Shown here in pieces: positions 1 to 64,000 of a DNA stretch of 64,000 bases; position 1 is the stretch's first letter; each line of letters starts with the position of its first letter. The position numbers and the translations under genes are program-made. The notes beneath the pieces are model-generated. The model saw only the letters and a list, made by a program, of their open reading frames with translations, ran no database searches and was not told where the DNA came from. Location of the stretch: contig CANLCX010000004.1 of NCBI GenBank assembly GCA_947489315.1, positions 1 to 64,000 on the forward strand, written 5' to 3'. This DNA is from an uncultured Sphingomonadaceae bacterium (GTDB lineage Bacteria > Pseudomonadota > Alphaproteobacteria > Sphingomonadales > Sphingomonadaceae).

Positions 1-338
1 CTCAGTTATGAAACGCCTGCCGAGCGGTTCGGGGCATGTGTTGCGTCCACCAGTTGAAATCGCAGGATATAGCGGACATTATCTCTAAGGCTACAACATC
101 TGGGAAGTCCCCATAAATATTCCAGCAAATAAAGGCACACATTGGGCCGGTATATCTGGATCATTGTTTTCAAAGCGTAGGATTTTGTAATTCGATAATT
201 CGGCAAAGACCAAAATATGCCGACCGAAAACCGGGGACCCGAACAAAAATAAAAAATCTAGCAACTCTGCTTCCCGAATGCTTTGCTATCGTCTAACTAT
301 TGGTGATAGCAAGAGAGAATTCCAAAGAAAGGCAAGTC
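1..338. other. No convincing gene
   Basis: I see no supported gene here. A 66-codon open frame on the minus strand (6-206) has no recognisable domain and no clear ribosome-binding site, and I treat it as spurious. The right part must hold the promoter of the fasciclin lipoprotein gene that starts at 339, but no clear -35/-10 pair stands out. Confidence 0.5.
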
Positions 339-911
339 ATGAACACCCTCAGTAAATTATTTCTCGCAACCGCGGCATTGGCAACAATCACTGCCTGCTC
401 CTCTGAAATGAGCGAAGACGAGCAAGCCATCTATGATGCGCGTCAGGCAGAGGAAGCGCAAAAACCGACAAATCTTACCGCTATTGTTCAGGGCAACCCG
501 GACCTGTCGACAGCCAGCACGATGGTTGCACTATCGGGCATTGCGGTTGACCTTAAAGATGATGGCCCATTCACAGTGTTTGTGGCAACAAATGACGCGT
601 TCAATAAAATGGACGCGGAACGGCTTAGCGGTCTGATGACGAACGAAGACAAGACCGAACTCGCCAGCATGGCCAGATTTGGTTTGGTCAAAGGCGATAT
701 GAAGGCGGCCGATATCGCAAAAGCAATCACCGATGGTGGCGGAACGGCTAGCCTGACCACTTTGGAAGGCGGAGCCATTAAGGCGACGATGGAAGGCGAC
801 AAAGTCGTGCTTGAGGATGGCGCTGGCAATAAAATCAACGTGATCGAAGCCGATGTTGAATCAAGCAACGGCACCGTTCACATAATCGATGGAGTGTTGA
901 TGCCAAAATAA
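339..911 (+). CDS. Fasciclin-domain lipoprotein
   Basis: This encodes a 190-residue exported protein with one fasciclin (FAS1) domain, a fold usually involved in adhesion or surface association. The N-terminus is a lipoprotein signal: a hydrophobic stretch followed by ITAC with the lipidated cysteine at residue 20. The FAS1 domain fills about residues 45-188. It carries the typical GPFTVFVATNDAF segment near the start and NGTVHIIDGVLMP at the end. I chose the ATG at 339, with AAAGGCAAG just upstream, over the in-frame start at 300, because only the shorter form begins with the signal peptide. A strong hairpin follows at 930-964, so the gene is probably monocistronic. The ligand is unknown. 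Confidence 0.88.
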   Translation: MNTLSKLFLATAALATITACSSEMSEDEQAIYDARQAEEAQKPTNLTAIVQGNPDLSTASTMVALSGIAVDLKDDGPFTVFVATNDAFNKMDAERLSGLMTNEDKTELASMARFGLVKGDMKAADIAKAITDGGGTASLTTLEGGAIKATMEGDKVVLEDGAGNKINVIEADVESSNGTVHIIDGVLMPK

Positions 912-929
912 TGGCTATTTTCTAAGTTT

Positions 930-964
930 AAAAAAGGGCCTCGCTGAAAAGCGGGGCCTTTTTT
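930..964. terminator. Bidirectional intrinsic terminator
   Basis: A hairpin with arms GGGCCTCGC and GCGGGGCC (one G-T wobble) has an A-run on its left and a T-run on its right. It can therefore terminate the fasciclin gene on the plus strand and the PhoX-like gene converging from the minus strand. Confidence 0.85.
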
Positions 965-1056
965 GCTCATGGAGAGAAGCCAGTGATGGTGAGCGGGTGC
1001 CTGTGTAGGTCGCATCCGGCAATAGTGCCACCTATAGCTGAGACAGATGCGCAATT

Positions 1057-2424
1057 CTAACTGCTGGCAACCTGATCCCAGGGACCAGTGATGGCAAATG
1101 TTGTCGATGGCGAATAGAGATTCACAAACATCGTCGATCCATCTGGGGAGAAACACGTCCCCGCAAATTCGGTTTGAATGCGTGTCCGGCCGAAGATATA
1201 TGTCTTGCCATCCGGTGTGACCCCGCGCAGGTGGTTGTTGGTAATATCGGTATATTGGTCTTCCGAGACCATCAGATGCCCGCTTGGCGTAACGCAGATA
1301 TTGTCGCCCAGATTATAGACAGTAGCGTCCTGACTTTCGAGGAAAAGCGCGAGCTTGCCCTGCTTGCCTTTGCGGCCCTCTTTCTTGCTGGGTTTATAAC
1401 TGAAAATCTGACCCAGTTTTTTTGCACCGCCACTGGTAGATGTGAAGAAAAGCTGCTGTTCCTTATCGTCCCAAAAAATACCTTCTCCCCGGGCAAATAT
1501 CGTCGCGCCAAGCTTTCTGCCGCGCTCACGCAGTTCGCCTGCGCTTCTTTCCGGATTGTCGAGCGTGATCCATTCTGCGCGGTGGCTGTCGCCCAATTTA
1601 ATCTGCTTGGTGTCCCAGTTACGGGTATCTGAAATGTCTTTCAGTGCAAGCGCTTGCAGCGTTCCACCCTCGGCAAACTTGCCGTTCACCTTGGGAATGA
1701 AGCGGTAGAACAGGCTGTCGCCGCGATCCTCCGTCATATAAGCTATGCCGGTGCGATGATCGATGCAGACCGCTTCATGCACAAAGCAGCCCATAGCTTT
1801 CAATGGCACAGGGTCGACGAGCCCTTTATGATCCGCTGGAACCTCAAAAATATAGCCATGATTTTTGTCGACGCCCTCGCCGGCCTCCAGTGCGCTTTCT
1901 TCACAGGTCAGCCAGCTGCCCCATGGCGTGGTTCCGCCCGAACAATTCCGCACGGTGCCGATTAGGCTCAAATATTCTTCAACAACCTCCGCCTTGTTCA
2001 TGTCATAGATCAGGGTCGTCGTACCGCCGGGAATAGGCATTTTCGAGTTGTCGCTGAGCCGGTCATAAGCATTGAGGTCAGCGCTCGCTTTGCTAGTGAA
2101 GGGTCCTTCGCGCAATTGCCGGTGATCCAATTCATGATTGCGTATCAATGCGACCTTGCCATCACCCATGTCGATACAGCCCATGCCATCTGCGGCATTG
2201 GGCACAACCATTCCATCACTCATCAAATTGCCCCGCCGAGAGATCACAGTGTAGGAAAACCCCTCAGGCAAATCGAGTAGACGACCAGGGTCGGGAACCA
2301 AATCGCCATATCCCCGCACTTCATTCTTTCCTGTAAAAGGAAGGTTCGCAAAAGCGCGCGTTGCAAGGCCGGCAAAAGCTGTCCCGAGCATGGTTGCTCC
2401 GAACTGGCGGCGGGAGAAAATCAT
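1057..2424 (-). CDS. Tat-exported PhoX-like (DUF839) protein
   Basis: The 455-residue protein belongs to the PhoX/DUF839 family of beta-propeller phosphatases. Those with proven activity are calcium- and iron-dependent periplasmic alkaline phosphatases. The N-terminus has a twin-arginine signal (SRRQFG at residues 4-9, then a hydrophobic stretch ending near AFA at residue 26). Family landmarks are RNHE at 95-98 and NCSGGTTPWGSWLTCEE at 160-176. It is shorter than the roughly 600-residue classical PhoX enzymes, so it may be a DUF839 protein with a different substrate. It is transcribed alone and converges on the terminator at 930-964. No Pho box was identified. Phosphatase activity is inferred from family membership only. 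Confidence 0.85.
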   Translation of the reverse strand: MIFSRRQFGATMLGTAFAGLATRAFANLPFTGKNEVRGYGDLVPDPGRLLDLPEGFSYTVISRRGNLMSDGMVVPNAADGMGCIDMGDGKVALIRNHELDHRQLREGPFTSKASADLNAYDRLSDNSKMPIPGGTTTLIYDMNKAEVVEEYLSLIGTVRNCSGGTTPWGSWLTCEESALEAGEGVDKNHGYIFEVPADHKGLVDPVPLKAMGCFVHEAVCIDHRTGIAYMTEDRGDSLFYRFIPKVNGKFAEGGTLQALALKDISDTRNWDTKQIKLGDSHRAEWITLDNPERSAGELRERGRKLGATIFARGEGIFWDDKEQQLFFTSTSGGAKKLGQIFSYKPSKKEGRKGKQGKLALFLESQDATVYNLGDNICVTPSGHLMVSEDQYTDITNNHLRGVTPDGKTYIFGRTRIQTEFAGTCFSPDGSTMFVNLYSPSTTFAITGPWDQVASS

Positions 2425-2558
2425 ATCAGCGATACCCCTTAAAATAGTTTCTGCGCATCATACACCGATGGCACAGCCAATAAACCGGTGATTTAACGAT
2501 TCGTCGGACGGTCAGAGCGCGACTCCTTCATTGGCACCGCGGGTGTTATATAAAAAAA

Positions 2559-2635
2559 TGGTAGCGGAGGAGGGACTCGAACCCCCGACACATGGATTAT
2601 GATTCCACTGCTCTAACCACCTGAGCTACTCCGCC
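2559..2635 (-). tRNA. tRNA-Met (anticodon CAT, elongator)
   Basis: Read on the minus strand this is a 77-nt cloverleaf beginning GGCGGAGTAGCTCAG. The anticodon loop is ATCATAA (anticodon CAT), the T-arm is GGGGGTTCGAGTCCC, and a CCA end is encoded in the DNA. The acceptor and D-arm sequence match elongator tRNA-Met of alphaproteobacteria rather than initiator tRNA or the lysidine-modified tRNA-Ile. A T-run directly follows the CCA and probably terminates transcription. Confidence 0.95.
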
Positions 2636-2687
2636 AATGGTTTCCGGTCGCAACAACGGGTCGCTCCAAAAATCCTTGGATCGCGGC

Positions 2688-2716
2688 GCTATAGTCATAG
2701 CATAGTTATCGGTCAA
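2688..2716 (-). promoter_or_regulatory. Probable sigma-70 promoter of tRNA-Met
   Basis: On the minus strand TTGACC is followed after 17 bases by TATAGC. This would start transcription about 45 nt upstream of the mature tRNA 5' end. Spacing is ideal and the position fits, but no start site is proven. Confidence 0.6.
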
Positions 2717-2813
2717 CAAGTTGCCGATCATTTTTCTGCTAATGCTTGCAAGGGAACCGGTATCCGCGCTAACAGTCGTGCCCTTGCCGCTGGGCGGCGC
2801 AATGGGGCCAAAT

Positions 2814-4049
2814 ATGAATAAATCCTACGATATCCTCATCGTTGGCGCGGGCCACGCCGGCGCGCAAGCTGCTATCGCGCTGCGTCAGCAGAAATTCGAA
2901 GGCACAATTGGTCTGATGGGGAATGAGAAATATCCCCCCTATGAACGCCCGCCGTTGTCCAAAGAATATCTCGCCGGAGAAAAGCCGTTTGAACGTATCA
3001 TGCTGCGTCCCGAGAGCTTTTGGGGCGAACGCAATATCGAGCTGCTCACCGGATGCCGCGTCGCAAAAGTCGATCCGATGGACAAGAAGGTCACGCTGAG
3101 CACGGATGATGAAGTATATTTTGGCAAATTAATCTGGGCCACCGGTGGATCGCCGCGGATGCTGGACTGTCCGGGCAATCAGGCGCGCAATATTCACGGC
3201 GTGCGATCGCGCGCGGATGTCGACAAGATGATGGCTGCCTTGCCCACCACCGAAAAAGTTGTGGTTGTCGGGGGCGGCTATATCGGGCTCGAGGCCGCCG
3301 CCGTGCTGACCAAGCTCGGTAAAAAAGTGACGATAGTTGAAACGCTCGACCGGGTCTTATCTCGGGTGGCCGGCGAGACATTGTCGCGCTTTTATGAGGA
3401 CGAGCATCGCCAAAAGGGCGTTACCGTCGAACTCGACGCGATGGTGGAAGCTTTTGAGACCAATGATGACGGCATGGCGACCGCTGTAAAGCTCAAGGAC
3501 GGGCGTATATTGGAAGCGGAAATGTTCATTGTTGGCATTGGGATTATCCCGGAAACCGGGCCTTTAGTAGCCGCCGGAGCCGCAGCGGGAAATGGTGTCG
3601 ATGTCGACCAGCATTGCCGTACCAGCCTCGAAGATATTTACGCCATTGGCGATTGTGCAGCGCATAGTAACCGCTTTGCCGATGGTGCCCATATCCGGCT
3701 TGAATCGGTGCAAAATGCCAATGATCAGGCCAAGGTTGCCGCGCTCGATATCATGGGCGAGGATTGCGAATATGACGCGGTGCCGTGGTTTTGGTCGAAC
3801 CAATATGATCTCAAGCTACAGACTGTTGGCCTCTCTACCGGTCATGACGAATATATCGTGCGCGGGGATCCGGCAAACCGATCCTTCTCGATCGTCTATC
3901 TGAAAGATGGCAAGGTGATCGCGCTCGACTGTGTCAATGCCACGAAAGACTATGTGCAAGGCCGCAAAATTGTCGAAGCAGGTCTATCGCTAGATCAAAC
4001 ACAGCTAGCCGATCCCGAGATACCGATTAAGGAAGTGGAACGGCTTTAG
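2814..4049 (+). CDS. FAD-dependent ferredoxin reductase-like oxidoreductase
   Basis: A 411-residue flavoprotein of the bacterial ferredoxin/putidaredoxin/rubredoxin reductase type. It would pass electrons from NAD(P)H through FAD to a small iron-sulfur protein. The FAD-binding Rossmann motif GAGHAG is at residues 11-16. The NAD-binding motif GGGYIG lies near residue 153. AIGDCA near 280 is the second FAD contact, and the C-terminus has the reductase-type PWFWSNQYD segment. I place the start at the ATG at 2814, which leads directly into the Rossmann strand; upstream in-frame starts would add about 31 unsupported residues. No ferredoxin or P450 gene lies nearby, so the partner is unknown. The last 4 bases overlap the convergent next gene. 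Confidence 0.87.
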   Translation: MNKSYDILIVGAGHAGAQAAIALRQQKFEGTIGLMGNEKYPPYERPPLSKEYLAGEKPFERIMLRPESFWGERNIELLTGCRVAKVDPMDKKVTLSTDDEVYFGKLIWATGGSPRMLDCPGNQARNIHGVRSRADVDKMMAALPTTEKVVVVGGGYIGLEAAAVLTKLGKKVTIVETLDRVLSRVAGETLSRFYEDEHRQKGVTVELDAMVEAFETNDDGMATAVKLKDGRILEAEMFIVGIGIIPETGPLVAAGAAAGNGVDVDQHCRTSLEDIYAIGDCAAHSNRFADGAHIRLESVQNANDQAKVAALDIMGEDCEYDAVPWFWSNQYDLKLQTVGLSTGHDEYIVRGDPANRSFSIVYLKDGKVIALDCVNATKDYVQGRKIVEAGLSLDQTQLADPEIPIKEVERL

Positions 4050-4561
4050 CCGCGAAAAGGCCACTCCCCGATAGACTGCCAAGGCCCGTCCATATAATAG
4101 TGCAGCGCCAGACCTTTAATTTGAAACGGCCTAGGTTCGAAATCCAGCGATAATCGGGTGAGCAGCTCTTTCGCCTCTTTCGCGGACACCTTGTTCTGCA
4201 CTGTGATATGCAGCCGCGGCGTCTGTTGGTCCTGCGCGACCAGCAACCCATGAAACCGGTCCGCCAGTTCCATCCGCATCTCCAGCAGATCAGGCGAATG
4301 GAGCTCATAGGCGACCCCGCTACCCAGATGGATCAGGCGCTGCAATGAGGTCACCGGAGGGGCGCCATATTGGGTCATCTCCTTCACTGCTTGCTTGATT
4401 TCGCGCAAGGCCTGTGGCGGCAGATGATGGAATAAAGTGATATGCGCCGGCAGGACATTGCGCTCGGCGGGATAATATTGACGGCGAAGCGCGTCGGCCC
4501 AGGCGAGATCCTGTTGGCCCATAATAGCGGTCATGATGATCGGTTTGTTAAGCGCTGTCAT
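4046..4561 (-). CDS. 2'-5' RNA ligase family (2H phosphoesterase) protein
   Basis: This 171-residue protein has the two HxT motifs that define the 2H phosphoesterase superfamily (LigT/CPDase type): HIT at 40-42 and HIT at 118-120, each preceded by hydrophobic residues. Such enzymes act on 2',3'-cyclic or 2'-5' phosphodiester RNA ends. The spacing and overall length fit a single-domain LigT-like protein. Its physiological substrate cannot be told from sequence. It overlaps the convergent flavoprotein gene by 4 bases and lies downstream of the peroxiredoxin gene, separated from it by a terminator hairpin. Confidence 0.85.
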   Translation of the reverse strand: MTALNKPIIMTAIMGQQDLAWADALRRQYYPAERNVLPAHITLFHHLPPQALREIKQAVKEMTQYGAPPVTSLQRLIHLGSGVAYELHSPDLLEMRMELADRFHGLLVAQDQQTPRLHITVQNKVSAKEAKELLTRLSLDFEPRPFQIKGLALHYYMDGPWQSIGEWPFRG

Positions 4562-4584
4562 CCATGCAGACTATCGCCAAAACA

Positions 4585-4620
4585 AAAGGACCGCGAACGA
4601 ATAATCGCTCGCAGTCCTTT
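4585..4620 (-). terminator. Intrinsic terminator after the peroxiredoxin gene
   Basis: Arms AAAGGACCGCGAACG and CGCTCGCAGTCCTTT pair over 15 positions with two wobbles around a 6-base loop. On the minus strand a T-rich tail follows, so this probably ends the peroxiredoxin transcript (4643-5197). Confidence 0.8.
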
Positions 4621-4642
4621 CAAAATGCTCGAATGCCGGTGT

Positions 4643-5197
4643 CTAGGCCGCTTTCTGGGCAGCACCTTCTTCGTTAAGCCATGACAGGATATTTTCAGGC
4701 GAAGTCTCGCCATAAGGATCGCTATCAACGCCATCATCGTTAATGCCGGGCTCTTCAAACCATGCGCTGATCACGCCATCGTCAGCGATCATCGCATAGC
4801 GCCAGCTGCGATCACCAAAACCAAGATGGTTTTTCTTGATCAGCATGCCCATGCGGCGGGTGAAATCACCGGAACCGTCTGGCAGCAATTTGACATTTTT
4901 GAGACCTAGAGACTGGCCCCACTGATACATAACGAACGCATCATTCACCGAAACACAGTAAACTTCGTCCACGCCCTTGGCTTTAAATTCGTCATAAAGC
5001 CGCTCAAAAGCGGGGCATTGCTCGTTGGAACAGGTTGGCGTGAAGGCGCCGGGCAAGGAAAATACAGCGATACGCTTGCCGCTGAACAAATCCTTCGTCT
5101 CGACGTCCTGCCAACGGAAGGGATTCGGGCCCTCGATGCTTTCATCACGAACACGGGTATGCAAGGTTACTTGGGGGATATTTCTACTAATCATCAT
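4643..5197 (-). CDS. Peroxiredoxin (Prx5/redoxin family)
   Basis: A 184-residue thiol peroxidase that reduces hydrogen peroxide and alkyl hydroperoxides in the cytoplasm. The active-site segment PGAFTPTCS gives the peroxidatic cysteine C56, with a second cysteine at 61. The segments DAFVMYQWG and GDFTRRMGMLI also match Prx5-type redoxins. There is no fused glutaredoxin domain, so an external thiol reductant is needed. The protein may begin at either of two adjacent ATG codons. It is monocistronic by context, with a terminator hairpin about 25 bases downstream. Confidence 0.92.
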   Translation of the reverse strand: MMISRNIPQVTLHTRVRDESIEGPNPFRWQDVETKDLFSGKRIAVFSLPGAFTPTCSNEQCPAFERLYDEFKAKGVDEVYCVSVNDAFVMYQWGQSLGLKNVKLLPDGSGDFTRRMGMLIKKNHLGFGDRSWRYAMIADDGVISAWFEEPGINDDGVDSDPYGETSPENILSWLNEEGAAQKAA

Positions 5198-5401
5198 TTA
5201 CTCCATCAGATTGAGAGCGCCCCTATAAGCGGGTTTTCGAAGCCATAAAGCGGATTAAATCAATCGCAGACATCGGCATATTCGATCAATAATTTTGCAG
5301 GAAAAAACCAATATAGGCGCGCCGCCCATTCTAGTTTACAAGGGTCTGCAATAAAGGACCGACACCAACAAGGACGGCCTTTATCCAGGAGGGGACAGCA
5401 C

Positions 5402-5839
5402 ATGACACAACAGGGTAAAACGCCAATCTGGTTCTGGATCGTTGGAATATTCGCATTGCTGTGGAACGGAATGGGCGTTGTCGCTTATGCCACCGACATC
5501 ACAATGACCCCCGAAAGTTTTGCGCAGCTAACCGAAGCTGAACAGAATATCTATGCCAACCGCCCCTATTGGGCGAGCGCCGCATTTGCCGTTGCCGTGA
5601 TAGCCGGTTTTTTTGGATCTTTGATGCTGCTACTGCGCCGACCTATTGCTGTGCGATTATTGCTGCTGTCCCTGATCGCGGTGCTCGTTCAGTTTAGCAG
5701 CTATTTCATTCTCGATGGCTATGCGGACTATATGAGCAAGACCGGATGGTGGATGCCGATATCCATTCCGATTTTGGCCGTGGCATTTTTCTTGTTCGCC
5801 AGCTGGTCAGAAAGAAACGATATTCTTCGCCAAATTTAG
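5402..5839 (+). CDS. Four-helix membrane protein of unknown function
   Basis: The 145-residue protein has four predicted membrane helices, near residues 9-30, 57-78, 82-101 and 118-135. Between helices 1 and 2 is a loop rich in acidic residues and containing a TEAEQNIYANRP segment. A strong Shine-Dalgarno sequence (AGGAGGGG) sits 7 bases before the ATG, so start and expression are well supported. I do not recognise a characterised family and no catalytic motif is visible. It converges on the queuosine-precursor transporter gene. Confidence 0.8.
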   Translation: MTQQGKTPIWFWIVGIFALLWNGMGVVAYATDITMTPESFAQLTEAEQNIYANRPYWASAAFAVAVIAGFFGSLMLLLRRPIAVRLLLLSLIAVLVQFSSYFILDGYADYMSKTGWWMPISIPILAVAFFLFASWSERNDILRQI

Positions 5840-5854
5840 CCTGCCTGCGTTGGG

Positions 5855-6616
5855 TTAGGTCGATGTGCTAAATGGGGTGAAATTCGTTGATTCATCATAG
5901 ATGTCGACGCCTTCACGCCGCTTCAACCAGCCAACCACCGCATAGGTTACAGGGGTCAGCACCGCTTCCCACAGCACTTTCAATAGCCAGTTGGTCACCA
6001 TGACCGTCAACACAGCCGATGTCTCCCACACGCCCCAGAAGGCCAATGGATAGAAGATCAGGCTGTCGACACCCTGCCCGACGACAGTGGAACCAATGGT
6101 CCTGGTCCAGAGCATCTTGCCCTGCGTCCAGACCTTCATCCGCGCCATCACATAGCTGTTCACAAACTCACCAGCCCAGAAGGCAATAATCGACGCCGCG
6201 ACTATACGGGGTACCTGCCCAAAGACGCTTTCATAAGCCGCCTGCCCCTCCCAGCCCTCTGCGGGCGGCAGGGAGACGACAACCCAGCTCATGAATGCCA
6301 TAAACACCAGAGCGCCGAAGCCCGCCCAAATTACACGCCGAGCGCGCGCATAACCATACACCTCCGTCAGTATGTCTCCGATGACATAGCCAAGCGGAAA
6401 GAAAAGAATACCAGCGCCATAAATAAACAGGCCGTCAGGAGCTGGCCACAATCCATCAGGCCACCAAGGGATATGCATAAACGTCTGCTTAGCTGCTCCG
6501 ATGATGTTGGACAGCAACAACACGGCAACAAAGGCTGCCATCACATAATCAAAATAACGGAAGTTATGGCCAGCCTGACTGGCGGCAGTGCTGCGCTTGA
6601 TCGGATCAGTACTCAT
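5855..6616 (-). CDS. Queuosine precursor transporter (YhhQ/DUF165 family)
   Basis: A polytopic inner-membrane protein of the YhhQ family, known in Escherichia coli to import queuosine precursors (preQ0/preQ1) for tRNA wobble-base modification. Family features are the early FDYVMAAFVAVLLLSNI helix, FPLGYVIGDILTEVYGY, the WAGEFVNSYVMARMK segment and the VGQGVDSLIFYPLAFWG segment near the C-terminus. I chose the ATG at 6616 (253 residues). An in-frame TTG at 6634 would add six residues and cannot be excluded, since neither has a clear ribosome-binding site. No queuosine biosynthesis gene is adjacent. Confidence 0.9.
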   Translation of the reverse strand: MSTDPIKRSTAASQAGHNFRYFDYVMAAFVAVLLLSNIIGAAKQTFMHIPWWPDGLWPAPDGLFIYGAGILFFPLGYVIGDILTEVYGYARARRVIWAGFGALVFMAFMSWVVVSLPPAEGWEGQAAYESVFGQVPRIVAASIIAFWAGEFVNSYVMARMKVWTQGKMLWTRTIGSTVVGQGVDSLIFYPLAFWGVWETSAVLTVMVTNWLLKVLWEAVLTPVTYAVVGWLKRREGVDIYDESTNFTPFSTST

Positions 6617-6854
6617 CACCGGATGATTAGCCAATCGGTCTCAACTTTCAATAATATAACTGATAGCTAGCCGCTTTATCCCGAAAGCGGATATTAGGTT
6701 GAACAGTAAAAATCCGTAAGCAGAGAAATCTGTTTCGACGATTTTATGGATTTGATTCGGATGGTAAAATCACTGCACTGTTTACAGTTGAGTGAAAAAA
6801 GATTGCTCAATGATAATTGTATTGTTAGTTAAAATTTTCCCTTGGGGGCCATCA

Positions 6855-7025
6855 ATGCCGTCGGATGATGAATTTAGCGAACTACAGATTGCTGAACGAA
6901 GAATACAGGCTCACACGCGCATGGAAGAAGCGTTGAAACTTCTTGATGCTACCGGTGATTACTTGGTTGCCGCCAAGTTGGATGATGCGATCTGCGCTTT
7001 GGGTTTAAGGTCAGATTTGCTTTAG
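6855..7025 (+). CDS. Small hypothetical protein
   Basis: A 56-residue acidic, helical protein beginning MPSDDEFSEL, with a TTGGGGG stretch just upstream of the ATG. An in-frame GTG at 6792 would add 21 hydrophobic residues but has a weaker context. The body (ERRIQAHTRMEEALKLLDA) looks like an amphipathic helix and the end resembles a short helical hairpin. I recognise no family. It lies at the edge of an AT-richer accessory block and converges with the next gene. Confidence 0.5.
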   Translation: MPSDDEFSELQIAERRIQAHTRMEEALKLLDATGDYLVAAKLDDAICALGLRSDLL

Positions 7026-7031
7026 CTAACG

Positions 7032-7355
7032 TCACAGCGGAGAATGGAAAACACTTTCGAGACGTGTTTTAACAGTTTCGGATAATCTCAATTCAGCATT
7101 TTCCGACGGGTCTGTCTGAGACATTACAATCATACCTTCCGACGCCAATACCCTTATATAGCGATCAAATGTAGACGGTGCGGAGTCAATTGCTTCATTG
7201 AGCTTCCGACTATTGGACATAGCCGTTGCACCTTCATCTATGAACATATGCAAAAGAATCTTGGCAGGAATATTCTGCGAGATTGGCTCACCAATTACCT
7301 CATCCAGCGCTGAGATTTGGCTGAGCAGTAATTGGGCTGATTGCTGCGGTTTCAT
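7032..7355 (-). CDS. Small winged-helix-like protein
   Basis: A 107-residue protein whose middle resembles a MarR-like winged helix-turn-helix: IPAKILLHMFIDEG, then a helix pair ending STFDRYIRVLASEGMI, then a short beta wing. It is probably a DNA-binding regulator, but no specific family is clear. Its ATG directly follows the TAA stop of the RadC-like gene upstream, so the two are probably translationally coupled. It is the last gene of a minus-strand run that starts with the LuxR-type regulator near 9567. Confidence 0.6.
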   Translation of the reverse strand: MKPQQSAQLLLSQISALDEVIGEPISQNIPAKILLHMFIDEGATAMSNSRKLNEAIDSAPSTFDRYIRVLASEGMIVMSQTDPSENAELRLSETVKTRLESVFHSPL

Positions 7356-8021
7356 TTATAGGTTTCCAAATGATTTGAAGACTGACTTGAGGCAAGATTC
7401 GATCAAGCTGCCAATGGTTGTGGAGGCATTTGATTTTGACGAATGTGACGTTTCTTTTTCGTCGATCAAACCGAGGCTTCGCAGACTGGCAATGCCACTT
7501 TTGGCAACAATCAAGTGATCAATGACTTCCAATTCGAAAGGCCTACACAAGTCGATGATCTTGGTTGTTAAAGCGATATCTGATGCACTCGGGTTTGAGT
7601 CGCCACATGGATGGTTGTGCACGAGTATGAGGGCTGTTGCATTAAGCTCAAGAGCATCACGAATGATTTCACGAACATGAATCTGAATGCGGTTAACTGT
7701 CCCAATTCCCATTAGCCTGTCTTCAATCAGGCGATTATTGGTATTGAGAAAAAGAACCCGAAACATCTCTTTTTTGGATGATGACAAACTGTGGAACAAA
7801 TAGTTGCGCAATGTTGTAGATGCGGACAGAACTGGGCCAGAAACCAGCTCTTGCTCCAAGGCGTAATTGAAGGAAGCAGCGATAACTTTAAGATAATCAA
7901 CCGCCTTGCTGGCATGCCCTTCCGGAAAGGTTTTTTGCTCGCCAATTTGCTGAAACAGGCACCGGATTGTGCCAAACTTGGCTAAGAGCCGGTCCGCTTC
8001 TGCTTCAGCTTCTTTATTCAA
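7356..8021 (-). CDS. RadC-like JAB-domain protein (start uncertain)
   Basis: The product has a helix-hairpin-helix-like start (EADRLLAKFGTI) followed by a JAB/MPN domain. With the TTG at 8021 as start (221 residues), the metal-binding HNHP is at residues 135-138 with the paired aspartate at 148. RadC-family proteins were named for DNA repair, but this role is disputed. No ATG precedes the domain: the frame is open to a TTG at 8240 that would overlap the upstream membrane gene by about 190 bases. The upstream gene ends in a run of eight A where a -1 slip would enter this frame, so a frameshift product is possible. The winged-helix gene follows without a gap. Confidence 0.7.
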   Translation of the reverse strand: MNKEAEAEADRLLAKFGTIRCLFQQIGEQKTFPEGHASKAVDYLKVIAASFNYALEQELVSGPVLSASTTLRNYLFHSLSSSKKEMFRVLFLNTNNRLIEDRLMGIGTVNRIQIHVREIIRDALELNATALILVHNHPCGDSNPSASDIALTTKIIDLCRPFELEVIDHLIVAKSGIASLRSLGLIDEKETSHSSKSNASTTIGSLIESCLKSVFKSFGNL

Positions 8022-8050
8022 AATTGGTCTTATGATTTGAGCTAAAGTTT

Positions 8051-8473
8051 CTATGTCTCGTTCTGCGTTTTTTTTAGTTTTCGGCCTCTGATCGTTGCGC
8101 CAATCAAGATGAGAAGTTGTACATAACCCCAAGCCCCCTGTGTTACACCCACGCCCCGGGAATTGAGATCCACTCCCACCGACATCACGAAAAACGTCAT
8201 TACTGGAACCATTTGAAATGCTGCAATGGGTAACGGCCAAAATCTTTTACTCCGAAAAGCAATCATTGCTAAAAAGAATAGGCTACTGAGGTCGATAAGG
8301 AAGATACCGATCTGTGGTCTCAACCAGTTTTCGCCACCGATCTTATAGATGATCGCTGTTCCTATGAAATTGGAAACTAGGATCAATAAGACCAGCCGCT
8401 CTTCAGTCTTGCCATATCGCAGTACAAAACCGAGTGCCGAGAGCATGAGAAACAGTAGAATCCATTTTGCCAT
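8051..8473 (-). CDS. Small membrane protein of unknown function
   Basis: A 140-residue protein with about four or five hydrophobic segments (near residues 3-19, 24-42, 50-72, 77-96 and 110-126) and a basic tail RGRKLKKTQNET. I use the ATG at 8473, with GAGA 9 bases upstream; an in-frame TTG three codons earlier is less likely. No family is recognised. The 3' end contains eight consecutive A residues just before the stop, discussed as a possible slippage site into the RadC-like frame. Base composition is AT-richer than that of the surrounding housekeeping genes. Confidence 0.65.
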   Translation of the reverse strand: MAKWILLFLMLSALGFVLRYGKTEERLVLLILVSNFIGTAIIYKIGGENWLRPQIGIFLIDLSSLFFLAMIAFRSKRFWPLPIAAFQMVPVMTFFVMSVGVDLNSRGVGVTQGAWGYVQLLILIGATIRGRKLKKTQNET

Positions 8474-8522
8474 AAATGGCAAATCTCATACTATCGGCAT
8501 TCCAGTCAACGCGGGTGTCTCA

Positions 8523-8885
8523 TTAGGCAGCTTTGGTTTTCTCAGATTGTACCAATTCCATCCGAGTTTCATCCTTGGCTTCATCGAAAAATTTCCACAA
8601 ATCACCACCAGCCAGAGTTCTCAAACCAATTTGATCTCTAATTTCCGCAAAAGAGTGATGAGCTTCGACAATACGCGCGCGCGCAGTGTGAAGTGCAGTC
8701 GCGGTTTCGCCAGTAAGCGCAATAGCATCTTGTCCGACAAGAGCAGAAAGGTTGGCACTTTGACGTGCTGCTGATGTGGTGGATGTCAACTCACCCGCAC
8801 AAATCAGGGCATTATCAATCGCCGCTTCCAGAGCATTGAGTTTTTCGGTTACATCTTTAACAGCGCTTATACGTTCTTTGAGCAT
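8523..8885 (-). CDS. Hypothetical alpha-helical protein
   Basis: A 120-residue soluble protein made almost entirely of predicted helix, rich in alanine, threonine and acidic residues, with no cysteine-rich or catalytic motif except a single C near residue 30. GGAGAATATTC precedes the ATG at 8885, which decides the start over an upstream in-frame codon. The helical, heptad-like pattern (VTEKLNALEAAIDNAL) suggests oligomerisation or binding to a partner. It lies between the LuxR-type regulator and the small membrane protein on the same strand. Function unknown. Confidence 0.65.
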   Translation of the reverse strand: MLKERISAVKDVTEKLNALEAAIDNALICAGELTSTTSAARQSANLSALVGQDAIALTGETATALHTARARIVEAHHSFAEIRDQIGLRTLAGGDLWKFFDEAKDETRMELVQSEKTKAA

Positions 8886-8955
8886 GAATATTCTCCAGCG
8901 CACCCGATTTTTTGGCGCACATAAATTTCAAAACAATAAAAGAGAAGATCGCTGT

Positions 8956-9567
8956 TCAGGTTATCCGAGAGAGGCCTTCAACCAGGTTCACCAGCAAAGC
9001 AAAGGCCAGCACACCGGTAATCATGATGAAAACTATAAGACCAGCCCGCACAGGGATCGAAAGATTATTTTCTCTTTTCGTTTCGAACAGAACCGACAGA
9101 AAAGAGGGTTTGTGAGTGTTTTGAAAGGCATCATGTGAATAGAATGCCTGTTCATTACGAAGCTCATCTTGCCCTCTGACATTCGGCGGGTTCGATTCGC
9201 CGGATGACGCTTTCTCATCGCGTGCATATCGGTATCTTGGAAGGTCCGAACTTTGGTGTACCAAATCATCGTATAGTTCTACATCATCAATAGCAGGCCG
9301 TCTTTCATGGTTGCTGAGGATACGTGCAGCTTCGGCTCTCGAAGAAGCACCTAGTTTAGTTTGGGCGCGCTTCAGTCGTTGATCGACAGTATGTGGCGAA
9401 ATATTTAATATTCGGCCAATCTCTTTGGATGACCTTAATGCCGCGACTAACCGCAGACACTCCTTTTGCGGTTCGCTCAAACTATCGATTCGTTCGACAG
9501 AAATATTTATATTCAATGTGATAGCCCCATCTTGTTTCTTTTTAACAAAATGAGAGAGGTGGTGCAA
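8956..9567 (-). CDS. LuxR-type HTH regulator with C-terminal membrane anchor
   Basis: A LuxR/GerE helix-turn-helix occupies about residues 30-85 (LSEPQKECLRLV, SSKEIGRILNISPHTVDQRLKRAQTKLGASSR). It is followed by a polar linker of about 85 residues and one membrane helix near 175-199. The DNA-binding domain is therefore at the N-terminus and tethered to the inner membrane. That architecture suggests control by the membrane state, or by a partner acting on the tail. There is no receiver or autoinducer-binding domain. The start is uncertain: the TTG at 9567 has no ribosome-binding site, and a TTG at 9516 has GGGG upstream. It is the first gene of the minus-strand accessory run. Confidence 0.75.
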   Translation of the reverse strand: MHHLSHFVKKKQDGAITLNINISVERIDSLSEPQKECLRLVAALRSSKEIGRILNISPHTVDQRLKRAQTKLGASSRAEAARILSNHERRPAIDDVELYDDLVHQSSDLPRYRYARDEKASSGESNPPNVRGQDELRNEQAFYSHDAFQNTHKPSFLSVLFETKRENNLSIPVRAGLIVFIMITGVLAFALLVNLVEGLSRIT

Positions 9568-9610
9568 TCAGTCGATATATTTGTGAGGGTTTCATATTGT
9601 TTCAGCCATC

Positions 9611-9976
9611 ATGATCGCTCATCCGTTGCTACTGTGGATTGAAGATAGTTTCGTTCCTGGCAGTTCGGCAAAGCCGCTGCTCATATTGTCGATTTACCTG
9701 TTTTTGACCTTTATCGCAGTCGTGGTGAACCGCCGTGTATTTATCTTTTCCGGCCTAGTATATCTGGTAAAAGCAGTGCTGGATTTCGGGAATAGTGGTG
9801 CCAATGATGAATTGGTTATCGCGTTTGCGACGCTGCCAATTGGATTGGGAATGCTGGCTTTGTCGAGCTATTGGTCGAAAGCCCGTAATCTGGCTATCAG
9901 CCATCTGCCGACCGCACTGACCGCGCAGCTCCCACGTACAGAATTGAAGGTCCCCCTTAGTCGCCCAGTTGGATGA
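9611..9976 (+). CDS. Membrane protein, possibly a C-terminal remnant
   Basis: A 121-residue protein with three predicted membrane helices (about 21-38, 45-60 and 69-87) and a tail with LPTALTAQLPR. The end resembles, from memory, the C-terminal part of larger sphingomonad polytopic membrane proteins (helices followed by a W-x-x-AR..LP segment). It could therefore be a truncated remnant or a small stand-alone protein; I cannot tell which. It is transcribed divergently from the membrane-tethered LuxR-type regulator, only 43 bases away, and could share its promoter region or be its target. Confidence 0.55.
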   Translation: MIAHPLLLWIEDSFVPGSSAKPLLILSIYLFLTFIAVVVNRRVFIFSGLVYLVKAVLDFGNSGANDELVIAFATLPIGLGMLALSSYWSKARNLAISHLPTALTAQLPRTELKVPLSRPVG

Positions 9977-10116
9977 ATTGAGAATCATTGCACAGGGCAG
10001 CGTCCGCTTTTGCGCCCATAACGGACACCCATTCTGGATTGGTCAAAATTATCGTTTTGCGCTACCTACTGACCACAGCATAAAACATCTGACCATCAGT
10101 GGGGCAAGATGACGCC

Positions 10117-10524
10117 ATGAACGCCAAGCTACCTTCTCAAACGCAATCGGTTTTCGACGGCCTTCCAAAAGCTATGGTCGCTCGGCTGGTAGCGCTCAGG
10201 GCCCTTATCCTCGAAACCGCAGCTGAAAATTCGGCCATCGGTCCACTGGAAGAAACCCTGAAATGGGGAGAGCCAGCCTATCTGACGTCGACCACCAAGT
10301 CCGGCACGACCATCCGCATCAACCGCCACAAAAAGTCTGACAGCGAATATGCAATATACGTGCATTGCCAGACCGATCTGGTCGAACGGTATAAGCAATT
10401 ATATGGCAACATCCTCACATTTGAAGGCGCGCGCGCGGTCGTTTTTGATGTGGATCAGGATATTCCAACAGAGGCTGTGAAACATTGTCTCGCTATGGCT
10501 TTGACTTATCACTTGCGATCTTGA
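10117..10524 (+). CDS. DUF1801 domain-containing protein
   Basis: A 135-residue cytoplasmic protein of the DUF1801/YdhG-like family. Typical segments are LEETLKWGEPAYLT near residue 50 and the C-terminal VKHCLAMALTYH. The family has a SHS2-like fold and no settled function. I chose the ATG at 10117; an in-frame GTG at 10099 would add six residues. Its 3' end overlaps the convergent AI-2E-family transporter gene by 32 bases. Confidence 0.82.
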   Translation: MNAKLPSQTQSVFDGLPKAMVARLVALRALILETAAENSAIGPLEETLKWGEPAYLTSTTKSGTTIRINRHKKSDSEYAIYVHCQTDLVERYKQLYGNILTFEGARAVVFDVDQDIPTEAVKHCLAMALTYHLRS

Positions 10525-11608
10525 CCGGTGCCAGGCGTTCTCTCTCAGCTTTGTTCATTTCCGCAAAAATCCGCCAGACTGCGATGAACAAGGCCGCCAA
10601 TAACGGGCCGATCACAATGCCGTTAAAACCGAACAGTTGAAGACCGCCCAATGTAGAGATCAATACGATATAATCGGGCATGCGCGTGTCGCGGCCGACC
10701 AATATCGGACGGACGAGATTATCGACCAAGCTGATGATGAAGATACCGGCAAGAATAAGTACAACCCCTTGCCAGATCGCTCCCGTCACGAGCAGATAAA
10801 TGGCCACCGGTACCCAAATAAAGCCCGTGCCAATGGCGGGGATGAGCGACAATATCGCCATCGACACCGCCCAGAGCAAAGCCCCGCGAATATCCAGTGC
10901 CCAGAAGATAAGCCCGCCAATCGTCCCCTGAAGCAAGGCAACAACAAAGCTCCCCTTTATCGTTGCGATGATGACGACAAAGAACTTATCAATCAATATG
11001 CGGCTTTTACTCTCTGACAGCGGCACAACATATTCAATCTGACCGGCCAAGGCGCGTCCGTCACGGAGCAGGAAGAATGTCAGATATAGCATGACACCGA
11101 GCGCGAGAAGAAATCGAAATGCCCCTTGACCAAAGCTGAGCGCCTGCGCGATCAGAAATTCAAGACTGCTGCCAATCGCTTCTTCAATCTGCGGCCGCAC
11201 GGTTGCCAAATCACCATAGCCAAGAGCGGCTATCTCATTTTGCGCCCATGTTGGCAGGCTGTTTTGAAAGGCAATGAAGGCGCCGCCAAAATCAATTTCC
11301 CCGGCCTGTATGCTATTATAGGCGCTGGTAGCCTCGCGCACCAAGGCCATGCCGAGCAATATGGCAGGAACGATCACCAGCAAAATGACCAATATCAGCG
11401 TCAGAAAGGCGGCGAGATTGATACGCGGAAACAGCCACCCGGATATTTTCCGGTAGACCGGCTGAAACAAAACCGCGACGACAACGGCCCAAACAATCGC
11501 GCCAAAAAATGGTTCGATCAGCAAGGCAAAGGCGAGCGAAATGATCACCAGCAGGGCTAAGACAAATAGCCGTTCTATTCCAAATTGAGGGCGTTCTGTT
11601 TCATTCAT
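10493..11608 (-). CDS. AI-2E family transporter (PerM-like)
   Basis: A 371-residue polytopic inner-membrane protein of the AI-2E exporter/PerM family. It has paired N-terminal helices, a soluble insertion of about 70 residues (AYNSIQAGEIDFGG onward) and a C-terminal bundle containing SLIPAIGTGFIWVP and LVDNLVRPILVG, the family hallmark. Members range from quorum-signal exporters to sodium/proton antiporters and permeases, so the substrate is not predictable. I use the ATG at 11608. An in-frame start at 11650 would add 14 residues. It stands alone with its 3' end overlapping the DUF1801 gene. Confidence 0.88.
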   Translation of the reverse strand: MNETERPQFGIERLFVLALLVIISLAFALLIEPFFGAIVWAVVVAVLFQPVYRKISGWLFPRINLAAFLTLILVILLVIVPAILLGMALVREATSAYNSIQAGEIDFGGAFIAFQNSLPTWAQNEIAALGYGDLATVRPQIEEAIGSSLEFLIAQALSFGQGAFRFLLALGVMLYLTFFLLRDGRALAGQIEYVVPLSESKSRILIDKFFVVIIATIKGSFVVALLQGTIGGLIFWALDIRGALLWAVSMAILSLIPAIGTGFIWVPVAIYLLVTGAIWQGVVLILAGIFIISLVDNLVRPILVGRDTRMPDYIVLISTLGGLQLFGFNGIVIGPLLAALFIAVWRIFAEMNKAERERLAPVKIASDKSKP

Positions 11609-11751
11609 AGGTTTGCTGTTGCCTGCGTAAAACAAATTGAGTCCGGACACAATGAAGGTGCAGCCAAGCAGCCGATTTTGCTACCCTATCCAAAACTATC
11701 GAAAACTGCCAAAACATCAAAAAACAAGATAGCGACAAGGCGAGAGGCAGC

Positions 11752-12699
11752 ATGAACACCATCCCCTTCCAAAAAGGCCTATATGAAACCGGTAATGGCA
11801 TCTTTGCCTATTTGCAGCCCGATGGCGGTTGGGGTTGGTCTAATGCCGGGCTGATCACGGATGGCGATCAGTCCCTGCTCGTGGATACGCTGTTCGACGC
11901 GAGCCTGACCCGCGATATGCTGGCGACCATGGCCGATGCTGCGGGAGTTGGGGCAGATGATATCGACACCATCGTCAACACCCATGCCAATGGCGATCAT
12001 ACGCATGGCAATGGCTGTTGCCAGCATGCAGAAGTCATCGCGTCGGAGGCCAGCGCCAAAGAGATGGACGAACTGCCTGCTCCCGCTCTGGCCGCAATCA
12101 TGGCGCAAGCGAAAGACATGGGGCCGACTGGCCAATATCTCGTTGATATTTTCGGCAGCTTTGATTTTACCGATGTAGCGGAAAAACATCCAACCAAGAC
12201 ATTTAGCGGCGAGTATAGCGTGATGGTTGGCGACAAGCAGGTCGACCTGATCGAGGTCGGCCCCGCGCATACCGCTGGTGACGTTCTCGTCCATGTACCC
12301 GGCGACAAGACTGTTTTCACCGGCGATATCCTGTTTATCGAAGGCACACCAATCATGTGGGCCGGACCTGTATCCAACTGGATCGCCGCCTGCGATCATA
12401 TTATCGACCTGAAACCCGACACGATTGTTCCGGGCCATGGTCCGATAACCGACGAGGCCGGAGTCCGGCGTGTGCAGGATTATCTGCACTATATCAATGG
12501 CGAGGCGCGCAAACGTTATGATGCGGGGCTCTCGGTGCGCGATGCTGCGCATGATATTAAGCTGGGTGATTTTTCAAGTTGGGGCGATAGCGAACGGCTC
12601 GCTGTCAATGTGTCGACCCTGTATCGCGAATATGCTGGCGACACGACACCGCCCGATGTGACGCAATTATTTGGATTGATGGCCGAATTGAAACGTTAG
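11752..12699 (+). CDS. MBL-fold metallo-hydrolase
   Basis: A 315-residue metallo-beta-lactamase-fold hydrolase. The zinc motif is H78-A-N-G-D82-H83. The downstream metal ligands are H in GPAHTAGD, D in FTGDILF and H in VPGHGPI. GWGWSNAGLI near residue 28 and the C-terminal helical tail resemble hydrolases of unknown specificity rather than glyoxalase II or class B beta-lactamases. The substrate cannot be inferred. It is followed by a 9-bp inverted repeat and the enoyl-CoA hydratase-family gene on the same strand. Confidence 0.88.
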   Translation: MNTIPFQKGLYETGNGIFAYLQPDGGWGWSNAGLITDGDQSLLVDTLFDASLTRDMLATMADAAGVGADDIDTIVNTHANGDHTHGNGCCQHAEVIASEASAKEMDELPAPALAAIMAQAKDMGPTGQYLVDIFGSFDFTDVAEKHPTKTFSGEYSVMVGDKQVDLIEVGPAHTAGDVLVHVPGDKTVFTGDILFIEGTPIMWAGPVSNWIAACDHIIDLKPDTIVPGHGPITDEAGVRRVQDYLHYINGEARKRYDAGLSVRDAAHDIKLGDFSSWGDSERLAVNVSTLYREYAGDTTPPDVTQLFGLMAELKR

Positions 12700-12743
12700 A
12701 AACCATTTCATCACTGCCACAAATAGCAATTGCATTCCTGACG

Positions 12744-12765
12744 AATTTAATCGATTGATTAAATT
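12744..12765. promoter_or_regulatory. Perfect 9-bp inverted repeat, possible operator
   Basis: AATTTAATC, a 4-base spacer GATT and GATTAAATT form a perfect dyad 18 bases upstream of the crotonase gene ATG. It has no flanking T-run and lies close to the ribosome-binding site (CGGAGACC). It therefore looks more like a repressor operator than a terminator. The regulator is unknown. Confidence 0.45.
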
Positions 12766-12783
12766 TTATTCGCGGAGACCCAG

Positions 12784-13455
12784 ATGAGCATTACAGTAAG
12801 AATAGACGGTGATATCGCCTATCTGACAATGGATGATGGCAAAGCCAATGCTATTAATCCTGATTGGATGACAGACTTTATCGCAAAGTTCGAAGAGGCG
12901 GAAAGCAGCGCGAAAGCAATCATCTTGTCGGGCCGCGAAGGCGTTTTCAGCGGCGGCTTTGATCTCAAATGGCTAGCAGCAGAAGGCGCTGCTCGCTCTG
13001 GCGAACTGCTTGATCAGGCCAGCAATATGCTGCTCAAAGTCTATAGCAGCCGGATTCCCGTTATTGCCGCATGTAACGGCCATGCCATCGCCATGGGCGC
13101 GTTTCTTTTATTGGCTTGCGATACCCGCATCGGCGCAAACGGTGCGTTTCGCTATGGTGCGAATGAGACAATTAACAATATGAATCTGCCGGTCTTTGCC
13201 ATCGAACTACCGAAAGCGCGCCTGGATGGTCGGAAACTGACACAAGCGCTCGTCCAGTCGCAGCTTTACGAACCAGCGGACGCTCTGGAAGTCGGATATC
13301 TCGATATGTTGGTTGATCCCGAACTGGTTTCGAAAACCGCAAAAGAGCAAGCAGAACTGCTCAGCAAACTGCCTAGTCGCGCATACGGGGCTAACAAAGT
13401 GGCGGTACGCAAACATACACTCGATCTCATCGCGGCGGCAATAGGGACATATTAG
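12784..13455 (+). CDS. Enoyl-CoA hydratase/isomerase family protein
   Basis: A 223-residue crotonase-fold protein, shorter than the usual 250-270. The first oxyanion-hole segment is FSGGFDLKWL. The second is NGHAIAMGAFLLLACDTRIG. The usual catalytic glutamates are not at the classical hydratase positions: the corresponding stretch reads NETINNMNLPVFAIEL. It may therefore be an isomerase or a hydrolase-type crotonase, or act on a non-standard acyl-CoA. GGAG precedes the ATG. A perfect inverted repeat just upstream suggests dedicated regulation. Confidence 0.82.
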   Translation: MSITVRIDGDIAYLTMDDGKANAINPDWMTDFIAKFEEAESSAKAIILSGREGVFSGGFDLKWLAAEGAARSGELLDQASNMLLKVYSSRIPVIAACNGHAIAMGAFLLLACDTRIGANGAFRYGANETINNMNLPVFAIELPKARLDGRKLTQALVQSQLYEPADALEVGYLDMLVDPELVSKTAKEQAELLSKLPSRAYGANKVAVRKHTLDLIAAAIGTY

Positions 13456-13502
13456 ATATCCCGGCCGTCCGGAAATGATTCGATAATCCAGCCACTCTGC
13501 TT

Positions 13503-15950
13503 ATGGGTAGTGCGATGAGCGGCAACCTACTTCCTAAACCTCTCTCCGACTGGTTCGCTGCGCGCGGATGGACTGTGCGGCGGCATCAGATGGAAATGTT
13601 GCAGGCGGCTGGGGCAGGGCGGCATGCCTTGCTTACTGCACCGACGGGAGCAGGTAAGACGCTGGCCGGGTTTTTGCCGACACTGGTTGATCTTATCGAC
13701 CAGCCGGATTTTGACGGTCTCCACACGCTCTATATTTCTCCGCTCAAGGCCTTGGCGGTTGATGTAAAGCGCAACCTGTTGACGCCCATTGACGAAATGG
13801 ACCTGCCGATCACCGTCGAAACCCGCAGCGGTGACACGCCCGCCAATCGCAAGGCGCGCCAGCGGGTCAAGCCGCCACAAATATTATTGACCACGCCCGA
13901 ATCGCTCAACCTGCTCTTGAGCCAAGAAGATAGCTTCACCCTGTTCGCCAATTTGCAGCATGTGATTATCGATGAGGTGCATGCCTTTGCATCCGGCAAG
14001 CGCGGCGACCTGCTATCTCTTTCGCTCGCACGACTGCAGCGGATCGCCCCTGATATGAAGCGTTCGGCATTGTCGGCCACGGTCGCTGATCCCGATGATT
14101 TTCGCGCTTGGCTCGCGCCCTATGGCGATATCGACGCGGTCACCCATGTGTTGGGGGACGAGGGCGCGCCAGCGGATATCGCGATTATGATCCCCGAAAC
14201 ACCGGAAGGCGAAAAGATCCGCGTGCCTTGGGCAGGTCATGCCGGCGTCTATGCGATTCCGCAGGTGATGGAGCAGATCAAAGCCAACCGGATGACGCTG
14301 GTTTTCACCAACACGCGCTTTCTCGCCGAGTATATCTTCCAGAAGCTATGGGACATAAACGAGGATATTCTTCCAATCGGAGTGCATCACGGCAGCTTGT
14401 CGAAAGAGGCGCGACGAAAGATAGAAAACGCCATGGCGACGGGCAAGATGCGCGCGCTGGTCTGTACCGCATCGCTTGATCTGGGAGTCGACTGGGGCGA
14501 CATTGATTGCGTGATCCAGATGGGCGCGCCCAAAGGCAGCTCGCGGCTGCTGCAGCGGATTGGCCGCGCCAATCACCGGCTGGATGTCTCGTCCAAAGCC
14601 TTGTTAGTCCCGGGCAACCGGTTCGAATATCTCGAAGCGCAGGCGGCGCTGGATGCGGTGAATGAAGGCAAACGCGATGGCGAGCCGTTTCGCCCCGGCG
14701 GCCTCGATGTACTGGCGCAACATGTCATGACCTGCGCTTGCGCTGCGCCGTTTCAGGAAGATGACTTGCTCGATGAGCTGCAATCCTCTTTGCCTTATAG
14801 CGCGCTCGACAAAGACACGTTCGACCGCGTGCTCAGTTTCACTCGCGACGGCGGCTATGCGCTAAAAGCCTATGACAAGTTCAAGCGGTTGCGGCGCGAT
14901 GCCAAGGGGGTTTGGCATCTCGTCCATCCCCGCTTTGCGACACAGCACCGTTTGAATGCGGGGATCATTGTTGATGCGGCCATGATGACGGTGCGCTTCA
15001 AAAATGGTCGCAACCTCGGCAAGGTCGAGGAAAGTTTCGCAGCTATGCTGAGCCCCGGCGATACATTTTTCTTCGCCGGCATGAGTCTGGAACTGGTCAA
15101 GATGGACACGTCCGATGTCGTCGTCCGGGCCACCAAAAAAGCGGCCATGATCCCAAGCTATATGGGTGCACGCCTACCGCTGACCACTCATTTGTCGGAT
15201 CGGGTGCGCGGATTGCTGACTGATCGGGCAGGCTGGGCACGTTTCCCGGACGATGTACGCGAATGGCTGGAAATGCAGGACCATCGCTCGCGCTTGCCGG
15301 AACCGGGCGAGCTGCTGGTCGAGACCTTCCCGCATAAGGGGCTGCATTATATGGCAGCCTATAGCTTTGAAGGTTGGAATGCCCATCAATCACTCGGCAT
15401 GTTGCTGACCCGGCGGATGGAAACACGCGGACTGAAACCGATCGGCTTTGTCGCCAATGATTATGCATTGGCCTGCTGGAGCGTCGAACCGGTCACCGAT
15501 CCAGCGCCCTTGTTCAGCGCCGACATATTGGAAGACGAGTTTTTCGACTGGATCGAAGGATCCTATCTTCTCAAGCGCGCGTTTAGGGAAGTGGCCGTCA
15601 TTAGCGGCCTCGTCGACCGCCAGCATCCCGGCAAGCGCAAAACTGGCAAACAGGTGACCTTCTCGACCGACCTGATTTTTGACGTATTGCGCAAATATGA
15701 GCCGGATCATCTGTTGATGCAGGCGGCCTGGGCCGATGCGCGTGCGCGAATGACCGATGTCGCGCGATTGGGCGATTTGCTCGACCGCGCGGCTGGTTCC
15801 ATGGTGCATGTTGATCTTGATCGGGTAAGTCCGTTGGCGGTTCCGGTACTGGTAATGATTGGCCGAGAGCATGTTGCACAAGGAGCCACTGACGATGCCC
15901 TTCTGATTGAAGCAGAAAGCCTTATAGAAGAGGCAATGCGCGGCGACTAG
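13503..15950 (+). CDS. Ligase-associated DNA damage response DEXH helicase (Lhr-like)
   Basis: An 815-residue superfamily 2 helicase of the short Lhr type. In many bacteria it is encoded with an ATP-dependent DNA ligase, an MBL-fold exonuclease and the PdeM phosphoesterase. Walker A APTGAGKT is at residues 46-53 and the DEVH box at 157-160. SALSATV is motif III, and QRIGRANHR is motif VI. The C-terminal winged-helix and Lhr core follow. Translation may begin at 13503 or at the ATG four codons later. PdeM is encoded at 19694, separated by two proteases and an opposite-strand pair. No ligase or exonuclease gene is in the window. Confidence 0.92.
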   Translation: MGSAMSGNLLPKPLSDWFAARGWTVRRHQMEMLQAAGAGRHALLTAPTGAGKTLAGFLPTLVDLIDQPDFDGLHTLYISPLKALAVDVKRNLLTPIDEMDLPITVETRSGDTPANRKARQRVKPPQILLTTPESLNLLLSQEDSFTLFANLQHVIIDEVHAFASGKRGDLLSLSLARLQRIAPDMKRSALSATVADPDDFRAWLAPYGDIDAVTHVLGDEGAPADIAIMIPETPEGEKIRVPWAGHAGVYAIPQVMEQIKANRMTLVFTNTRFLAEYIFQKLWDINEDILPIGVHHGSLSKEARRKIENAMATGKMRALVCTASLDLGVDWGDIDCVIQMGAPKGSSRLLQRIGRANHRLDVSSKALLVPGNRFEYLEAQAALDAVNEGKRDGEPFRPGGLDVLAQHVMTCACAAPFQEDDLLDELQSSLPYSALDKDTFDRVLSFTRDGGYALKAYDKFKRLRRDAKGVWHLVHPRFATQHRLNAGIIVDAAMMTVRFKNGRNLGKVEESFAAMLSPGDTFFFAGMSLELVKMDTSDVVVRATKKAAMIPSYMGARLPLTTHLSDRVRGLLTDRAGWARFPDDVREWLEMQDHRSRLPEPGELLVETFPHKGLHYMAAYSFEGWNAHQSLGMLLTRRMETRGLKPIGFVANDYALACWSVEPVTDPAPLFSADILEDEFFDWIEGSYLLKRAFREVAVISGLVDRQHPGKRKTGKQVTFSTDLIFDVLRKYEPDHLLMQAAWADARARMTDVARLGDLLDRAAGSMVHVDLDRVSPLAVPVLVMIGREHVAQGATDDALLIEAESLIEEAMRGD

Positions 15951-16010
15951 CGGCGCCTGTTACCTCCAAGATATTTGTCGCCAGTCCAAAATTGGAGTAA
16001 CTATACAAAC

Positions 16011-16994
16011 ATGAGTATGTTTTCCCCAATAAGCGCGGCCTTACCGTTGCTATTTTCGCTGCAAATTGCCGAACCGGCTGTGCCCTTGCCGGAAGCCGCA
16101 GCAGCTATTCCCGAAATTGTTGAACCAGAAGCGATATTGGCCGACCGGCTGCCTGATCAATTCATCCAGCCCGATGCGGAACAAATTTCCATTGCCGAAG
16201 ACCGGATGGCACGCATGACCGTGCCCATCAGCATCGACGGCAGCGGACCGTTTGATTTCATTATCGATACCGCGGCCCAGCGCACCATATTGTCTAAGGA
16301 AATAGCGGGTAGCTTGACCCTTGAACTGGAAGACGAAGTCAATATTATTGCGTTGGCAGGAAGCACGATTGTGCAAACCGTCTATGTACCGGAACTGACA
16401 TTGGGCACCCGCAGCTATGGCGGCATAGTCGCACCTACCTTCCGATCGACCAATATCGGCGCCGATGGCGTATTGGGTCTCGACAGCCTGCAAGGGCAAC
16501 GCATCCTGTTTGATTTTATCGACAGCACCATCTCCGTTGAAGACACGGCCAAGAAACGCAAAGCCCGCTCACGCCGTGAAATTGTCGTTACCGCCCGGCG
16601 GCGTTCCGGCCAGTTAATTTTCACCAATGCCGAAATTTCAGGTATTAAAGTCAGTGTCATCATCGATACCGGTGGAGAGCTATCCATCGGCAACAAGGCC
16701 TTGCAGCGCCGCTTGCGAATGAAGCGTTCTGCGCTGCAGCAGATTAATCTTGTTGACGTGACCGGCCGCTCCGTGGCTGCTGACTATGGTGTGGCGAGCG
16801 AACTACATATCGGCCGCGCGCGCTTCGGCATCATCCCTATCGCCTTTGCCGATATCGCGCCTTTTGCTGCGCTGAAACTGGACAAGAAGCCCGCAATGTT
16901 CCTCGGCATGGATGCGCTGCGCAAATTTGACCGCATGGCAATCGATTTTGCCAATCGCAAAATCTATTTCCTGCTACCCAAAGACGCGTCATAA
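16011..16994 (+). CDS. Bilobal retropepsin-like aspartic protease, copy 1
   Basis: A 327-residue probably exported protein with two retroviral-type aspartic protease lobes in one chain. The first lobe has D86-T-A with hydrophobic FIIDTAAQRTILS around it; the second has D219-T-G in VIIDTGGELSIGN. Each lobe ends with a typical GxDxL or GMDALRKFD segment. A weak N-terminal hydrophobic stretch (ISAALPLLFSLQ) may be a signal peptide. GGAG lies 13 bases before the chosen ATG. The first active-site triad is DTA rather than DTG, unlike copy 2. The gene lies 60 bases downstream of the DEXH helicase and 65 upstream of a paralogue. The substrate is unknown. Confidence 0.85.
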   Translation: MSMFSPISAALPLLFSLQIAEPAVPLPEAAAAIPEIVEPEAILADRLPDQFIQPDAEQISIAEDRMARMTVPISIDGSGPFDFIIDTAAQRTILSKEIAGSLTLELEDEVNIIALAGSTIVQTVYVPELTLGTRSYGGIVAPTFRSTNIGADGVLGLDSLQGQRILFDFIDSTISVEDTAKKRKARSRREIVVTARRRSGQLIFTNAEISGIKVSVIIDTGGELSIGNKALQRRLRMKRSALQQINLVDVTGRSVAADYGVASELHIGRARFGIIPIAFADIAPFAALKLDKKPAMFLGMDALRKFDRMAIDFANRKIYFLLPKDAS

Positions 16995-17059
16995 GTTGAT
17001 TTTGGTTACAGACCCTTTGGTGGTACAGTGGAGCGACATAAATATATCCGGAGAGTTAG

Positions 17060-18034
17060 ATGCCAATCTTTTCCACGAGCCTGATCCCCGCGATTGCAGC
17101 CTCTGCCCTAGCTTTGGCTTATCCGGTTCCAATGGGCCAATCGGTTGAACCCGGCAGCCTAACCAAACCGGAAGGCGAAATTGTTGCGATAGACGAAGAC
17201 CGCGCCCGGCGGATGACAGTACCTGTTAGCATCGAGGGCCGCGGCCCATTTTCCTTTGTTATTGATACTGGCGCAGAACGGACCGTCCTGTCGCGAAAGA
17301 TTGCTACCCGACTGGCCTTGGATGCCGAAGAACCAGCAGAGCTTATGAGTATCGCCGGTAGCAGCATGGTTGATATGGTCTATGTCCCCGAATTGACTCT
17401 GGGCTCGAAAAGCTATGACAGCCTGATCGCACCGGTTCTGCTCGCCCGGCACATCGGCGCAGACGGGATATTGGGTCTCGACGGCTTACAAGATCAGCGC
17501 ATATTGTTCGATTTTATCGCCAATCAGATCTCGATTGAAGACACCGCTGAGCCACGGTCAATGGCCTCGAGCCGTGAAATTGTGGTAACCGCCAGGCGCA
17601 AATCTGGTCAGCTCATCTTCACCGAAGCGACCATTTCAGGAATGAAAGTCAACGTGATTGTCGACACCGGGGCTCAGGTCTCCATCGCCAATCCCGTCTT
17701 GCAAAAACGATTACGGCAACGCGCGAAAGAGCTGGGCGAAGAAAATAGCCTGATCGCGGTTACTGGACAAACGCTGGGCGTGGAATTTGGGTGGGCTCGC
17801 GATTTTCGGATCGGTCGCGCCCAGTTTGAAAGATTGCCCCTAGCCTTTGCGGATGCACCGCCATTTGAACGGCTGGGCATGGCCAAGAAACCGGCGCTAT
17901 TGTTAGGTATGGATGTCTTGCGGAAATTTGATCAGGTCGCCATCGACTTTAAAAAACGAAAAATCCACTTCCTGTTGCCAAAAAATTCCAAACGGCATTA
18001 TGAAGGGCTAAAAAACAGCCGTATCAAATCATAG
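17060..18034 (+). CDS. Bilobal retropepsin-like aspartic protease, copy 2
   Basis: A 324-residue paralogue of the preceding gene, clearly arising by tandem duplication: both share the DEDRARRMTVPVSI-type entry, the REIVVTARR linker and the LxGMDxLRKFD ending. Active-site triads are D69-T-G in the first lobe and D202-T-G in the second, so both look intact. The N-terminus has a signal-like hydrophobic segment (residues 5-20). GGAG sits 6 bases before the ATG. The 3' end overlaps the convergent GST gene by 11 bases. Pepsin-like two-lobed proteases are uncommon in bacteria. Function and substrate are unknown. Confidence 0.87.
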   Translation: MPIFSTSLIPAIAASALALAYPVPMGQSVEPGSLTKPEGEIVAIDEDRARRMTVPVSIEGRGPFSFVIDTGAERTVLSRKIATRLALDAEEPAELMSIAGSSMVDMVYVPELTLGSKSYDSLIAPVLLARHIGADGILGLDGLQDQRILFDFIANQISIEDTAEPRSMASSREIVVTARRKSGQLIFTEATISGMKVNVIVDTGAQVSIANPVLQKRLRQRAKELGEENSLIAVTGQTLGVEFGWARDFRIGRAQFERLPLAFADAPPFERLGMAKKPALLLGMDVLRKFDQVAIDFKKRKIHFLLPKNSKRHYEGLKNSRIKS

Positions 18035-18677
18035 GGTCGCTGGCCGCAAAGAGCGGCTCTGGATCACCCGTTCTCCACTGCGGGTATTTTGTCATCGTCG
18101 TGGCAAATAGGTCCGAGGCCAAATGAGTAGCCAGCCATTTCTGGACCGCCGGCAACGATTGCGCATCAAACCAGTTACGGTCGTTATTGGCAAATTGGCG
18201 GATAAACGGGAAGATCGCATAGTCCGCCAGGCGAGCTGCATTTCCTAGCAATTGACCGTTTGCAGTAAGGCGCTTTTCCAGCTTCACCAGAAATTCCAGA
18301 CCCGAACTGCGATGAGCAATCGGATCAACATCATCGTAGCGCGTGGGATATTTGTAGCGGTCGAGATTGTCCTTAAAATCACTGTCGGCTTCGGCAATTA
18401 ATGCCGCGCTCGCATCTTTGTCTGCTAGCCAGCCTTGCGGGTCCGAGCGCTCCAACGCCCAATGCATGATCGCCAGACTTTCATCAATGACAGCGCCATC
18501 ATCCTGCACCAATACCGGTACGGTCGCCTTGGGGGAGACCGCGATCATTTCCTCCGGCTTGTCTCGCAAGACCACTTCCCGCAATCGCACCGGCGTCCCG
18601 CTGATCAATAGCGCCATGCGCGCGCGCATCGCATAAGGACAGCGCCGAAAACTGTATAGGATCGGCGCGTCGCTCAT
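18024..18677 (-). CDS. Glutathione S-transferase family protein
   Basis: A 217-residue protein with an N-terminal thioredoxin-like domain (about 1-78) and a helical C-terminal domain. The CPYAMR motif at residues 13-18 gives a cysteine active site resembling glutaredoxin-2/omega-type transferases rather than serine or tyrosine GSTs. TVPVLVQDDGAVIDESLAI is the glutathione-binding segment. It probably acts in glutathione-dependent thiol transfer or dehalogenation-like detoxification. The ATG overlaps the stop of the upstream trhO gene by 4 bases, so the two are translationally coupled. Confidence 0.88.
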   Translation of the reverse strand: MSDAPILYSFRRCPYAMRARMALLISGTPVRLREVVLRDKPEEMIAVSPKATVPVLVQDDGAVIDESLAIMHWALERSDPQGWLADKDASAALIAEADSDFKDNLDRYKYPTRYDDVDPIAHRSSGLEFLVKLEKRLTANGQLLGNAARLADYAIFPFIRQFANNDRNWFDAQSLPAVQKWLATHLASDLFATTMTKYPQWRTGDPEPLFAASDPMI

Positions 18678-19612
18678 ACCGTTCCCAAGTGCTGACGGCC
18701 TTCTTTCTCAGCCTTTTCCACTTGCCGTTGGCGTTCGCGATAACGTTCGCGCTGCTCTTCTGTCCGTGTGTCGTAACAGTGCGGGCAGGCTTCGCCCGGA
18801 ACATATTTGTCCGAAGCGCGCTCTTCTGCGTTTAAAGGCATCCGGCAGGCATGGCATTGATCATAGTCGCTCTGCTTCAAGCCATGACCGACCGCAACTC
18901 GTTGATCGAACAAGAAACAATCGCCATTCCAGCGGCTCGTTTCTTCCGGCACATTTTCAAGATATTTGAGGATACCGCCTTTCAGATGATGGACATCTTC
19001 AAAGCCCTGCGCCTTCACATAGGCGGTGGCCTTTTCACACCGTATCCCGCCGGTGCAAAACATTGCGATCTTCGGCTGTTTTTCCGACTTTTCTTGCAAT
19101 TGTTTGGCAAAATCGTCGAACCATGTCGGGAAATCGCGGAACGTCTCGGTATCCGGGTTGATTGCGCCTTCAAAACTGCCAATCGCCACTTCATAAGCGT
19201 TGCGCGTGTCGATGACGATCGTATCGGGGTCCGAAACCATAGCATTCCAGTCGAGCGGATCGACATAATCCCCCTTGGCCCGAGCGGCATCAATACCCTC
19301 GACGCCCATCGTCACTATTTCCTTCTTCAGCCGTACTTTCATCCGCAGAAACGGCATATCATCGGCAGTAGAATATTTGACCTCCAGCCCGGAAAATTGG
19401 GGGAGGCTTTTCAGGAAGGTAATAGCAGCATCGACACCATCGGATTCACCGGCAATCGTGCCGTTAATCCCCTCTGGCGCGAGCAGGATCGTGCCTTTCA
19501 GACCTTTGGCTTCACAGGCTGCCAAGATCTTCGGCTTCAACGCCGCTGGATCGTCCACCACCGCAAAATGATAGAGCGCAGCCACTTTATTTGAAATTTT
19601 CGATTCAGTCAT
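18674..19612 (-). CDS. trhO: tRNA uridine(34) hydroxylase (rhodanese family)
   Basis: The 312-residue protein matches TrhO/YceA, which hydroxylates U34 of tRNAs in the prephenate-independent, oxygen-dependent route to 5-hydroxyuridine derivatives. An N-terminal ferredoxin-like domain (LLAPEGINGTIAG) is followed by a rhodanese domain with the FCTGGIRCEKA active-site loop. The C-terminal cysteine segments are CHACRMPL and CPHCYDT. I chose the ATG at 19612; an in-frame TTG at 19648 is less likely. It is divergent from pdeM, and GST follows with a 4-base overlap. Confidence 0.92.
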   Translation of the reverse strand: MTESKISNKVAALYHFAVVDDPAALKPKILAACEAKGLKGTILLAPEGINGTIAGESDGVDAAITFLKSLPQFSGLEVKYSTADDMPFLRMKVRLKKEIVTMGVEGIDAARAKGDYVDPLDWNAMVSDPDTIVIDTRNAYEVAIGSFEGAINPDTETFRDFPTWFDDFAKQLQEKSEKQPKIAMFCTGGIRCEKATAYVKAQGFEDVHHLKGGILKYLENVPEETSRWNGDCFLFDQRVAVGHGLKQSDYDQCHACRMPLNAEERASDKYVPGEACPHCYDTRTEEQRERYRERQRQVEKAEKEGRQHLGTV

Positions 19613-19693
19613 GACGCGCATATAGTCGCGCGCAGCGGCAAATTCCAACCCTTCCCGCTTGCATGGGCTACCAGATCATCGCATAGCAGAGCC

Positions 19694-20413
19694 ATGGTTC
19701 CCCTTTCGTTCGCCCATCACCTGTTTCATGTGGTCGCTCCAGCTGCGCTTTATTGGCCAGCGCAAAAGGCTTTGCTGGTAGCCGACTTACATCTTGAGAA
19801 AGCCAGCTTTTATGCCCGGCAAGGCCAGATGTTACCCCCTTATGATAGTCGCGCGACGCTGGATGAACTGGCGGGTTTAATCACAACAACGGCGGCGGAA
19901 AAAGTCTTTTGCCTTGGCGATAATTATCATGATGATGAGGGCGAAGCGCGGCTGGAAGGCGAAGCAGCCCGTCTACTGACAAAGCTAACCCAAAACACGG
20001 AGTGGGTGTGGATTAGCGGCAATCATGACCGCGATGTCAGCGGACTGTGGGGCGGGGATGTGATGGCCGAATGGACCGGGGACGGGCTTGCGCTGCGCCA
20101 CGAAGCGACGGCAGACACCATGCTGCCTGAAATATCCGGGCATTTTCATCCCAAACTGCGCGTGCCTGTGCGCGGTCGGCATGTGTCGCGGCGCTGTTTC
20201 GTCAAAGCGGATAAACATTTGATCATGCCGGCTTTCGGCGCATTGACTGGCGGACTAGCAGCCAATCATCCGGCGATTGAACAGGCTGTTCTCGGGCCAG
20301 CGGAAGCCGTCATTGCTCTCAAAGAAAAGCTGGTGCGCTTTGATCTCGGCTTTGCACCCGTGTCCTCTACAATAATCGATCAGCCGGAACTGCCATTACC
20401 CCTGACCATATAG
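19694..20413 (+). CDS. pdeM: Ligase-associated DNA damage response endonuclease PdeM
   Basis: A 239-residue calcineurin-like metallophosphoesterase. The metal-binding motifs appear in order: DLHLEK (31-36), GDNYHD (75-80), GNHD (109-112) and GHFHP (149-153). PdeM-type enzymes are encoded with an ATP-dependent ligase, an Lhr-like helicase and an exonuclease, forming a presumed DNA repair module. Here the helicase is on the same strand about 3.7 kb upstream, so the module is split. It is transcribed divergently from trhO. Confidence 0.9.
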   Translation: MVPLSFAHHLFHVVAPAALYWPAQKALLVADLHLEKASFYARQGQMLPPYDSRATLDELAGLITTTAAEKVFCLGDNYHDDEGEARLEGEAARLLTKLTQNTEWVWISGNHDRDVSGLWGGDVMAEWTGDGLALRHEATADTMLPEISGHFHPKLRVPVRGRHVSRRCFVKADKHLIMPAFGALTGGLAANHPAIEQAVLGPAEAVIALKEKLVRFDLGFAPVSSTIIDQPELPLPLTI

Positions 20414-20501
20414 AAGAGCCTCTCGCGCCATTTTCCTAGCAGCGCTGCAATATACCATATGATTTTTTGCATAAACCGCAAAGAAACGGCATAGATTACA
20501 A

Positions 20502-22358
20502 ATGATTATTGTTGATTCGCTGATGGTGAAAATTGCGCTCATTGGTCTTTTGGGCATTGGCGCACAATGGGTCGCCTGGCGCACGGGCAAGCCGGCCATC
20601 GCTCTTATGCTGATCGTCGGCATAATTGCTGGCCCGATACTGGGGATTATTGATCCCGAACGCGACTTTGGTGCACTGCAGGAACCGATTATCAAACTCG
20701 CCGTGGCGGTGATCCTGTTTGAGGGCGGTCTCAGCCTGAACTTCCGAGAGCTTCGCCAAGCGGGTGGCGCGGTGTTTATGATGGTGTTTATCGCCGGCCC
20801 GATCGCCTGGGTTCTGGGAACGGGCGCCGCCCATTATGGCGCGGGCTTATCTTGGGAAATTTCGGCGCTTTTGGGCGGGATCATGATTGTCACCGGTCCC
20901 ACCGTCATTGGCCCGATGCTGCGCACGCTGCGCGTGCCGTCGCGGGTGCGCAACGTGCTGAAATGGGAAGGTATCGTAAACGATCCGATTGGCGCCCTGC
21001 TCGCGGTCGGGATTTATGCCTATATTACCTATGAAGGGCCCAATGCGAATATTGCAGCGATCAGCATGGACGTGCTGGCCGCCAGTTTTCTCGCTGGCCT
21101 GATCGGCGCGGCTTTGGGCTATGCGATCACTTGGCTATTCCCGCGTGGGCATGTTCCCGAATATCTGAAAGCCCCATTTTTGCTGATCACCGTGATCGGC
21201 GGCTTTGTCCTTGCCGATCTCATCATGCACGAGACCGGCTTGATCACCGTCACCGTCATGGGTGTGGTAATGGCCAACCGCCAGATCTATTCCAGTCAGG
21301 CCCTGCACCGGTTCAAAGAGGATTTAGCGGTTCTGCTGATATCAGGTGTTTTCATCATCCTGTCCGCCACACTGGATTGGGAAACCGTGCAGCAGTTCCG
21401 GCCGCAATTCGTCATCTTCCTGATCTTGCTGCTTTTCGTCGTCCGGCCGATATCCGTATTGGTCGCGCTGCTATTCAGCTCCCTGCCATGGCGAGAGCGT
21501 CTGTTTATCGCCTGGATCGCACCGCGCGGTATTGTTGCGGTCGCTATTACCGGACTATTTGCCATCCGCTTGGTTGATTATGGCTTTCCGGGCGCTGAAG
21601 CGTTGGTCCCACTCAGTTTTGCCGTGGTTATCGCGACGATCTTTGCCCACGGCTTTTCCGCTTCTTGGGTAGCCGAACGTCTGGGCATCAATGAAGGCAA
21701 GGGCCAGGGGATTTTAATCGTCGGTGCCACTCGTTGGTCGGTGGCCCTGGGCAAAATCCTGAAGTCCCTCGATATCGAGGTCTTGATGGCTGATACCAGT
21801 CAGTTCGCATTACGCCGCGCGAGACATGAAGATCTGAACGTCCATCAGGGCGATATATTGGACGAGGCCCACAATGATCATATCGAGCTGGGTGAATTTC
21901 AGCATATGATTGTTGCCACCGATAATGACAGCCAGAATCAGCTGATCACTGCTGATTTGGGCCCCGAAATGGGCTTTGACCAGATCAGCCGCCTCTCCAA
22001 TGACAGCCGCGGCAAGGCCAAGAGCAAGGTCGGCCATGGCCGGATATTGTTTGAATCAGGTGCGGCCTTTAACAGCCTGCTCGATCGTGAGCGCGACGGT
22101 TGGCGGTTTAGCAAAACCAATATTACCGAGATTTTCTCTGCCGAAGAATATCGCAAAAATCTGGGAACGGACGAAGAGCCGCTGGCGGTGTTAAAGGAAG
22201 ATCGCCGTTTATTATTTTTCGCCACAGACGCGAAGCCGGTGATTGAAGACGGCGATGTTGTCATCAGTTTTGTGGCTCCGGATACACCGGAAGAACGCAA
22301 GGCTGGCCGTGCCGCTAAAGAGGCCGAGAAAAACGGGGACGCTAAAAGCGAAAGCTAG
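20502..22358 (+). CDS. NhaP-type Na+/H+ antiporter with C-terminal nucleotide-binding domain
   Basis: A 618-residue CPA1-family cation/proton antiporter. About twelve hydrophobic helices fill residues 5-390. They include VILFEGGLSLNF, TGPTVIGPMLR, the NDPIGALLAV segment typical of the ion-binding ND motif, and WIAPRGIVAVAI. The C-terminal 220 residues begin with a Rossmann-like GILIVGATRWSVALGK fold resembling TrkA-N, followed by an RCK-C-like part, so transport is probably gated by a nucleotide. It would move sodium or potassium out in exchange for protons. The last 4 bases overlap the convergent next gene. Confidence 0.9.
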   Translation: MIIVDSLMVKIALIGLLGIGAQWVAWRTGKPAIALMLIVGIIAGPILGIIDPERDFGALQEPIIKLAVAVILFEGGLSLNFRELRQAGGAVFMMVFIAGPIAWVLGTGAAHYGAGLSWEISALLGGIMIVTGPTVIGPMLRTLRVPSRVRNVLKWEGIVNDPIGALLAVGIYAYITYEGPNANIAAISMDVLAASFLAGLIGAALGYAITWLFPRGHVPEYLKAPFLLITVIGGFVLADLIMHETGLITVTVMGVVMANRQIYSSQALHRFKEDLAVLLISGVFIILSATLDWETVQQFRPQFVIFLILLLFVVRPISVLVALLFSSLPWRERLFIAWIAPRGIVAVAITGLFAIRLVDYGFPGAEALVPLSFAVVIATIFAHGFSASWVAERLGINEGKGQGILIVGATRWSVALGKILKSLDIEVLMADTSQFALRRARHEDLNVHQGDILDEAHNDHIELGEFQHMIVATDNDSQNQLITADLGPEMGFDQISRLSNDSRGKAKSKVGHGRILFESGAAFNSLLDRERDGWRFSKTNITEIFSAEEYRKNLGTDEEPLAVLKEDRRLLFFATDAKPVIEDGDVVISFVAPDTPEERKAGRAAKEAEKNGDAKSES

Positions 22359-23026
22359 TTCCGCGCCCCGAACAGAGCCGTTCCGACCCGAACATGCGTT
22401 GCGCCGAGTTTTATCGCGCTTTCAAAATCGCCGGACATGCCCATGCTGAGACCGAGTAAGCCATTGTCCTTGGCGAGCTTAGCCAGCAGCGCAAAATAAG
22501 GGGCAGGGTGCACTTCTGATGGTGGCACACACATTAGGCCAGCCACTTCTATTTCCGCTGACCGAGCCGATTCAACAAGAGCTGGTACATCGCCAATGGC
22601 GCAGCCGCCCTTTTGTGATTCCTCACCGATATTGACTTGAACAAAGCATGGAACCCGGCGATCGAGCTTGTCCATCGCCTTAGCGAGCGCCTTGACCAAG
22701 GATGCGCGATCCAGCGAATGGATCGCATCAAATAGCTGCACCGCGTCTTCCGCTTTGTTGGATTGCAACTGGCCCACCAGATGCACTTCCACAGCGTCAT
22801 AGGCGTCGCGCAGGGCAGGCCATTTTGCCGCCGCTTCTTGCACGCGGTTTTCACCGAACAGCCGATGCCCGGTATCTAACAGGGGCCGTATCTCATCGGC
22901 AGAGCGGGTTTTGGAAATGGCCATGAGGCGCACATCGTCCGCTTCGCGCTGCGCCAGCTTGGCCGCTTTGGCTATTTTTTCCTGAATCGCATTCAGGCGT
23001 TCATCAGCTTCTGTCATCGGCATCAT
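22355..23026 (-). CDS. YggS family pyridoxal phosphate homeostasis protein
   Basis: A 223-residue member of the YggS/PLPBP family, single-domain TIM-barrel proteins that bind pyridoxal phosphate and buffer vitamin B6 and amino-acid pools. The PLP lysine is K39 in MAISKTRS. Other hallmarks are HRLFGENRVQEA, HLVGQLQSNKA, FVQVNIGEESQKGG and LSMGMSGDFESAI, with the ending VRVGTALFGAR. The start may be at any of three closely spaced ATG codons (23026, 23023 or 23017). Confidence 0.94.
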   Translation of the reverse strand: MMPMTEADERLNAIQEKIAKAAKLAQREADDVRLMAISKTRSADEIRPLLDTGHRLFGENRVQEAAAKWPALRDAYDAVEVHLVGQLQSNKAEDAVQLFDAIHSLDRASLVKALAKAMDKLDRRVPCFVQVNIGEESQKGGCAIGDVPALVESARSAEIEVAGLMCVPPSEVHPAPYFALLAKLAKDNGLLGLSMGMSGDFESAIKLGATHVRVGTALFGARN

Positions 23027-23072
23027 AAAATTCTCAATTGGCTATTGGCCGCCTATATGGCAGGTGATCGAT

Positions 23073-23627
23073 ATGCACCACCCCTGCTTTCCCGATCTTT
23101 ATCCGCAAATCTGGTTGATGACGGATCGCCGCAACGAAGCCGTGCTGGAAGAGTCAGTAAAAGGACTGCCGCGCGGCAGCGGGATCATCTTTCGGCACTA
23201 TCACCTGGATAGCGATGCAAGGCGAAGCAGATTCTTATCGATCAAAGCATTGGCAAAACGGCGCGATCACATATTGCTGCTCGCCGGATCACCGAAACTG
23301 GCGCGTCAATGGGGTGCAGATGGCGTCCACGGTCGACAATGGAAAAGACATCAGACTACCAGCTTGCTCCACAGCGCGCCGGTTCACAATCCTAAGGAAA
23401 TCAAGGCCGCCAATCTTAACGGCGCAGACCTGCTATTTCTGTCACCTGCTTTTGCAACCCGGTCCCACCCCGGTCAAAGGCCGCTGAGCCAACTACAACT
23501 TAAACGGCTTATCGTTCTATGCAGAAAACCGGTGATCTTGCTCGGCGGCATGGATGCCTATCGGTTTCGGCAACGGGAGCATCTTGGCGCGCATGGATGG
23601 GCCGCCATTGATGGACTAAGCACCTAA
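23073..23627 (+). CDS. Thiamine phosphate synthase-like (ThiE/TenI) protein
   Basis: A 184-residue TIM-barrel protein of the thiamine phosphate synthase/TenI superfamily. It shows LMTDRR near the N-terminus, GADGVHGRQ, DLLFLSPAFATRSHPG and a VILLGGMDA segment. It is shorter than genuine ThiE (about 210). The usual diphosphate-binding serine-rich and acidic residues are only partly present (SHPG instead of STKT-like motifs), so enzymatic activity is uncertain. AGG precedes the ATG at 23073; a GTG three codons earlier is possible. It is divergent from the YggS gene, 46 bases away. Confidence 0.78.
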   Translation: MHHPCFPDLYPQIWLMTDRRNEAVLEESVKGLPRGSGIIFRHYHLDSDARRSRFLSIKALAKRRDHILLLAGSPKLARQWGADGVHGRQWKRHQTTSLLHSAPVHNPKEIKAANLNGADLLFLSPAFATRSHPGQRPLSQLQLKRLIVLCRKPVILLGGMDAYRFRQREHLGAHGWAAIDGLST

Positions 23628-23671
23628 AGGTTTAAGCTTTTGTGGAAATTGGTCGATTGTAAGACCGAATA

Positions 23672-24406
23672 TTAGAAACGGAATTGCGTTCCAACATAAA
23701 CGGCTTGGCTATCCTGACGCGAATCGGTCAGTGGGGCCATCCGGTCGCGCTCATTTTTCAAACGAACGCCAGCGGTAAAGTCGAGATTGCGCGTTACCGA
23801 GTAGCTACCGCCCAAATCAAGCGAATAGTCTTTCTCGCTGGCGGTCAAAGCACCTGGTGCTGCGCCCATCGGGGTTTTCGCATCGATGGAAACACGCGGA
23901 TTAAACCGGCTTTTCTTACCAACGTCTTTTTCATCGCTACCAACGCCAATACCAATTTCGGAAAGATCAGGCAGGTTATCGCCTAGTTTCTTAACCGGAA
24001 TGGCGAAGCTCTTCAGCCCTTTGGCCGTGCCCAGACTGAAAGATGTCTGCGTGATTGTTGTTGGTGTCAGCACACCTGCACCCGGAGCCGCTGAAGCGAT
24101 ATTCTCACGAATGGAAATGGCTTTGCTTGATGCATCCTGCCGCACCACCACAGTAACAGCGCGATCACCGCTTGTATTACCACCAGCAGGCGTAAATTTA
24201 AATTGGGTCTTGCCGCCCAAACTATTGCGTTTGAAACTCGCGGCCAGCTCAGGATCAGCGCCAGCGGTTGTAAAACTACCAATGGTGTTCAACGATACCG
24301 CGTCGCTTTGCCCGGATAATACACGCGCCAGTGCAGGAGTCATGGCAAGACCAGAAGCTGCGAGTCCCGCAGCTAACCAACCCAAAAGATTGCCATTTTT
24401 CTTCAT
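23672..24406 (-). CDS. Exported, beta-rich probable outer-membrane protein
   Basis: A 244-residue protein with a signal peptide (residues 1-27, ending PALA-R) and a serine-, threonine- and glycine-rich body. The final part alternates polar and hydrophobic residues (YSLDLGGSYSVTRNLDFTAGVRL). The last residues, VYVGTQFRF, end in phenylalanine, which is the C-terminal signature recognised by the BAM complex. It is probably a small beta-barrel or barrel-domain protein. I do not recognise a named family. It is monocistronic, with a 380-base region upstream without genes. Confidence 0.72.
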   Translation of the reverse strand: MKKNGNLLGWLAAGLAASGLAMTPALARVLSGQSDAVSLNTIGSFTTAGADPELAASFKRNSLGGKTQFKFTPAGGNTSGDRAVTVVVRQDASSKAISIRENIASAAPGAGVLTPTTITQTSFSLGTAKGLKSFAIPVKKLGDNLPDLSEIGIGVGSDEKDVGKKSRFNPRVSIDAKTPMGAAPGALTASEKDYSLDLGGSYSVTRNLDFTAGVRLKNERDRMAPLTDSRQDSQAVYVGTQFRF

Positions 24407-24786
24407 GACGACGTTATTTTCCCCTTGCTGATTTTTATCTATAACAAATTTTCAGCCGTGACACGAGTCAACTTGCTGATTTTGTCTGATTTTCTTGATC
24501 TAGGCGCATTCTGTTGCAGATCGGTTACGGTTTCACATGCCATCATCAGCTATTTAGAGTGGCCAAGCTGAACCAAAGATTATCGAGTCGCTCATCCCAG
24601 CCTAATTAAGATCGCTATGATCCGGCCTTATTCAACTGGTATTCACGCTGCGCTTAGCATGAGCGATTTGTTGCGCTTTGGCTTGCCCCCTGCGGCAAAG
24701 CAATTATAGAGAGCGTTGAGATCAGATTTACCGGCACGCGGCGCCATTGGAAAACCTACGCCAGACTGCCTATGAGGAGCTTGTAC
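24407..24786. other. Intergenic region between divergent genes, no gene seen
   Basis: No open frame with codon use like its neighbours and no recognisable RNA gene is visible. It must contain the promoters of the divergent outer-membrane protein and DUF3576 lipoprotein genes. The right end has GAGGAGC as the ribosome-binding site of the lipoprotein. Confidence 0.55.
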
Positions 24787-25248
24787 ATGTCCCGCCTTTC
24801 TTTATCCGCCGCGAAATTGCGCCCTTTGGTAATGAGCCTTTCGGCTGTGGCACTTGTTTCCGGACTTTCAGCCTGCGGCGGCAAAGAGCGTCCTAAGGCC
24901 GATCTCGCTGCGTCGCAGATTACAACCATTGGTGTGAACAGCTATTTGTGGCGCGCGACGCTCGATAGCCTTTCGTTCATGCCTTTAACCCAGACCGACA
25001 GTAATGGCGGCGTGATTCTGACCGACTGGTATGTGAATCCACAAAATCCTTCGGAGCGGATGAAGCTGAATATCTCGATCCTCGATCAGGATTTACGGGC
25101 CGATGCCCTGCGCGTGGGCGCTTCCCGGCAGGTGCGTAATGGCGGCACTTGGGTCGATGCACCGGTTAAGGCGGCTACCACACAGAAGCTGGAACAGATC
25201 ATCCTGACTAAGGCGCGTGATTTGCGGCGCGGGGCCCTTACCAATTAA
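24787..25248 (+). CDS. DUF3576 lipoprotein
   Basis: A 153-residue exported lipoprotein with LSACGG at the lipobox (lipidated C30) and the DUF3576 signature: GVNSYLWRATLDSLSFMPL, then DWYVNP and RADALRVGASRQ. The family is found in alphaproteobacteria directly upstream of leuS, lptE and holA, as here. This suggests an envelope role connected with LPS export, but no function is established. GAGGAGC with 6-base spacing decides the ATG at 24787 over one at 24772. It is probably first in an operon with leuS, lptE and holA. Confidence 0.9.
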   Translation: MSRLSLSAAKLRPLVMSLSAVALVSGLSACGGKERPKADLAASQITTIGVNSYLWRATLDSLSFMPLTQTDSNGGVILTDWYVNPQNPSERMKLNISILDQDLRADALRVGASRQVRNGGTWVDAPVKAATTQKLEQIILTKARDLRRGALTN

Positions 25249-25312
25249 GCGGGACGACCAACTAATCTAACGACGAGCCTGCTGAAGCGGGCCAAATATT
25301 TGTAGGACCAGC

Positions 25313-27868
25313 ATGACCGATCAGCGTTTTAACCCTTTATCGGCGGACAAACGCTGGCAAGCCCGTTGGTCCGAGAGCCGCGTTTTCGAAGCCGATGACA
25401 ATTCGCCCAAACCGCGCAGCTTTGTGTTGGAAATGTTTCCCTATCCCTCTGGCCGCATCCATATGGGCCATGTCCGTAATTACACGATGGGCGATGTGCT
25501 CGCCCGTTTTCGGCGGATGCAGGGCTTTGAAGTGCTCCACCCCATGGGCTGGGATGCTTTTGGTATGCCAGCGGAAAATGCGGCGATGGAAAAGAAGGTC
25601 CATCCTGGCGAATGGACCCGCGCCAATATTGCCGGGATGCGCGATCAAATAAAGCGTCTGGGCTTCGCGCTCGACTGGAGCCGCGAAATCGCAACCTGTG
25701 AGCCGGATTATTACGGTCAGGAACAGGCACTGTTCATCGACATGTTCGAAGGCGACCTGGTCTATCGCAAGGAATCGGCGGTCAACTGGGATCCGGTCGA
25801 CATGACTGTGCTCGCCAATGAGCAAGTGATAGACGGCAAGGGCTGGCGCTCGGGCGCTCCAATTGAAAAGCGCAAGCTCAGCCAATGGTTTTTGAAGATT
25901 ACTGATTTTGCCGATGAATTGCTCGATGGTCTGGATGATTTGAAAGGCTGGCCGGAAAAAGTCCGCACGATGCAGGAAAACTGGATCGGCAAATCACAGG
26001 GCCTACAATTTCTTTTCGCGCTCGCTGATAAGCAGCAAGATATTGAAACGATAGAAGTTTTCTCGACCCGCCCGGATACGATTTTCGGCGCGAGCTTTGT
26101 CGCTCTATCCGCCGATCATCCGCTTGCCCAGCAATTGGCGCAAGATAATGAAATGCTCGCTGCCTTTTGCGAAGAGTGCAAGAAGACCGGAACGACGGCG
26201 GCCGAACTCGAAACAATGGAGAAAAAGGGCTTTGATACGGGCCTGAAAGTGACCCATCCGCTCGACCCTTCCTGGGAATTGCCGGTGTTTGTCGCGAATT
26301 TCGTGTTGATGGATTATGGCACCGGTGCCGTGTTCGGTGTGCCGGCCCATGACCAGCGCGATCTTGATTTTGCGCGCAAATATGCGCTGCCCGTGACCCG
26401 GGTGGTCGCAGCGGAAGGCGAAGAAGACGCCCCGATTCACGACGAATCCTATACCGGTCCCGGCAAACTGGTGAATAGCCGCATGCTCGATGGCATGGAT
26501 ATTGAGACAGCCCAGAAAACCGTCATTGACCAAGCAGAATCGGAAGGTTGGGGCAAGGCCCAGACAACCTGGCGCCTGCGCGACTGGGGCGTATCGCGCC
26601 AGCGTTACTGGGGAACGCCCATCCCGATCATCCACTGTGATGATTGCGGCGCGGTTCCGGTTCCAAAAGATCAATTGCCGGTCACACTACCAGAAGATGT
26701 CAGCTTTGATATTCCCGGCAATCCGCTGGAGCGCCATGACAGCTGGAAAAATGTCGATTGCCCGAAATGTGGCAAGGCAGCGCGGCGGGAAACCGATACG
26801 CTGGATACATTCACCAATTCCAGCTGGTATTTCCTGCGCTTTGCTAGTCAGCCGAATGATAAACCATTTGACGCAGAGACCGTTAAAAAATGGATGCCGG
26901 TATCGCAATATATTGGCGGTATCGAACATGCGATCCTCCATCTGCTCTACGCGCGTTTCTGGACGCGGGCGCTCGAGTCGATCGGCAAGCTTGATTTTGT
27001 AGAACCGTTTGAAAGCCTTTTCACGCAGGGCATGGTGACGCACGAAACCTATTTCGAGACAGTTCAGTCAGAAGACACCGGCGCGGACAAAATTGTCTAT
27101 TACAGCCCGGATGAGGTCGACCACCGCGAAGGCGGCGTGTTCAAAACATCCGGCGGCGCACCGATTCAAATCGGTCGCATCGAAAAAATGTCGAAGTCGA
27201 AGAAAAACGTCGTCGACCCTGATCCGATTATTGAACAATATGGCGCAGACGCCGTCCGTTTCTTCATGCTGTCCGATAGTCCGCCCGAGCGCGACCTGCC
27301 TTGGTCAGAAGCGGGAATCGAAGGCAGCTGGCGCTTTGTGCAACGGCTCTGGCGTCTGTTTGTTTCGGTGGCGGACCAGCCCAATCCCGCTGGCGAAGAC
27401 AAAGCCGTCAAACGCAAGTTGCACCAGACCATTGCGGGCGTCGCGGAAGATATCGAAGCGCTGTCTTTCAACAAAGCGGTGGCGAAGATCTTTGAACTGA
27501 TCAATATGATCGAGAAAGCGGCGCCATCGGCTGATCGTCATGACGCCATTCGCACGCTCGCCCGGATAACAGCCCCAATGGTGCCGCATATCGCCGAAGA
27601 GGCATGGGCGCTGTTCGGGGAAAGCGATTTGGTCGCCAACGCGCCATGGCCGGATGTGGACGAAAGCCTGCTGGTCGAGGATGAGGTCACCATAGCGATT
27701 CAGGTCCGCGGCAAGCTGCGCGATACGATTACCGTGGCCAAGGGCAGCGACAAATCCGTCTTGGAGGAACTTGCACTTGGCTCCGAGAAAGTGCAGCGTA
27801 CCATTGATGGAGCGGACATAAAGAAGGTGATCGTCGTGCCCGACCGATTGGTGAACATCGTTATATGA
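25313..27868 (+). CDS. leuS: Leucyl-tRNA synthetase
   Basis: An 851-residue class I aminoacyl-tRNA synthetase that charges tRNA-Leu. The HIGH-type motif is H50-M-G-H53 in [15 protein letters not shown] and the KMSKS loop is at residues 625-629. The editing domain is present, with [15 protein letters not shown] and a [15 protein letters not shown] segment. The C-terminal anticodon-binding domain and a leucine-specific tail complete the protein. Length is normal for a bacterial LeuRS. The stop overlaps the lptE start by 4 bases (ATGA). Confidence 0.98.
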
Positions 27869-28380
27869 AACTGATGCGCAAAATCTCCGCACTTGTTGTC
27901 GCTAGTGCTCTTCTTGCTTCTTGCGGCCTGCAACCGCTATATTCCGGAGGCACCAACGGCGTAGTTGCGACTCAGTTGGGCAATGTCGCAGTCGAACCGA
28001 TTGAGGGCAAGGCAGGCTGGCTGATGCGCAATGCGCTGAATGACCAACTCTCCACATTTGAAGGCAGCGAAGCCAAATATCGCCTGATTATCGAGCTGGA
28101 TGATAAGATTGCCGGCTTTGGTGTGCGCAGCAATGACCGTATCACCCGCGAACGCCGGACCTTACGCGCACGCTATCAACTGGTGCGCCTGTCCGACAGC
28201 AAAGTTGTATTGGATGCCACCGCTGGCTCCGACGCTGGTATTGACGTGGTCTCTTCAGAATATGCCACTGTCGCGGCGGAAGAAACAGCGCTGGAAAACC
28301 TATCCACACGGGTCGCCGATCAGATTGTCAAAAGGCTCTCTCTCTTTGCCCGCGAGCAGGCGAGCGACAGCGGAAACTAG
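27865..28380 (+). CDS. lptE: LPS assembly lipoprotein LptE
   Basis: A 171-residue outer-membrane lipoprotein that plugs and assists the LptD translocon in placing lipopolysaccharide on the cell surface. The signal ends [11 protein letters not shown] with lipidated cysteine C20, and GLQPLY is typical of alphaproteobacterial LptE. The C-terminal half shows the alternating strand pattern and [21 protein letters not shown] helix expected for the family. It overlaps leuS by 4 bases and precedes holA, the usual arrangement. Confidence 0.92.
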
Positions 28381-28404
28381 TGGTAGCGGCATGAGAATAA
28401 AGCC

Positions 28405-29433
28405 GTGAAAGTCAAAGACAATGAAATCGTCCGCCGCTTTCACGCGGCACCCGATGCCATTCGCCTTGCTATCCTATGCGGCCCTAATGCGACACGCTGT
28501 CAGGCTTTGGCCAATGAACTGGCAGCCCCGCTTGCAGCATCAGCAGAACGAGTCGACCTCACCATATCCGACCTAACCGAGAGCGCAGCCCGACTGAACG
28601 ACGAGGCCACATCGGCTTCCCTGTTCGGGGACAAAAGATTCATCATGGTTCGCCTCAATAGCGGCGAAGCGGTGCGCGCAACCGCGTCAATAGAGAATCT
28701 GCTGGAAAGCGAAACCAAGGGCGATCCGGTCTTCATCGTCGCAGCGGGCATGGCGGACAAGACCGCCTTGGCAAAAAAGATTGCCGCCGCTCCCGACGCA
28801 TTAATTGCCACCTGTTATGAGACTTCGCAAGGCGACGCAGTCGCGGCCATATCCGGCATGGCACGGGCAGAAGGCGTGCAGATGTCGCGCGATATGGCAG
28901 CCGCCATTGCTGCACTAACCAGCAATGATCTGGTTCTGGCCAGACTCGAAGTCGAAAAAATCGCGCTTTATCTGGATGCAACGCCGGATAGTCCGCAAGA
29001 GGCCGAGACAGAATTGCTAGCTTTGCTGGGCGCAGAAAATGACGAAGAAGATCTCGGACTATTGATCAACGCGGCAATCAGCGGCGATACTAAAAAGCTG
29101 TGTCAGGAACTAGCCGCGGTCAGCACCACTGGCTTTAGCGAAGTAGGATTGATCCGATTGATGCTCCGCCACCTGACAAAACTCGCAGAACTTCGCACAA
29201 AAGTTGATCAAGGCGCCGGAATCGGCAAACTGGTCAACCATCCCAGCGTATTTTGGAAGGATCGCGACAATTTTTCGCGGCAACTTAATATCTGGTCATC
29301 GCCCCATATCGAGCGGTTAATTGAGCGGATACTGGCACTGGAGATTGCTTTGAAAAGCAGCGGTCAGCCGAACCATGTGCTGGTTGAACAGGAATTATTG
29401 ACCATCGCCAGAAAAGCTGCCCGCCTGCGCTGA
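28405..29433 (+). CDS. holA: DNA polymerase III subunit delta
   Basis: A 342-residue clamp-loader subunit that opens the beta sliding clamp. It follows the HolA pattern: an N-terminal RecA-like domain (AILCGPNATRC), a middle domain and a C-terminal collar domain near LLINAAISGDTKK and FSEVGLIRLMLRHL. The clamp-binding region is the short hydrophobic segment SASLFGDKRFIMV near residues 71-83. It is the third gene after leuS and lptE, with 24 bases between lptE and its start. It ends 6 bases before the convergent DUF4402 gene. Confidence 0.94.
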   Translation: MKVKDNEIVRRFHAAPDAIRLAILCGPNATRCQALANELAAPLAASAERVDLTISDLTESAARLNDEATSASLFGDKRFIMVRLNSGEAVRATASIENLLESETKGDPVFIVAAGMADKTALAKKIAAAPDALIATCYETSQGDAVAAISGMARAEGVQMSRDMAAAIAALTSNDLVLARLEVEKIALYLDATPDSPQEAETELLALLGAENDEEDLGLLINAAISGDTKKLCQELAAVSTTGFSEVGLIRLMLRHLTKLAELRTKVDQGAGIGKLVNHPSVFWKDRDNFSRQLNIWSSPHIERLIERILALEIALKSSGQPNHVLVEQELLTIARKAARLR

Positions 29434-29439
29434 CGCTGC

Positions 29440-29991
29440 TTATTCGTAGTCGGCAGTAATCGCTATTCGGCCTCGAAACTGGCCACTGGCATTGCCGTTT
29501 ACGCGCAACCGGCCGCCAAAGGAAAAAGTCAGCCGTCCATCGCGGTCCAGCCGAGCCTGTGCGGGTAAATCCGTGTCGAGCTTAACCAGCTCTGCGGTTG
29601 ATCCATTGGGCGCGCTTAATGTGATCCGTTCCGGCAGCTGGACGCGGACCAATCGCCCGGGCGCGCCGGTCAAGCGGCCTTCGCCGTGGAGAGATAGGCC
29701 GCCCAGATCGGTGATGCCACCGCTGAACCGACGCTGTCCTGATTGCGGATCGAGATCCACCTCACCGCCGGCCCGATTGAGCAATGCCAGTCGGGAAAAA
29801 TCCAGATTAGCGGTGATTTCAATATTCAGCGGCGTCTCGGTCTGTGCCGATGCACTGCCAGACGATGTAACGACCGGTTCAGAAGCACAAAGACGGCACT
29901 GTGCCACCGCGCTTTCCGGTTGAATGACCGTCCAGCACAGCAACAAGCCAAGCAGGGCCAGAGAAACCGGCCGGTATTTTACGCATATCAT
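29440..29991 (-). CDS. DUF4402 exported protein, orphan copy
   Basis: A 183-residue protein with a signal peptide (residues 1 to about 30, ending SAVAQ) and a DUF4402 domain, a beta-sandwich resembling pilin subunits. It has a CRLC pair just after the signal and a C-terminal strand FRGRIAITADYE. In many alphaproteobacteria DUF4402 genes sit beside a PapD-like chaperone and an usher, but here none is adjacent. Such a locus does exist at 55.2-59.6 kb, so this could be a second subunit served by those proteins. I use the ATG at 29991; an upstream in-frame start would add 20 residues before the signal. Confidence 0.78.
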   Translation of the reverse strand: MICVKYRPVSLALLGLLLCWTVIQPESAVAQCRLCASEPVVTSSGSASAQTETPLNIEITANLDFSRLALLNRAGGEVDLDPQSGQRRFSGGITDLGGLSLHGEGRLTGAPGRLVRVQLPERITLSAPNGSTAELVKLDTDLPAQARLDRDGRLTFSFGGRLRVNGNASGQFRGRIAITADYE

Positions 29992-30176
29992 CACCACGGC
30001 TCTATCTTGCAGCAAAGCTCTGAAAAAATGGTTAATATTTTGTGATAGCATCTAGGAACAGCGCAGATATCCGGCTTTCCTACATGGGCACCACTATGAT
30101 ATTATGGGTTCGGCTCTTTCTCAATTTGGAATATCCTCTACAGGCGCTTATTTTGGCCGAAAATGTCAAACGTTCC

Positions 30177-30312
30177 GGCGCTATAGGCTGTGATTTGTGT
30201 GAACTTTGGATTGGATTAGTGGTTCCTTGGTGTGGGCATAAGAGTTTTGACTCGTCAGCGGCGGGCTGTTGTAATGCCTCAAAAGGACAGTATGCAGGTT
30301 GTCAACTTCGCC
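30177..30312 (+). repeat. Leader-associated repeat, copy A (upstream of msrB)
   Basis: This 136-nt sequence reappears at 36192-36336 on the minus strand. Conserved blocks are TGTGATTTGTGTGAACTTTG, GGTTCCTTGG, CTCGTCAGCG and, at the end, CAGGTTGTCAACTTCGC. It ends 45 bases before the msrB ATG in the sense orientation. Parts are open in the msrB frame, but differences between copies are mostly non-silent, so coding is doubtful. I recognise no RNA family or insertion element. Confidence 0.75.
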
Positions 30313-30357
30313 GAAGCATGGCTTGACGCCAGCCCCTTTTCTCCCCATTTTAAAGTC

Positions 30358-30756
30358 ATGGAAAAAATTACGCTCAGCGCGGATGAATGGCGCGAAAAAC
30401 TCTCTCCCGAACAATATCATGTCCTGCGCGAGGCCGGAACCGAACGCGCCTTTACCGGCGAGCTCAATGCCGAAAAACGCGATGGCGCGTTTTTTTGCGC
30501 GGGATGCGGCACCAAATTATTCGATGCGACAAAGAAATTTGACAGCGGTTGCGGCTGGCCAAGCTTTACCGAACCATCTGAGGCAGAAGCGGTAACCGAA
30601 ATCGAAGATTTGAGCCACGGTATGCGCCGGGTTGAAGTGCGCTGTACCGGCTGTGACGGTCATTTGGGCCATGTTTTCCCAGACGGCCCAGCCGCAAATG
30701 GTCTGCGCTATTGCATGAACAGCGCCGCGATGGAATTCGAACCAAAAGAGGCCTGA
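30358..30756 (+). CDS. msrB: Peptide-methionine (R)-S-oxide reductase
   Basis: A 132-residue enzyme that repairs oxidised methionine (R-sulfoxide) in proteins with thioredoxin. Zinc is bound by C47/C50 (CAGC) and C96/C99 (CTGC); the catalytic cysteine is C119 in RYCMNSAAMEF. SGCGWPSF and GHLGHVFPDG complete the family signature. I start at the ATG at 30358, where MsrB homology begins. An in-frame GTG/ATG series upstream runs through the repeat at 30177-30312 and could add up to 42 residues. No msrA is adjacent. Confidence 0.94.
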   Translation: MEKITLSADEWREKLSPEQYHVLREAGTERAFTGELNAEKRDGAFFCAGCGTKLFDATKKFDSGCGWPSFTEPSEAEAVTEIEDLSHGMRRVEVRCTGCDGHLGHVFPDGPAANGLRYCMNSAAMEFEPKEA

Positions 30757-30868
30757 TAAGCCTTCGACAAGCTTTGCGCAGATTTTACTGTCCTGCATCG
30801 TTCAGCATGCAGTAAGACGACAACACGCTAAAAACGCATATAGTTAAGCGTATAGTGAATGGGATGAT

Positions 30869-32989
30869 ATGGCGCGGGGCAAAAAACGCAGCAAACAACC
30901 GGGACCGGTTCGCAAATGGTTTTTCCGGATAGTCAAAGCCGGTTTGGTCGTTGGACTGCTCGGCTTTATCGCGCTTGTTGTCGCAGTTACAGTTATCCGG
31001 TCGTCTTTACCGGGATATGAAGATCTAAAATCTTCCCCCAATGGCCAGATGATCCGTGTGCTTGACGTCAGCGGACGCGAGCTTTTTTCCATGGGACCGA
31101 GCTATGGCCAATGGCTGGAATATGAAGATATTCCCCAAGTGATGATTGACGCCATGGTGGCCGTTGAAGACCGGCGCTATGAGAGCCATTTGGGTGTCGA
31201 CCCGATCGGGATTGCGCGCTCCATCAAAGTGCGAATGGAACGCGGGCGCTGGGCGCAAGGCGGCTCGACCATTACCCAGCAGTTAGCCCGCAATATCTTC
31301 CTCAACAACAGCCGGACCTTTGGCCGTAAAGGCCGCGAGATCATGCTGGCGCTGGCCATCGAACGCAAATTTTCCAAAGAACAGATTTTGGAACTTTATC
31401 TCAACAAGGTTTATTATGGCGGCGGCGCTTACGGAATTGACGCAGCGTCTCGCCGGTTTTTTGCCCATAGCGCGACCGAACTGAGTCTAGCGGAGGCAGC
31501 GATCATCGCCGGATTGGTCAAGGCACCATCACGCTATTCCCCAACGGCCGATGCGCAAGCCGCAATCGACCGCGCAACCGTTGTGCTGCGGGTCATGCAA
31601 GATGCCGGCGCGATAACCGCAGCCCAAGCAGCCGAAACCAAGCCAACAGCGGTCGAGATGGCACCCGAACCAAGGCAAAATAGCGTGCGCTATTTCACTG
31701 ATTGGGCCTTGCCGCAACTGGACCTCCTGATTGACGAGACGGTGGAACCCATTGAAGTGTGGACCACATTGGATCTGGGTATGCAGAGGGCCGCGACCAG
31801 TGCCATCCAAACCGGTGTTCCCGGGGGCGTACAGGGCGCACTAGTCGCGATAGATCGCGACGGAGCCGTGCGGGCAATGGTCGGTGGCACCGATTATGTC
31901 ACCTCCAATTATAACCGCGCAACCCAGGCCGTGCGGCAACCCGGATCCGCGTGGAAAATATTCGTCTATATGGCGGCGCTCGAAGCTGGTTACTCACCCA
32001 ATGACATCGTGACGGACCAACCTATCCAGATAGGCGACTGGCAACCGCGCAATAGTGGGGGCAATTATGCTGGTGATATTAGCCTGCGCAGCGCCTTCGC
32101 TTATTCCAAGAATACCGTCGCTGCTGCCATTGGCAATGACATCGGCACATCAACGGTAGCCAATATGGCCCGACGGTTTGGTATCAGCACCCCGATTGAC
32201 GTCTATCCTTCAATGGTGCTCGGCACATCTGATGTGCGGTTGCTCGAAATGACCCGGGCATTTGCGTCCGTCAATGCCAAAGGCATCGCGATTACGCCCT
32301 ATGCGATCACCAAAGTGACCACCATCAAAGGCGATGTCCTTTACAAGAGCAAATTTGACGGCAGCCGCGTTCTGGTCGATCCATGGGTGGCCGCCGGTAT
32401 TACCGACCTCATGCAGACGGCCGTTAATACCGGTACCGGCAGAGCAGCACAAATTGGCCGTCCGGTGGCAGGTAAGACGGGAACAACTAGCAGCAACAAG
32501 GACGGATGGTTTCTAGGCTTTTCGAGCGGCCTGACGACCGGCGTTTGGATGGGCCGCGATGATGCCAAAGCCGTGCGTGGTCTACAAGGCGGGCGAGCGC
32601 CAGCCGCTGCCTTTGCTGCCTTTATGAAGGTTGCTGTCGCGAAACGGAAAGTCGAGAAATTTGAAACCGACCTGGTCTTGCCTGACTGGCAGCTGGAGCC
32701 AGATGACCAAGAATTATACGGCGCACCGGAAGACGGGATCTATGTCGACGAAAATGGCATGCCGATCGAATCCGGTGAGGGACTGGAATATGATCTGGAA
32801 GGCGGTCAAGCCGAAGACGGTCCGCCGCAACTGGATCAGGGGTGGATTGATTCCGTGTTGGGCAGAGGCGAAGAAGATGCGCCGAAGAAACCGGCGCAAA
32901 ATCAGAATATACCGCCCGCAGATGAACCGTCCGAACCGGCAAGGCCGAATGCGCCTGTGTCTATTTTGCCAAAACCAGCAGAAGAATAG
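30869..32989 (+). CDS. Class A penicillin-binding protein (PBP1a-type)
   Basis: A 706-residue bifunctional peptidoglycan synthase anchored by an N-terminal helix (residues 23-45). The glycosyltransferase domain has EDRRYESHLGVD, GGSTITQQLARN, KGREIMLALAIER and LYLNKVYYGGGAYG. The transpeptidase domain has the active-site S360-A-W-K363, S413-K-N415 and K536-T-G538. The acidic, proline-rich tail after residue 590 is not catalytic. It belongs to the PBP1A family in COG terms, but lacks an OB/ODD domain between the catalytic domains. GGGATGATATGG surrounds the start. Confidence 0.95.
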   Translation: MARGKKRSKQPGPVRKWFFRIVKAGLVVGLLGFIALVVAVTVIRSSLPGYEDLKSSPNGQMIRVLDVSGRELFSMGPSYGQWLEYEDIPQVMIDAMVAVEDRRYESHLGVDPIGIARSIKVRMERGRWAQGGSTITQQLARNIFLNNSRTFGRKGREIMLALAIERKFSKEQILELYLNKVYYGGGAYGIDAASRRFFAHSATELSLAEAAIIAGLVKAPSRYSPTADAQAAIDRATVVLRVMQDAGAITAAQAAETKPTAVEMAPEPRQNSVRYFTDWALPQLDLLIDETVEPIEVWTTLDLGMQRAATSAIQTGVPGGVQGALVAIDRDGAVRAMVGGTDYVTSNYNRATQAVRQPGSAWKIFVYMAALEAGYSPNDIVTDQPIQIGDWQPRNSGGNYAGDISLRSAFAYSKNTVAAAIGNDIGTSTVANMARRFGISTPIDVYPSMVLGTSDVRLLEMTRAFASVNAKGIAITPYAITKVTTIKGDVLYKSKFDGSRVLVDPWVAAGITDLMQTAVNTGTGRAAQIGRPVAGKTGTTSSNKDGWFLGFSSGLTTGVWMGRDDAKAVRGLQGGRAPAAAFAAFMKVAVAKRKVEKFETDLVLPDWQLEPDDQELYGAPEDGIYVDENGMPIESGEGLEYDLEGGQAEDGPPQLDQGWIDSVLGRGEEDAPKKPAQNQNIPPADEPSEPARPNAPVSILPKPAEE

Positions 32990-33012
32990 ATAACCAACCT
33001 ACTCGCGGCTGC

Positions 33013-33762
33013 TTATGCTTCGCGGGCCGGTGCGCCAATGAGGTGCAGGGCAGATCCATGCTTTTTGAGCCAGTGATCGGCGTCGCGTCGTTCACCCTCG
33101 AATATGGCATCCAGCAAAGCGTAGAACGATGGGCTGTGGTTCATATGACGCAAATGAGCAACTTCATGCGCGACCACAGAACGGCGTACCATCGGCGGGG
33201 CCATAACCAGCCGCCAGTTTAATCGTATCGCTTTGCGCCCGGAACAGCTGCCCCAGCGGCGACGGGCATCACCCACGGATAGCGTTGGTAGTTCTGTGTC
33301 AGCCCGCTCGCAATAATAAGCTAGATCATCGCTATAAATGGTCCGTGCTTGGTCTTTCATCCAGTCTAATACACGGGCTTCAACGCGTTCTTCCGGGCCG
33401 CCAACTTGGATTTCATCGTCTTTTTTCAATGGCTTTCGACTGAATTCACTGGACCAGCGAACGAAATGGCTTTGGCCAGCAAACGCCAATTCGGTACCGT
33501 TGATGATCGGAACCGGCGGCAGCGCATCGGCAAAGTGGGCTGCGAGCCAATCGGATTTAGACTGGGCAAAACGCAGCGCCTGTGCGGTATCGGCATAGCG
33601 AGGCATGGTCAGCCGAACCTCGCCTTTCACTGTATCAGCCGAGACAGCGATCGAACGCGACTGCACCAATTTACGAACGCGCAAGGGATAGAAACGCCCC
33701 TCGAGCTCGATTTCTAATTCGTCCTGTTCCACCGGAACGGATCGCGAGTTAGAGCGGCTCAT
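33013..33762 (-). CDS. YgjP-like M48-type metallopeptidase (DUF45)
   Basis: A 249-residue protein of the YgjP/SprT-like DUF45 family. The zinc motif HEVAH is at residues 199-203 with a further H at 209 in HMNHSPSFY. RRRWGSCS upstream is the other family hallmark. I start at the ATG at 33762, which overlaps the end of the upstream YcgN-like gene by 14 bases; a longer frame to 33855 would overlap more and adds unconserved sequence. It is the third gene of an SCO-YcgN-YgjP run on the minus strand. The substrate is unknown. Confidence 0.88.
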   Translation of the reverse strand: MSRSNSRSVPVEQDELEIELEGRFYPLRVRKLVQSRSIAVSADTVKGEVRLTMPRYADTAQALRFAQSKSDWLAAHFADALPPVPIINGTELAFAGQSHFVRWSSEFSRKPLKKDDEIQVGGPEERVEARVLDWMKDQARTIYSDDLAYYCERADTELPTLSVGDARRRWGSCSGRKAIRLNWRLVMAPPMVRRSVVAHEVAHLRHMNHSPSFYALLDAIFEGERRDADHWLKKHGSALHLIGAPAREA

Positions 33763-34195
33763 CGAGAATATGCTGTTCAATCGGCCCAGCTTCCACCTCC
33801 GTAATAACCTTTCCGCGAATGGAATTTCCCGTGTTGTGAATGGTCTCACGATCACCAGAAATCAGATAATGCCATTCTGGGAGCGGCAGGTCCCGTGCCC
33901 GCATCTTATATGCACAGCTGTCAGGTAACCAGGTGAAAGTTTCGAGCTTACCGCGGGTCAATCGCACACAATCCGGTACATAATAGCGGCGGCGGCGATA
34001 GTCGCTGCACTGGGCAGTTTGCGTATCCAGCAACTTGCAAGCAATATTGGTCATATAAATCTGACCATCATCCTCATCTTCGGCTTTGAGCAAACAGCAT
34101 TTTCCACATCCATCGCACAAGGCCTCCCATTGTCCGCGGTCCAGCTTATCAAGCGGCTGTTCCCAAAAAGGAGGAGAATCGGCTATCGTGTCCAC
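33749..34195 (-). CDS. YcgN family cysteine cluster protein (UPF0260)
   Basis: A 148-residue cytoplasmic protein with the YkgJ/YcgN cysteine cluster: CDGCGKCC at residues 28-35, then CKLLDTQTAQCSDYRRR and PDCVRL, and a single later cysteine in LPDSCAYK. The cysteines probably bind a metal, perhaps iron-sulfur or zinc. FWEQPLDKLDRGQWEALC is the conserved N-terminus. It overlaps the upstream SCO gene by 13 bases and the downstream YgjP-like gene by 14, so the three are co-transcribed. Function not known. Confidence 0.92.
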   Translation of the reverse strand: MDTIADSPPFWEQPLDKLDRGQWEALCDGCGKCCLLKAEDEDDGQIYMTNIACKLLDTQTAQCSDYRRRRYYVPDCVRLTRGKLETFTWLPDSCAYKMRARDLPLPEWHYLISGDRETIHNTGNSIRGKVITEVEAGPIEQHILDEPL

Positions 34196-34788
34196 CGCTT
34201 GATTTCATCCGCCACCTGTTGCGGTGTACCATCAAAGGGAAGGAGGGCAATCGGCTCACCATCCGGTCCGAACAAATAACCTTGCCGGCTGTGGTCCACT
34301 AGATATTCGCTAAAACCTGGGCTTTCGCGTTTATTATAAATGATCAGATATTTCTTCGCGACCGCTGCAATTTCATCAACGCTTCCGGTTAGTCCGATCA
34401 ACCGTGGGTGGAAATTATCGGTATATTGCTTGAGCTGTTCCGGCCGATCGCGCTCCGGATCAATGGAAATGAATATCGGCTGGATCTTCTCCGCTAGCGC
34501 CGGATCTTCCTTTTCCGCGAGCGTAAGCCCATTCATCAAATTCGCGAGATCTATCGGACAAACATCAGGGCAGTAGGTAAAACCAAAATAGATGATCCGA
34601 TATTTACCAGCAAAATCCGTGTCAGAGCTTTTCCCACCATCCTGATTGGTCAGCGTAAAACTGCCGCCAATTTTTGCGCCAGCAAGCGGCGCTTCTTCTT
34701 CGACATTATCTGAAGAAGCCGGGTTGCAGGCCGGCAACAGCGCCATTACAAGAACCGCAGAGATAGCGGATAGGAATTTGTTCATCAT
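34183..34788 (-). CDS. SCO1/SenC family copper-binding lipoprotein
   Basis: A 201-residue thioredoxin-fold lipoprotein anchored in the periplasm. The lipobox is LPAC with C21. The copper-binding CPDVC gives C73 and C77, and the conserved histidine is in LVDHSRQGYL. SCO proteins deliver copper to the CuA centre of cytochrome c oxidase, or act as thiol oxidoreductases. No oxidase genes are nearby. The start is at one of two adjacent ATG codons; an in-frame ATG at 34800 is four residues longer. It heads the SCO-YcgN-YgjP operon. Confidence 0.92.
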   Translation of the reverse strand: MMNKFLSAISAVLVMALLPACNPASSDNVEEEAPLAGAKIGGSFTLTNQDGGKSSDTDFAGKYRIIYFGFTYCPDVCPIDLANLMNGLTLAEKEDPALAEKIQPIFISIDPERDRPEQLKQYTDNFHPRLIGLTGSVDEIAAVAKKYLIIYNKRESPGFSEYLVDHSRQGYLFGPDGEPIALLPFDGTPQQVADEIKRWTR

Positions 34789-34890
34789 GCGGCCAGACAT
34801 GGTCTGCTAGGGGATAATATTCAACCGATAATTGACGGAATCTATTGGCAGATGACAATTGGGCCGTCAAATCTGGATAGGGCAATATTT

Positions 34891-35559
34891 ATGTTTTGGG
34901 GTAGCAGTAAAATTTCACGGTCGAATGATCCACATAAAGGGAAAAGCAGCATTGGGCGTTTTTTCCTTAGCCTCATGGTCGTGTGTTCTCTGGCGCTTCC
35001 TGCTGTGGCTACAGCCCAATTTTCCAGCAGCTATAATTTCCTGAAAGCGGTGAAAGACCGTGACGGGACCGAAGCCACCAAATTTTTGAATCAACCAGGT
35101 ACTGTGATCGTCAACACCCGGGATATTTCAACTGGCGAGACAGCCTTGCACATCGTGGTCGCCCGCCGTGATGCCACCTGGACCGGCTTTTTGTTGCAAA
35201 AGGGTGCCAACCCTAATCTCCGCGACAAGCAGGGCAACACGCCGCTGATGCTCGCGACGCAATTGCGTTTCGTGGAAGGGGCCAGAGTGTTGCTCGCGAA
35301 AAAAGCGGATGTTAATCAGACCAATAATCAGGGTGAGACAGCCTTGATCCGCGCCGTGCAACTGCGCGATTCGGAAATGACACGGCTGCTATTGAAAAGC
35401 GGTGCAGACCCCGACCGCCCCGACACGTTGGCAGGGCTTTCCGCTCGCGATTATGCCACACGAGATCGGCGCGCTGCTGCGATATTGAACGAAATTGAAA
35501 AAGCAGATGCGGAAAAAAAACCGAAAGCCGAAGGTAAGTTTTTTGGACCAGAAGGTTAA
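34891..35559 (+). CDS. Exported ankyrin-repeat protein
   Basis: A 222-residue protein with an N-terminal signal segment (SIGRFFLSLMVVCSLALPAV, about residues 21-40, preceded by a charged stretch) and at least three ankyrin repeats between about residues 65 and 200: TGETALHIVVARRD, QGNTPLMLATQLR and QGETALIRAVQLR. A lysine-rich tail follows. Ankyrin repeats mediate protein binding; no partner is evident. I use the ATG at 34891; an in-frame start at 34852 would add 13 residues. It is divergent from the SCO gene. Confidence 0.85.
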   Translation: MFWGSSKISRSNDPHKGKSSIGRFFLSLMVVCSLALPAVATAQFSSSYNFLKAVKDRDGTEATKFLNQPGTVIVNTRDISTGETALHIVVARRDATWTGFLLQKGANPNLRDKQGNTPLMLATQLRFVEGARVLLAKKADVNQTNNQGETALIRAVQLRDSEMTRLLLKSGADPDRPDTLAGLSARDYATRDRRAAAILNEIEKADAEKKPKAEGKFFGPEG

Positions 35560-35583
35560 GTCACCCATCCAACATATTTTCGT

Positions 35584-36126
35584 TCAGTAAAATTCTCGTG
35601 CCTCCGGGTCAATCCAGCCGTTGACCGCAGACAGCCGCAACATCGACCGCCGCGCGAGCCTCATCGTCTCGGCCTTGCGCCGTGCTGGCGCTAGAGCATG
35701 GGTCGCGGCCGGCCGGATCATTTCTGCATCATAAGCATCCGCGATGATCAATCCGGACCTTTCGGGTAAGAAATCCGGGCGATTAAGTGGCGAGACATCC
35801 AGTTCACCAGGGACCGCCCAATAAAAGCGGTCGCAATAATCAAGATATTCCATCCACTTATTGTCGCCCAACAAATCTCCGCGTGCGACCTTTATTTCGA
35901 CAATTACGATCTGCCCCTTGGCATCTACGCCCATCAGGTCTGCCCGTCGTTTATTGGGCAGGCTGACTTCGGAAAGGACCATGATGTCATGTCGCGAAAA
36001 TAAGCGCGCCACACCGCGAGCCACTGCGGCCGCGCCAGTCAAAGGAGTCAAATGTTCCTCCTGCTGATCGGCGTTGGCAATCAAAGCAGGGGTGGCCAAA
36101 GGCGAATCGCTAGGTTCTATCATCAT
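35584..36126 (-). CDS. mmcB: MmcB family DNA repair protein
   Basis: A 180-residue protein of the MmcB family, first described in Caulobacter as a LexA-controlled, mitomycin-related repair gene. It has a PD-(D/E)xK nuclease-like core: RRADLMGVDAKG, then VIVEIKVARGDLLGD, where the aspartate and ExK residues would bind metal. DKW-like NKWMEYLDYCDRFYWAVP follows. Start chosen at the ATG at 36126 (M at 36123 is also possible). A second copy of the leader-associated repeat lies about 65 bases upstream in the same orientation. Confidence 0.87.
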   Translation of the reverse strand: MMIEPSDSPLATPALIANADQQEEHLTPLTGAAAVARGVARLFSRHDIMVLSEVSLPNKRRADLMGVDAKGQIVIVEIKVARGDLLGDNKWMEYLDYCDRFYWAVPGELDVSPLNRPDFLPERSGLIIADAYDAEMIRPAATHALAPARRKAETMRLARRSMLRLSAVNGWIDPEAREFY

Positions 36127-36191
36127 GACGGGAGAGTAGAACATAAAAAGAACAAAATAAAGCCGCTTGTCTTTTCCGGACATGATCCGGT

Positions 36192-36336
36192 GCGAAGTTG
36201 ACAACCTGTACACAGTCCTTTTGGCGCGTTGCACAGGGTCGTCGCTGACGAGCCAAAACGCCTATGTCCACTTGCGTCCACGCCAAGGAACCGCGAGGCC
36301 AATCCAAAGTTCACACAAATCACAGCTTATAACGCC
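36192..36336 (-). repeat. Leader-associated repeat, copy B (upstream of mmcB)
   Basis: On the minus strand this 145-nt stretch aligns with copy A at 30177-30312 over its whole length, apart from a 13-base insertion after the GGTTCCTTGG block. It carries the same conserved blocks in the same order and lies upstream of mmcB in the sense direction. Orientation and distance to the start codon are thus alike in both copies. Confidence 0.75.
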
Positions 36337-36477
36337 AGATGATTCGAGAGTTTTGACCCTGCACCAGTTCGGCAAATATTATTCAAATATGAGAAAGAGC
36401 GACCGCCCAATTATCACATAACGACACCTGTAGGAAAGAGCGGCGGCGCCTTCGAGCAAAACCTGAGCTGCCAAAAA

Positions 36478-36503
36478 TAAAGGCCCCCGAACGGGAGCCT
36501 TTA
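36478..36503 (-). terminator. Intrinsic terminator of the cell-wall hydrolase gene
   Basis: TAAAGGCCCCCG and CGGGAGCCTTTA form a 12-bp stem (one wobble) with a 2-base loop. On the minus strand a run of T follows. It lies 23 bases beyond the stop of the SleB-type gene. Confidence 0.82.
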
Positions 36504-36525
36504 TAAAATCTCTTGATGTTCAAAA

Positions 36526-37227
36526 TCAGCGATAGAAGATATGATTATCGATCGTCGCCATCCGTTGGAGCCGCCAGCCCGGCGATACATAGCGGGCATG
36601 GAAAAACAAAGCGCCTTCGACGGGGCTTTTCCAACCGTCATTCATCGCAATTTTTGAAATTGCGACGGCATTGCGCCAATGACGATGCCCTTTGTCAATC
36701 CGCGGCATTTTACCACCCCGAATGAAGGAAAACTGCTTGCGCTGGTAAACTACACCGCAAAGACTGTTCGGGAAACGCGAGGACGCGGCCCGCGCCATGA
36801 CAACCCGCGCTACGGCAAGCTGACCGGCTAGTGTTTCGCCTTTGGATTCAAAATAGACAGTACCAGCAAGGCACTGCATTTCTTTGCTCAGGGAACCGTC
36901 AACTGTCTGCTGTTTCACCAGTTCACGTAGCGAACCAGCGCCTGTATCGTTAAAATCAACGGTTTCGGTAGAGGCCCGCTCTTCATTAGCGCGCTTATCT
37001 GCGTCGATCACATCTTGAGGAATTACAGAAACCACTTCCTGCGGCTCCCCGAAAATTACGGGAGCGGCTTCATCATCAGCTTCCAACATAGCTGGATCAA
37101 TGACAATTTCGGTTTCTGGTGTCTCATCATTGGCTTCCAATGCGAATGATGCATCGGTCACTGCAAGAGCGGCGACCGCAGAAAATGCAAGCGAAGCGAC
37201 GCTTGCAGCTTTAAAAATTTTGCTCAT
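36526..37227 (-). CDS. SleB-type cell wall hydrolase
   Basis: A 233-residue exported protein. The signal peptide covers residues 1-30 and is followed by an acidic linker of about 70 residues. The SleB/Hydrolase_2 domain (about 115-233) has AGTVYFESKGE with the likely catalytic glutamate, then VVMARAASSRFPNSLCGVVYQ and KQFSFIRGG. Such enzymes cleave peptidoglycan glycan strands; here it would act in cell-wall remodelling, since no sporulation genes are present. It is monocistronic with a terminator just downstream. Confidence 0.9.
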   Translation of the reverse strand: MSKIFKAASVASLAFSAVAALAVTDASFALEANDETPETEIVIDPAMLEADDEAAPVIFGEPQEVVSVIPQDVIDADKRANEERASTETVDFNDTGAGSLRELVKQQTVDGSLSKEMQCLAGTVYFESKGETLAGQLAVARVVMARAASSRFPNSLCGVVYQRKQFSFIRGGKMPRIDKGHRHWRNAVAISKIAMNDGWKSPVEGALFFHARYVSPGWRLQRMATIDNHIFYR

Positions 37228-37419
37228 AAACCTAATATTTTATGCGGCGAGTCGAGTGCCAGCCGAAGCCAGCGCAAATAAGCTTAAAAACCAACCAACA
37301 GCTTATCCCTGTTCCCTCCGTCTGCGTGTTTATTCCGCGTCCATGTGGACAATCCCTCGGAACAACCTTCGCTTCAAAGTTGATCGCGAAATAGGGTGCA
37401 GTGCAACAAAGTCAAGAAA

Positions 37420-37755
37420 TCAGGTCATTTGAGCGATGAGCCGTTCCGCATCCGGGATGTCCAGTTCAATTAACCATAAATCGGGGTCAAAGCTGGTTCT
37501 ACGTTTCAAATATTCATCTAAATCTTGTTGTTTTTCAGTATCTTGTGGCCAAGTAACCTGCCAGGTCGAAGGGCCCTCGAAACTGGGCATTTTCTCTAGA
37601 AGGCGCGGATCTTTACCCTTTTCAAGACATATTATCAGGATCGCACCGGCAATCAGGTCGCCTTTGTGAATGACGACTCCAAAGCCACCATCCTGATTCA
37701 CTTTTCGTAATAAGGATTGGACCGTCATCTCGGCAGACAGTCGCGGCTCGATCAT
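37420..37755 (-). CDS. DUF1491 family protein
   Basis: A 111-residue cytoplasmic protein of the alphaproteobacterial DUF1491 family, recognised by EMTVQSLLRKVNQDGGFGVVIHKGD-type strands and DPDLWLIELDIPDAERLI at the end. No function is established. It overlaps the thioesterase gene upstream by 4 bases and is the last gene of the ptsN-thioesterase-DUF1491 run. Confidence 0.88.
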   Translation of the reverse strand: MIEPRLSAEMTVQSLLRKVNQDGGFGVVIHKGDLIAGAILIICLEKGKDPRLLEKMPSFEGPSTWQVTWPQDTEKQQDLDEYLKRRTSFDPDLWLIELDIPDAERLIAQMT

Positions 37756-38231
37756 ATATCCTGCTTATAGCCGGGAAGCGATGCGAGCGGGATATGAGAA
37801 CGCATAAATGTTCCGGTGCCCCGGGCAATTTCTTCACCCTCTTCGTCGATGAGCCGGGAATCGGCGACAAAAACCCGTCTTTTCCCGCTAACCCAGCGTC
37901 CCTCTGCCGTCACCGTGCTGGACTTTAGCGGCCGGGTGAAGAGCAAGTTGAAGGCTGTGGTCAGCAAAAACCGGTCCGAAACCAAGCTATTGGCTGCATA
38001 AAAGGCCGCATCATCGAGCATTTTGAAATAGCTGGTACCGTGTACAGCGCCAGCTGCGTGATAATGCCGCTCATCGACCGCAAATGTAATCCGTGCGAAG
38101 CCGCGTTCGGGAATATCTAGATCGGATTCGAACAATTTGTTGATGGGCGCTTCTTTGTAGAGCCGCTCCAAAGCACGAAAATGTTCATGCGATCCATCGG
38201 CTTCCTGCTCTGAATCGGTCCCTGATACCAT
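37752..38231 (-). CDS. PaaI-like hotdog-fold thioesterase
   Basis: A 159-residue hotdog-fold protein. HAAGAVHGTSYFKMLDDAAFYAANS is the expected thioesterase helix, where the histidine and an aspartate would be catalytic. The strands TTAFNLLFTRPLKSSTVTAEG follow. It probably hydrolyses an acyl- or aryl-CoA; the exact substrate is unknown. The ATG at 38231 lies 3 bases after the ptsN stop codon, so the two are translationally coupled. A TTG two codons earlier is less likely. Confidence 0.87.
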   Translation of the reverse strand: MVSGTDSEQEADGSHEHFRALERLYKEAPINKLFESDLDIPERGFARITFAVDERHYHAAGAVHGTSYFKMLDDAAFYAANSLVSDRFLLTTAFNLLFTRPLKSSTVTAEGRWVSGKRRVFVADSRLIDEEGEEIARGTGTFMRSHIPLASLPGYKQDI

Positions 38232-38233
38232 GT

Positions 38234-38701
38234 TCAAGCCGCTTGTTGGCCCTGTTGGCCGGTCAGCAAGACATAAAGGGCATCTTCCGAACCAGCGCCC
38301 CGCAATTTCGATACGGTCGACTCGTTTCGCAGGAACCGTGACACTTCGGCAAGGGCCTTCAGATGGTCGGCACTACCCTGTTCCGGCGATAGCAATCCAA
38401 AGACCAGATCAACGTCCTGGCCATCATGCGCATCAAATGCGACAGGGTACGCGAGACGAATGAAAAGACCGACGCTATGGTCTAACTGTTTGATGCGCGC
38501 GTGCGGTATTGCAACCGAGCCACCAAATCCTGTGGACCCCAAGGTTTCCCGATCATTTAATCGATTCAGCACAAGCTCTGCATCAAGACCATAGCTATGC
38601 GCTGCTTTTTCAGCCAGTGCCGCAAAAATTTCTTGCTTGGATAGAGCGGTTGCACTCGCCAAAATTGCAGCCGCATCGATATGAACTGATAAATATTCCA
38701 T
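38234..38701 (-). CDS. ptsN: Nitrogen-related PTS IIA protein PtsN
   Basis: A 155-residue EIIA-Ntr protein that is phosphorylated on H67 (SVAIPHARIK) by the Ntr phosphotransferase chain and regulates potassium uptake, nitrogen metabolism and stress responses. The start is set by GAGGATATA before the ATG at 38701; a longer in-frame frame to 38821 would overlap the HPF region and has no support. It lies downstream of hpf on the same strand, as in many proteobacteria, though the usual rpoN is missing from this window. Confidence 0.94.
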   Translation of the reverse strand: MEYLSVHIDAAAILASATALSKQEIFAALAEKAAHSYGLDAELVLNRLNDRETLGSTGFGGSVAIPHARIKQLDHSVGLFIRLAYPVAFDAHDGQDVDLVFGLLSPEQGSADHLKALAEVSRFLRNESTVSKLRGAGSEDALYVLLTGQQGQQAA

Positions 38702-38858
38702 TATATCCTCACAGGCCAGAGGCCCGAACTTGTTACTACGCAAAACATCATGGCGGACAAACTGCCTCCCCGAGATGCCGTTGATCACAAATATGTTCCG
38801 CCAAAAACGAGCCAAAAACACGGCTATTAGGGGGATTTAAAAGCGAAACATGGCGCTG

Positions 38859-39428
38859 CTACTGTGGTTCAACCCAACCAATAGTGCCGTCTGAACGGCG
38901 ATAAACCATATTATGCGATCCAGTTCCAGCATTTTTAAACAATAGCGCGCTGGTATTACGCAAATCCATCATCATCACAGCATCCGACACACTGGCCTCG
39001 GGAATATCCGTGCTGGTTTCAGCAATAATCGGAGGTGCCTCAGAATGGGTTTCCGGCTCAACCTCATCATCGTCCGACTCAAACACACGATAGGCCGCTT
39101 CTTCCTGCTTGGCGGCATATTGCGCTTGCACATGATGGTCGTTGAGACGGCGCATATAGCGGCGCAGCTGTTTTTCAATCTTGTCCGCCGCTTGTTCAAA
39201 CGCCTGATGCGCATCGCCCGCCCGTGCTTCTGATTTCAGCATCAGGCCTGTCATGATGTGCGATACAATATCGCACTGAAAATGATTGTGAGGCGCTTTG
39301 CTAATGGTTGCGTGCGTCGAAATGGCTTTCGGAAAATATTTGTCCGCTATCGCATTCATTCGATCATCAACGTGGGTCTGAAGCGCATCGCCAGTGTTCA
39401 CTTGATGTCCTGAAACACGAATTTCCAT
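38859..39428 (-). CDS. hpf: Long-form ribosome hibernation promoting factor
   Basis: A 189-residue long HPF. The N-terminal domain (about 1-105) is the RaiA/YfiA ribosome-binding fold. A linker of about 40 residues follows, and the C-terminal dimerisation domain has AVMMMDLRNTSALLFKNAG and ends VYRRSDGTIGWVEP. Long HPF drives formation of inactive 100S ribosome dimers in stationary phase. GGAG precedes the ATG. dnaQ lies 38 bases upstream and ptsN downstream, all on the minus strand. Confidence 0.95.
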   Translation of the reverse strand: MEIRVSGHQVNTGDALQTHVDDRMNAIADKYFPKAISTHATISKAPHNHFQCDIVSHIMTGLMLKSEARAGDAHQAFEQAADKIEKQLRRYMRRLNDHHVQAQYAAKQEEAAYRVFESDDDEVEPETHSEAPPIIAETSTDIPEASVSDAVMMMDLRNTSALLFKNAGTGSHNMVYRRSDGTIGWVEPQ

Positions 39429-39466
39429 ATTATTTCTCCATTATGGTTACGCGGCAAAAAATAGAC

Positions 39467-40165
39467 TTAAATATCGGCCCAGAGTGGGTCTTTTATTCCC
39501 TCCAAAAAAGCGGCGTGGCGGGCAAGTTCGTCGGCACTGGCACTGTGCGGACGCGGCGCAATAAACTGGCGGCGCAAAGCCGCCTCTTTACTCGAGGGTT
39601 GGCGCTGGTTCTCGGATTCGGATAGCTTGTCATCCGCCAGACCAAGACCGATTTGACGTCCGCCGGTTAGCTCGATGTAAAGCTGTGTGAGCAACTCGGC
39701 ATCCAGTAGTGCGCCATGTTTGACGCGGTGGCTGCGGTCAATGCCATAACGGCTACACAGCGCATCGAGCGACAATTTGGCGCCAGGATGTTTAACCTTT
39801 GCGATCGCTAGCGTATCAATCATTCTAAACTGGGAAATGGGGGTTTTTCCGCACAAGACCAGCTCGGCATTGAGGAAATTAAAATCAAATTGCGCATTGT
39901 GCGCGACCAGGTTGGCGTCACCGAGAAATTCGAGCAACTCATCGGCACCGCTAGCGAAAAGCTTTTTATCGGATAGGAACATATCCGATAGGCCGTGTAC
40001 TTGTTCCGCTGCTTTGGGCATCGGACGCTGCGGATTATAATAGCAGTGGAAGCTGTTGCCGGTTTCGATCCGGTCAATCATTTCAATACAGCCTATTTCA
40101 ACCATCCGGTCGCCGCTCTGGGGGTCGAATCCGGTGGTTTCAGTATCGAAAATTATCTCTCGCAT
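39467..40165 (-). CDS. dnaQ: DNA polymerase III subunit epsilon
   Basis: A 232-residue proofreading 3'-5' exonuclease of the DEDDh type. The Exo I motif is IFDTETTGFDP at residues 5-15, Exo II is HNAQFDFNFLNAEL, and Exo III has the histidine and aspartate in HRVKHGALLDAELL. The C-terminal tail would contact the polymerase subunit and clamp. It follows coaE by 27 bases in the ppsR-like-maf-aroE-coaE-dnaQ run. Confidence 0.96.
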   Translation of the reverse strand: MREIIFDTETTGFDPQSGDRMVEIGCIEMIDRIETGNSFHCYYNPQRPMPKAAEQVHGLSDMFLSDKKLFASGADELLEFLGDANLVAHNAQFDFNFLNAELVLCGKTPISQFRMIDTLAIAKVKHPGAKLSLDALCSRYGIDRSHRVKHGALLDAELLTQLYIELTGGRQIGLGLADDKLSESENQRQPSSKEAALRRQFIAPRPHSASADELARHAAFLEGIKDPLWADI

Positions 40166-40192
40166 AAGCCCAATATCGGACTCAATTTCCGG

Positions 40193-40792
40193 TTACGCAA
40201 GGGAAGCTTTCAATTTTTCTATAGTATTTCGCACCTGCTCCCGTGTTTCTTCCAAAGGCTGCGATGTATTGATGATAAAATCGGCCCGTTTGCGCTTTTC
40301 TTCGTCCGGCATTTGCAGGGACTTAATCTTCTCAAATTTGTCTGGCATCATACCGGGGCGGCGCAAAACCCGTTCCCGTTGATCTGCTTCTGAAGCTGAC
40401 ACCACAATGACATGATCGATGCCGTCAGCGTCGCTTTTCTCAAAGAGGAGCGGGATATCGAAGAGAATCATCGGTGCATTTTGATTCTCGTCCAGAAATT
40501 TCAGCCGCATCATTCCAACTGCCGGGTGAATCACAGCCTCAAGCTGTTTTAACGCGTCCGGATTACCTAACACCGCTGGACCCAGTTTCTGACGGTCGAC
40601 ACCATTTTCATCGGTTGTACCCGGGAACAAAGCCTCAATTTCTTCAACTAGAGCGCCGCCAGGGCCCTGCAGGATATGAACTGCGGCATCGGCATCGAAA
40701 ATCGGCACACCTTCATCGGCAAACATCTGAGCGACGGTCGATTTGCCCATGCCGATAGAGCCGGTGAGACCAATGATCATCGGTTTGGTCAT
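40193..40792 (-). CDS. coaE: Dephospho-CoA kinase
   Basis: A 199-residue enzyme for the last step of coenzyme A synthesis, adding phosphate to dephospho-CoA. The P-loop GLTGSIGMGKST is at residues 8-19. FDADAAVHIL is the substrate-binding segment and LFEKSDADGIDHVIVVSA the lid region. It overlaps aroE by 4 bases upstream and precedes dnaQ. Confidence 0.95.
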   Translation of the reverse strand: MTKPMIIGLTGSIGMGKSTVAQMFADEGVPIFDADAAVHILQGPGGALVEEIEALFPGTTDENGVDRQKLGPAVLGNPDALKQLEAVIHPAVGMMRLKFLDENQNAPMILFDIPLLFEKSDADGIDHVIVVSASEADQRERVLRRPGMMPDKFEKIKSLQMPDEEKRKRADFIINTSQPLEETREQVRNTIEKLKASLA

Positions 40793-41607
40793 GTGAGAAG
40801 CAGCTTTCTCAATTCTTCATCATGTTCCAATGGCGGGGCTTGACCAAAGAAAATTTCAAAAGCGACCGCTGCCTGCCCGATCAACATCGACACGCCATCG
40901 ATGGTCTCAAGACCCCGTGCCTTTGCAGCTTTAAGCAATTGGGTTTTAATGGGGACATAGACAAGGTCATAGACAATCGCGTCATCGGGCAAGCTGCTGA
41001 GGTCGACGACCAGCTCATCCTGTCCTTTCATGCCCAGCGCGCTGGCGTTCACGAGCAATCGCGCAGGCGGCAAAGCTGATCCATGTTCCAAAGCCTGTCC
41101 TTTAAGACCAAAGCGCATTAACAAGGCCGAAGCCTTTAAGACATTGCGGTTGATGATCGTGACAGAACCAACATCAATACGGGACAGGGCAAATAACACC
41201 GCCTGTGCCGCGCCACCAGCCCCGATGACAATAACGTCCTGACCGCTGAGCGGAACATCGGCAATGGGCGCAAAAAAACCGCCAGCATCGGTATTCGTGC
41301 CAAAAAGGTCCCCATTTTCTGTCCGGGCAATCGTGTTCATTGCACCAATAGACGCCCGCACATCGCCGGGATCGGACACATGGTCCATCACCGCCAGCTT
41401 ATGCGGAATGGTAACATTGCAGCCCTGCCAATTGCTATCATCGCGGCGGTTAGCGATATAATCTGCCAATTCGTCCGGTTTCACGTGGAACATCTTATAA
41501 TCGGCTTTGATCCCGAGTTTTTCGAGCCAGAAATTATGAATGATCGGCGATTTGCTGTGCGCAATCGGGTCGCCAATAACTTCTGCATAAGGGAGAGTTT
41601 CGGTCAT
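40789..41607 (-). CDS. aroE: Shikimate dehydrogenase
   Basis: A 272-residue NADPH-dependent enzyme converting 3-dehydroshikimate to shikimate in aromatic amino-acid synthesis. AHSKSPIIHNFW near residue 17 binds substrate, NVTIPHK contains the catalytic lysine, and VIGAGGAAQAVLFAL is the nucleotide-binding loop. It overlaps maf by 4 bases and coaE by 4, so translation is coupled. The region encoding MFHVKPD contains a parS-like 16-mer. Confidence 0.95.
   Translation of the reverse strand: MTETLPYAEVIGDPIAHSKSPIIHNFWLEKLGIKADYKMFHVKPDELADYIANRRDDSNWQGCNVTIPHKLAVMDHVSDPGDVRASIGAMNTIARTENGDLFGTNTDAGGFFAPIADVPLSGQDVIVIGAGGAAQAVLFALSRIDVGSVTIINRNVLKASALLMRFGLKGQALEHGSALPPARLLVNASALGMKGQDELVVDLSSLPDDAIVYDLVYVPIKTQLLKAAKARGLETIDGVSMLIGQAAVAFEIFFGQAPPLEHDEELRKLLLT
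41477..41492. promoter_or_regulatory. parS-like site inside aroE
   Basis: GGTTTCACGTGGAACA differs by one end base from the reverse complement of the 52627 site (TGTTTCACGTGGAACA). It agrees with the core GTT(T/C)CACGTG(G/A)AAC of known ParB-binding sites. It lies about 1.6 kb left of the proposed oriC, on the other side from the three sites near parAB. Confidence 0.65.
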
Positions 41608-42221
41608 GACGGCATAACACCGCGGACACGCAGATAGTCAAGCAAATGGATTAGCGGCAGACCCATGATCGTAAACTGACTCCCTTTAATGTCTGAAAAT
41701 AGCTGCGCGCCGCGGCCTTCAATCTCGTAGCAGCCGACACAATGGCGGATATTATCCCATTCCGCATCGACATAGCTATCGATAAAAGCATCACTCAAGG
41801 TCCGCATGGTCAAAGTCGCGATATCAATATGCCGCCAGACCGGTGAGCCTTGATCCGCGATCACCGCCGCGCTGAATAATTTATGCTTCTTGCCGGAGAG
41901 CAAACGCAAATGGGCTTTGGCGTCATCGCGGTCCTTCGGCTTGTCGAGCATCGATCCATCTTCCAACGCGAGAACCTGATCCCCGCCCAGGACAAGCGCA
42001 GGCCCGATGCGCCGAGACAATCGCACGGCTTTGGCTTCCGCTAGCGCATCGGCCAAATTGCGCGCGGTCACGCCATCGGCCTGCAACCCTTCTTTCAATG
42101 CTTCTTCATCCACATTGGGCGCTAGCGCCTCAATCAATACGCCCGCCGCTTCGAGCATCGCGCGCCGCGCTTTGCTCTTGGAGGCCAATATTAGCATTGG
42201 CTCGGGTACATCATCACTCAT
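41604..42221 (-). CDS. maf: Maf-like nucleotide pyrophosphatase
   Basis: A 205-residue Maf/Ham1-fold hydrolase that removes non-canonical nucleoside triphosphates such as dTTP or UTP analogues. LILASKSKARRAMLEAAG is the N-terminal phosphate-binding segment, VLGGDQVLALEDG the catalytic segment, and YVDAEWDNIRHCVGCYEIEG the substrate loop. I use the ATG at 42221, which overlaps the PPSR gene by 8 bases; a longer frame to 42290 would overlap it by 77. It is coupled to aroE. Confidence 0.92.
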   Translation of the reverse strand: MSDDVPEPMLILASKSKARRAMLEAAGVLIEALAPNVDEEALKEGLQADGVTARNLADALAEAKAVRLSRRIGPALVLGGDQVLALEDGSMLDKPKDRDDAKAHLRLLSGKKHKLFSAAVIADQGSPVWRHIDIATLTMRTLSDAFIDSYVDAEWDNIRHCVGCYEIEGRGAQLFSDIKGSQFTIMGLPLIHLLDYLRVRGVMPS

Positions 42222-43047
42222 CAGCAACACCCTGCTGTTCCGTATGGCGCTCATTATAAAAATTAATGATAGCCGCCGCAGATTCCTCAATCGAACGCCG
42301 CGTCACATCGATCATCGGCCAGCCATTGTCGGCAAACATCCGCCGGGCATATTGGGTTTCGGCCTTGACCTTTTCTTCATCGACATAGTCGGTTTCGGGC
42401 GCTTGATTGAGCGATAATAAGCGGTTGCGGCGCACTTGCACCAATCGGCTAGCCCCTGTGATCAAACCAACGACTAGCGGGTTTTTCAGATGAAATAGGG
42501 ATTGGGGTGGCGGTGATTCCGGAACTATTGGGATGTTCGCCGTTTTATAGCCGCGATTGGCCAGATAAATGGACGTTGGTGTTTTGGAAGTCCGTGAGAC
42601 ACCCGCCAGAACAATATCCGCCTCTTCCCAATTTTCCCAGCCGATACCGTCATCATGGGCAATGGTGAACTGGATCGCCTCAACCCGCTCAAAATAGGCC
42701 GCATCCAATATATGCTGGCGGCCCGGTCGCGCCTTGGCTTCCTGACCAAGCATATTGGACAGCGCGTCGGTTACCGTGTCGAGCGCGGGTACAACCGGTA
42801 GCCCCAAATGGCGGCATTCGCGTTCCAACCGCGCTCGGATATCACTGTTGACCAATGTGAAGATCACCAGGCCGGGATTATCCGCTACCTCTACCAATAT
42901 CCGGTTGAGATGAGTCTCAGAACGCACCATCGGCCAGAAATGCTTGATGATTTCGACACCATCAAATTGCGCCAGCGCGGCTTTTGCGATATTCTCCAGC
43001 GTCTCGCCAGTGGAGTCCGATAACATATGAAGATGCAAACGATTCAT
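42214..43047 (-). CDS. Pyruvate,phosphate/water dikinase regulatory protein (PPSR)
   Basis: A 277-residue DUF299 protein, a bifunctional serine/threonine kinase and Pi-dependent phosphorylase that switches pyruvate dikinase or PEP synthase off and on. HLHMLSDSTGETLENIAKAAL is the N-terminal hallmark and GVSRTSKTPTS at 149-159 is the P-loop. It is the first gene leftward of the proposed oriC and heads the run with maf, aroE, coaE and dnaQ. The ATG lies 1 base before the DnaA-box region begins. Confidence 0.93.
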   Translation of the reverse strand: MNRLHLHMLSDSTGETLENIAKAALAQFDGVEIIKHFWPMVRSETHLNRILVEVADNPGLVIFTLVNSDIRARLERECRHLGLPVVPALDTVTDALSNMLGQEAKARPGRQHILDAAYFERVEAIQFTIAHDDGIGWENWEEADIVLAGVSRTSKTPTSIYLANRGYKTANIPIVPESPPPQSLFHLKNPLVVGLITGASRLVQVRRNRLLSLNQAPETDYVDEEKVKAETQYARRMFADNGWPMIDVTRRSIEESAAAIINFYNERHTEQQGVADE

Positions 43048-43349
43048 GCCCGCAACCCTGTGATTTCATTGTGGATAAAGCAAGGGATGAATGCGGGATA
43101 TTTAGGCCCGTCTTTTTCATCCCCATCATCCCAATTTCTATCCACAGTCAGCCCAGTTTTGAAACTTTCATCCACAGATTGTGGATAGTGGGGATGAAAT
43201 TTGGGAATCGGTAAATTTTCCGTTAACAGCCATCTGTCAATCTGTTTGTAATCTCGACACTGCCACGTTACCGCCTCTATCCACGCTCTATCATCATCAA
43301 CAAGATTCTATAAATATACTATATTATTATATTGGGTGACCCTTATCTC
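43048..43349. other. Proposed chromosomal replication origin (oriC)
   Basis: A 302-base gene-free region. DnaA boxes: TGTGGATAA at 43070-43078 (perfect, minus), CTATCCACA at 43138-43146, TCATCCACA at 43168-43176, TGTGGATAG at 43180-43188 (minus) and CTATCCACG at 43277-43285. GANTC methylation sites are at 43041, 43205 and 43304. An AT-rich tract at about 43296-43332 is a good unwinding element. Leftward and rightward gene sets diverge from it, hemE is adjacent as in Caulobacter, and parS/parAB are within 11 kb. GC skew was not computed. Confidence 0.82.
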
Positions 43350-44384
43350 ATGCCTGACGCTATCGACTCTCCGAAAATTTTGCTCAACACACTGCATGGC
43401 AAGAAAGTAGCCGAGACTCCGGTCTGGCTCATGCGCCAAGCAGGACGCTATTTGCCAGAATACCGTGAGTTACGCGCGCAAAAAGGCGGTTTTCTGGAAC
43501 TTTGCTATGATGCCGAAGCGGCCGCCAAAGTCACTTTGCAACCGATTAAGCGTTTTGCCTTTGATGGTGCGATCCTGTTTTCTGACATATTAATCGTGCC
43601 GCATGCCATGGGTCAAAAACTATGGTTTGAGACAGGAGAAGGACCCCGGCTTGCACCAAGGCTAGTCGACGCGGCTTTATCGTCTCTAGAGGCTGCCCCA
43701 GAGCATTTTGAGGCTATTTATGCCACGGTGCGCCGGGTAGCAGAGCAGCTCGACGACAAAACCACCTTCATGGGCTTTGCAGGAAGCCCCTGGACTGTCG
43801 CAACTTATATGACCCATGGGCAAGGCAGCAAGGATCAGGCTGTGACCCGGCGCTACGCCTATAATGACGAAGTGGCTTTTTCAGAACTGATTAACGCGAT
43901 TATCGAAAATACCGTCGAATATCTGCTGGGCCAGATAGAAGCGGGCGTTGATGCGGTGCAGCTTTTTGACAGCTGGGCAGGGACGCTGTCCCCTGCGCAA
44001 TTTGAAAAATGGGTGATTGCACCAAATGCCGAAATTATTTCGCGGTTAAAAGTGGTTCATCCGAACCTGCCGATTATCGGTTTCCCCAAAGGCGCGGGCG
44101 CCAAATTGGTCGCTTATGCGAATGAAACAGGGGCCGACGCCATTGGGTTGGATGAAACCGTCGATCCTGTCTGGGCGCATAAGAACTTGCCGGCAGACCT
44201 GCCTTTGCAAGGTAATCTTGATCCTCTGGCCTTGATTGCGGGCGGGGACGCGCTGGAAAAATCGGTGCGCCATATCTTGCAAGTCTTTGAAGATCGTCCG
44301 CATATTTTCAATCTGGGTCACGGGATTTTACCGGACACGCCCATTGAACATGTTGAAAAGCTGCTTACACTCGTCCGGCAATGA
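43350..44384 (+). CDS. hemE: Uroporphyrinogen decarboxylase
   Basis: A 344-residue enzyme that removes four carboxyl groups from uroporphyrinogen III in heme synthesis. The N-terminal RQAGRYLPEYRE loop binds substrate. GFAGSPWTVATYM and LFDSWAGTLSP are further family marks, and the final HILQVFEDRPHIFNLGHGILP binds the ring carboxylates. I use the ATG at 43350; an in-frame TTG six codons earlier lies in the AT-rich origin tract. hemJ overlaps by 4 bases. Confidence 0.97.
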   Translation: MPDAIDSPKILLNTLHGKKVAETPVWLMRQAGRYLPEYRELRAQKGGFLELCYDAEAAAKVTLQPIKRFAFDGAILFSDILIVPHAMGQKLWFETGEGPRLAPRLVDAALSSLEAAPEHFEAIYATVRRVAEQLDDKTTFMGFAGSPWTVATYMTHGQGSKDQAVTRRYAYNDEVAFSELINAIIENTVEYLLGQIEAGVDAVQLFDSWAGTLSPAQFEKWVIAPNAEIISRLKVVHPNLPIIGFPKGAGAKLVAYANETGADAIGLDETVDPVWAHKNLPADLPLQGNLDPLALIAGGDALEKSVRHILQVFEDRPHIFNLGHGILPDTPIEHVEKLLTLVRQ

Positions 44385-44824
44385 ATGAAATTATATCCAT
44401 GCTCTATCTCTGGTTAAAAGCGGCTCATATCATCTTTGTCATCTTCTGGATGGCGGGACTGTTCATGATGCCGCGTTTCTTTGTTTATCATCAGGAATCG
44501 GCTGTCGGGTCGGAAGAAGACGGCAAATGGATTGAGCGCGAGGCAAAGCTGCGCAAGATCATCCTCAACCCGTCGCTGATCATCGTCTGGGTTCTGGGAT
44601 TGTTTCTCGCTTATGATATTGGCGCGTTTAGCCAAGGCTGGTTTCACGCCAAGCTATTGGTCGTGCTGTTGCTATCCGGCTATCATGGCTGGATGATGGG
44701 CTATACGAAAAAGCTGGCCCGCGGCGAACGGACGATGACCGATAAAAAACTGCGGCTGGTCAATGAAGTGCCGGGGATAACCGCTGCAATCATCGTGATT
44801 TTGGTGATTGTGAAACCGTTTTAG
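44381..44824 (+). CDS. hemJ: Protoporphyrinogen oxidase HemJ
   Basis: A 147-residue membrane protein of the HemJ family that oxidises protoporphyrinogen IX in bacteria lacking HemG and HemY. It has four hydrophobic helices, the conserved histidines in LKAAHIIFVIFWMAGLF and HAKLLVVLLLSGYHGWM, and a KMxxRG-like basic segment. ATGA overlap with hemE indicates translational coupling. Its own 3' end overlaps the next, opposite gene by 4 bases. Confidence 0.94.
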   Translation: MNEIISMLYLWLKAAHIIFVIFWMAGLFMMPRFFVYHQESAVGSEEDGKWIEREAKLRKIILNPSLIIVWVLGLFLAYDIGAFSQGWFHAKLLVVLLLSGYHGWMMGYTKKLARGERTMTDKKLRLVNEVPGITAAIIVILVIVKPF

Positions 44825-45255
44825 CTTTTGTGCGATTCAAGCGCTCGAAGAATTCTCCATCTGGCAAAAAAGTAGAACAAAAAACCTAAGGTTGCGTTGA
44901 AAAAACCAAAAAGGAGCGGAGTGAGAGCATAAGAAAGTGGACCTGCTGCAGCACCAAAGTTTGCTCCAGCGACACCTATTTTTAATAATATTTGTTTGGT
45001 GGAATAGAGAAAAATAGAGAATCCATAGAGGGTAGAAAAAACTGATATATACTTTAGAGTATAAAGCGAAAAATCATTTCTTTCTGGCTTTTTCAGAACT
45101 TCTTTTCTTTTTGAAGCTATATGGAAAAAGAAAATACCGATCATAACAATCAGCAGAAATGACTGCCCACCCCATGTCATGTAATCTAGCAGATTCGGAG
45201 CAGTAGATTGATACTGGTGGGTAAAGCCGAATTTATATTGCGGTGCAGTTGACAA
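44821..45255 (-). CDS. AT-rich membrane protein of unknown function
   Basis: A 144-residue protein with three predicted helices (about 27-45, 63-85 and 103-127). The third has a pattern loosely like the last helix of MotA/TolQ/ExbB proton channels (SYALTPLLFGFFNATLGFLFYFFARW), which is a weak similarity only. I choose a TTG start with GGAG 8 bases upstream. Base composition is clearly AT-richer than its neighbours, and it is on the opposite strand between the conserved hemJ and rho genes. A horizontal origin is likely. Confidence 0.6.
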   Translation of the reverse strand: MSTAPQYKFGFTHQYQSTAPNLLDYMTWGGQSFLLIVMIGIFFFHIASKRKEVLKKPERNDFSLYTLKYISVFSTLYGFSIFLYSTKQILLKIGVAGANFGAAAGPLSYALTPLLFGFFNATLGFLFYFFARWRILRALESHKS

Positions 45256-45290
45256 TAGCCTTACTCCCAATAAACAAGATCAATCTACAT

Positions 45291-45319
45291 TTGACATGGT
45301 CGTCCAGCAAGCGTAATTG
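45291..45319 (+). promoter_or_regulatory. Candidate sigma-70 promoter of rho
   Basis: TTGACA is followed after 17 bases by TAATTG, giving a leader of about 100 nt before the rho ATG. The -35 element is perfect, the -10 element is weak. rho leaders are often autoregulated; I see no clear rut-like region to assert that here. Confidence 0.4.
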
Positions 45320-45426
45320 AATGCCAAAGCCCGTCCGGGCGATCTTTCATGTGAAAATTTCACGGCGCACACGCTGCACACATGCAAAAACAAACATAAC
45401 TTCCCAATTTATCTGGATAAACCTCC

Positions 45427-46683
45427 ATGCATTTAAAAGAATTAAAAGAAAAATCGCCAGCTGGTCTCGTCTCAATGGCGGAAGAACTGGGCGTTGAAAG
45501 CGCATCGACCCTGCGCAAACAGGATCTGATGTTCGCGATTCTGAAAGAACTCGCGGATCAGGACGAATTGATCATGGGTCTTGGCACGATTGAAGTGCTG
45601 CCCGACGGATTTGGATTTTTGCGCTCGCCCGAAGCCAATTATCTGGCTGGCCCTGACGATATTTATGTCTCTCCGAACCAGGTCCGTAAATTCGGCCTGC
45701 GTACCGGTGATACGGTTGAAGGCGAAATTCGCGCGCCGCGTGATGGCGAGCGTTATTTTGCGCTGACCAAGCTCACCGCGATCAACTTTGACGAGCCTGA
45801 TGCTGTCCGTCACCGGGTGAATTTTGATAACCTCACACCGCTTTACCCGGATTCAAAACTGACACTCGATAGTCTTGACCCCACGGTCAAAGACAAGTCA
45901 GCCCGCGTCATCGATATTATTTCACCGCAGGGCAAAGGTCAGCGTGCCTTGATCGTGGCACCGCCGCGGACCGGTAAAACGGTGCTGCTGCAGAATATTG
46001 CCAAAGCGATTACCGACAATCATCCGGAAGTCTATCTGCTGGTGTTGCTCATCGATGAGCGTCCGGAAGAAGTGACCGATATGCAGCGCTCCGTGAAGGG
46101 CGAAGTGATCAGTTCCACCTTTGATGAACCCGCGACACGCCACGTGCAAGTAGCTGAAATGGTTATTGAAAAAGCAAAACGTCTGGTCGAGCATAAGCAT
46201 GATGTAGTTATCTTGCTCGACTCTATCACGCGTCTTGGCCGTGCCTATAATACGGTCGTGCCAAGCTCTGGTAAGGTGCTTACCGGCGGTGTGGATGCCA
46301 ACGCCCTGCAACGTCCGAAACGCTTTTTCGGTGCTGCGCGTAATATTGAGGAAGGCGGCTCGCTTTCCATCATCGCAACCGCTTTGATCGATACGGGTAG
46401 CCGGATGGACGAGGTCATCTTTGAAGAATTTAAAGGTACTGGTAACTCGGAAATCGTTCTGGATCGCAAAGTTGCCGATAAACGGATCTTCCCAGCGCTG
46501 GATGTTGGAAAATCCGGTACGCGTAAGGAAGAATTGCTGGTCGACGATGACAAGCTCAAGAAAATGTGGGTGCTGCGCCGTATCCTTATGCAAATGGGTA
46601 CGATCGACGCGATGGAATTCCTGCTCGACAAGATGAAAGACAGCAAAGCCAACGACGATTTCTTCGACAGCATGAATCAGTAG
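45427..46683 (+). CDS. rho: Transcription termination factor Rho
   Basis: A 418-residue hexameric RNA helicase that ends transcription. The N-terminal domain ([22 protein letters not shown]) and the cold-shock-like RNA-binding domain ([22 protein letters not shown]) precede an ATPase core with P-loop PPRTGKT near residue 180. [15 protein letters not shown] and [12 protein letters not shown] are the Walker B region and the Q/R loop. An REP-like inverted repeat follows the stop codon. Confidence 0.98.
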
Positions 46684-46698
46684 GAAGCTTAAGACAGT

Positions 46699-46762
46699 GT
46701 GCTCACCCTGAGCCTGTCGAAGGGTGTTTCTGTCTATGCTTCGACAAGCTCAGTATGAGCAC
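46699..46762. repeat. REP-like inverted repeat after rho
   Basis: GTGCTCACCCTGAGCCTG...GAAG (24 bases) and the near-complement CTTCGACAAG...GAGCAC (24 bases) flank a 16-base loop, with three mismatches. The motif CTTCGACAAGCTCAG...GAGC is a dispersed repeat known in sphingomonad and other alphaproteobacterial genomes. A degenerate half is visible near 30761. It may act as a terminator or transcript stabiliser for rho. Confidence 0.72.
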
Positions 46763-46782
46763 AGTGGGGACTGGGGCCAGTA

Positions 46783-47079
46783 ATGATTATTGAACAGGCC
46801 TTGTTGCAGGTAAAACCAGGTCAATCCGACCAGTTTGTTGCAGCAATGCAAAAGGCGCGGCCACTTATCGCGGTCCAGCCTGGTTTTCAGTCAATAGAAG
46901 TTCGGCCGTCGACAGATAGTTCTGACCAGTATCTATTGCTGGTCACATGGGACAAGGTTGAATCCCATCGCGATGGTTTCCGTAAATCACCAGAATATGA
47001 GCAATGGCGCGCCTTGCTTCATGATTTCTATGACCCTATGCCGACCGTAAGCTATTTTGGACATTCGATTTTTTCATGA
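46783..47079 (+). CDS. Antibiotic biosynthesis monooxygenase (ABM) family protein
   Basis: A 98-residue single-domain ferredoxin-like protein of the ABM superfamily, with IIEQALLQVKPGQ, KARPLIAVQPGFQSIEVRPS and YLLLVTWDKVESHRDGFRKSPEYEQW. Some relatives are cofactor-free monooxygenases, others bind heme or quinols, so the reaction is unknown. It overlaps the TerC-family gene by 4 bases. Confidence 0.88.
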   Translation: MIIEQALLQVKPGQSDQFVAAMQKARPLIAVQPGFQSIEVRPSTDSSDQYLLLVTWDKVESHRDGFRKSPEYEQWRALLHDFYDPMPTVSYFGHSIFS

Positions 47080-47804
47080 TTGACCTTTTTTTCATCTTAT
47101 CCGCAGCAGTTCCCGTTGGCCTCGGTTCCATGTCAGAGATGTGGGCGGCGATCGTCCATGATTTTTCCAATATCGGAACGCCTGAAGCGTTAGCCGCTTT
47201 CGGGCAAGTCATTCTGATTGATCTGGTATTTGCCGCTGATAACGCGATTGTTGTCGGCGCGCTGGCAGGTGGTTTACCAGCAGATCAGCGCAGGAAAGTG
47301 ATTCTGATTGGTATCGGAGCTGCTTTGGTGTTGCGCATAATCTTTGCGTTGATTGTGGTGCAATTGTTGCAGATTGTTGGGCTGGTTCTTGCTGGTGGCC
47401 TATTGTTGCTATGGGTAGCGTGGAATTTCTATCGAGAAATCTTCCATGAAGGTGAATCTTCTGGTTCACCTGAGATAGAAGGCGATGAACATAGCGGTGT
47501 AAAGTCGACAAAAACCTTCTGGGGCGCCGTTTGGGCAGTCACAGCCGCCGATGTGTCGATGAGTCTCGACAATGTCTTAGGCGTGGCTGGAGCCGCGCGC
47601 GAGCATCCCGGCATATTAATTGTGGGATTACTTTTGTCTGTTGCGCTAATGGGCCTCGCGGCCAATGTCATCGCTAAATATATCGAACGCTATAAGTGGA
47701 TCGCCTATATTGGATTGGCTGTAATCATCTATGTCGCCGGCAAGATGATTTATACCGGCTGGATAGGGGATGAACAGACGATCGGCTTAATGACGCTGTT
47801 CTAG
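47076..47804 (+). CDS. TerC family membrane protein (YjbE type)
   Basis: A 242-residue polytopic inner-membrane protein of the TerC family. It has VILIDLVFAADNAIVVGALAGGLP and a second half VTAADVSMSLDNVLGVAGAA; the two acidic DN motifs match the pair conserved in TerC/Alx transporters for manganese or calcium homeostasis. A short acidic loop (HEGESSGSPEIEGDEH) separates the halves. It is coupled to the ABM gene by a 4-base overlap. Its end lies 5 bases from the convergent NTF2-like gene. Confidence 0.9.
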   Translation: MIDLFFILSAAVPVGLGSMSEMWAAIVHDFSNIGTPEALAAFGQVILIDLVFAADNAIVVGALAGGLPADQRRKVILIGIGAALVLRIIFALIVVQLLQIVGLVLAGGLLLLWVAWNFYREIFHEGESSGSPEIEGDEHSGVKSTKTFWGAVWAVTAADVSMSLDNVLGVAGAAREHPGILIVGLLLSVALMGLAANVIAKYIERYKWIAYIGLAVIIYVAGKMIYTGWIGDEQTIGLMTLF

Positions 47805-47809
47805 GCCAT

Positions 47810-48211
47810 CTAACCTTTCATTGTCTCCAGCATTTTACCCATTTCATCCCAGACTTTGTTGATCGCCTTTAGCGGCCGAACCATGACTTTAAAGTCTTGA
47901 ATCATGCCATCGTCATTCCAGTTGATGATATCAACGCCATTGACCTGAATCCCGTCCAGCTCGAGCTCAAATTCCAACATGGCCATATTCGCGCCGTCGT
48001 CGACAATCTCGCGTACATAGCGGAAACTGTCATTGCCCAATACACTATCAGCAGCCGTCAGATAGGCCATAACAATGGGTTTGCCCGCTTGCGGCGTGTG
48101 TACGACAGGGGAGTGGAATACGGCATCGTCAGCGAGTTGGGCGCTAAGGGCCGCCTCGCTTTTATCGGCTATGCGGGCATGCCAGGCTTTTAGATTATCC
48201 CGGGTGCTCAT
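47810..48211 (-). CDS. NTF2-like (SnoaL-type) protein
   Basis: A 133-residue protein with the cone-shaped NTF2-like fold pattern: a helical start (LKAWHARIADKSEAALSAQLADDAVFHSPVV) and strands ending in MIQDFKVMVRPLKA. It resembles SnoaL-type polyketide cyclases or small epimerases, but no catalytic residues can be assigned. The ATG overlaps the stop of the dienelactone hydrolase gene by 4 bases, so the two are coupled. Confidence 0.82.
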   Translation of the reverse strand: MSTRDNLKAWHARIADKSEAALSAQLADDAVFHSPVVHTPQAGKPIVMAYLTAADSVLGNDSFRYVREIVDDGANMAMLEFELELDGIQVNGVDIINWNDDGMIQDFKVMVRPLKAINKVWDEMGKMLETMKG

Positions 48212-48906
48212 GCTAAATGCTCCTTGAAAAATTCAATTGTGCGGCTGTCGGCCAATGTTGCCGCTGCTTCATCCCGGCGCGCACCAAATTCAGCGGCAAA
48301 GCCATGATCAAGACCATCATAATCATGCAGCGTCACCTTGGGGTGATCATCAAGCCCTTCATGCATCGCGGCTTGCGCGTCAGCAGGGACAAAACCATCG
48401 GCCGTCGGGATATGCAGCATGACATCATGGGCAATCGCGTTTTTCTCACCGAGCAAGCCATCAATACCCACGCCATAATAGCCCACGGAGGCATTAATAT
48501 CGGTTCTGGTTGCCGTCATGAAGGCAAGTCGACCGCCCAGGCAATAGCCGACGCAGCCGACTTTTCCGCCATTTACACCTTCTCGGGCAAAATGAATCGC
48601 CGCTTCAATGTCTCTTATGCCCTGATCCTGATCAAATTTACCCATCAAGTCGAGGGCGACCTGAAATTCTTCCTGAACATCGGCATCCAGGTCCGTACCT
48701 TCGTTGATTCTCCAGAACAGATCCGGTGCTATAGCGAGATACCCTGCCTCGGCCCAATGATCGCACTTGGCCCTAATACCGCTGTTAACGCCGAAAATTT
48801 CTTGAATGACGATGATGGCGGCTTTTGCCGTTCCTTCGGGAGCGGCCACATAACAGGCAAATTCTTCGCCTCCGCTCAGCGTTTTAATCGGTTTCATGGC
48901 ACCCAT
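48208..48906 (-). CDS. Dienelactone hydrolase family protein
   Basis: A 232-residue alpha/beta hydrolase. The nucleophile is a cysteine in GCVGYCLGGRLAFM, with D and H further on in VPADAQ and LDHGFAAEFG, the usual dienelactone hydrolase triad (Cys-Asp-His). IVIQEIFGVNSGIRAKCDHWAEAGY carries the oxyanion segment. Start chosen at the ATG at 48906, which has AAGGAG 9 bases upstream. It probably hydrolyses a lactone or ester; no aromatic degradation genes are nearby. Confidence 0.9.
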   Translation of the reverse strand: MGAMKPIKTLSGGEEFACYVAAPEGTAKAAIIVIQEIFGVNSGIRAKCDHWAEAGYLAIAPDLFWRINEGTDLDADVQEEFQVALDLMGKFDQDQGIRDIEAAIHFAREGVNGGKVGCVGYCLGGRLAFMTATRTDINASVGYYGVGIDGLLGEKNAIAHDVMLHIPTADGFVPADAQAAMHEGLDDHPKVTLHDYDGLDHGFAAEFGARRDEAAATLADSRTIEFFKEHLA

Positions 48907-49041
48907 TTTCAAAGCTCCTTTGATCATCACTTGATTATTGGTGTACAATATCCCCATATCCTATTGTGGCAAGGTGGAAGATCATCTGTTGCGGTGAGGG
49001 AGGGAACTTCGCTTCAACGATAAGGATAAGAGGAAGCATTT

Positions 49042-49305
49042 ATGAAAGTTACCGTAGAACTGGATTGCACACCGGAAGAAGCGCGTCGGATGATGGGCCT
49101 GCCGGATGTTGGCAAACTCAATGAAACCTATGTGAAAGAATTGTCCAAATTCCTTCAGGGTGCGAGTTCGGTAGAACAGCTTCAGAATTTTACCAAGATC
49201 ATCGCACCAATGGGTGAGGCCGGAATCAAGATGTTCTCCTCCTTTGTGAGCGGGGCCATGGGTGCCGGTAACGGAAAATCTTCTTCTACCAAGAAAAAAG
49301 ACTAG
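49042..49305 (+). CDS. DUF6489-like small protein
   Basis: An 87-residue protein with KVTVELDCTPEEARRMMGLPDVGKLNETYVKEL and a lysine-rich tail. The leading segment looks like DUF6489, found upstream of mnmE in sphingomonads, as here. Function unknown. AGAGGAAGC upstream of the ATG supports the start. It is probably co-transcribed with mnmE, 19 bases downstream. Confidence 0.78.
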   Translation: MKVTVELDCTPEEARRMMGLPDVGKLNETYVKELSKFLQGASSVEQLQNFTKIIAPMGEAGIKMFSSFVSGAMGAGNGKSSSTKKKD

Positions 49306-49324
49306 ATATCAGATAGTTAATTAA

Positions 49325-50620
49325 ATGTCAGCCGCTGACACCATCTTTGCATTGTCCAGTGGGCAACCACCGGCAGCCATCGGGATCATCCGGATTAGCG
49401 GCATAAAAGCATCGGGCGCTCTACACGCTTTGAGCGGTTCAGTGCCCGATGAACGCCGGGCGAGTCTGATGAAATTGTCAGACCCGTCGAGTGGAGAGCT
49501 GCTCGATACGGCGCTGATATTATGGTTTCCCGGGCCCAATAGTGCGAGCGGTGAAGATCTGGCCGAAATCCATTGTCACGGCGGTCGCGCTGTGGTTCGC
49601 GCTCTGGAAACCGCGCTTGAGAATATGGAAGGGCTTCGCCCTGCGGAACCGGGGGAATTTACGCGCCGGGCCTTTACTCATGGGCGGATGGATTTAGCGG
49701 AAGCAGAAGGATTGTCCGATCTGCTTTTTGCAGAGACGGAACTTCAACGCCGTTCTGCGATACAGGCTGCTGGCGGCGCGCTATCGCGAAAAGTGGAGGA
49801 TTGGCAAAATACAATATTGCGCCTTTCTGCCATGGTCGAGGCCGAACTCGACTTTTCCGATGAAGATGATGTCACGCCGGCGCAATTGTCAGTTGTGCAA
49901 TCGGCGGCTGGCGAACTCGCTACCGAAATGAAAGCCATGCTTGATCGCCCGCGCGCGGAAAAATTGCGCGAGGGCGTTCGCGTTGTTTTGGGCGGTCCAC
50001 CCAATAGTGGGAAGTCCACTTTGCTCAATGCGCTGGTGGAACGTGAGGCTGCGATTGTGTCGCCCATTGCCGGAACCACACGAGATGTCATTGAAGTGCC
50101 GATCGCGATAAAGGGCATACCGTTTCTGTTTATCGACACGGCGGGCGTTCGCGATGAAGGCGCCGAAGAAATCGAGCGAATGGGAATCGATCGCGCGCGC
50201 CACCAATTTGATCTGGCGGATCTGATATTGTGGCTCGGCCCAGAGGGAGAGGGTCCGCAAATTTCTAACCTGGTGGAAATAGCCTCGCGCCAAGACCATC
50301 CCGACTATCTAGCGAAATCTTCGGATACGCTTTCTGTGTCTCCGCTCGCGGGTGCAGGCATGGATGCGCTCGTCGCCTTGCTTGTGGACCGCGCGAAAGA
50401 TATCGTTCCGCGAGGAGACGAGATTAGTGTCAACAAACGCCAAGCCGATCATCTGATGGAAGCGCAGCGAAATCTTGGCGCTATATCCGATCTACAAGAC
50501 TATCTGATCATCGCAGAACAACTGCGGCTGGCACGTGGCGCGCTAGATGCATTGACGGGCAGGGCAAGCACCGAAGATATGCTCGACAGCCTGTTCGGGA
50601 AATTCTGTATCGGCAAATAA
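49325..50620 (+). CDS. mnmE: tRNA modification GTPase MnmE
   Basis: A 431-residue protein that with MnmG adds carboxymethylaminomethyl groups to U34 of certain tRNAs. It has an N-terminal tetrahydrofolate-binding domain ([22 protein letters not shown]), an inserted Ras-like G domain with P-loop GGPPNSGKS near residue 224, and a C-terminal helical domain ending in the required CIGK. Its stop codon is 4 bases before a parS-like site. Confidence 0.96.
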
Positions 50621-50624
50621 GAGG

Positions 50625-50640
50625 TGTTCCACGTGGAACA
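50625..50640. promoter_or_regulatory. parS-like ParB-binding site (perfect palindrome)
   Basis: TGTTCCACGTGGAACA is a perfect 16-bp palindrome in the mnmE-mnmG gap, matching the core of known parS sites (GTT(T/C)CACGTG(A/G)AAC). Confidence 0.85.
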
Positions 50641-50709
50641 TTGTTTAGCGGCAGAGCCGGGTTGCGAGATCATTTTGACCTGAAACCTAGCTTCCGCTAT
50701 GGGCGCAGC

Positions 50710-52575
50710 ATGGACTGTGATTTTGATCTTATTGTTGTTGGCGGCGGGCACGCTGGATGTGAAGCGGCGGCTGTTGCTGCGCGCATGGGCGTGCGCACAG
50801 CGTTGGTTAGTTTTACCAAAGACAGTATTGGCGCGATGTCTTGCAATCCGGCCATTGGTGGCTTGGGCAAAGGGCATCTGGTGCGCGAAGTCGATGCGTT
50901 TGACGGCCTGATCGGTCGCGCGGCGGATGCTGCGGCGATCCACTATCGCATGCTCAATCTGTCTAAAGGCGCCGCAGTGCAGGGCCCGCGAGTCCAGGCG
51001 GATCGAAAGCTCTACAAAGCCGCCATCCACCGAATGCTGGAAGCGCAAGACAATATATCCATTGTCGAAGGTGAAGTCGCCTCATTGATTTTTGACGGGC
51101 AGACGGTGAGCGGGATTAATTTTGCTGACGACCGTCAGATCACGGCATCCGCCGTCATATTGGCGACCGGCACCTTCTTGAATGGGAAGCTCTTTCGCGG
51201 CGAAGAAACATTTGCCGGTGGTCGGACAGGGGAGGCTAGTGCTGTGTCTCTTGGGCAGCAGATTCGCGACGCGCATCTGCCCATTGCGCGTCTGAAAACC
51301 GGAACGCCGCCGCGGATTGATGGTCGGACGATCGATTGGGCATCGCTTCCAGAGCAGCCGTCTGACGATGATGGTTGGACCATGTCGCCCATGTCATTGC
51401 GGCGAGACGTACCACAGACATTTTGCGCGGTTAGCCGAACCAGCGCCGCGACCCACGACATCATCCGCGATAATCTCGACCGGTCGCCATTGTTCAGCGG
51501 CGCGATTGATGCGCAGGGGCCGCGCTATTGCCCATCGATAGAAGATAAGATTCACCGCTTTGCCGATCGCGATTCCCATCAGGTTTTCCTGGAACCGGAA
51601 GGGCTCGACACCAATTTGGTCTATCCAAACGGGATCAGCACATCTTTGCCTGTTGATGTTCAAGAGGCATTTGTTCGGACCATGGATGGACTTTCCAAGG
51701 CGGAAATTATCGTGCCGGGCTATGCGGTGGAATATGATCATATTGATCCCCGTGCTTTGGATCGCTCTTTGAAGGTCCGCGATCTGGACGGGCTCTATTG
51801 CGCGGGCCAGATTAACGGCACTACCGGATATGAAGAAGCGGCAGCCCAGGGTCTGGTTGCCGGTATCGGCGCGGCTTGTGCGATCCAGAGGAAAGATGCC
51901 CCGCAGCTTGATCGCGGTACCAGCTATATGGCGGTGATGATTGATGATCTGGTGCTGCAAGGGGTCACTGAACCTTATCGCATGCTGACGGCTCGTGCGG
52001 AATATCGTCTGCGCTTACGGGCGGACAATGCGACGACGCGCTTGAGTCCGATTGCCGAATCCATTGGTTGTCTGGGGTCAGAAAGACGCGCTTGGTTTAA
52101 AGAGCGTCAAACGCAGCGCAAGGCAATCATGCAAGAGTTGGAAGCCGTCTATAGCTGTGAAGCGATTGCGGACCAAGAGATTGAAGTGCGTCGGGACGGA
52201 ACCAAACAGTCTTTGTTCGACTGGCTACGCTTCCCCAATATTTCAATCAATGCCTTGGCCGGCTTGGGCATATCGGTTGCAGATACCCATGAGGGGCTGT
52301 TGGCAGAGGTAGAGGAAGATGCGCGCTATGCGCCTTATCTACAGCGTCAGGAATCGGAGCTTAGAGATTTGCGGGCCAATGAACAGATACGCCTGGGCGA
52401 TGATCTCGACTATGCCGCGATCGCCGGACTATCGAATGAAATGGTTGAGCGCTTGAAAGGGGCAAGGCCCGAAACGCTCGCTGCTGCGTCCCGTGTTCGG
52501 GGCGTTACGCCAGCTGCCCTCGCAGCCATTTTGGTGCACGCGCGGCGGCGCGAAGCCAAGACCCTGGCGGCTTGA
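50710..52575 (+). CDS. mnmG: tRNA modification enzyme MnmG (GidA)
   Basis: A 621-residue FAD-dependent partner of MnmE for wobble uridine modification. The FAD-binding motif [10 protein letters not shown] is at residues 11-20. [18 protein letters not shown] and the [12 protein letters not shown] segment are MnmG hallmarks, and the C-terminal helical domain ([30 protein letters not shown]) binds MnmE. The ATG at 50710 is chosen because the frame upstream has no conservation and contains the parS-like site. rsmG starts 7 bases after the stop. Confidence 0.96.
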
Positions 52576-52582
52576 TCAGGAT

Positions 52583-53200
52583 ATGACGGAACAAGAGGCG
52601 CAGGATTGGCTGCGCAAGAATTTTGATGTTCCACGTGAAACATGGGAAAAGCTGGAGGGCTTTCTGGCCTTGCTGGCGGAAGAAATGTTGCTCCAGAATC
52701 TCATTTCCAAATCAAGCGCCGACCATGTCTGGGACCGCCATGTTGTCGATAGCGCGCAGTTGTTAATGCATGCGCCAAAGGGCGAGGGCGATAAGATCTG
52801 GATGGACCTTGGCACGGGTGCTGGCTTTCCCGGAATCATTATTGCCATATTGAGCGACTATAAAGTGGAGATGGTGGAATCACGTTCGCGCCGGAGCACC
52901 TTCCTCGAAACCACCGTGCATAAGCTGGGATTGACCGAAAGCGCCTTGGTTTTTGGACAGCGTTTGGAGAATGTCGAAAGCCACCCTGTGGACGTTATTA
53001 GTGCCAGAGCTTTTGCGCCGTTGCCGAAATTACTGTCACTTTCACACCGGTTTTCCACAGAAAATACTGTTTGGCTCTTACCTAAAGGCAAAAATGCGGT
53101 AAGGGAGTTAAAAGGCCTATCGCCAAAACGGCAAAAAATGTTCCACGTGGAACATAGTTTGACCGACCCGGAAGCGGGGATATTGGTTGGGATAGGCTGA
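52583..53200 (+). CDS. rsmG: 16S rRNA (guanine(527)-N7)-methyltransferase
   Basis: A 205-residue S-adenosylmethionine-dependent methyltransferase that modifies G527 of 16S rRNA. LQNLISKSSADHVWDRHVVDSAQLL binds RNA and DLGTGAGFPGIIIAIL binds the cofactor. It starts at the ATG at 52583. Two parS-like sites are embedded in its coding sequence: one encodes DVPRETW near residue 17, the other MFHVEH near residue 186. Confidence 0.95.
   Translation: MTEQEAQDWLRKNFDVPRETWEKLEGFLALLAEEMLLQNLISKSSADHVWDRHVVDSAQLLMHAPKGEGDKIWMDLGTGAGFPGIIIAILSDYKVEMVESRSRRSTFLETTVHKLGLTESALVFGQRLENVESHPVDVISARAFAPLPKLLSLSHRFSTENTVWLLPKGKNAVRELKGLSPKRQKMFHVEHSLTDPEAGILVGIG
52627..52642. promoter_or_regulatory. parS-like site in rsmG, first
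   Basis: TGTTCCACGTGAAACA matches both halves of the parS core GTT(T/C)CACGTG(A/G)AAC, with one asymmetric base pair. It is inside the rsmG coding region. Confidence 0.82.
53139..53154. promoter_or_regulatory. parS-like site in rsmG, second
   Basis: TGTTCCACGTGGAACA is a perfect palindrome identical to the 50625 site. It lies near the end of rsmG and about 90 bases before parA. Confidence 0.85.
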
Positions 53201-53243
53201 AAAGCATTATTTTATCTCAGCTTAGCGAAGGGTTCTGCGTAAA

Positions 53244-54026
53244 ATGGTCCGGATAGCGATAGCAAATCAAAAAGGCGGCGTTGGTAAAACGACCACAGCC
53301 ATTAATATGGCAACTGCTCTTGCTGCGAGTGGTTGGAAAGTCTTGCTAATTGACCTTGATCCACAGGGCAACGCATCGACGGGTCTTGGCCTGAACCAGG
53401 CAGAGCGGACGCATAGCAGCTATGATCTCCTGATTTCCGACATTCCTCTAGCGGAATGTGTGATCCAAACCCGGGTGCCTGGTTTGGATATTGTGCCTGC
53501 CGTTGTTGATCTGTCTGGCGCTGAAATTGAGCTGGTCGAGTTTGAAGAGCGGACTCACCGTCTAAAGAAAGCTTTGGATGCAGGGGATGATGGGCAGTGG
53601 GATATCTGTCTGATTGATTGTCCGCCGTCGCTTGGTCTGTTGACGCTGAATGCGATGGTAGCCGTTGAATCGCTATTGGTTCCGCTCCAATGCGAGTTTT
53701 TTGCGCTGGAAGGGCTTAGTCAGTTGTTGCAGACTGTCGAGCGCATAAGGGCTCGTTTCAACCGAGGTTTGTCGGTCATGGGTGTTGTGCTCACCATGTA
53801 TGATCGCCGCAACAAGCTGACCGAACAGGTGTCTGATGATGTTCGGGCCTGTCTCGGCAACGTCGTGTTCGATACAGTAATCCCCAGAAATGTAAGGCTT
53901 TCGGAGGCTCCAAGCCATGGACTGCCGGCGTTGATTTACGATCACCGGTGCAGTGGGTCGAAAGCCTATATCGATCTGGCGCGGGAATTAATTTCCCGCC
54001 TACCCGAGAGGAAGGCAGCAGCGTGA
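53244..54026 (+). CDS. parA: Chromosome partitioning ATPase ParA
   Basis: A 260-residue deviant Walker-type ATPase that drives segregation of origin regions with ParB. The P-loop KGGVGKTT is at residues 10-17. LLIDLDPQGNASTGL and CLIDCPPSLGLLTLNAM are the other nucleotide-binding motifs. There is no N-terminal DNA-binding domain, as expected for chromosomal ParA. Its TGA stop overlaps the parB start by 1 base (TGATG). Confidence 0.96.
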   Translation: MVRIAIANQKGGVGKTTTAINMATALAASGWKVLLIDLDPQGNASTGLGLNQAERTHSSYDLLISDIPLAECVIQTRVPGLDIVPAVVDLSGAEIELVEFEERTHRLKKALDAGDDGQWDICLIDCPPSLGLLTLNAMVAVESLLVPLQCEFFALEGLSQLLQTVERIRARFNRGLSVMGVVLTMYDRRNKLTEQVSDDVRACLGNVVFDTVIPRNVRLSEAPSHGLPALIYDHRCSGSKAYIDLARELISRLPERKAAA

Positions 54027-54985
54027 TGGCGAAAGAAGAGGAAGCCCCATTGCCGAAAAAAGCCGCGATAAAGAAGGCCACAGGGTTGGGCAGGGGTCTG
54101 AACTCGCTATTTGGTGAGATTCAGCGAGAAGAACCGCTCATACAGGCGCCTGATACCGAAATAGATGAAGGTAACCCGGAAGCCCGTGGGGATGGGCTGC
54201 GTTCCATCGCGATATCGGATATCCGCCCAAATCCCGATCAGCCTCGGCAGACTTTTGATAATGAGGCGCTCGATGAGCTAGCGGACAGCATGAAGTTGCG
54301 CGGAGTGATTCAGCCGATTGTCGTTCGCCCTCATGGCAAGAATTTCCAAATTGTTGCTGGCGAACGCCGTTGGCGTGCAGCGCAGCGCGCCAGGTTACAT
54401 CGGGTGCCAGCGATAGTTCGCAATTTAAATGACGCTGAAACACTTGAAATAGCGATTGTCGAAAATGTTCAGCGACGCGACCTTAATGCCGTTGAAGAAG
54501 CCGAAGCTTATGTGAAGCTGAAAGACGATTTCGGCCATAGTCAGGCCAAGCTCGCGGAATTGGTTGGAAAGTCCCGGAGCCATATAGCGAATCTCATGCG
54601 GTTGCTCGAATTGCCCGAATCGGTTCGGACGCTCGTTGGTGAAGAGAAGCTTACAATGGGGCATGCCCGCGCTCTTATTAATGCCCCTAATGCAGAGGAA
54701 TTGGCCAAACAGGTCGTCAAACAAGGTCTTTCTGTCCGCGATACGGAGAAACTGGTGCGCAAAGCGCTGGGAGGCTCTCGACGCAAAAGCAAGATGCCAA
54801 TGGCTGGTATCAGCGAAAGCGATGCAGATATTCGCGCTGTCGAGAGTCATTTGGGTGATCTGTTGGGTTTAAAGGTAACGATCCAATCCAAAGGACAAAC
54901 TGGGGCCGGATCGATGACCATTGATTATAGCAATCTCGACCAGCTGGACCTGATTTGTCAGCGCTTGACCGGTGAACATATTTAA
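54026..54985 (+). CDS. parB: Chromosome partitioning protein ParB
   Basis: A 319-residue CTP-dependent DNA clamp that loads at parS. The N-terminal domain has RPNPDQPRQTFDNEALDEL and the arginine patch GERRWRAAQRA. The helix-turn-helix is SQAKLAELVGKSRSHIANLMRLL near residue 180. The C-terminal 45 residues form the dimerisation domain. Four parS-like sites lie within 13 kb. The start overlaps the parA stop by 1 base. Confidence 0.96.
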   Translation: MAKEEEAPLPKKAAIKKATGLGRGLNSLFGEIQREEPLIQAPDTEIDEGNPEARGDGLRSIAISDIRPNPDQPRQTFDNEALDELADSMKLRGVIQPIVVRPHGKNFQIVAGERRWRAAQRARLHRVPAIVRNLNDAETLEIAIVENVQRRDLNAVEEAEAYVKLKDDFGHSQAKLAELVGKSRSHIANLMRLLELPESVRTLVGEEKLTMGHARALINAPNAEELAKQVVKQGLSVRDTEKLVRKALGGSRRKSKMPMAGISESDADIRAVESHLGDLLGLKVTIQSKGQTGAGSMTIDYSNLDQLDLICQRLTGEHI

Positions 54986-55249
54986 ATTTCTGATGATTTT
55001 CGTGCGATTTCAGCAAGAAATTACCGATTCTCATTTCTAAAATTTTGTAACTTCACCGTATAAAGTTCATATATTTCAACATATTAAAGAGTTTACAGTT
55101 CTTTAACCATGGCTGGCAGCAAAGCCTTATCCTTTCTCGTCGATAAGCAATCTCGAATGTTGGCGTAGAGCGACGTTTGACCAGTGGGTTTGGTCAGACG
55201 CACCGTAGGCGCCCTTTCGTTTAGTAGTGAAATATAGGGACCAGAAAAT

Positions 55250-55750
55250 ATGTCTAAATTTATTAAAGCCGCTGTGGCTTCTTCCGTGCTTGCCGCTTCT
55301 GTAATGGGCGCAAATGCCGCTCACGCTGCAACGGCTTCTGCTGACGCACGTGCGAACATCTTGGAGCAGGTTACTGTTACCAATACTTCAGATCTTGATT
55401 TTGCAACCATCGTTACAGGCGCTACCGCTGGTAACGTTGTTGTAGACGCTGCTGGTGCCGTTACCTGTGCCGCTGCTCTGGTTTGCTCAGGCACAACCAC
55501 TGCTGCTGGTTTCACGGTTGCTGGTACAACTGGCCAGACCGTCGATATCGATGCTGATACGAACGTTACGCTGACCAACGCTGGTGGTAACGCCATGGTT
55601 GCAACGCTGACGGAAAGCGCAACCACGCTGACCATCTCTGGTGTTGCTGCAACTGACGTTTTCACAGTGGGCGGTAGCCTGGCTGTTGGTGCAAACCAAG
55701 CCGATGGCGCTTATCTTGGTAACTTTGACGTGACCGTCAACTACCAGTGA
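55250..55750 (+). CDS. DUF4402 secreted subunit of a chaperone-usher-like locus
   Basis: A 166-residue protein with a signal peptide (cleavage after AHA, about residue 26) and a DUF4402 beta-sandwich rich in threonine, alanine and valine. Two cysteines (about residues 65 and 70) may form a disulphide. The last strand, FDVTVNYQ, resembles the C-terminal strand that chaperones bind in pilin subunits. AGGGACC precedes the ATG. A strong hairpin follows the gene, then the chaperone and usher, which suggests that this is the major surface subunit, made in excess. Confidence 0.85.
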   Translation: MSKFIKAAVASSVLAASVMGANAAHAATASADARANILEQVTVTNTSDLDFATIVTGATAGNVVVDAAGAVTCAAALVCSGTTTAAGFTVAGTTGQTVDIDADTNVTLTNAGGNAMVATLTESATTLTISGVAATDVFTVGGSLAVGANQADGAYLGNFDVTVNYQ

Positions 55751-55797
55751 GCCTTGGCTAGACCGACTAACTGTCGGTCTGCGCAAAGAAGTTGATG

Positions 55798-55825
55798 CCC
55801 GCCTGCAACCTCGGTTGCGGGCGGG
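55798..55825 (+). terminator. Strong hairpin after the DUF4402 gene
   Basis: CCCGCCTGCAACC and GGTTGCGGGCGGG pair with one wobble, with a 2-base loop, and are followed by TTTTC and TTTG. It probably works as a partial terminator that keeps chaperone and usher levels below that of the subunit, as in known pilus operons. Confidence 0.82.
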
Positions 55826-55968
55826 TTTTCTTTGTACCCTTCCCCATCACATCCTTCCGATTATTTGGCGTGGTTAGCGCTTTGGTAACCCTCTTTTGGC
55901 ATAGTGGTGGATGTGGGGATATTGGCGGAAAACCGCCATGTCCGGAATTTTTTACACCGGAGACTATG

Positions 55969-56811
55969 ATGAAGACCAGCGGTCTGAGACGACTTAACAC
56001 CTTATATGCCGGATTTGCCATTATGGGATCCGCGCTTTTTCTTTCTAGCGCTCCCGCCCAAGCGGCAGGAGACTTGCTGGTCGCACCGACTCGTATCGTG
56101 TTGGATGGACAGCGCGGCACGGAAGTTATCCTAAATAATATCGGCTCAGAAACGGCGACTTACCGTATTTCCTTGGAGCTTCGCCGGATGACGGCTGAGG
56201 GTAAGCTGCAAGATGTCAGTCCCGAAGATGCCAATAGCTTCGAAAAGGCTGCGAAAGGCATGATTCGTTATGCGCCGCGCCGTGTCACGTTGCCGCCAAA
56301 CCAGCCCCAGGCCATAAGGCTGGGTGTAAGGCCGCCAAAAGACTTGGCTGATGGCGAATATCGGGCCCATTTGCTATTTCGCGCGATTCCTAAAGCCCGA
56401 AGCGTAACTGAGCAGGCAAGCCCGAGCGGCGGCTTTACGATCGCGCTGACCCCTATTTACGGTGTAACCATACCGGTTATTATCAGACAAGGAAATTTGC
56501 AGGCTACGGCGGGCATAGCTAACGCTCGTGTTGAAACTTCTGATAGTGGGCAGGCTTTTGCCTTTGATCTGAGCCGTACGGGAGATCGATCGACCTATGG
56601 CGAGATTCGCGTGCTCAAACAGGGTGAAAGCGAGCCGATATTGGTGGCACGCGGTATTGCGATATATCCAGAAGTGCCGAGCCGAAAAGTCACGCTGCCG
56701 GTGCCGGCGGAAATTGCTGCCAAGCTTACGGGTCCTATTTCGGTTGAATATTATGAACCCGACAATGCAGGCGGAGGTTTGATTACGAAAAGCCAGCTGG
56801 TTCTAAGATAG
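55969..56811 (+). CDS. PapD-like periplasmic chaperone
   Basis: A 280-residue exported protein with a signal peptide ending SSAPAQA near residue 29. It has two immunoglobulin-like domains of the PapD type: LLVAPTRIVLDGQRGTEVILNNIGSETATYRI is the first-domain G1-like segment with the conserved GxxxLxNxG pattern, and IRYAPRRVTLPPNQPQAIRLGVRPP covers the region bearing the conserved basic residues. GGAG 6 bases before the ATG at 55969 decides the start. It would hold DUF4402 subunits until they reach the usher. Confidence 0.87.
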   Translation: MKTSGLRRLNTLYAGFAIMGSALFLSSAPAQAAGDLLVAPTRIVLDGQRGTEVILNNIGSETATYRISLELRRMTAEGKLQDVSPEDANSFEKAAKGMIRYAPRRVTLPPNQPQAIRLGVRPPKDLADGEYRAHLLFRAIPKARSVTEQASPSGGFTIALTPIYGVTIPVIIRQGNLQATAGIANARVETSDSGQAFAFDLSRTGDRSTYGEIRVLKQGESEPILVARGIAIYPEVPSRKVTLPVPAEIAAKLTGPISVEYYEPDNAGGGLITKSQLVLR

Positions 56812-56866
56812 TCATAAATATCAATATTTTAAGCTGACGCCAAAGCGTTAAGCGGCCAAAATATCC

Positions 56867-59614
56867 ATGATGAAAAACCGTCTTTCCATATTCCGTCAGC
56901 GTTTCAAATCGCTGACAATAGCCGTCGGGATCACCACGATCCTGGCGGCTTCGTCGCTTATGGCACCGGCGGCGCATGCGCAATCAACCTGGACGGCAAA
57001 TGACGATGACGCTCTGCTGTTTGATCTGCGTTCCGGCAAATATCGGCTCGGAGACGGGGTTCGCGGTTATCAGACCGACAATGGCGTCTGTGTTGATTTC
57101 GGCGATATGATCATGGCATTAGATGTGCCAATTAGGTTGGATAAAAAGTCGCGCCGCGCAACTGGTTGGATATTTGCAGAGCGCGAAACGCTCACAATCG
57201 AGCGTGACAGTTCAACCGTACAGACCGGGAGTGACCGGAAAAAATTAGCAGAAGGCGATATCTACGACGCACCTGAGGGGTGGTGCGTGAATGTTAAAAG
57301 TCTGTCTAACTGGTTGGATCTTGCACTTGTCCCTGATCTATCCAACGCCGTGCTGACCATAGAGTCGGACCGGAAACTGCCATTTCAACTGGCGCTGGAG
57401 CGCAAGGAACGGGCAGCGAAAATCCGGCCGCGGCGGAGTTTTGACCTATCGACTCTGCCGCAATCGACAGAGCCGTATAAATTCTGGCGGACTCCATCGG
57501 TTGATGCCGTCGTTTCTGCCGGCGGATTGCGCGACAAACGGTCTGGTCAGCAACTTGATGTCCGGTATGAGCTATTTGCCTCCGGAGAGGTCGGCAAAGC
57601 TTCTTTTGATGCCCGTCTGTCATCCGATGATGAGGGTGTGCCGGAAAGTTTGCGGGTCCGCGCCTATCGCACCGACCCCAAGGGCGGCCTTCTGGGACCG
57701 CTTAAAGCGACCCATTTTGCGTTGGGCGATGTATCAACCTTTTCGACGCCCTTGGTCTCCCAAAGTACCGCTGGACGGGGTGCGGTGATCACCAACCGTC
57801 CGGTTGACCGTCCCGATAATTTTGATCGCACGAGTTTTCGCGGCGAATTGCCGGAAGGCTGGGACGCAGAACTCTATCGCAATGGACAATTGCTGGCCTT
57901 TGCAGAAACAAGGTCGGATGGTCGTTATGAATTTATCGATGTGCCGCTTCTTTACGGACAAAACCGGTTTGAAGTCGTGCTCTATGGCCCGCAAGGACAG
58001 GTTCGCAGAGATAGCCAATCGGTTCCGGTCGGACTCGATTCTATCCCGCCCCGGAAAACCTATTATTGGGCCGGGGGGCAGGAGGCAGGCCGGGACCTGA
58101 TCAACTTTAATGCGTTTCTACCGACCGAACAGGCCGGTTGGCGTGGGGGTTTCGGCGTGGAGCGTGGGCTCAATGCCAAAACATCGGTCGCAGCTTCTCT
58201 GTTTAGCCTGCAGATTGATGGCAAGCGTTATAACTATGCCGAGGGATCGGTTCGCCGCGCCGTCGGACCGACATTGGTTGAGCTGACGGCGTCGTCTGAC
58301 TTGCAAAATGGCACGGCTTTCCGCGGGCAACTGCTTGGTGAGCTTGGCAATACCTTCATTACAGCTGAGACGATCTGGGCACAGGGAAATTTCCGATCGG
58401 ATCAAATTGAACAAAACGTGAACGGGAGGCATAGCCTCTCGCTGGACCATAATTTTAAGCTCGGAAGTAAGATTGTCCCCTTCCATATTGATGCCCAATA
58501 TGAAACGCGCTCGGATGGTCGCGCCTCGCTTGATTTGACCGGTCGTGCCTCGCTGAACTTGCGGCGTTTCTCGCTCACAGGGGAATTAAGCTGGGAAAAA
58601 CGGTTTAGCGATTTGGGTCCTAATCCGCCGGATATTGCCGAAGCGCGTTTGCTGGCCAATGGCCGGGTTGCCGGTGTCAGGTTGCGCGGGGAAGCAACTT
58701 ATCGGATTGCGCCGGAGAAACGTTTCGAAAGGCTTAATTTTACCGGCGAGTGGCGTGCGGGAGACCGGGCCGACTGGCGGGCGGAGCTTGGCTATGATGT
58801 TGGGCTTGATCGCGGTCGCGCCGGAATCGGAATAATCCGCCGTTTTGACAAATTTTCGCTCACCGCCAGCGCGGAGGCAGCAACGGATGGCTCTGTGGCG
58901 GCAGGGCTGAACTTGGCATTTAGCCTGGGTCCTGATCCTCGCAATGGCAAATTCCGTTTCTCGAACAACAAGCTCGCCAATAGCGGTCAGGCGCTGGCAA
59001 TTGTCTATCGGGACAAAAACCGTGACGGCAAAAGACAGCCAGATGAAGAATTGGTCGAAAATGTCGAGTTGACGGCAGGCCAATCGACCGCGCTCACACC
59101 GACCAATGCGCAAGGACAGTCGATTATCGACAATCTGCAACCTTTCCGACCAGTCCTGATTGGGATTGATGCAAGCAGCTTACCTGATCCTTATGTTCAG
59201 CCTGCACTGCCCGGTATTGTTGTGACTCCGCGCCCGGGTATTGCTGCGATGGTTGAATTACCCTTGGTCAGTGCTGGTGAGGTTGAAGGTACGCTGGTGC
59301 GCAAAGGCGGCGGGGCGCTCGCTGGGGTTGGTCTCGAACTATTGGACGTGGAAGGCCGGGTGACACACGAAACGCAAAGTGAATTTGACGGGTTCTTCCT
59401 GTTTGAAGGCGTCCCCTACGGGGCTTATCAGCTTCGGATTCAGCTCTTGTCCGCGCAAGCCATCGCAGTGTCTCCGATTGTGAACATCCGTGCGGTTGTT
59501 GATGACGATAATCAGGTGGCCAAGCTGGGTGTCGTTGTTGCTGCTTCTGATGCGATTATGGCAAAACTGGGCGATGTTCCAACCGGAGCGCCGGCGGGAT
59601 CGCCCGATCCCTGA
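56867..59614 (+). CDS. Usher-like outer membrane protein with regulatory-like C-domain
   Basis: A 915-residue exported protein. Residues 1-39 are a signal peptide. Residues 45-180 form a domain with SGKYRLGDGVRGYQTDNGVC and a WLDLALVPDLSNAVLTIES segment. The middle region (about 210-690) is beta-rich with repeats such as GELPEGWDAELYRNGQLLAF and DGRYEFIDVPLLYGQNRFEV, which resemble the usher plug and barrel. The C-terminal 200 residues include carboxypeptidase-regulatory-like beta domains (EFDGFFLFEGVPYGAYQLRI). It is the likely translocon of the DUF4402 subunit. It is not a classical FimD by length or domain order. Confidence 0.8.
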   Translation: MMKNRLSIFRQRFKSLTIAVGITTILAASSLMAPAAHAQSTWTANDDDALLFDLRSGKYRLGDGVRGYQTDNGVCVDFGDMIMALDVPIRLDKKSRRATGWIFAERETLTIERDSSTVQTGSDRKKLAEGDIYDAPEGWCVNVKSLSNWLDLALVPDLSNAVLTIESDRKLPFQLALERKERAAKIRPRRSFDLSTLPQSTEPYKFWRTPSVDAVVSAGGLRDKRSGQQLDVRYELFASGEVGKASFDARLSSDDEGVPESLRVRAYRTDPKGGLLGPLKATHFALGDVSTFSTPLVSQSTAGRGAVITNRPVDRPDNFDRTSFRGELPEGWDAELYRNGQLLAFAETRSDGRYEFIDVPLLYGQNRFEVVLYGPQGQVRRDSQSVPVGLDSIPPRKTYYWAGGQEAGRDLINFNAFLPTEQAGWRGGFGVERGLNAKTSVAASLFSLQIDGKRYNYAEGSVRRAVGPTLVELTASSDLQNGTAFRGQLLGELGNTFITAETIWAQGNFRSDQIEQNVNGRHSLSLDHNFKLGSKIVPFHIDAQYETRSDGRASLDLTGRASLNLRRFSLTGELSWEKRFSDLGPNPPDIAEARLLANGRVAGVRLRGEATYRIAPEKRFERLNFTGEWRAGDRADWRAELGYDVGLDRGRAGIGIIRRFDKFSLTASAEAATDGSVAAGLNLAFSLGPDPRNGKFRFSNNKLANSGQALAIVYRDKNRDGKRQPDEELVENVELTAGQSTALTPTNAQGQSIIDNLQPFRPVLIGIDASSLPDPYVQPALPGIVVTPRPGIAAMVELPLVSAGEVEGTLVRKGGGALAGVGLELLDVEGRVTHETQSEFDGFFLFEGVPYGAYQLRIQLLSAQAIAVSPIVNIRAVVDDDNQVAKLGVVVAASDAIMAKLGDVPTGAPAGSPDP

Positions 59615-59690
59615 TCGTATCTTGTACGGTTTTCTGGTTCTGCTAGGCTTTTGGGCTGTTTATACGCTCAGCATGGAATCAGGATCATAA
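59574..59690 (+). CDS. Possible 38-residue single-helix membrane protein
   Basis: An ATG inside the 3' end of the usher-like gene opens a frame with a basic N-terminus (QPERRRDRPIPDR) and one hydrophobic helix (LYGFLVLLGFWAVYTLSM), ending 1 base before the next gene. There is no good ribosome-binding site, so it may be spurious. It would be a small inner-membrane protein. Confidence 0.3.
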   Translation: MFQPERRRDRPIPDRILYGFLVLLGFWAVYTLSMESGS

Positions 59691-59691
59691 T

Positions 59692-60582
59692 ATGCAAGTC
59701 ACCGCCAACGGGATTAATATTGAAGTAGAAGATCATGGCAAAGCCATTGATCCGGCGATCCTCCTGATCATGGGATATGGGACGCAACTTACCGCTTGGC
59801 CGATGGATTTCGTGAATGGGCTAGTTGAATCCGGGTTTCGTGTCGTCACTTTCGACAATCGTGATGTGGGACTTTCCTATAAATGTGACGGGGTTTCAGC
59901 CCCTGGGCCGCTCCGGCAGCTTTTTACAAAACGGTTTTTTCCCAACCAAAATTTGGCGCCCTATAATCTGAGCGATATGGCGAGAGATGCGATTGGCGTG
60001 TTAGACGCGCTCGATATTGATAAAGCGCATATTGTTGGCGCTTCGATGGGCGGAATGATTGGACAATTGGTGGCGGCCGATCACGCAGACCGGGTCTTGT
60101 CGCTCACGCCGATCATGTCTTCCACCAACGCTCCGGGCCTGCCCGGTGCTGACCCTCTGGTTCGCAAGGGACTTATTCAATCGGCCCGGGCAAAAGCAAC
60201 GACGATTGAGGAAGCACTGATTGTTGGCATGGCATTTTCATCGATCATCGCCTCGGAAGAAGGCCGGGCGAGAGAAGAAGAACGCAAAGCCATGATGAAA
60301 ATGGCTCTGGAACGCAGCTTTTATCCAGCCGGTCGTCAAAGACAAATGGCAGCCATTATTGAAACCGGCAATTTGCGGCCCAAAGCCCAAGCGATATCTG
60401 TTCCGACAATGGTTATTCACGGCACATCCGATCCGCTTATTCCCCATCCTTGCGGCGAGGATATTGCAGCCAATGTCAATAATGCCCGCCTCGAGCTCGT
60501 TGATGGCATGGGTCATGATCTGCCGCCGAGCAAGTTACCGGTGATGGTTGAGATGATCGCAGAGCATTGCCGCGTTGCCTGA
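59692..60582 (+). CDS. Alpha/beta hydrolase
   Basis: A 296-residue alpha/beta hydrolase with nucleophile serine in VGASMGGMIGQ near residue 116. The acid residue is in VIHGTSDPLIP and the histidine in GMGHDLPPSKLP. ILLIMGYGTQLTAWP and FDNRDVGLS are the oxyanion and family segments. It resembles RdmC-like methylesterases, but the substrate is not evident. It may be co-transcribed with the chaperone-usher-like locus, but its function there is unclear. Confidence 0.87.
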   Translation: MQVTANGINIEVEDHGKAIDPAILLIMGYGTQLTAWPMDFVNGLVESGFRVVTFDNRDVGLSYKCDGVSAPGPLRQLFTKRFFPNQNLAPYNLSDMARDAIGVLDALDIDKAHIVGASMGGMIGQLVAADHADRVLSLTPIMSSTNAPGLPGADPLVRKGLIQSARAKATTIEEALIVGMAFSSIIASEEGRAREEERKAMMKMALERSFYPAGRQRQMAAIIETGNLRPKAQAISVPTMVIHGTSDPLIPHPCGEDIAANVNNARLELVDGMGHDLPPSKLPVMVEMIAEHCRVA

Positions 60583-60598
60583 ATTGAGACAATTGGAT

Positions 60599-61507
60599 TT
60601 AGTCGTCTAGCGGCAGGCAATATTCAATTACATGGTCAGTCATCATAATCTGGCTGGGTTTAAGCGCCATACTATCCCCATCTTCTTGAAAAAATTGGCT
60701 ATTTTCGATATTTTTGGAATGTTCAATGGTGGCTGACCGCGCCTGATACGGCCGAGCGAAGGAAAGATTTTTGGGATCTTTCCCGCGGGATACGGATAGC
60801 ATGAAGCGTAAAAAATTCCAGCGACCGGCGCGGGCCAAGGCGATTAGATGGAAATGATCTTTGCCAAGACCAGCTTCTGGTGTCAGCGTCCATGGTCCGG
60901 CAAAATAGCGTCCCTTGGCAATATAAAAAGCTTCGCAGGACAGGCTGTTTTTTGATCCATCTGTGGCCGTGACTTCCAATAAAAATTTCTCACGGGGCCA
61001 GCGCAGGAAGAGTTTAGCGAAGGACCAGGCATAGGCGGAGCGACCGATTTTCCTTTTGAGTTGCGGCGAATGCCGGGCAACCGCGACGCCATCTGGTCCC
61101 GCACTCAAACAAGCAGCAAAAGGTCCATGGTCGCTATTCGCTATCGGCTCTTTCAGCCTTGCCTTTGGCCCCGCCAGATAGCCGCGCATAACCTCACTAG
61201 CAAATTGCTCCGGTTCAGATGCATAGCCAATTTCGCGAGCCACCAGATTAACTGTTCCGGCGGGAAAAATGCAAAGGGGGGTTTTCGCGCCGCTTTTCTG
61301 GATAGCGGCAATAACCAACCGTAAGGTTCCGTCGCCGCCGGACACGCATATCAGGTCGCTTTCCTTTGCCAGCTGCATATTACCGTCAATTTCCGTCGTG
61401 CCCATAACCACCTTAGCACTGCAGGCTTCAAAGGCTTGCGCGAGCGTGCTTAGCCGCGCCGAATGATGGGTACCCGATGCAGGATTGTGGATCAGTTGAA
61501 CAAGCAT
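60599..61507 (-). CDS. Diacylglycerol kinase-like lipid kinase
   Basis: A 302-residue protein of the diacylglycerol kinase/YegS family that would phosphorylate a lipid, or sphingosine-like substrate, from ATP. LIHNPASGTHHSARL and SGGDGTLRLVIAA contain the phosphate-binding GGDGT near residue 58. PAGTVNLVAREIG is the other conserved segment. The start is taken at the ATG at 61507; a GTG at 61576 would add 23 residues. Sphingomonads make glycosphingolipids, so a role in lipid turnover is possible but unproven. Confidence 0.85.
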   Translation of the reverse strand: MLVQLIHNPASGTHHSARLSTLAQAFEACSAKVVMGTTEIDGNMQLAKESDLICVSGGDGTLRLVIAAIQKSGAKTPLCIFPAGTVNLVAREIGYASEPEQFASEVMRGYLAGPKARLKEPIANSDHGPFAACLSAGPDGVAVARHSPQLKRKIGRSAYAWSFAKLFLRWPREKFLLEVTATDGSKNSLSCEAFYIAKGRYFAGPWTLTPEAGLGKDHFHLIALARAGRWNFLRFMLSVSRGKDPKNLSFARPYQARSATIEHSKNIENSQFFQEDGDSMALKPSQIMMTDHVIEYCLPLDD

Positions 61508-61598
61508 TGACAGGACATGGCGATAGTTTGCCGCCCGCGTCAATGGCGAAGAGCGATTACTATTGTCCCTTACCACTAATCCATCTTATTGAGCGCCT

Positions 61599-62690
61599 AT
61601 GACAAAAAAAATCACAATCATTGGCGGTGGTTATGCCGGGACGATGCTGGCGAGAGAGCTGGACCAACATGCGGATATCTGCCTGATCGAGCCACGCGAC
61701 AAATGGGTCCATAATGTTGCGATGATCCGCGCACTGGCGCGGCCGGAACTGCTTGATGAGATTATCATGCCTTATGACGACCTGCTCAAAAACGGCCAGG
61801 TCGTGCGCGGACGAGTGGCCGCGATGGATGGCACAACTGCGATACTGGAAGATGGAACCGAAATTGCCGGGGACATGACCATTATCGCGACGGGCTCGAG
61901 CTATGCTGCACCGTTTAAAATGCAGGGGGATGATAGCGCGGCCTTCGTTACCAAAGCCAAGCGGGTGATGGCGCAAATCGATAAGGCGAATAATATTGCC
62001 ATCGTCGGTGCTGGCGCTGTGGGCAGCGAGCTTGCTGGCGAACTGGCTTTTGCGCGACCAGAGAAGCGGATTACGCTCATAACTGCAGCTGAAAGCTTAT
62101 TCCCGGATTATCCGGTGAAGCTCGGCCGCATGATGCAGCGACAATTGGGCGAACTCGGCGTGAAGCTGCGCTTGGGCGAGCGGATCAAAAAACTGAAAAG
62201 CGCGGACGAACCGTTTGTGCCGCTTAAAAACAAGATCAAACTGTCCGATGGTTTTCCGATTGATGCTGATCTGGTGATTCCGGTCATTGGCGCTAAACCG
62301 GTGACCGGTCTTTTGCAGACTCTGGCAGGTGTGGCGTTTGATGGACATGGCCGAGCGAGCGTTGATGGCTGGCTGCGGCCGACAGAAAATCCCGATCTGT
62401 TTATCGTCGGTGATATCGCAAATACCGGTGATACGATGACCATTGTCGGCCTGACGCGTCAGGTGAACTGGTTGAAAAAAGCCATCAGGGCGCATCTGCG
62501 CGGCAAAGCCATGGCAGAGGTCAAACCTTATAAGCCATGGCCTAAGCCGCTGATATTATTGCCCTTGGGACCGGATAAAGGCGCGAGTGCTTTGCCCTTT
62601 GGTGTCACCGGGCCTTTGCTGACATCTGCGATCAAGGGCAAAAAGCTGTTCATCCCGCGCTATCATCGGGAGTTTAACTGGAAGCCTTAA
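61599..62690 (+). CDS. AIFM2/FSP1-like NAD(P)H flavoprotein
   Basis: A 363-residue flavoprotein. The FAD motif is IIGGGYAGTMLA at residues 7-18, the NAD(P) motif is AIVGAGAVGSELAGEL near 132-147, and DLFIVGDIANTGD closes the FAD fold. The C-terminal LPLGPDKGASALPFG and IKGKKLFIPRY segments resemble the C-terminus of AIFM2/FSP1 proteins that reduce quinones at membranes. The physiological acceptor is unknown. It is divergent from the lipid kinase and overlaps the convergent acyl-CoA synthetase by 4 bases. Confidence 0.82.
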   Translation: MTKKITIIGGGYAGTMLARELDQHADICLIEPRDKWVHNVAMIRALARPELLDEIIMPYDDLLKNGQVVRGRVAAMDGTTAILEDGTEIAGDMTIIATGSSYAAPFKMQGDDSAAFVTKAKRVMAQIDKANNIAIVGAGAVGSELAGELAFARPEKRITLITAAESLFPDYPVKLGRMMQRQLGELGVKLRLGERIKKLKSADEPFVPLKNKIKLSDGFPIDADLVIPVIGAKPVTGLLQTLAGVAFDGHGRASVDGWLRPTENPDLFIVGDIANTGDTMTIVGLTRQVNWLKKAIRAHLRGKAMAEVKPYKPWPKPLILLPLGPDKGASALPFGVTGPLLTSAIKGKKLFIPRYHREFNWKP

Positions 62691-64000
62691 GCGGCGACCG
62701 GGTCCAGCATTTTGAGAGCCAGATCTTTGGCATCTTTGTAACCGGGTTTGCCATTGGCCGCTCGCGGCACATCGTCGACCACTAAAAACGCCCGCGGGGT
62801 TTTATAGTCAGCGAGCTTACCGCGGACATGATCGTGCAGAGTTGCTTCATCAAGCGTGTGCCCGTTAGCGAGCGAAAGCACAGCGGTGACTTTTTCACCA
62901 AAACGGTCATCGGGGACGCCGACCACCAGACAGTCGTAAACACTGTCGTGCGTTTTCAGGGCTTCCTCGACTTCTTCCGGGAAAATCTTTTCGCCACCGC
63001 TATTGATGCAAACCGATCCGCGGCCGAGCAGGGTCACGGTGCCATCGGCTTCGACAACAGCAAAGTCACCGGGAATCGAATAGCGTACTCCGTTAAAAGT
63101 CTTGAACGTCGCGGCGCTCTTTTCTTCGTCCTTATAATAGCCGAGCGGGACCATCCCGCCATTGCAGATCATTCCCATTTCGCCAGACCCGGGTTTCACT
63201 TCGCGGCCATCTTCGGTCAAAATCTTGGTGGTCTCCGCCATTTCAAAGCTGGCTGTCTTGTCGATAGCGGCATTTTCGCGGGTCGTTACCGACGCGCCCA
63301 TGCTGCCTTCGGTCGAGCCCATGCTGTCGACAATCATCATTTCGCTATGTTCGAGCAGTCCTTGTTTGACTTCGGCAGACCACATCACGCCGGATGATCC
63401 CATCATCTGCACCGAGGTTAGATCATAAGGCTTACCTGCTGCTTTGGCATCATCAAGTGCCGCGAGCATGGGTTTGGCAAACACATCGCCGACAATGGTA
63501 ATATCGGTCGCTTTTTCATCATCCGCCAGCTTCCAGAGCGCATGGGGATCAAAATGCCGGTTGTTGAACAGGATGACACAGCCGCCAAGCGCATGCGGAA
63601 TCATAGCGCCGATCCACATGCCGGTGCCGTGCATGATCGGGCAGGCGGGGATTGCCCGGCCAGTTGCGCCAGCGGCATGCAAGGCCTGCGCAAGAGGGCC
63701 AAAGCCATCGGCTCCTTGCGGCAATTCCATGCCCCGCATCTCAAAACCCTTGGTGAACAAGGCGCTGGAAAAGGTTTTGTGATCGTACATCACGCCCTTG
63801 GGCATGCCGGTGGTGCCGCCGGTATAGAGCATGTAGAGATCATCATCGGAGCGCGCTATAACCGGCATCGGATCGGCGGCTTGCAGAGCGGTTTCATAAT
63901 CCACTGCGCCGTCCAGATGCTCGCCAGAGCCATCGTCAATTTCCAGAAAGAGTTTCACTTGTTCCAGCTGATCTCGGATCGCGGCGACGCGCGGCGCGAA
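62687..64000 (-). CDS. Acyl-CoA synthetase (AMP-binding), 5' end outside window
   Basis: The C-terminal part of an AMP-forming acyl-CoA synthetase; the open frame continues past the right edge of the window, so the N-terminus is missing. YTGGTTGMPKG is the nucleotide-binding P-loop. SMGSTEGS lies in the A5 region, GRGSVCINSGGEKIFPEEVEEAL is the hinge and A8 motif, and PRAANGKPGYKDAK holds the catalytic lysine of the A10 motif. It resembles FadD3-like or long-chain acyl-CoA ligases. The substrate is unknown. Confidence 0.9.
   Translation of the reverse strand, partial: FAPRVAAIRDQLEQVKLFLEIDDGSGEHLDGAVDYETALQAADPMPVIARSDDDLYMLYTGGTTGMPKGVMYDHKTFSSALFTKGFEMRGMELPQGADGFGPLAQALHAAGATGRAIPACPIMHGTGMWIGAMIPHALGGCVILFNNRHFDPHALWKLADDEKATDITIVGDVFAKPMLAALDDAKAAGKPYDLTSVQMMGSSGVMWSAEVKQGLLEHSEMMIVDSMGSTEGSMGASVTTRENAAIDKTASFEMAETTKILTEDGREVKPGSGEMGMICNGGMVPLGYYKDEEKSAATFKTFNGVRYSIPGDFAVVEADGTVTLLGRGSVCINSGGEKIFPEEVEEALKTHDSVYDCLVVGVPDDRFGEKVTAVLSLANGHTLDEATLHDHVRGKLADYKTPRAFLVVDDVPRAANGKPGYKDAKDLALKMLDPVAA

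Follow-up and report, generated by a model that had tools for sequence, protein, structure and literature searches.

A family of short, partly boxA-bearing non-coding elements scattered across sphingomonads

Known cases of antitermination through boxA are mainly those of rRNA operons and of CRISPR arrays. Correia-type elements, MITEs, STAR and BOX repeats are multi-copy, intergenic and non-coding, some of them with promoters, and Pho boxes are operators built as direct repeats with a fixed offset of 11. In the window analysed here (the whole stretch of 64,000 nucleotides from an uncultured Sphingomonadaceae bacterium) two sequences, copy A before msrB and copy B before mmcB, are members of a family of short non-coding elements that is scattered across sphingomonads and is without an established name; a keyword search of the open-access literature gave no publication on these elements among the matches listed. 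Neither copy matches a known RNA family in Rfam: a tRNA alone was matched in the window at the gathering threshold, and the two weak matches at E values up to 10 fall at 36470-36556, outside both copies.

Extent and anatomy of the two window copies

The initial annotation described two ~140-nt stretches that align end to end, with shared blocks in the same order, each lying 45-70 nt before a start codon. BLASTN bears this out, with 76% identity between 30174-30311 (+) and 36339-36192 (-) and each copy recovering the other over ~140-148 bp (E values of 7e-26 and 3e-26); the blocks are present in the order named, the last unit is 47 nt from the msrB ATG at 30358 and 66 nt from the mmcB ATG at 36126, and the two gene identities agree with Pfam (SelR (MsrB) and MmcB-like). 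The ~140-nt repeat is real, but the true elements are longer: an exact header, followed by an exact boxA, opens copy A at 30075 (+) and copy B at 36438 (-), and the ~140-nt stretches are the 3' portion of this longer element.

Read 5' to 3', an element opens with a header (CTTTCCTACA) and a TATGATA resembling a -10 box; an rrn-type boxA comes next, and beyond a linker of free sequence lie the units, each a doublet of two halves of ~9 nt (TGTNANNNN-TGTNAACTT-YG). In copy A the header (30075..30084, +) is an exact match to CTTTCCTACA, a putative -35-side promoter motif, and at the msrB locus it is kept in three relatives save for one change in L069. It is followed by the -10-like TATGATATT (30095..30103, +), found at the same position in many other headers, and by the boxA GCTCTTTCTCA (30113..30123, +), whose letters are identical to those of the Sphingomonas paeninsulae rrn leader. 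A linker block conserved at the msrB locus (TTGGCCGAAAATGTCAAA, 30153..30170, +) then leads to a T-type unit (TGTGATTTGTGTGAACTTTG, 30189..30208, +) and a C-type unit (AGGACAGTATGCAGGTTGTCAACTTCG, 30284..30310, +), both matches to the unit pattern. The sequence GGTTCCTTGG (30221..30230, +), which directly precedes a unit in the congener G406, is in copy A probably left over from the flank of an older unit. The msrB gene (30358..30756, +; PF01641) is read from a conserved ATG. An extended MsrB in frame with the repeat, as proposed in the initial annotation, is not conserved: L069, L097 and L119 have gaps of 1 or 2 nt between unit and ATG, and ATGGAAAAAATY is retained at the msrB locus of all three. 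Copy B, on the minus strand, comprises the header CTTTCCTACA (36429..36438) and boxA GCTCTTTCTCA (36390..36400), identified by motif match, and the T-type unit TGTGATTTGTGTGAACTTTG (36305..36324) and C-type unit AGGACTGTGTACAGGTTGTCAACTTCG (36193..36219), identified by unit pattern; mmcB (35584..36126, -; PF06319) probably starts at the ATG at 36126, and a longer ORF begins at 36234. As a separate observation, the units show a possible resemblance to boxC (UCUGUGUGGG).

Spread, doublet turnover and orientation of the family

The genome of the window contains 51 matches to the T-type unit with up to three mismatches allowed (28 forward and 23 reverse), compared to 1+1 for the reversed pattern, and 10 matches to the C-type unit, compared to none. 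The header plus boxA, searched as a variable-gap pattern (a fixed-gap version gave no matches, the genome of the window included), turned up in 56 of the 396 genomes scanned from the order and in 4 of the 385 from the class, with reversed controls of 0 and 1 respectively, and was confined in both scans to one family, that of the window. The congener G406 (97% complete) has 29 unit matches and G388 has neither a unit nor a header match. Of the congeners, 13 are rich in units and 15 gave none, incomplete genomes among them, and T units are also present in a culturable strain, Sphingorhabdus sp. EL138. With the motifs present genome-wide and in several genera, an old local duplication is rejected. 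Units are also conserved in the absence of a header, in groups 8 and 22 and in most of 5.

Genera other than that of the window carry their own doublet type behind the header and boxA. Across 33 genomes, doublets with an offset of 9, 10 or 11 were found within 185 nt downstream of the header at 43 of 79 loci, as against a mean of 3.4 and a maximum of 8 in 100 shuffles and 3-13 of 79 in other control sets, and the 8/9 doublet is absent at 36 of the 79 header loci. Several types can occur in one genome (T/C, TGTGTAGAAACTGTATAATCT and, twice, GTGTGACCCT), and in G120 and G166, both species of genus g13, doublets are also seen, by eye, as inverted pairs. The doublets turn over in place at orthologous loci. 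Seven of 17 G406 stretches sit at element loci of the window's genome, including those of msrB, mmcB and a threonyl-tRNA-synthetase-like gene, locus L062 is common to both genomes, and an element of G123 (genus g21) matches L040 (PALP enzyme) but with a different doublet. Mean identity over 15 ortholog groups was 0.98 for the header, 0.75 for units, 0.74 for boxA (11 groups) and 0.49 for linkers, the motif values being inflated because the motifs served as search criteria. A T unit also forms the end of a gene present in several copies (L043, L047). This gene is similar to the small subunit of a phage terminase (phrog_4044), and its product has no Pfam family above cut-off. It is unlikely to encode the putative binding factor, with distant relatives in the unit- and header-free G388 and no match in G406 with its 29 units.

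Units number 1-5 per locus at spacings of 44 to >180 nt, and successive units follow an ~11-bp ladder. Spacings collapsed per group gave a period of 11.4 (n=58; 0 of 3000 jitters as strong), those >62 bp a period of 11.55 (n=34; 1 of 3000) and those remaining without groups 3 and 5 a period of 11.6 (n=25; 27 of 3000). The distance from header to unit was weakly phased in the clade of the window (n=43, p=0.02) and not phased in the single-unit elements of G406 (n=15, p=0.99). For looping in E. coli, ~11 bp per turn is given in PMC8501960.

Among the 18 loci of the window's genome with a T- or C-type unit and a header, 10 elements point into the downstream gene (sense) and eight against it (antisense). 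A position upstream of genes, as first described, is therefore not a rule, with only 10 of 18 sense, and 'leader' is too narrow a label for the family. Protein genes, sense or convergent, follow all 18 loci and rRNA genes follow none; besides msrB and mmcB, 14 of the 16 genes were confirmed by Pfam, and L048 and L058 by ORF length only. The Pfam-typed neighbours include PALP enzymes, formyl transferase, threonyl-tRNA-synthetase domains, SecG, nitroreductase, cation efflux, PilZ, M23 peptidase and MarR, and they do not evidently tie the family to oxidative damage or to DNA damage. BoxA is exact at 10 of the 18 loci, has one mismatch at one and is absent at seven; with the one-mismatch case counted in, it is present in 8/8 antisense versus 3/10 sense elements (hypergeometric 165/43758 = 0.004, a hand calculation on an association spotted late in the analysis). 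In the S. paeninsulae rrn leader boxA reads GCTCTTTCTCATTG, equal to the second part of the element header, and two other sphingomonad rrn leaders carry the variants GGCTCTTTGACATTG and GGTTCTTTGACATTG. The boxA of the elements thereby matches an rrn boxA of the same bacterial family; an antitermination leader of rrn type would bind NusB-NusE at this site and lose its sensitivity to Rho. T units lie on the header strand in 132 cases and on the opposite strand in none, with orthologs counted repeatedly.

The proposal of a structured leader or sRNA family stands in part: the family is multi-copy and has features of a transcribed region (a promoter-like header, and boxA in A and B), but it has no conserved RNA structure. 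Mean folding z was -0.10 for the 18 elements of the window's genome and -0.73 for 15 G406 elements, and none of nine predicted pairs had a two-sided change among 11 of the 15 G406 sequences, on which grounds a structured RNA was rejected. A hairpin noted by eye in some G406 copies (TTTCCAACA...TGTTGGAAA) is not common to all copies. The target-site duplications expected of a mobile element were likewise not detected in 25 groups, with the header start and last unit end taken as borders (mean 3.88 versus 4.02 shuffled, p=0.82), and inverted repeats in the stretches adjoining the ends, the motifs themselves left out, were not significant in the same number of groups (mean 4.32 versus 4.00, p=0.064).

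A candidate mechanism and its alternatives

Given the anatomy, the fixed polarity, the family-wide header and boxA, the lineage-specific doublets with their turnover in place, the spacing ladder, the association of boxA with orientation and the lack of a conserved RNA fold, all established here, we tentatively favour, at somewhat short of an even chance, a reading that treats each copy as a promoter followed by a control array of its own, the transcript protected by boxA where untranslated and the array made up of phased, lineage-specific protein sites. We infer transcription, boxA function, a protein on the doublets and the fate of the polymerase as follows. RNA polymerase would start at the header (CTKTCCTACA, ~10 nt) with its TATGATA-like -10. 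In antisense-type elements, where the transcript would not be a message, the rrn-type boxA of the nascent RNA could load a Nus antitermination complex and shield the RNA from Rho; most sense elements, whose transcript would enter a gene, have no boxA. The polymerase would then traverse the free-sequence linker and reach one to five doublets close to the next gene. These would be recognised by a lineage-specific DNA-binding protein, and the bound copies of that protein would lie on one helix face, making cooperative binding or looping possible. The doublets might thereby set the amount of transcription that passes, acting as a regulated leader where the gene lies in sense, as with msrB and mmcB, and as a halt before convergent genes. 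The unit of L062 stops only 15 bp short of the ATG, which leaves no space for a promoter and makes a plain terminator unlikely at that locus. Several observations count against the promoter-array reading, namely the fixed polarity, which is compatible with an RNA motif too, the variation in doublet offset, which is unusual for one DNA-binding fold, the absence of boxA at 7 of 18 loci, the doublet-free headers and header-free units, the position of the unit at L062, and header-to-unit phasing that is weak in the clade of the window and lacking in G406. It is possible, as a more speculative extension, that the elements form a family-wide class of transcription units, boxA-antiterminated if untranslated, in which the phased doublets at conserved loci are swapped in concert in each lineage and co-evolve with a fast-evolving factor (molecular drive).

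An RNA sponge or riboregulator, in which the 1-5 sites of the transcript, linear and single-stranded, titrate an RNA-binding protein and drift with it, is an unlikely but serious alternative. CsrB-type RNAs titrate an RNA-binding protein in a similar way. The untranslated transcription implied by boxA, chiefly in the eight antisense elements, would suit such a role, as would the strict strandedness of the T units, the free, unstructured linkers and the many copies per genome, but the ~11-bp ladder has no rationale in single-stranded RNA, the inverted doublet pairs of G120 and G166 would be buried in a hairpin, and in 10 of 18 elements the transcript would enter a gene.

Rather doubtful is an ordinary regulon, with the header as an activator- or sigma-specific promoter, the doublet as the operator of one transcription factor and the antisense placements as by-products. 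The doublets resemble response-regulator boxes, whose direct repeats are spaced by about a helical turn, 10 of the 18 elements are in sense with a gene and mostly lack boxA, and L040 and L062 are shared with G123 and G406 respectively. Against this, eight of the 18 elements run against the next gene, all eight with boxA, so that the antisense placements look purposeful, the neighbours have no evident common function and single genomes hold several doublet types.

A dispersed, MITE- or Correia-like repeat, spread by recombination with a promoter aboard and bounded by the shared motifs, is improbable: copies do occur in diverse places and both orientations, four of six examined in G281 have 88-93% of letters in common across 230 nt starting at the header, and copies A and B resemble each other more than the rest (BLASTN), but the 25 groups have no target duplications and no significant inverted repeats in the stretches adjoining the ends, no exact T-type match was found in viral contigs, paralogs in G406 are alike in motifs only, and orthologs hold motifs better than linkers, which is not expected from decay.

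Comparison with known systems

One close parallel is the rRNA operon leader (PMC10250234), which shares the boxA letters, a boxA soon after the promoter and untranslated RNA downstream; the elements differ in having another promoter motif, doublets instead of rRNA and no boxA in 7 of 18 cases. The boxA-bearing CRISPR leaders (Stringer et al., as cited in PMC7862264) likewise combine a promoter and boxA leader with tandem short repeats, whereas the elements have 1-5 units at variable spacings and many loci per genome, and near-constant spacers of the CRISPR type were not found in them. The association of boxA with orientation makes boxA use in untranslated RNAs directly testable. With Correia-type elements, MITEs, STAR and BOX repeats the family shares a multi-copy intergenic nature, but it is without target duplications and its motifs exceed its linkers in ortholog conservation. 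Pho boxes are alike in being direct repeats about one turn apart, and the elements of several genera have a TGTNA-like core, yet the offset here is 9-11, the letters are lineage-specific and the array lies downstream of the promoter. The phased arrays predict a binding factor recoverable with a single oligonucleotide, and lineage-specific doublets at conserved positions offer a ready system for the joint change of a binder and dozens of dispersed sites; concerted doublet replacement, if true, would exemplify molecular drive in bacteria, acting between the two. Set beside these described systems, a family that is dispersed, led in part by boxA and present at up to tens of loci in a genome would be an additional type of transcription unit in a large family of bacteria.

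Anatomy of the two copies and their relatives in the same genome

The two stretches of about 140 nt that the initial annotation placed upstream of msrB and mmcB are real, and the blocks it listed align end to end (copy A versus copy B: 76% identity, E values 7e-26 and 3e-26); their relatedness stands and their length does not, since both copies are longer and start at the 'header' CTTTCCTACA, a conserved promoter-like motif found at 30075 on the + strand in copy A and at 36438 on the - strand in copy B. In both copies a -10-like motif (TATGATATT or TGTGATAAT) lies about 10 nt behind the header and is followed by the block GCTCTTTCTCA, which by sequence comparison with the rrn leaders of Sphingomonas paeninsulae (GCTCTTTCTCATTG), Sphingobium herbicidovorans (GGCTCTTTGACATTG) and Novosphingobium resinovorum (GGTTCTTTGACATTG) is boxA, the rrn-type antitermination signal. 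Past a linker both copies carry a T-type unit (TGTGATTTGTGTGAACTTTG) together with a C-type unit (AGGACTGTGTNNNNNTTGTCAACTTCG), which can be read as doublets of the 9-nt halves TGTNANNNN and TGTNAACTT, plus YG. The previously listed block GGTTCCTTGG immediately precedes the unit in the congener G406, and in the window copies looks like the relic of an older unit. The linker block TTGGCCGAAAATGTCAAA (30153-30170) is kept at msrB in three relatives, and most of it is present again at locus L051 of the window's genome.

Across the 3.88 Mb genome that carries the window (G000), the T-type pattern gave 28 + 23 matches with up to three mismatches, versus 1 + 1 for a reversed control, and the C-type pattern 7 + 3 (control 0); a few of the 51 T-type matches, lying in genes or weak (e.g. 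L054, L061), are probably chance. Header plus boxA matched 22 times, and among ten listed matches seven were not T-unit places; by eye these held other doublets, five of the TGTGTAGAAACTGTATAATCT type (L223, L224, L226, L228, L229) and two of the GTGTGACCCTGTGTGACCCT type (L225, L227). At least these two further doublet types, TGTGTAGAAACTGTATAATCT and GTGTGACCCTGTGTGACCCT, are present behind the same header.

A GC-rich palindromic repeat of ~77 bp (GTGCTCCGCACTTGATGCGGAGCC...) is found within several arrays or next to them, in the manner of an insertion: between units in L039, L041 and L048, and in L043 and L047 behind a multi-copy gene. This gene, resembling phage terminase small subunits, had nine matches in this genome, one with an internal stop (L043:1495-2367 and L047:1387-2142, both on the - strand; L263-L291); in L043 and L047, the two full gene copies, the stop codon is overlapped by a T unit (GTGTGA).

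Conservation, distribution and lineage-specific doublets

Single linkage of flanks placed 165 elements from the fetched loci L038-L199 in 38 groups, 29 with at least two members, groups 0 and 5 containing more than one locus of the window's genome and some members consisting of one weak unit. Mean pairwise identity was taken over the 15 groups in which three or more members bear a header (without groups 3 and 5, gaps counted as mismatches). The header reached 0.98, units 0.75, boxA 0.74 (measured in 11 groups, with two at 0.27), linkers 0.49 and short flanks 0.51, the motif values being inflated because motifs were located by pattern. The msrB alignment showed a like pattern by eye, with motifs kept better than linkers.

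The named records that carry a T-type unit (74 stretches, nine assemblies going by their accession prefixes) belonged to the Sphingomonadaceae and included Sphingorhabdus sp. EL138. Exact T-type units occurred in 3 of 396 genomes of the order, all of the window's own genus, and the viral contigs searched held no exact match. With up to two mismatches, 17 of 32 genus genomes matched (at least ten matches in 13, one to four in four) and 15 did not, eight of the 32 lying below the quality mark; the reversed control matched once, in G412. Header plus boxA was more widespread: 56 of the 396 order genomes had it, spanning 23 of the 84 genera, against none for the reversed control. By our count all 56 lay within the own family (313 genomes), with none among the 83 order genomes outside it. 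A class sample gave 4 of 385, all among the five sampled from the own family, and 0 of 380 outside (reversed control 1).

Behind the header, different lineages carried different doublets by eye: TGTGAACTT-TGTGAACTTTG in G406, GCGAACATTC-GTGAACATTC in G281, GTGTGTCAG-GTGTGTCAG in the three fetched loci of G353, TGTAAAGTT-TGTAAAGTTC in G254, CGGAACTTT-CGGAACCTT in G282 and, close to the own C-type, TGTCAATTT-TGTCAACTTCG in G019. A doublet was scored as two 9-mers at an offset of 9-11 with at least 8/9 letters alike, no more than 185 nt downstream of the header, in 79 header loci from 33 genomes (own-clade T-type loci left out, and L331 removed because it duplicates L253). It was present in 43 of 79 loci, versus a mean of 3.4 and a maximum of 8 over 100 shuffles of two-letter blocks; the same offsets gave 9 upstream and 8 further downstream, and other offsets in three regions 3-13. 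The 36 loci without such a doublet included the fetched loci of G193, G135, G184, G357, G125 and G391. In L318 and L319 (G120) and L317 (G166), from two species of genus g13, inverted doublet pairs accompany the direct repeat, roughly 30-55 bp apart by eye.

Seven of 17 G406 stretches shared a flanking gene with element loci of the window's genome, at eight element positions altogether, including both window elements and L062. The G406 msrB site held a unit and, by pattern search, no header; at L212/L227 the G406 doublet stood opposite GTGTGACCCTGTGTGACCCT of the window's genome. Among 75 further loci one, L251 (G123, genus g21), matched an own element locus, L040, and carried CCGAACTTTCCGAACCTT. 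At some loci, then, the element has stayed in place and the letters that are recognised have changed.

Orientation, unit phasing and candidate mechanism

Polarity within the element was fixed: in the 162 fetched loci L038-L199, orthologues counted repeatedly, 132 T units shared the strand of an exact header that lay 60-220 nt ahead of them, and no T unit so placed was on the other strand. Orientation towards the neighbours was mixed among the 18 header-bearing loci of the window's genome that have a T- or C-type unit (L041, with its header match inside an upstream ORF, and L060, a weak match, left out), ten pointing into the next gene and eight against it. With msrB and mmcB set aside, the neighbour's strand was confirmed by Pfam in 14 of 16 and judged from ORF length in L048 and L058. 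Sense neighbours included a PALP enzyme (L040; by eye cysK), formyl transferase (L042), SecG (L053), nitroreductase (L055) and threonyl-tRNA-synthetase domains (L062); antisense neighbours included cation efflux, cupin-like, PilZ, amidohydrolase, pyridine nucleotide-disulphide oxidoreductase, M23 peptidase, PALP and MarR. BoxA, exact in ten of the 18 and with one mismatch in one more, was present in 8/8 antisense and 3/10 sense elements (L058, L064, L065), a post hoc association with a hypergeometric chance of 165/43758 = 0.004. A promoter role for the header, with boxA acting on untranslated transcripts, would lead one to expect this pattern.

The spacings between units, with each group contributing a single value per distance class, were periodic: 11.4 at 40-200 bp (n = 58; 0/3000 jitters as strong), 11.55 at 62-200 bp (n = 34; 1/3000), 11.45 at 62-130 bp (n = 21; 7/3000) and 11.6 at 62-200 bp without groups 3 and 5 (n = 25; 27/3000). 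A ladder fitted with a step of 11.25 and an rms of 1.4 bp (40-130 bp, n = 45). Header-to-unit distances had a period of 11.2 in the own clade (n = 43, p = 0.02) and no phasing in G406 (n = 15, p = 0.99). Looping in E. coli in vivo is put at about 11 bp per turn in PMC8501960. The ~11-bp phasing points to an array that is bound as DNA in the own clade, but does not prove it.

The structured RNA leader of the initial annotation was not borne out. Folding z averaged -0.10 over the 18 own elements, the outliers L039 (-4.9) and L048 (-2.3) both containing the GC-rich palindromic repeat, and -0.73 over 15 G406 elements; none of nine predicted pairs showed a two-sided compensatory change in 11 of those 15 (L207, L210, L214 and L222 excluded).

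Our best reading combines three parts: a promoter, a boxA in those elements whose RNA is not translated and, by the next gene, an array in helical phase with protein bound to it. The header would act as the promoter of the element, boxA would act on its untranslated RNAs, and proteins may bind the doublet array. Less likely alternatives, of much the same probability as one another, are an RNA sponge, an ordinary regulon and a dispersed repeat; locus L062 is at odds with a plain terminator.

We know of no counterpart to lineage-specific doublets with turnover in place, and none of the titles listed by word searches of an open library described this element family. BoxA ahead of non-coding RNAs and CRISPR arrays is already known, as PMC7862264 and PMC10250234 state, and we file the family as an addition to such boxA-led units.
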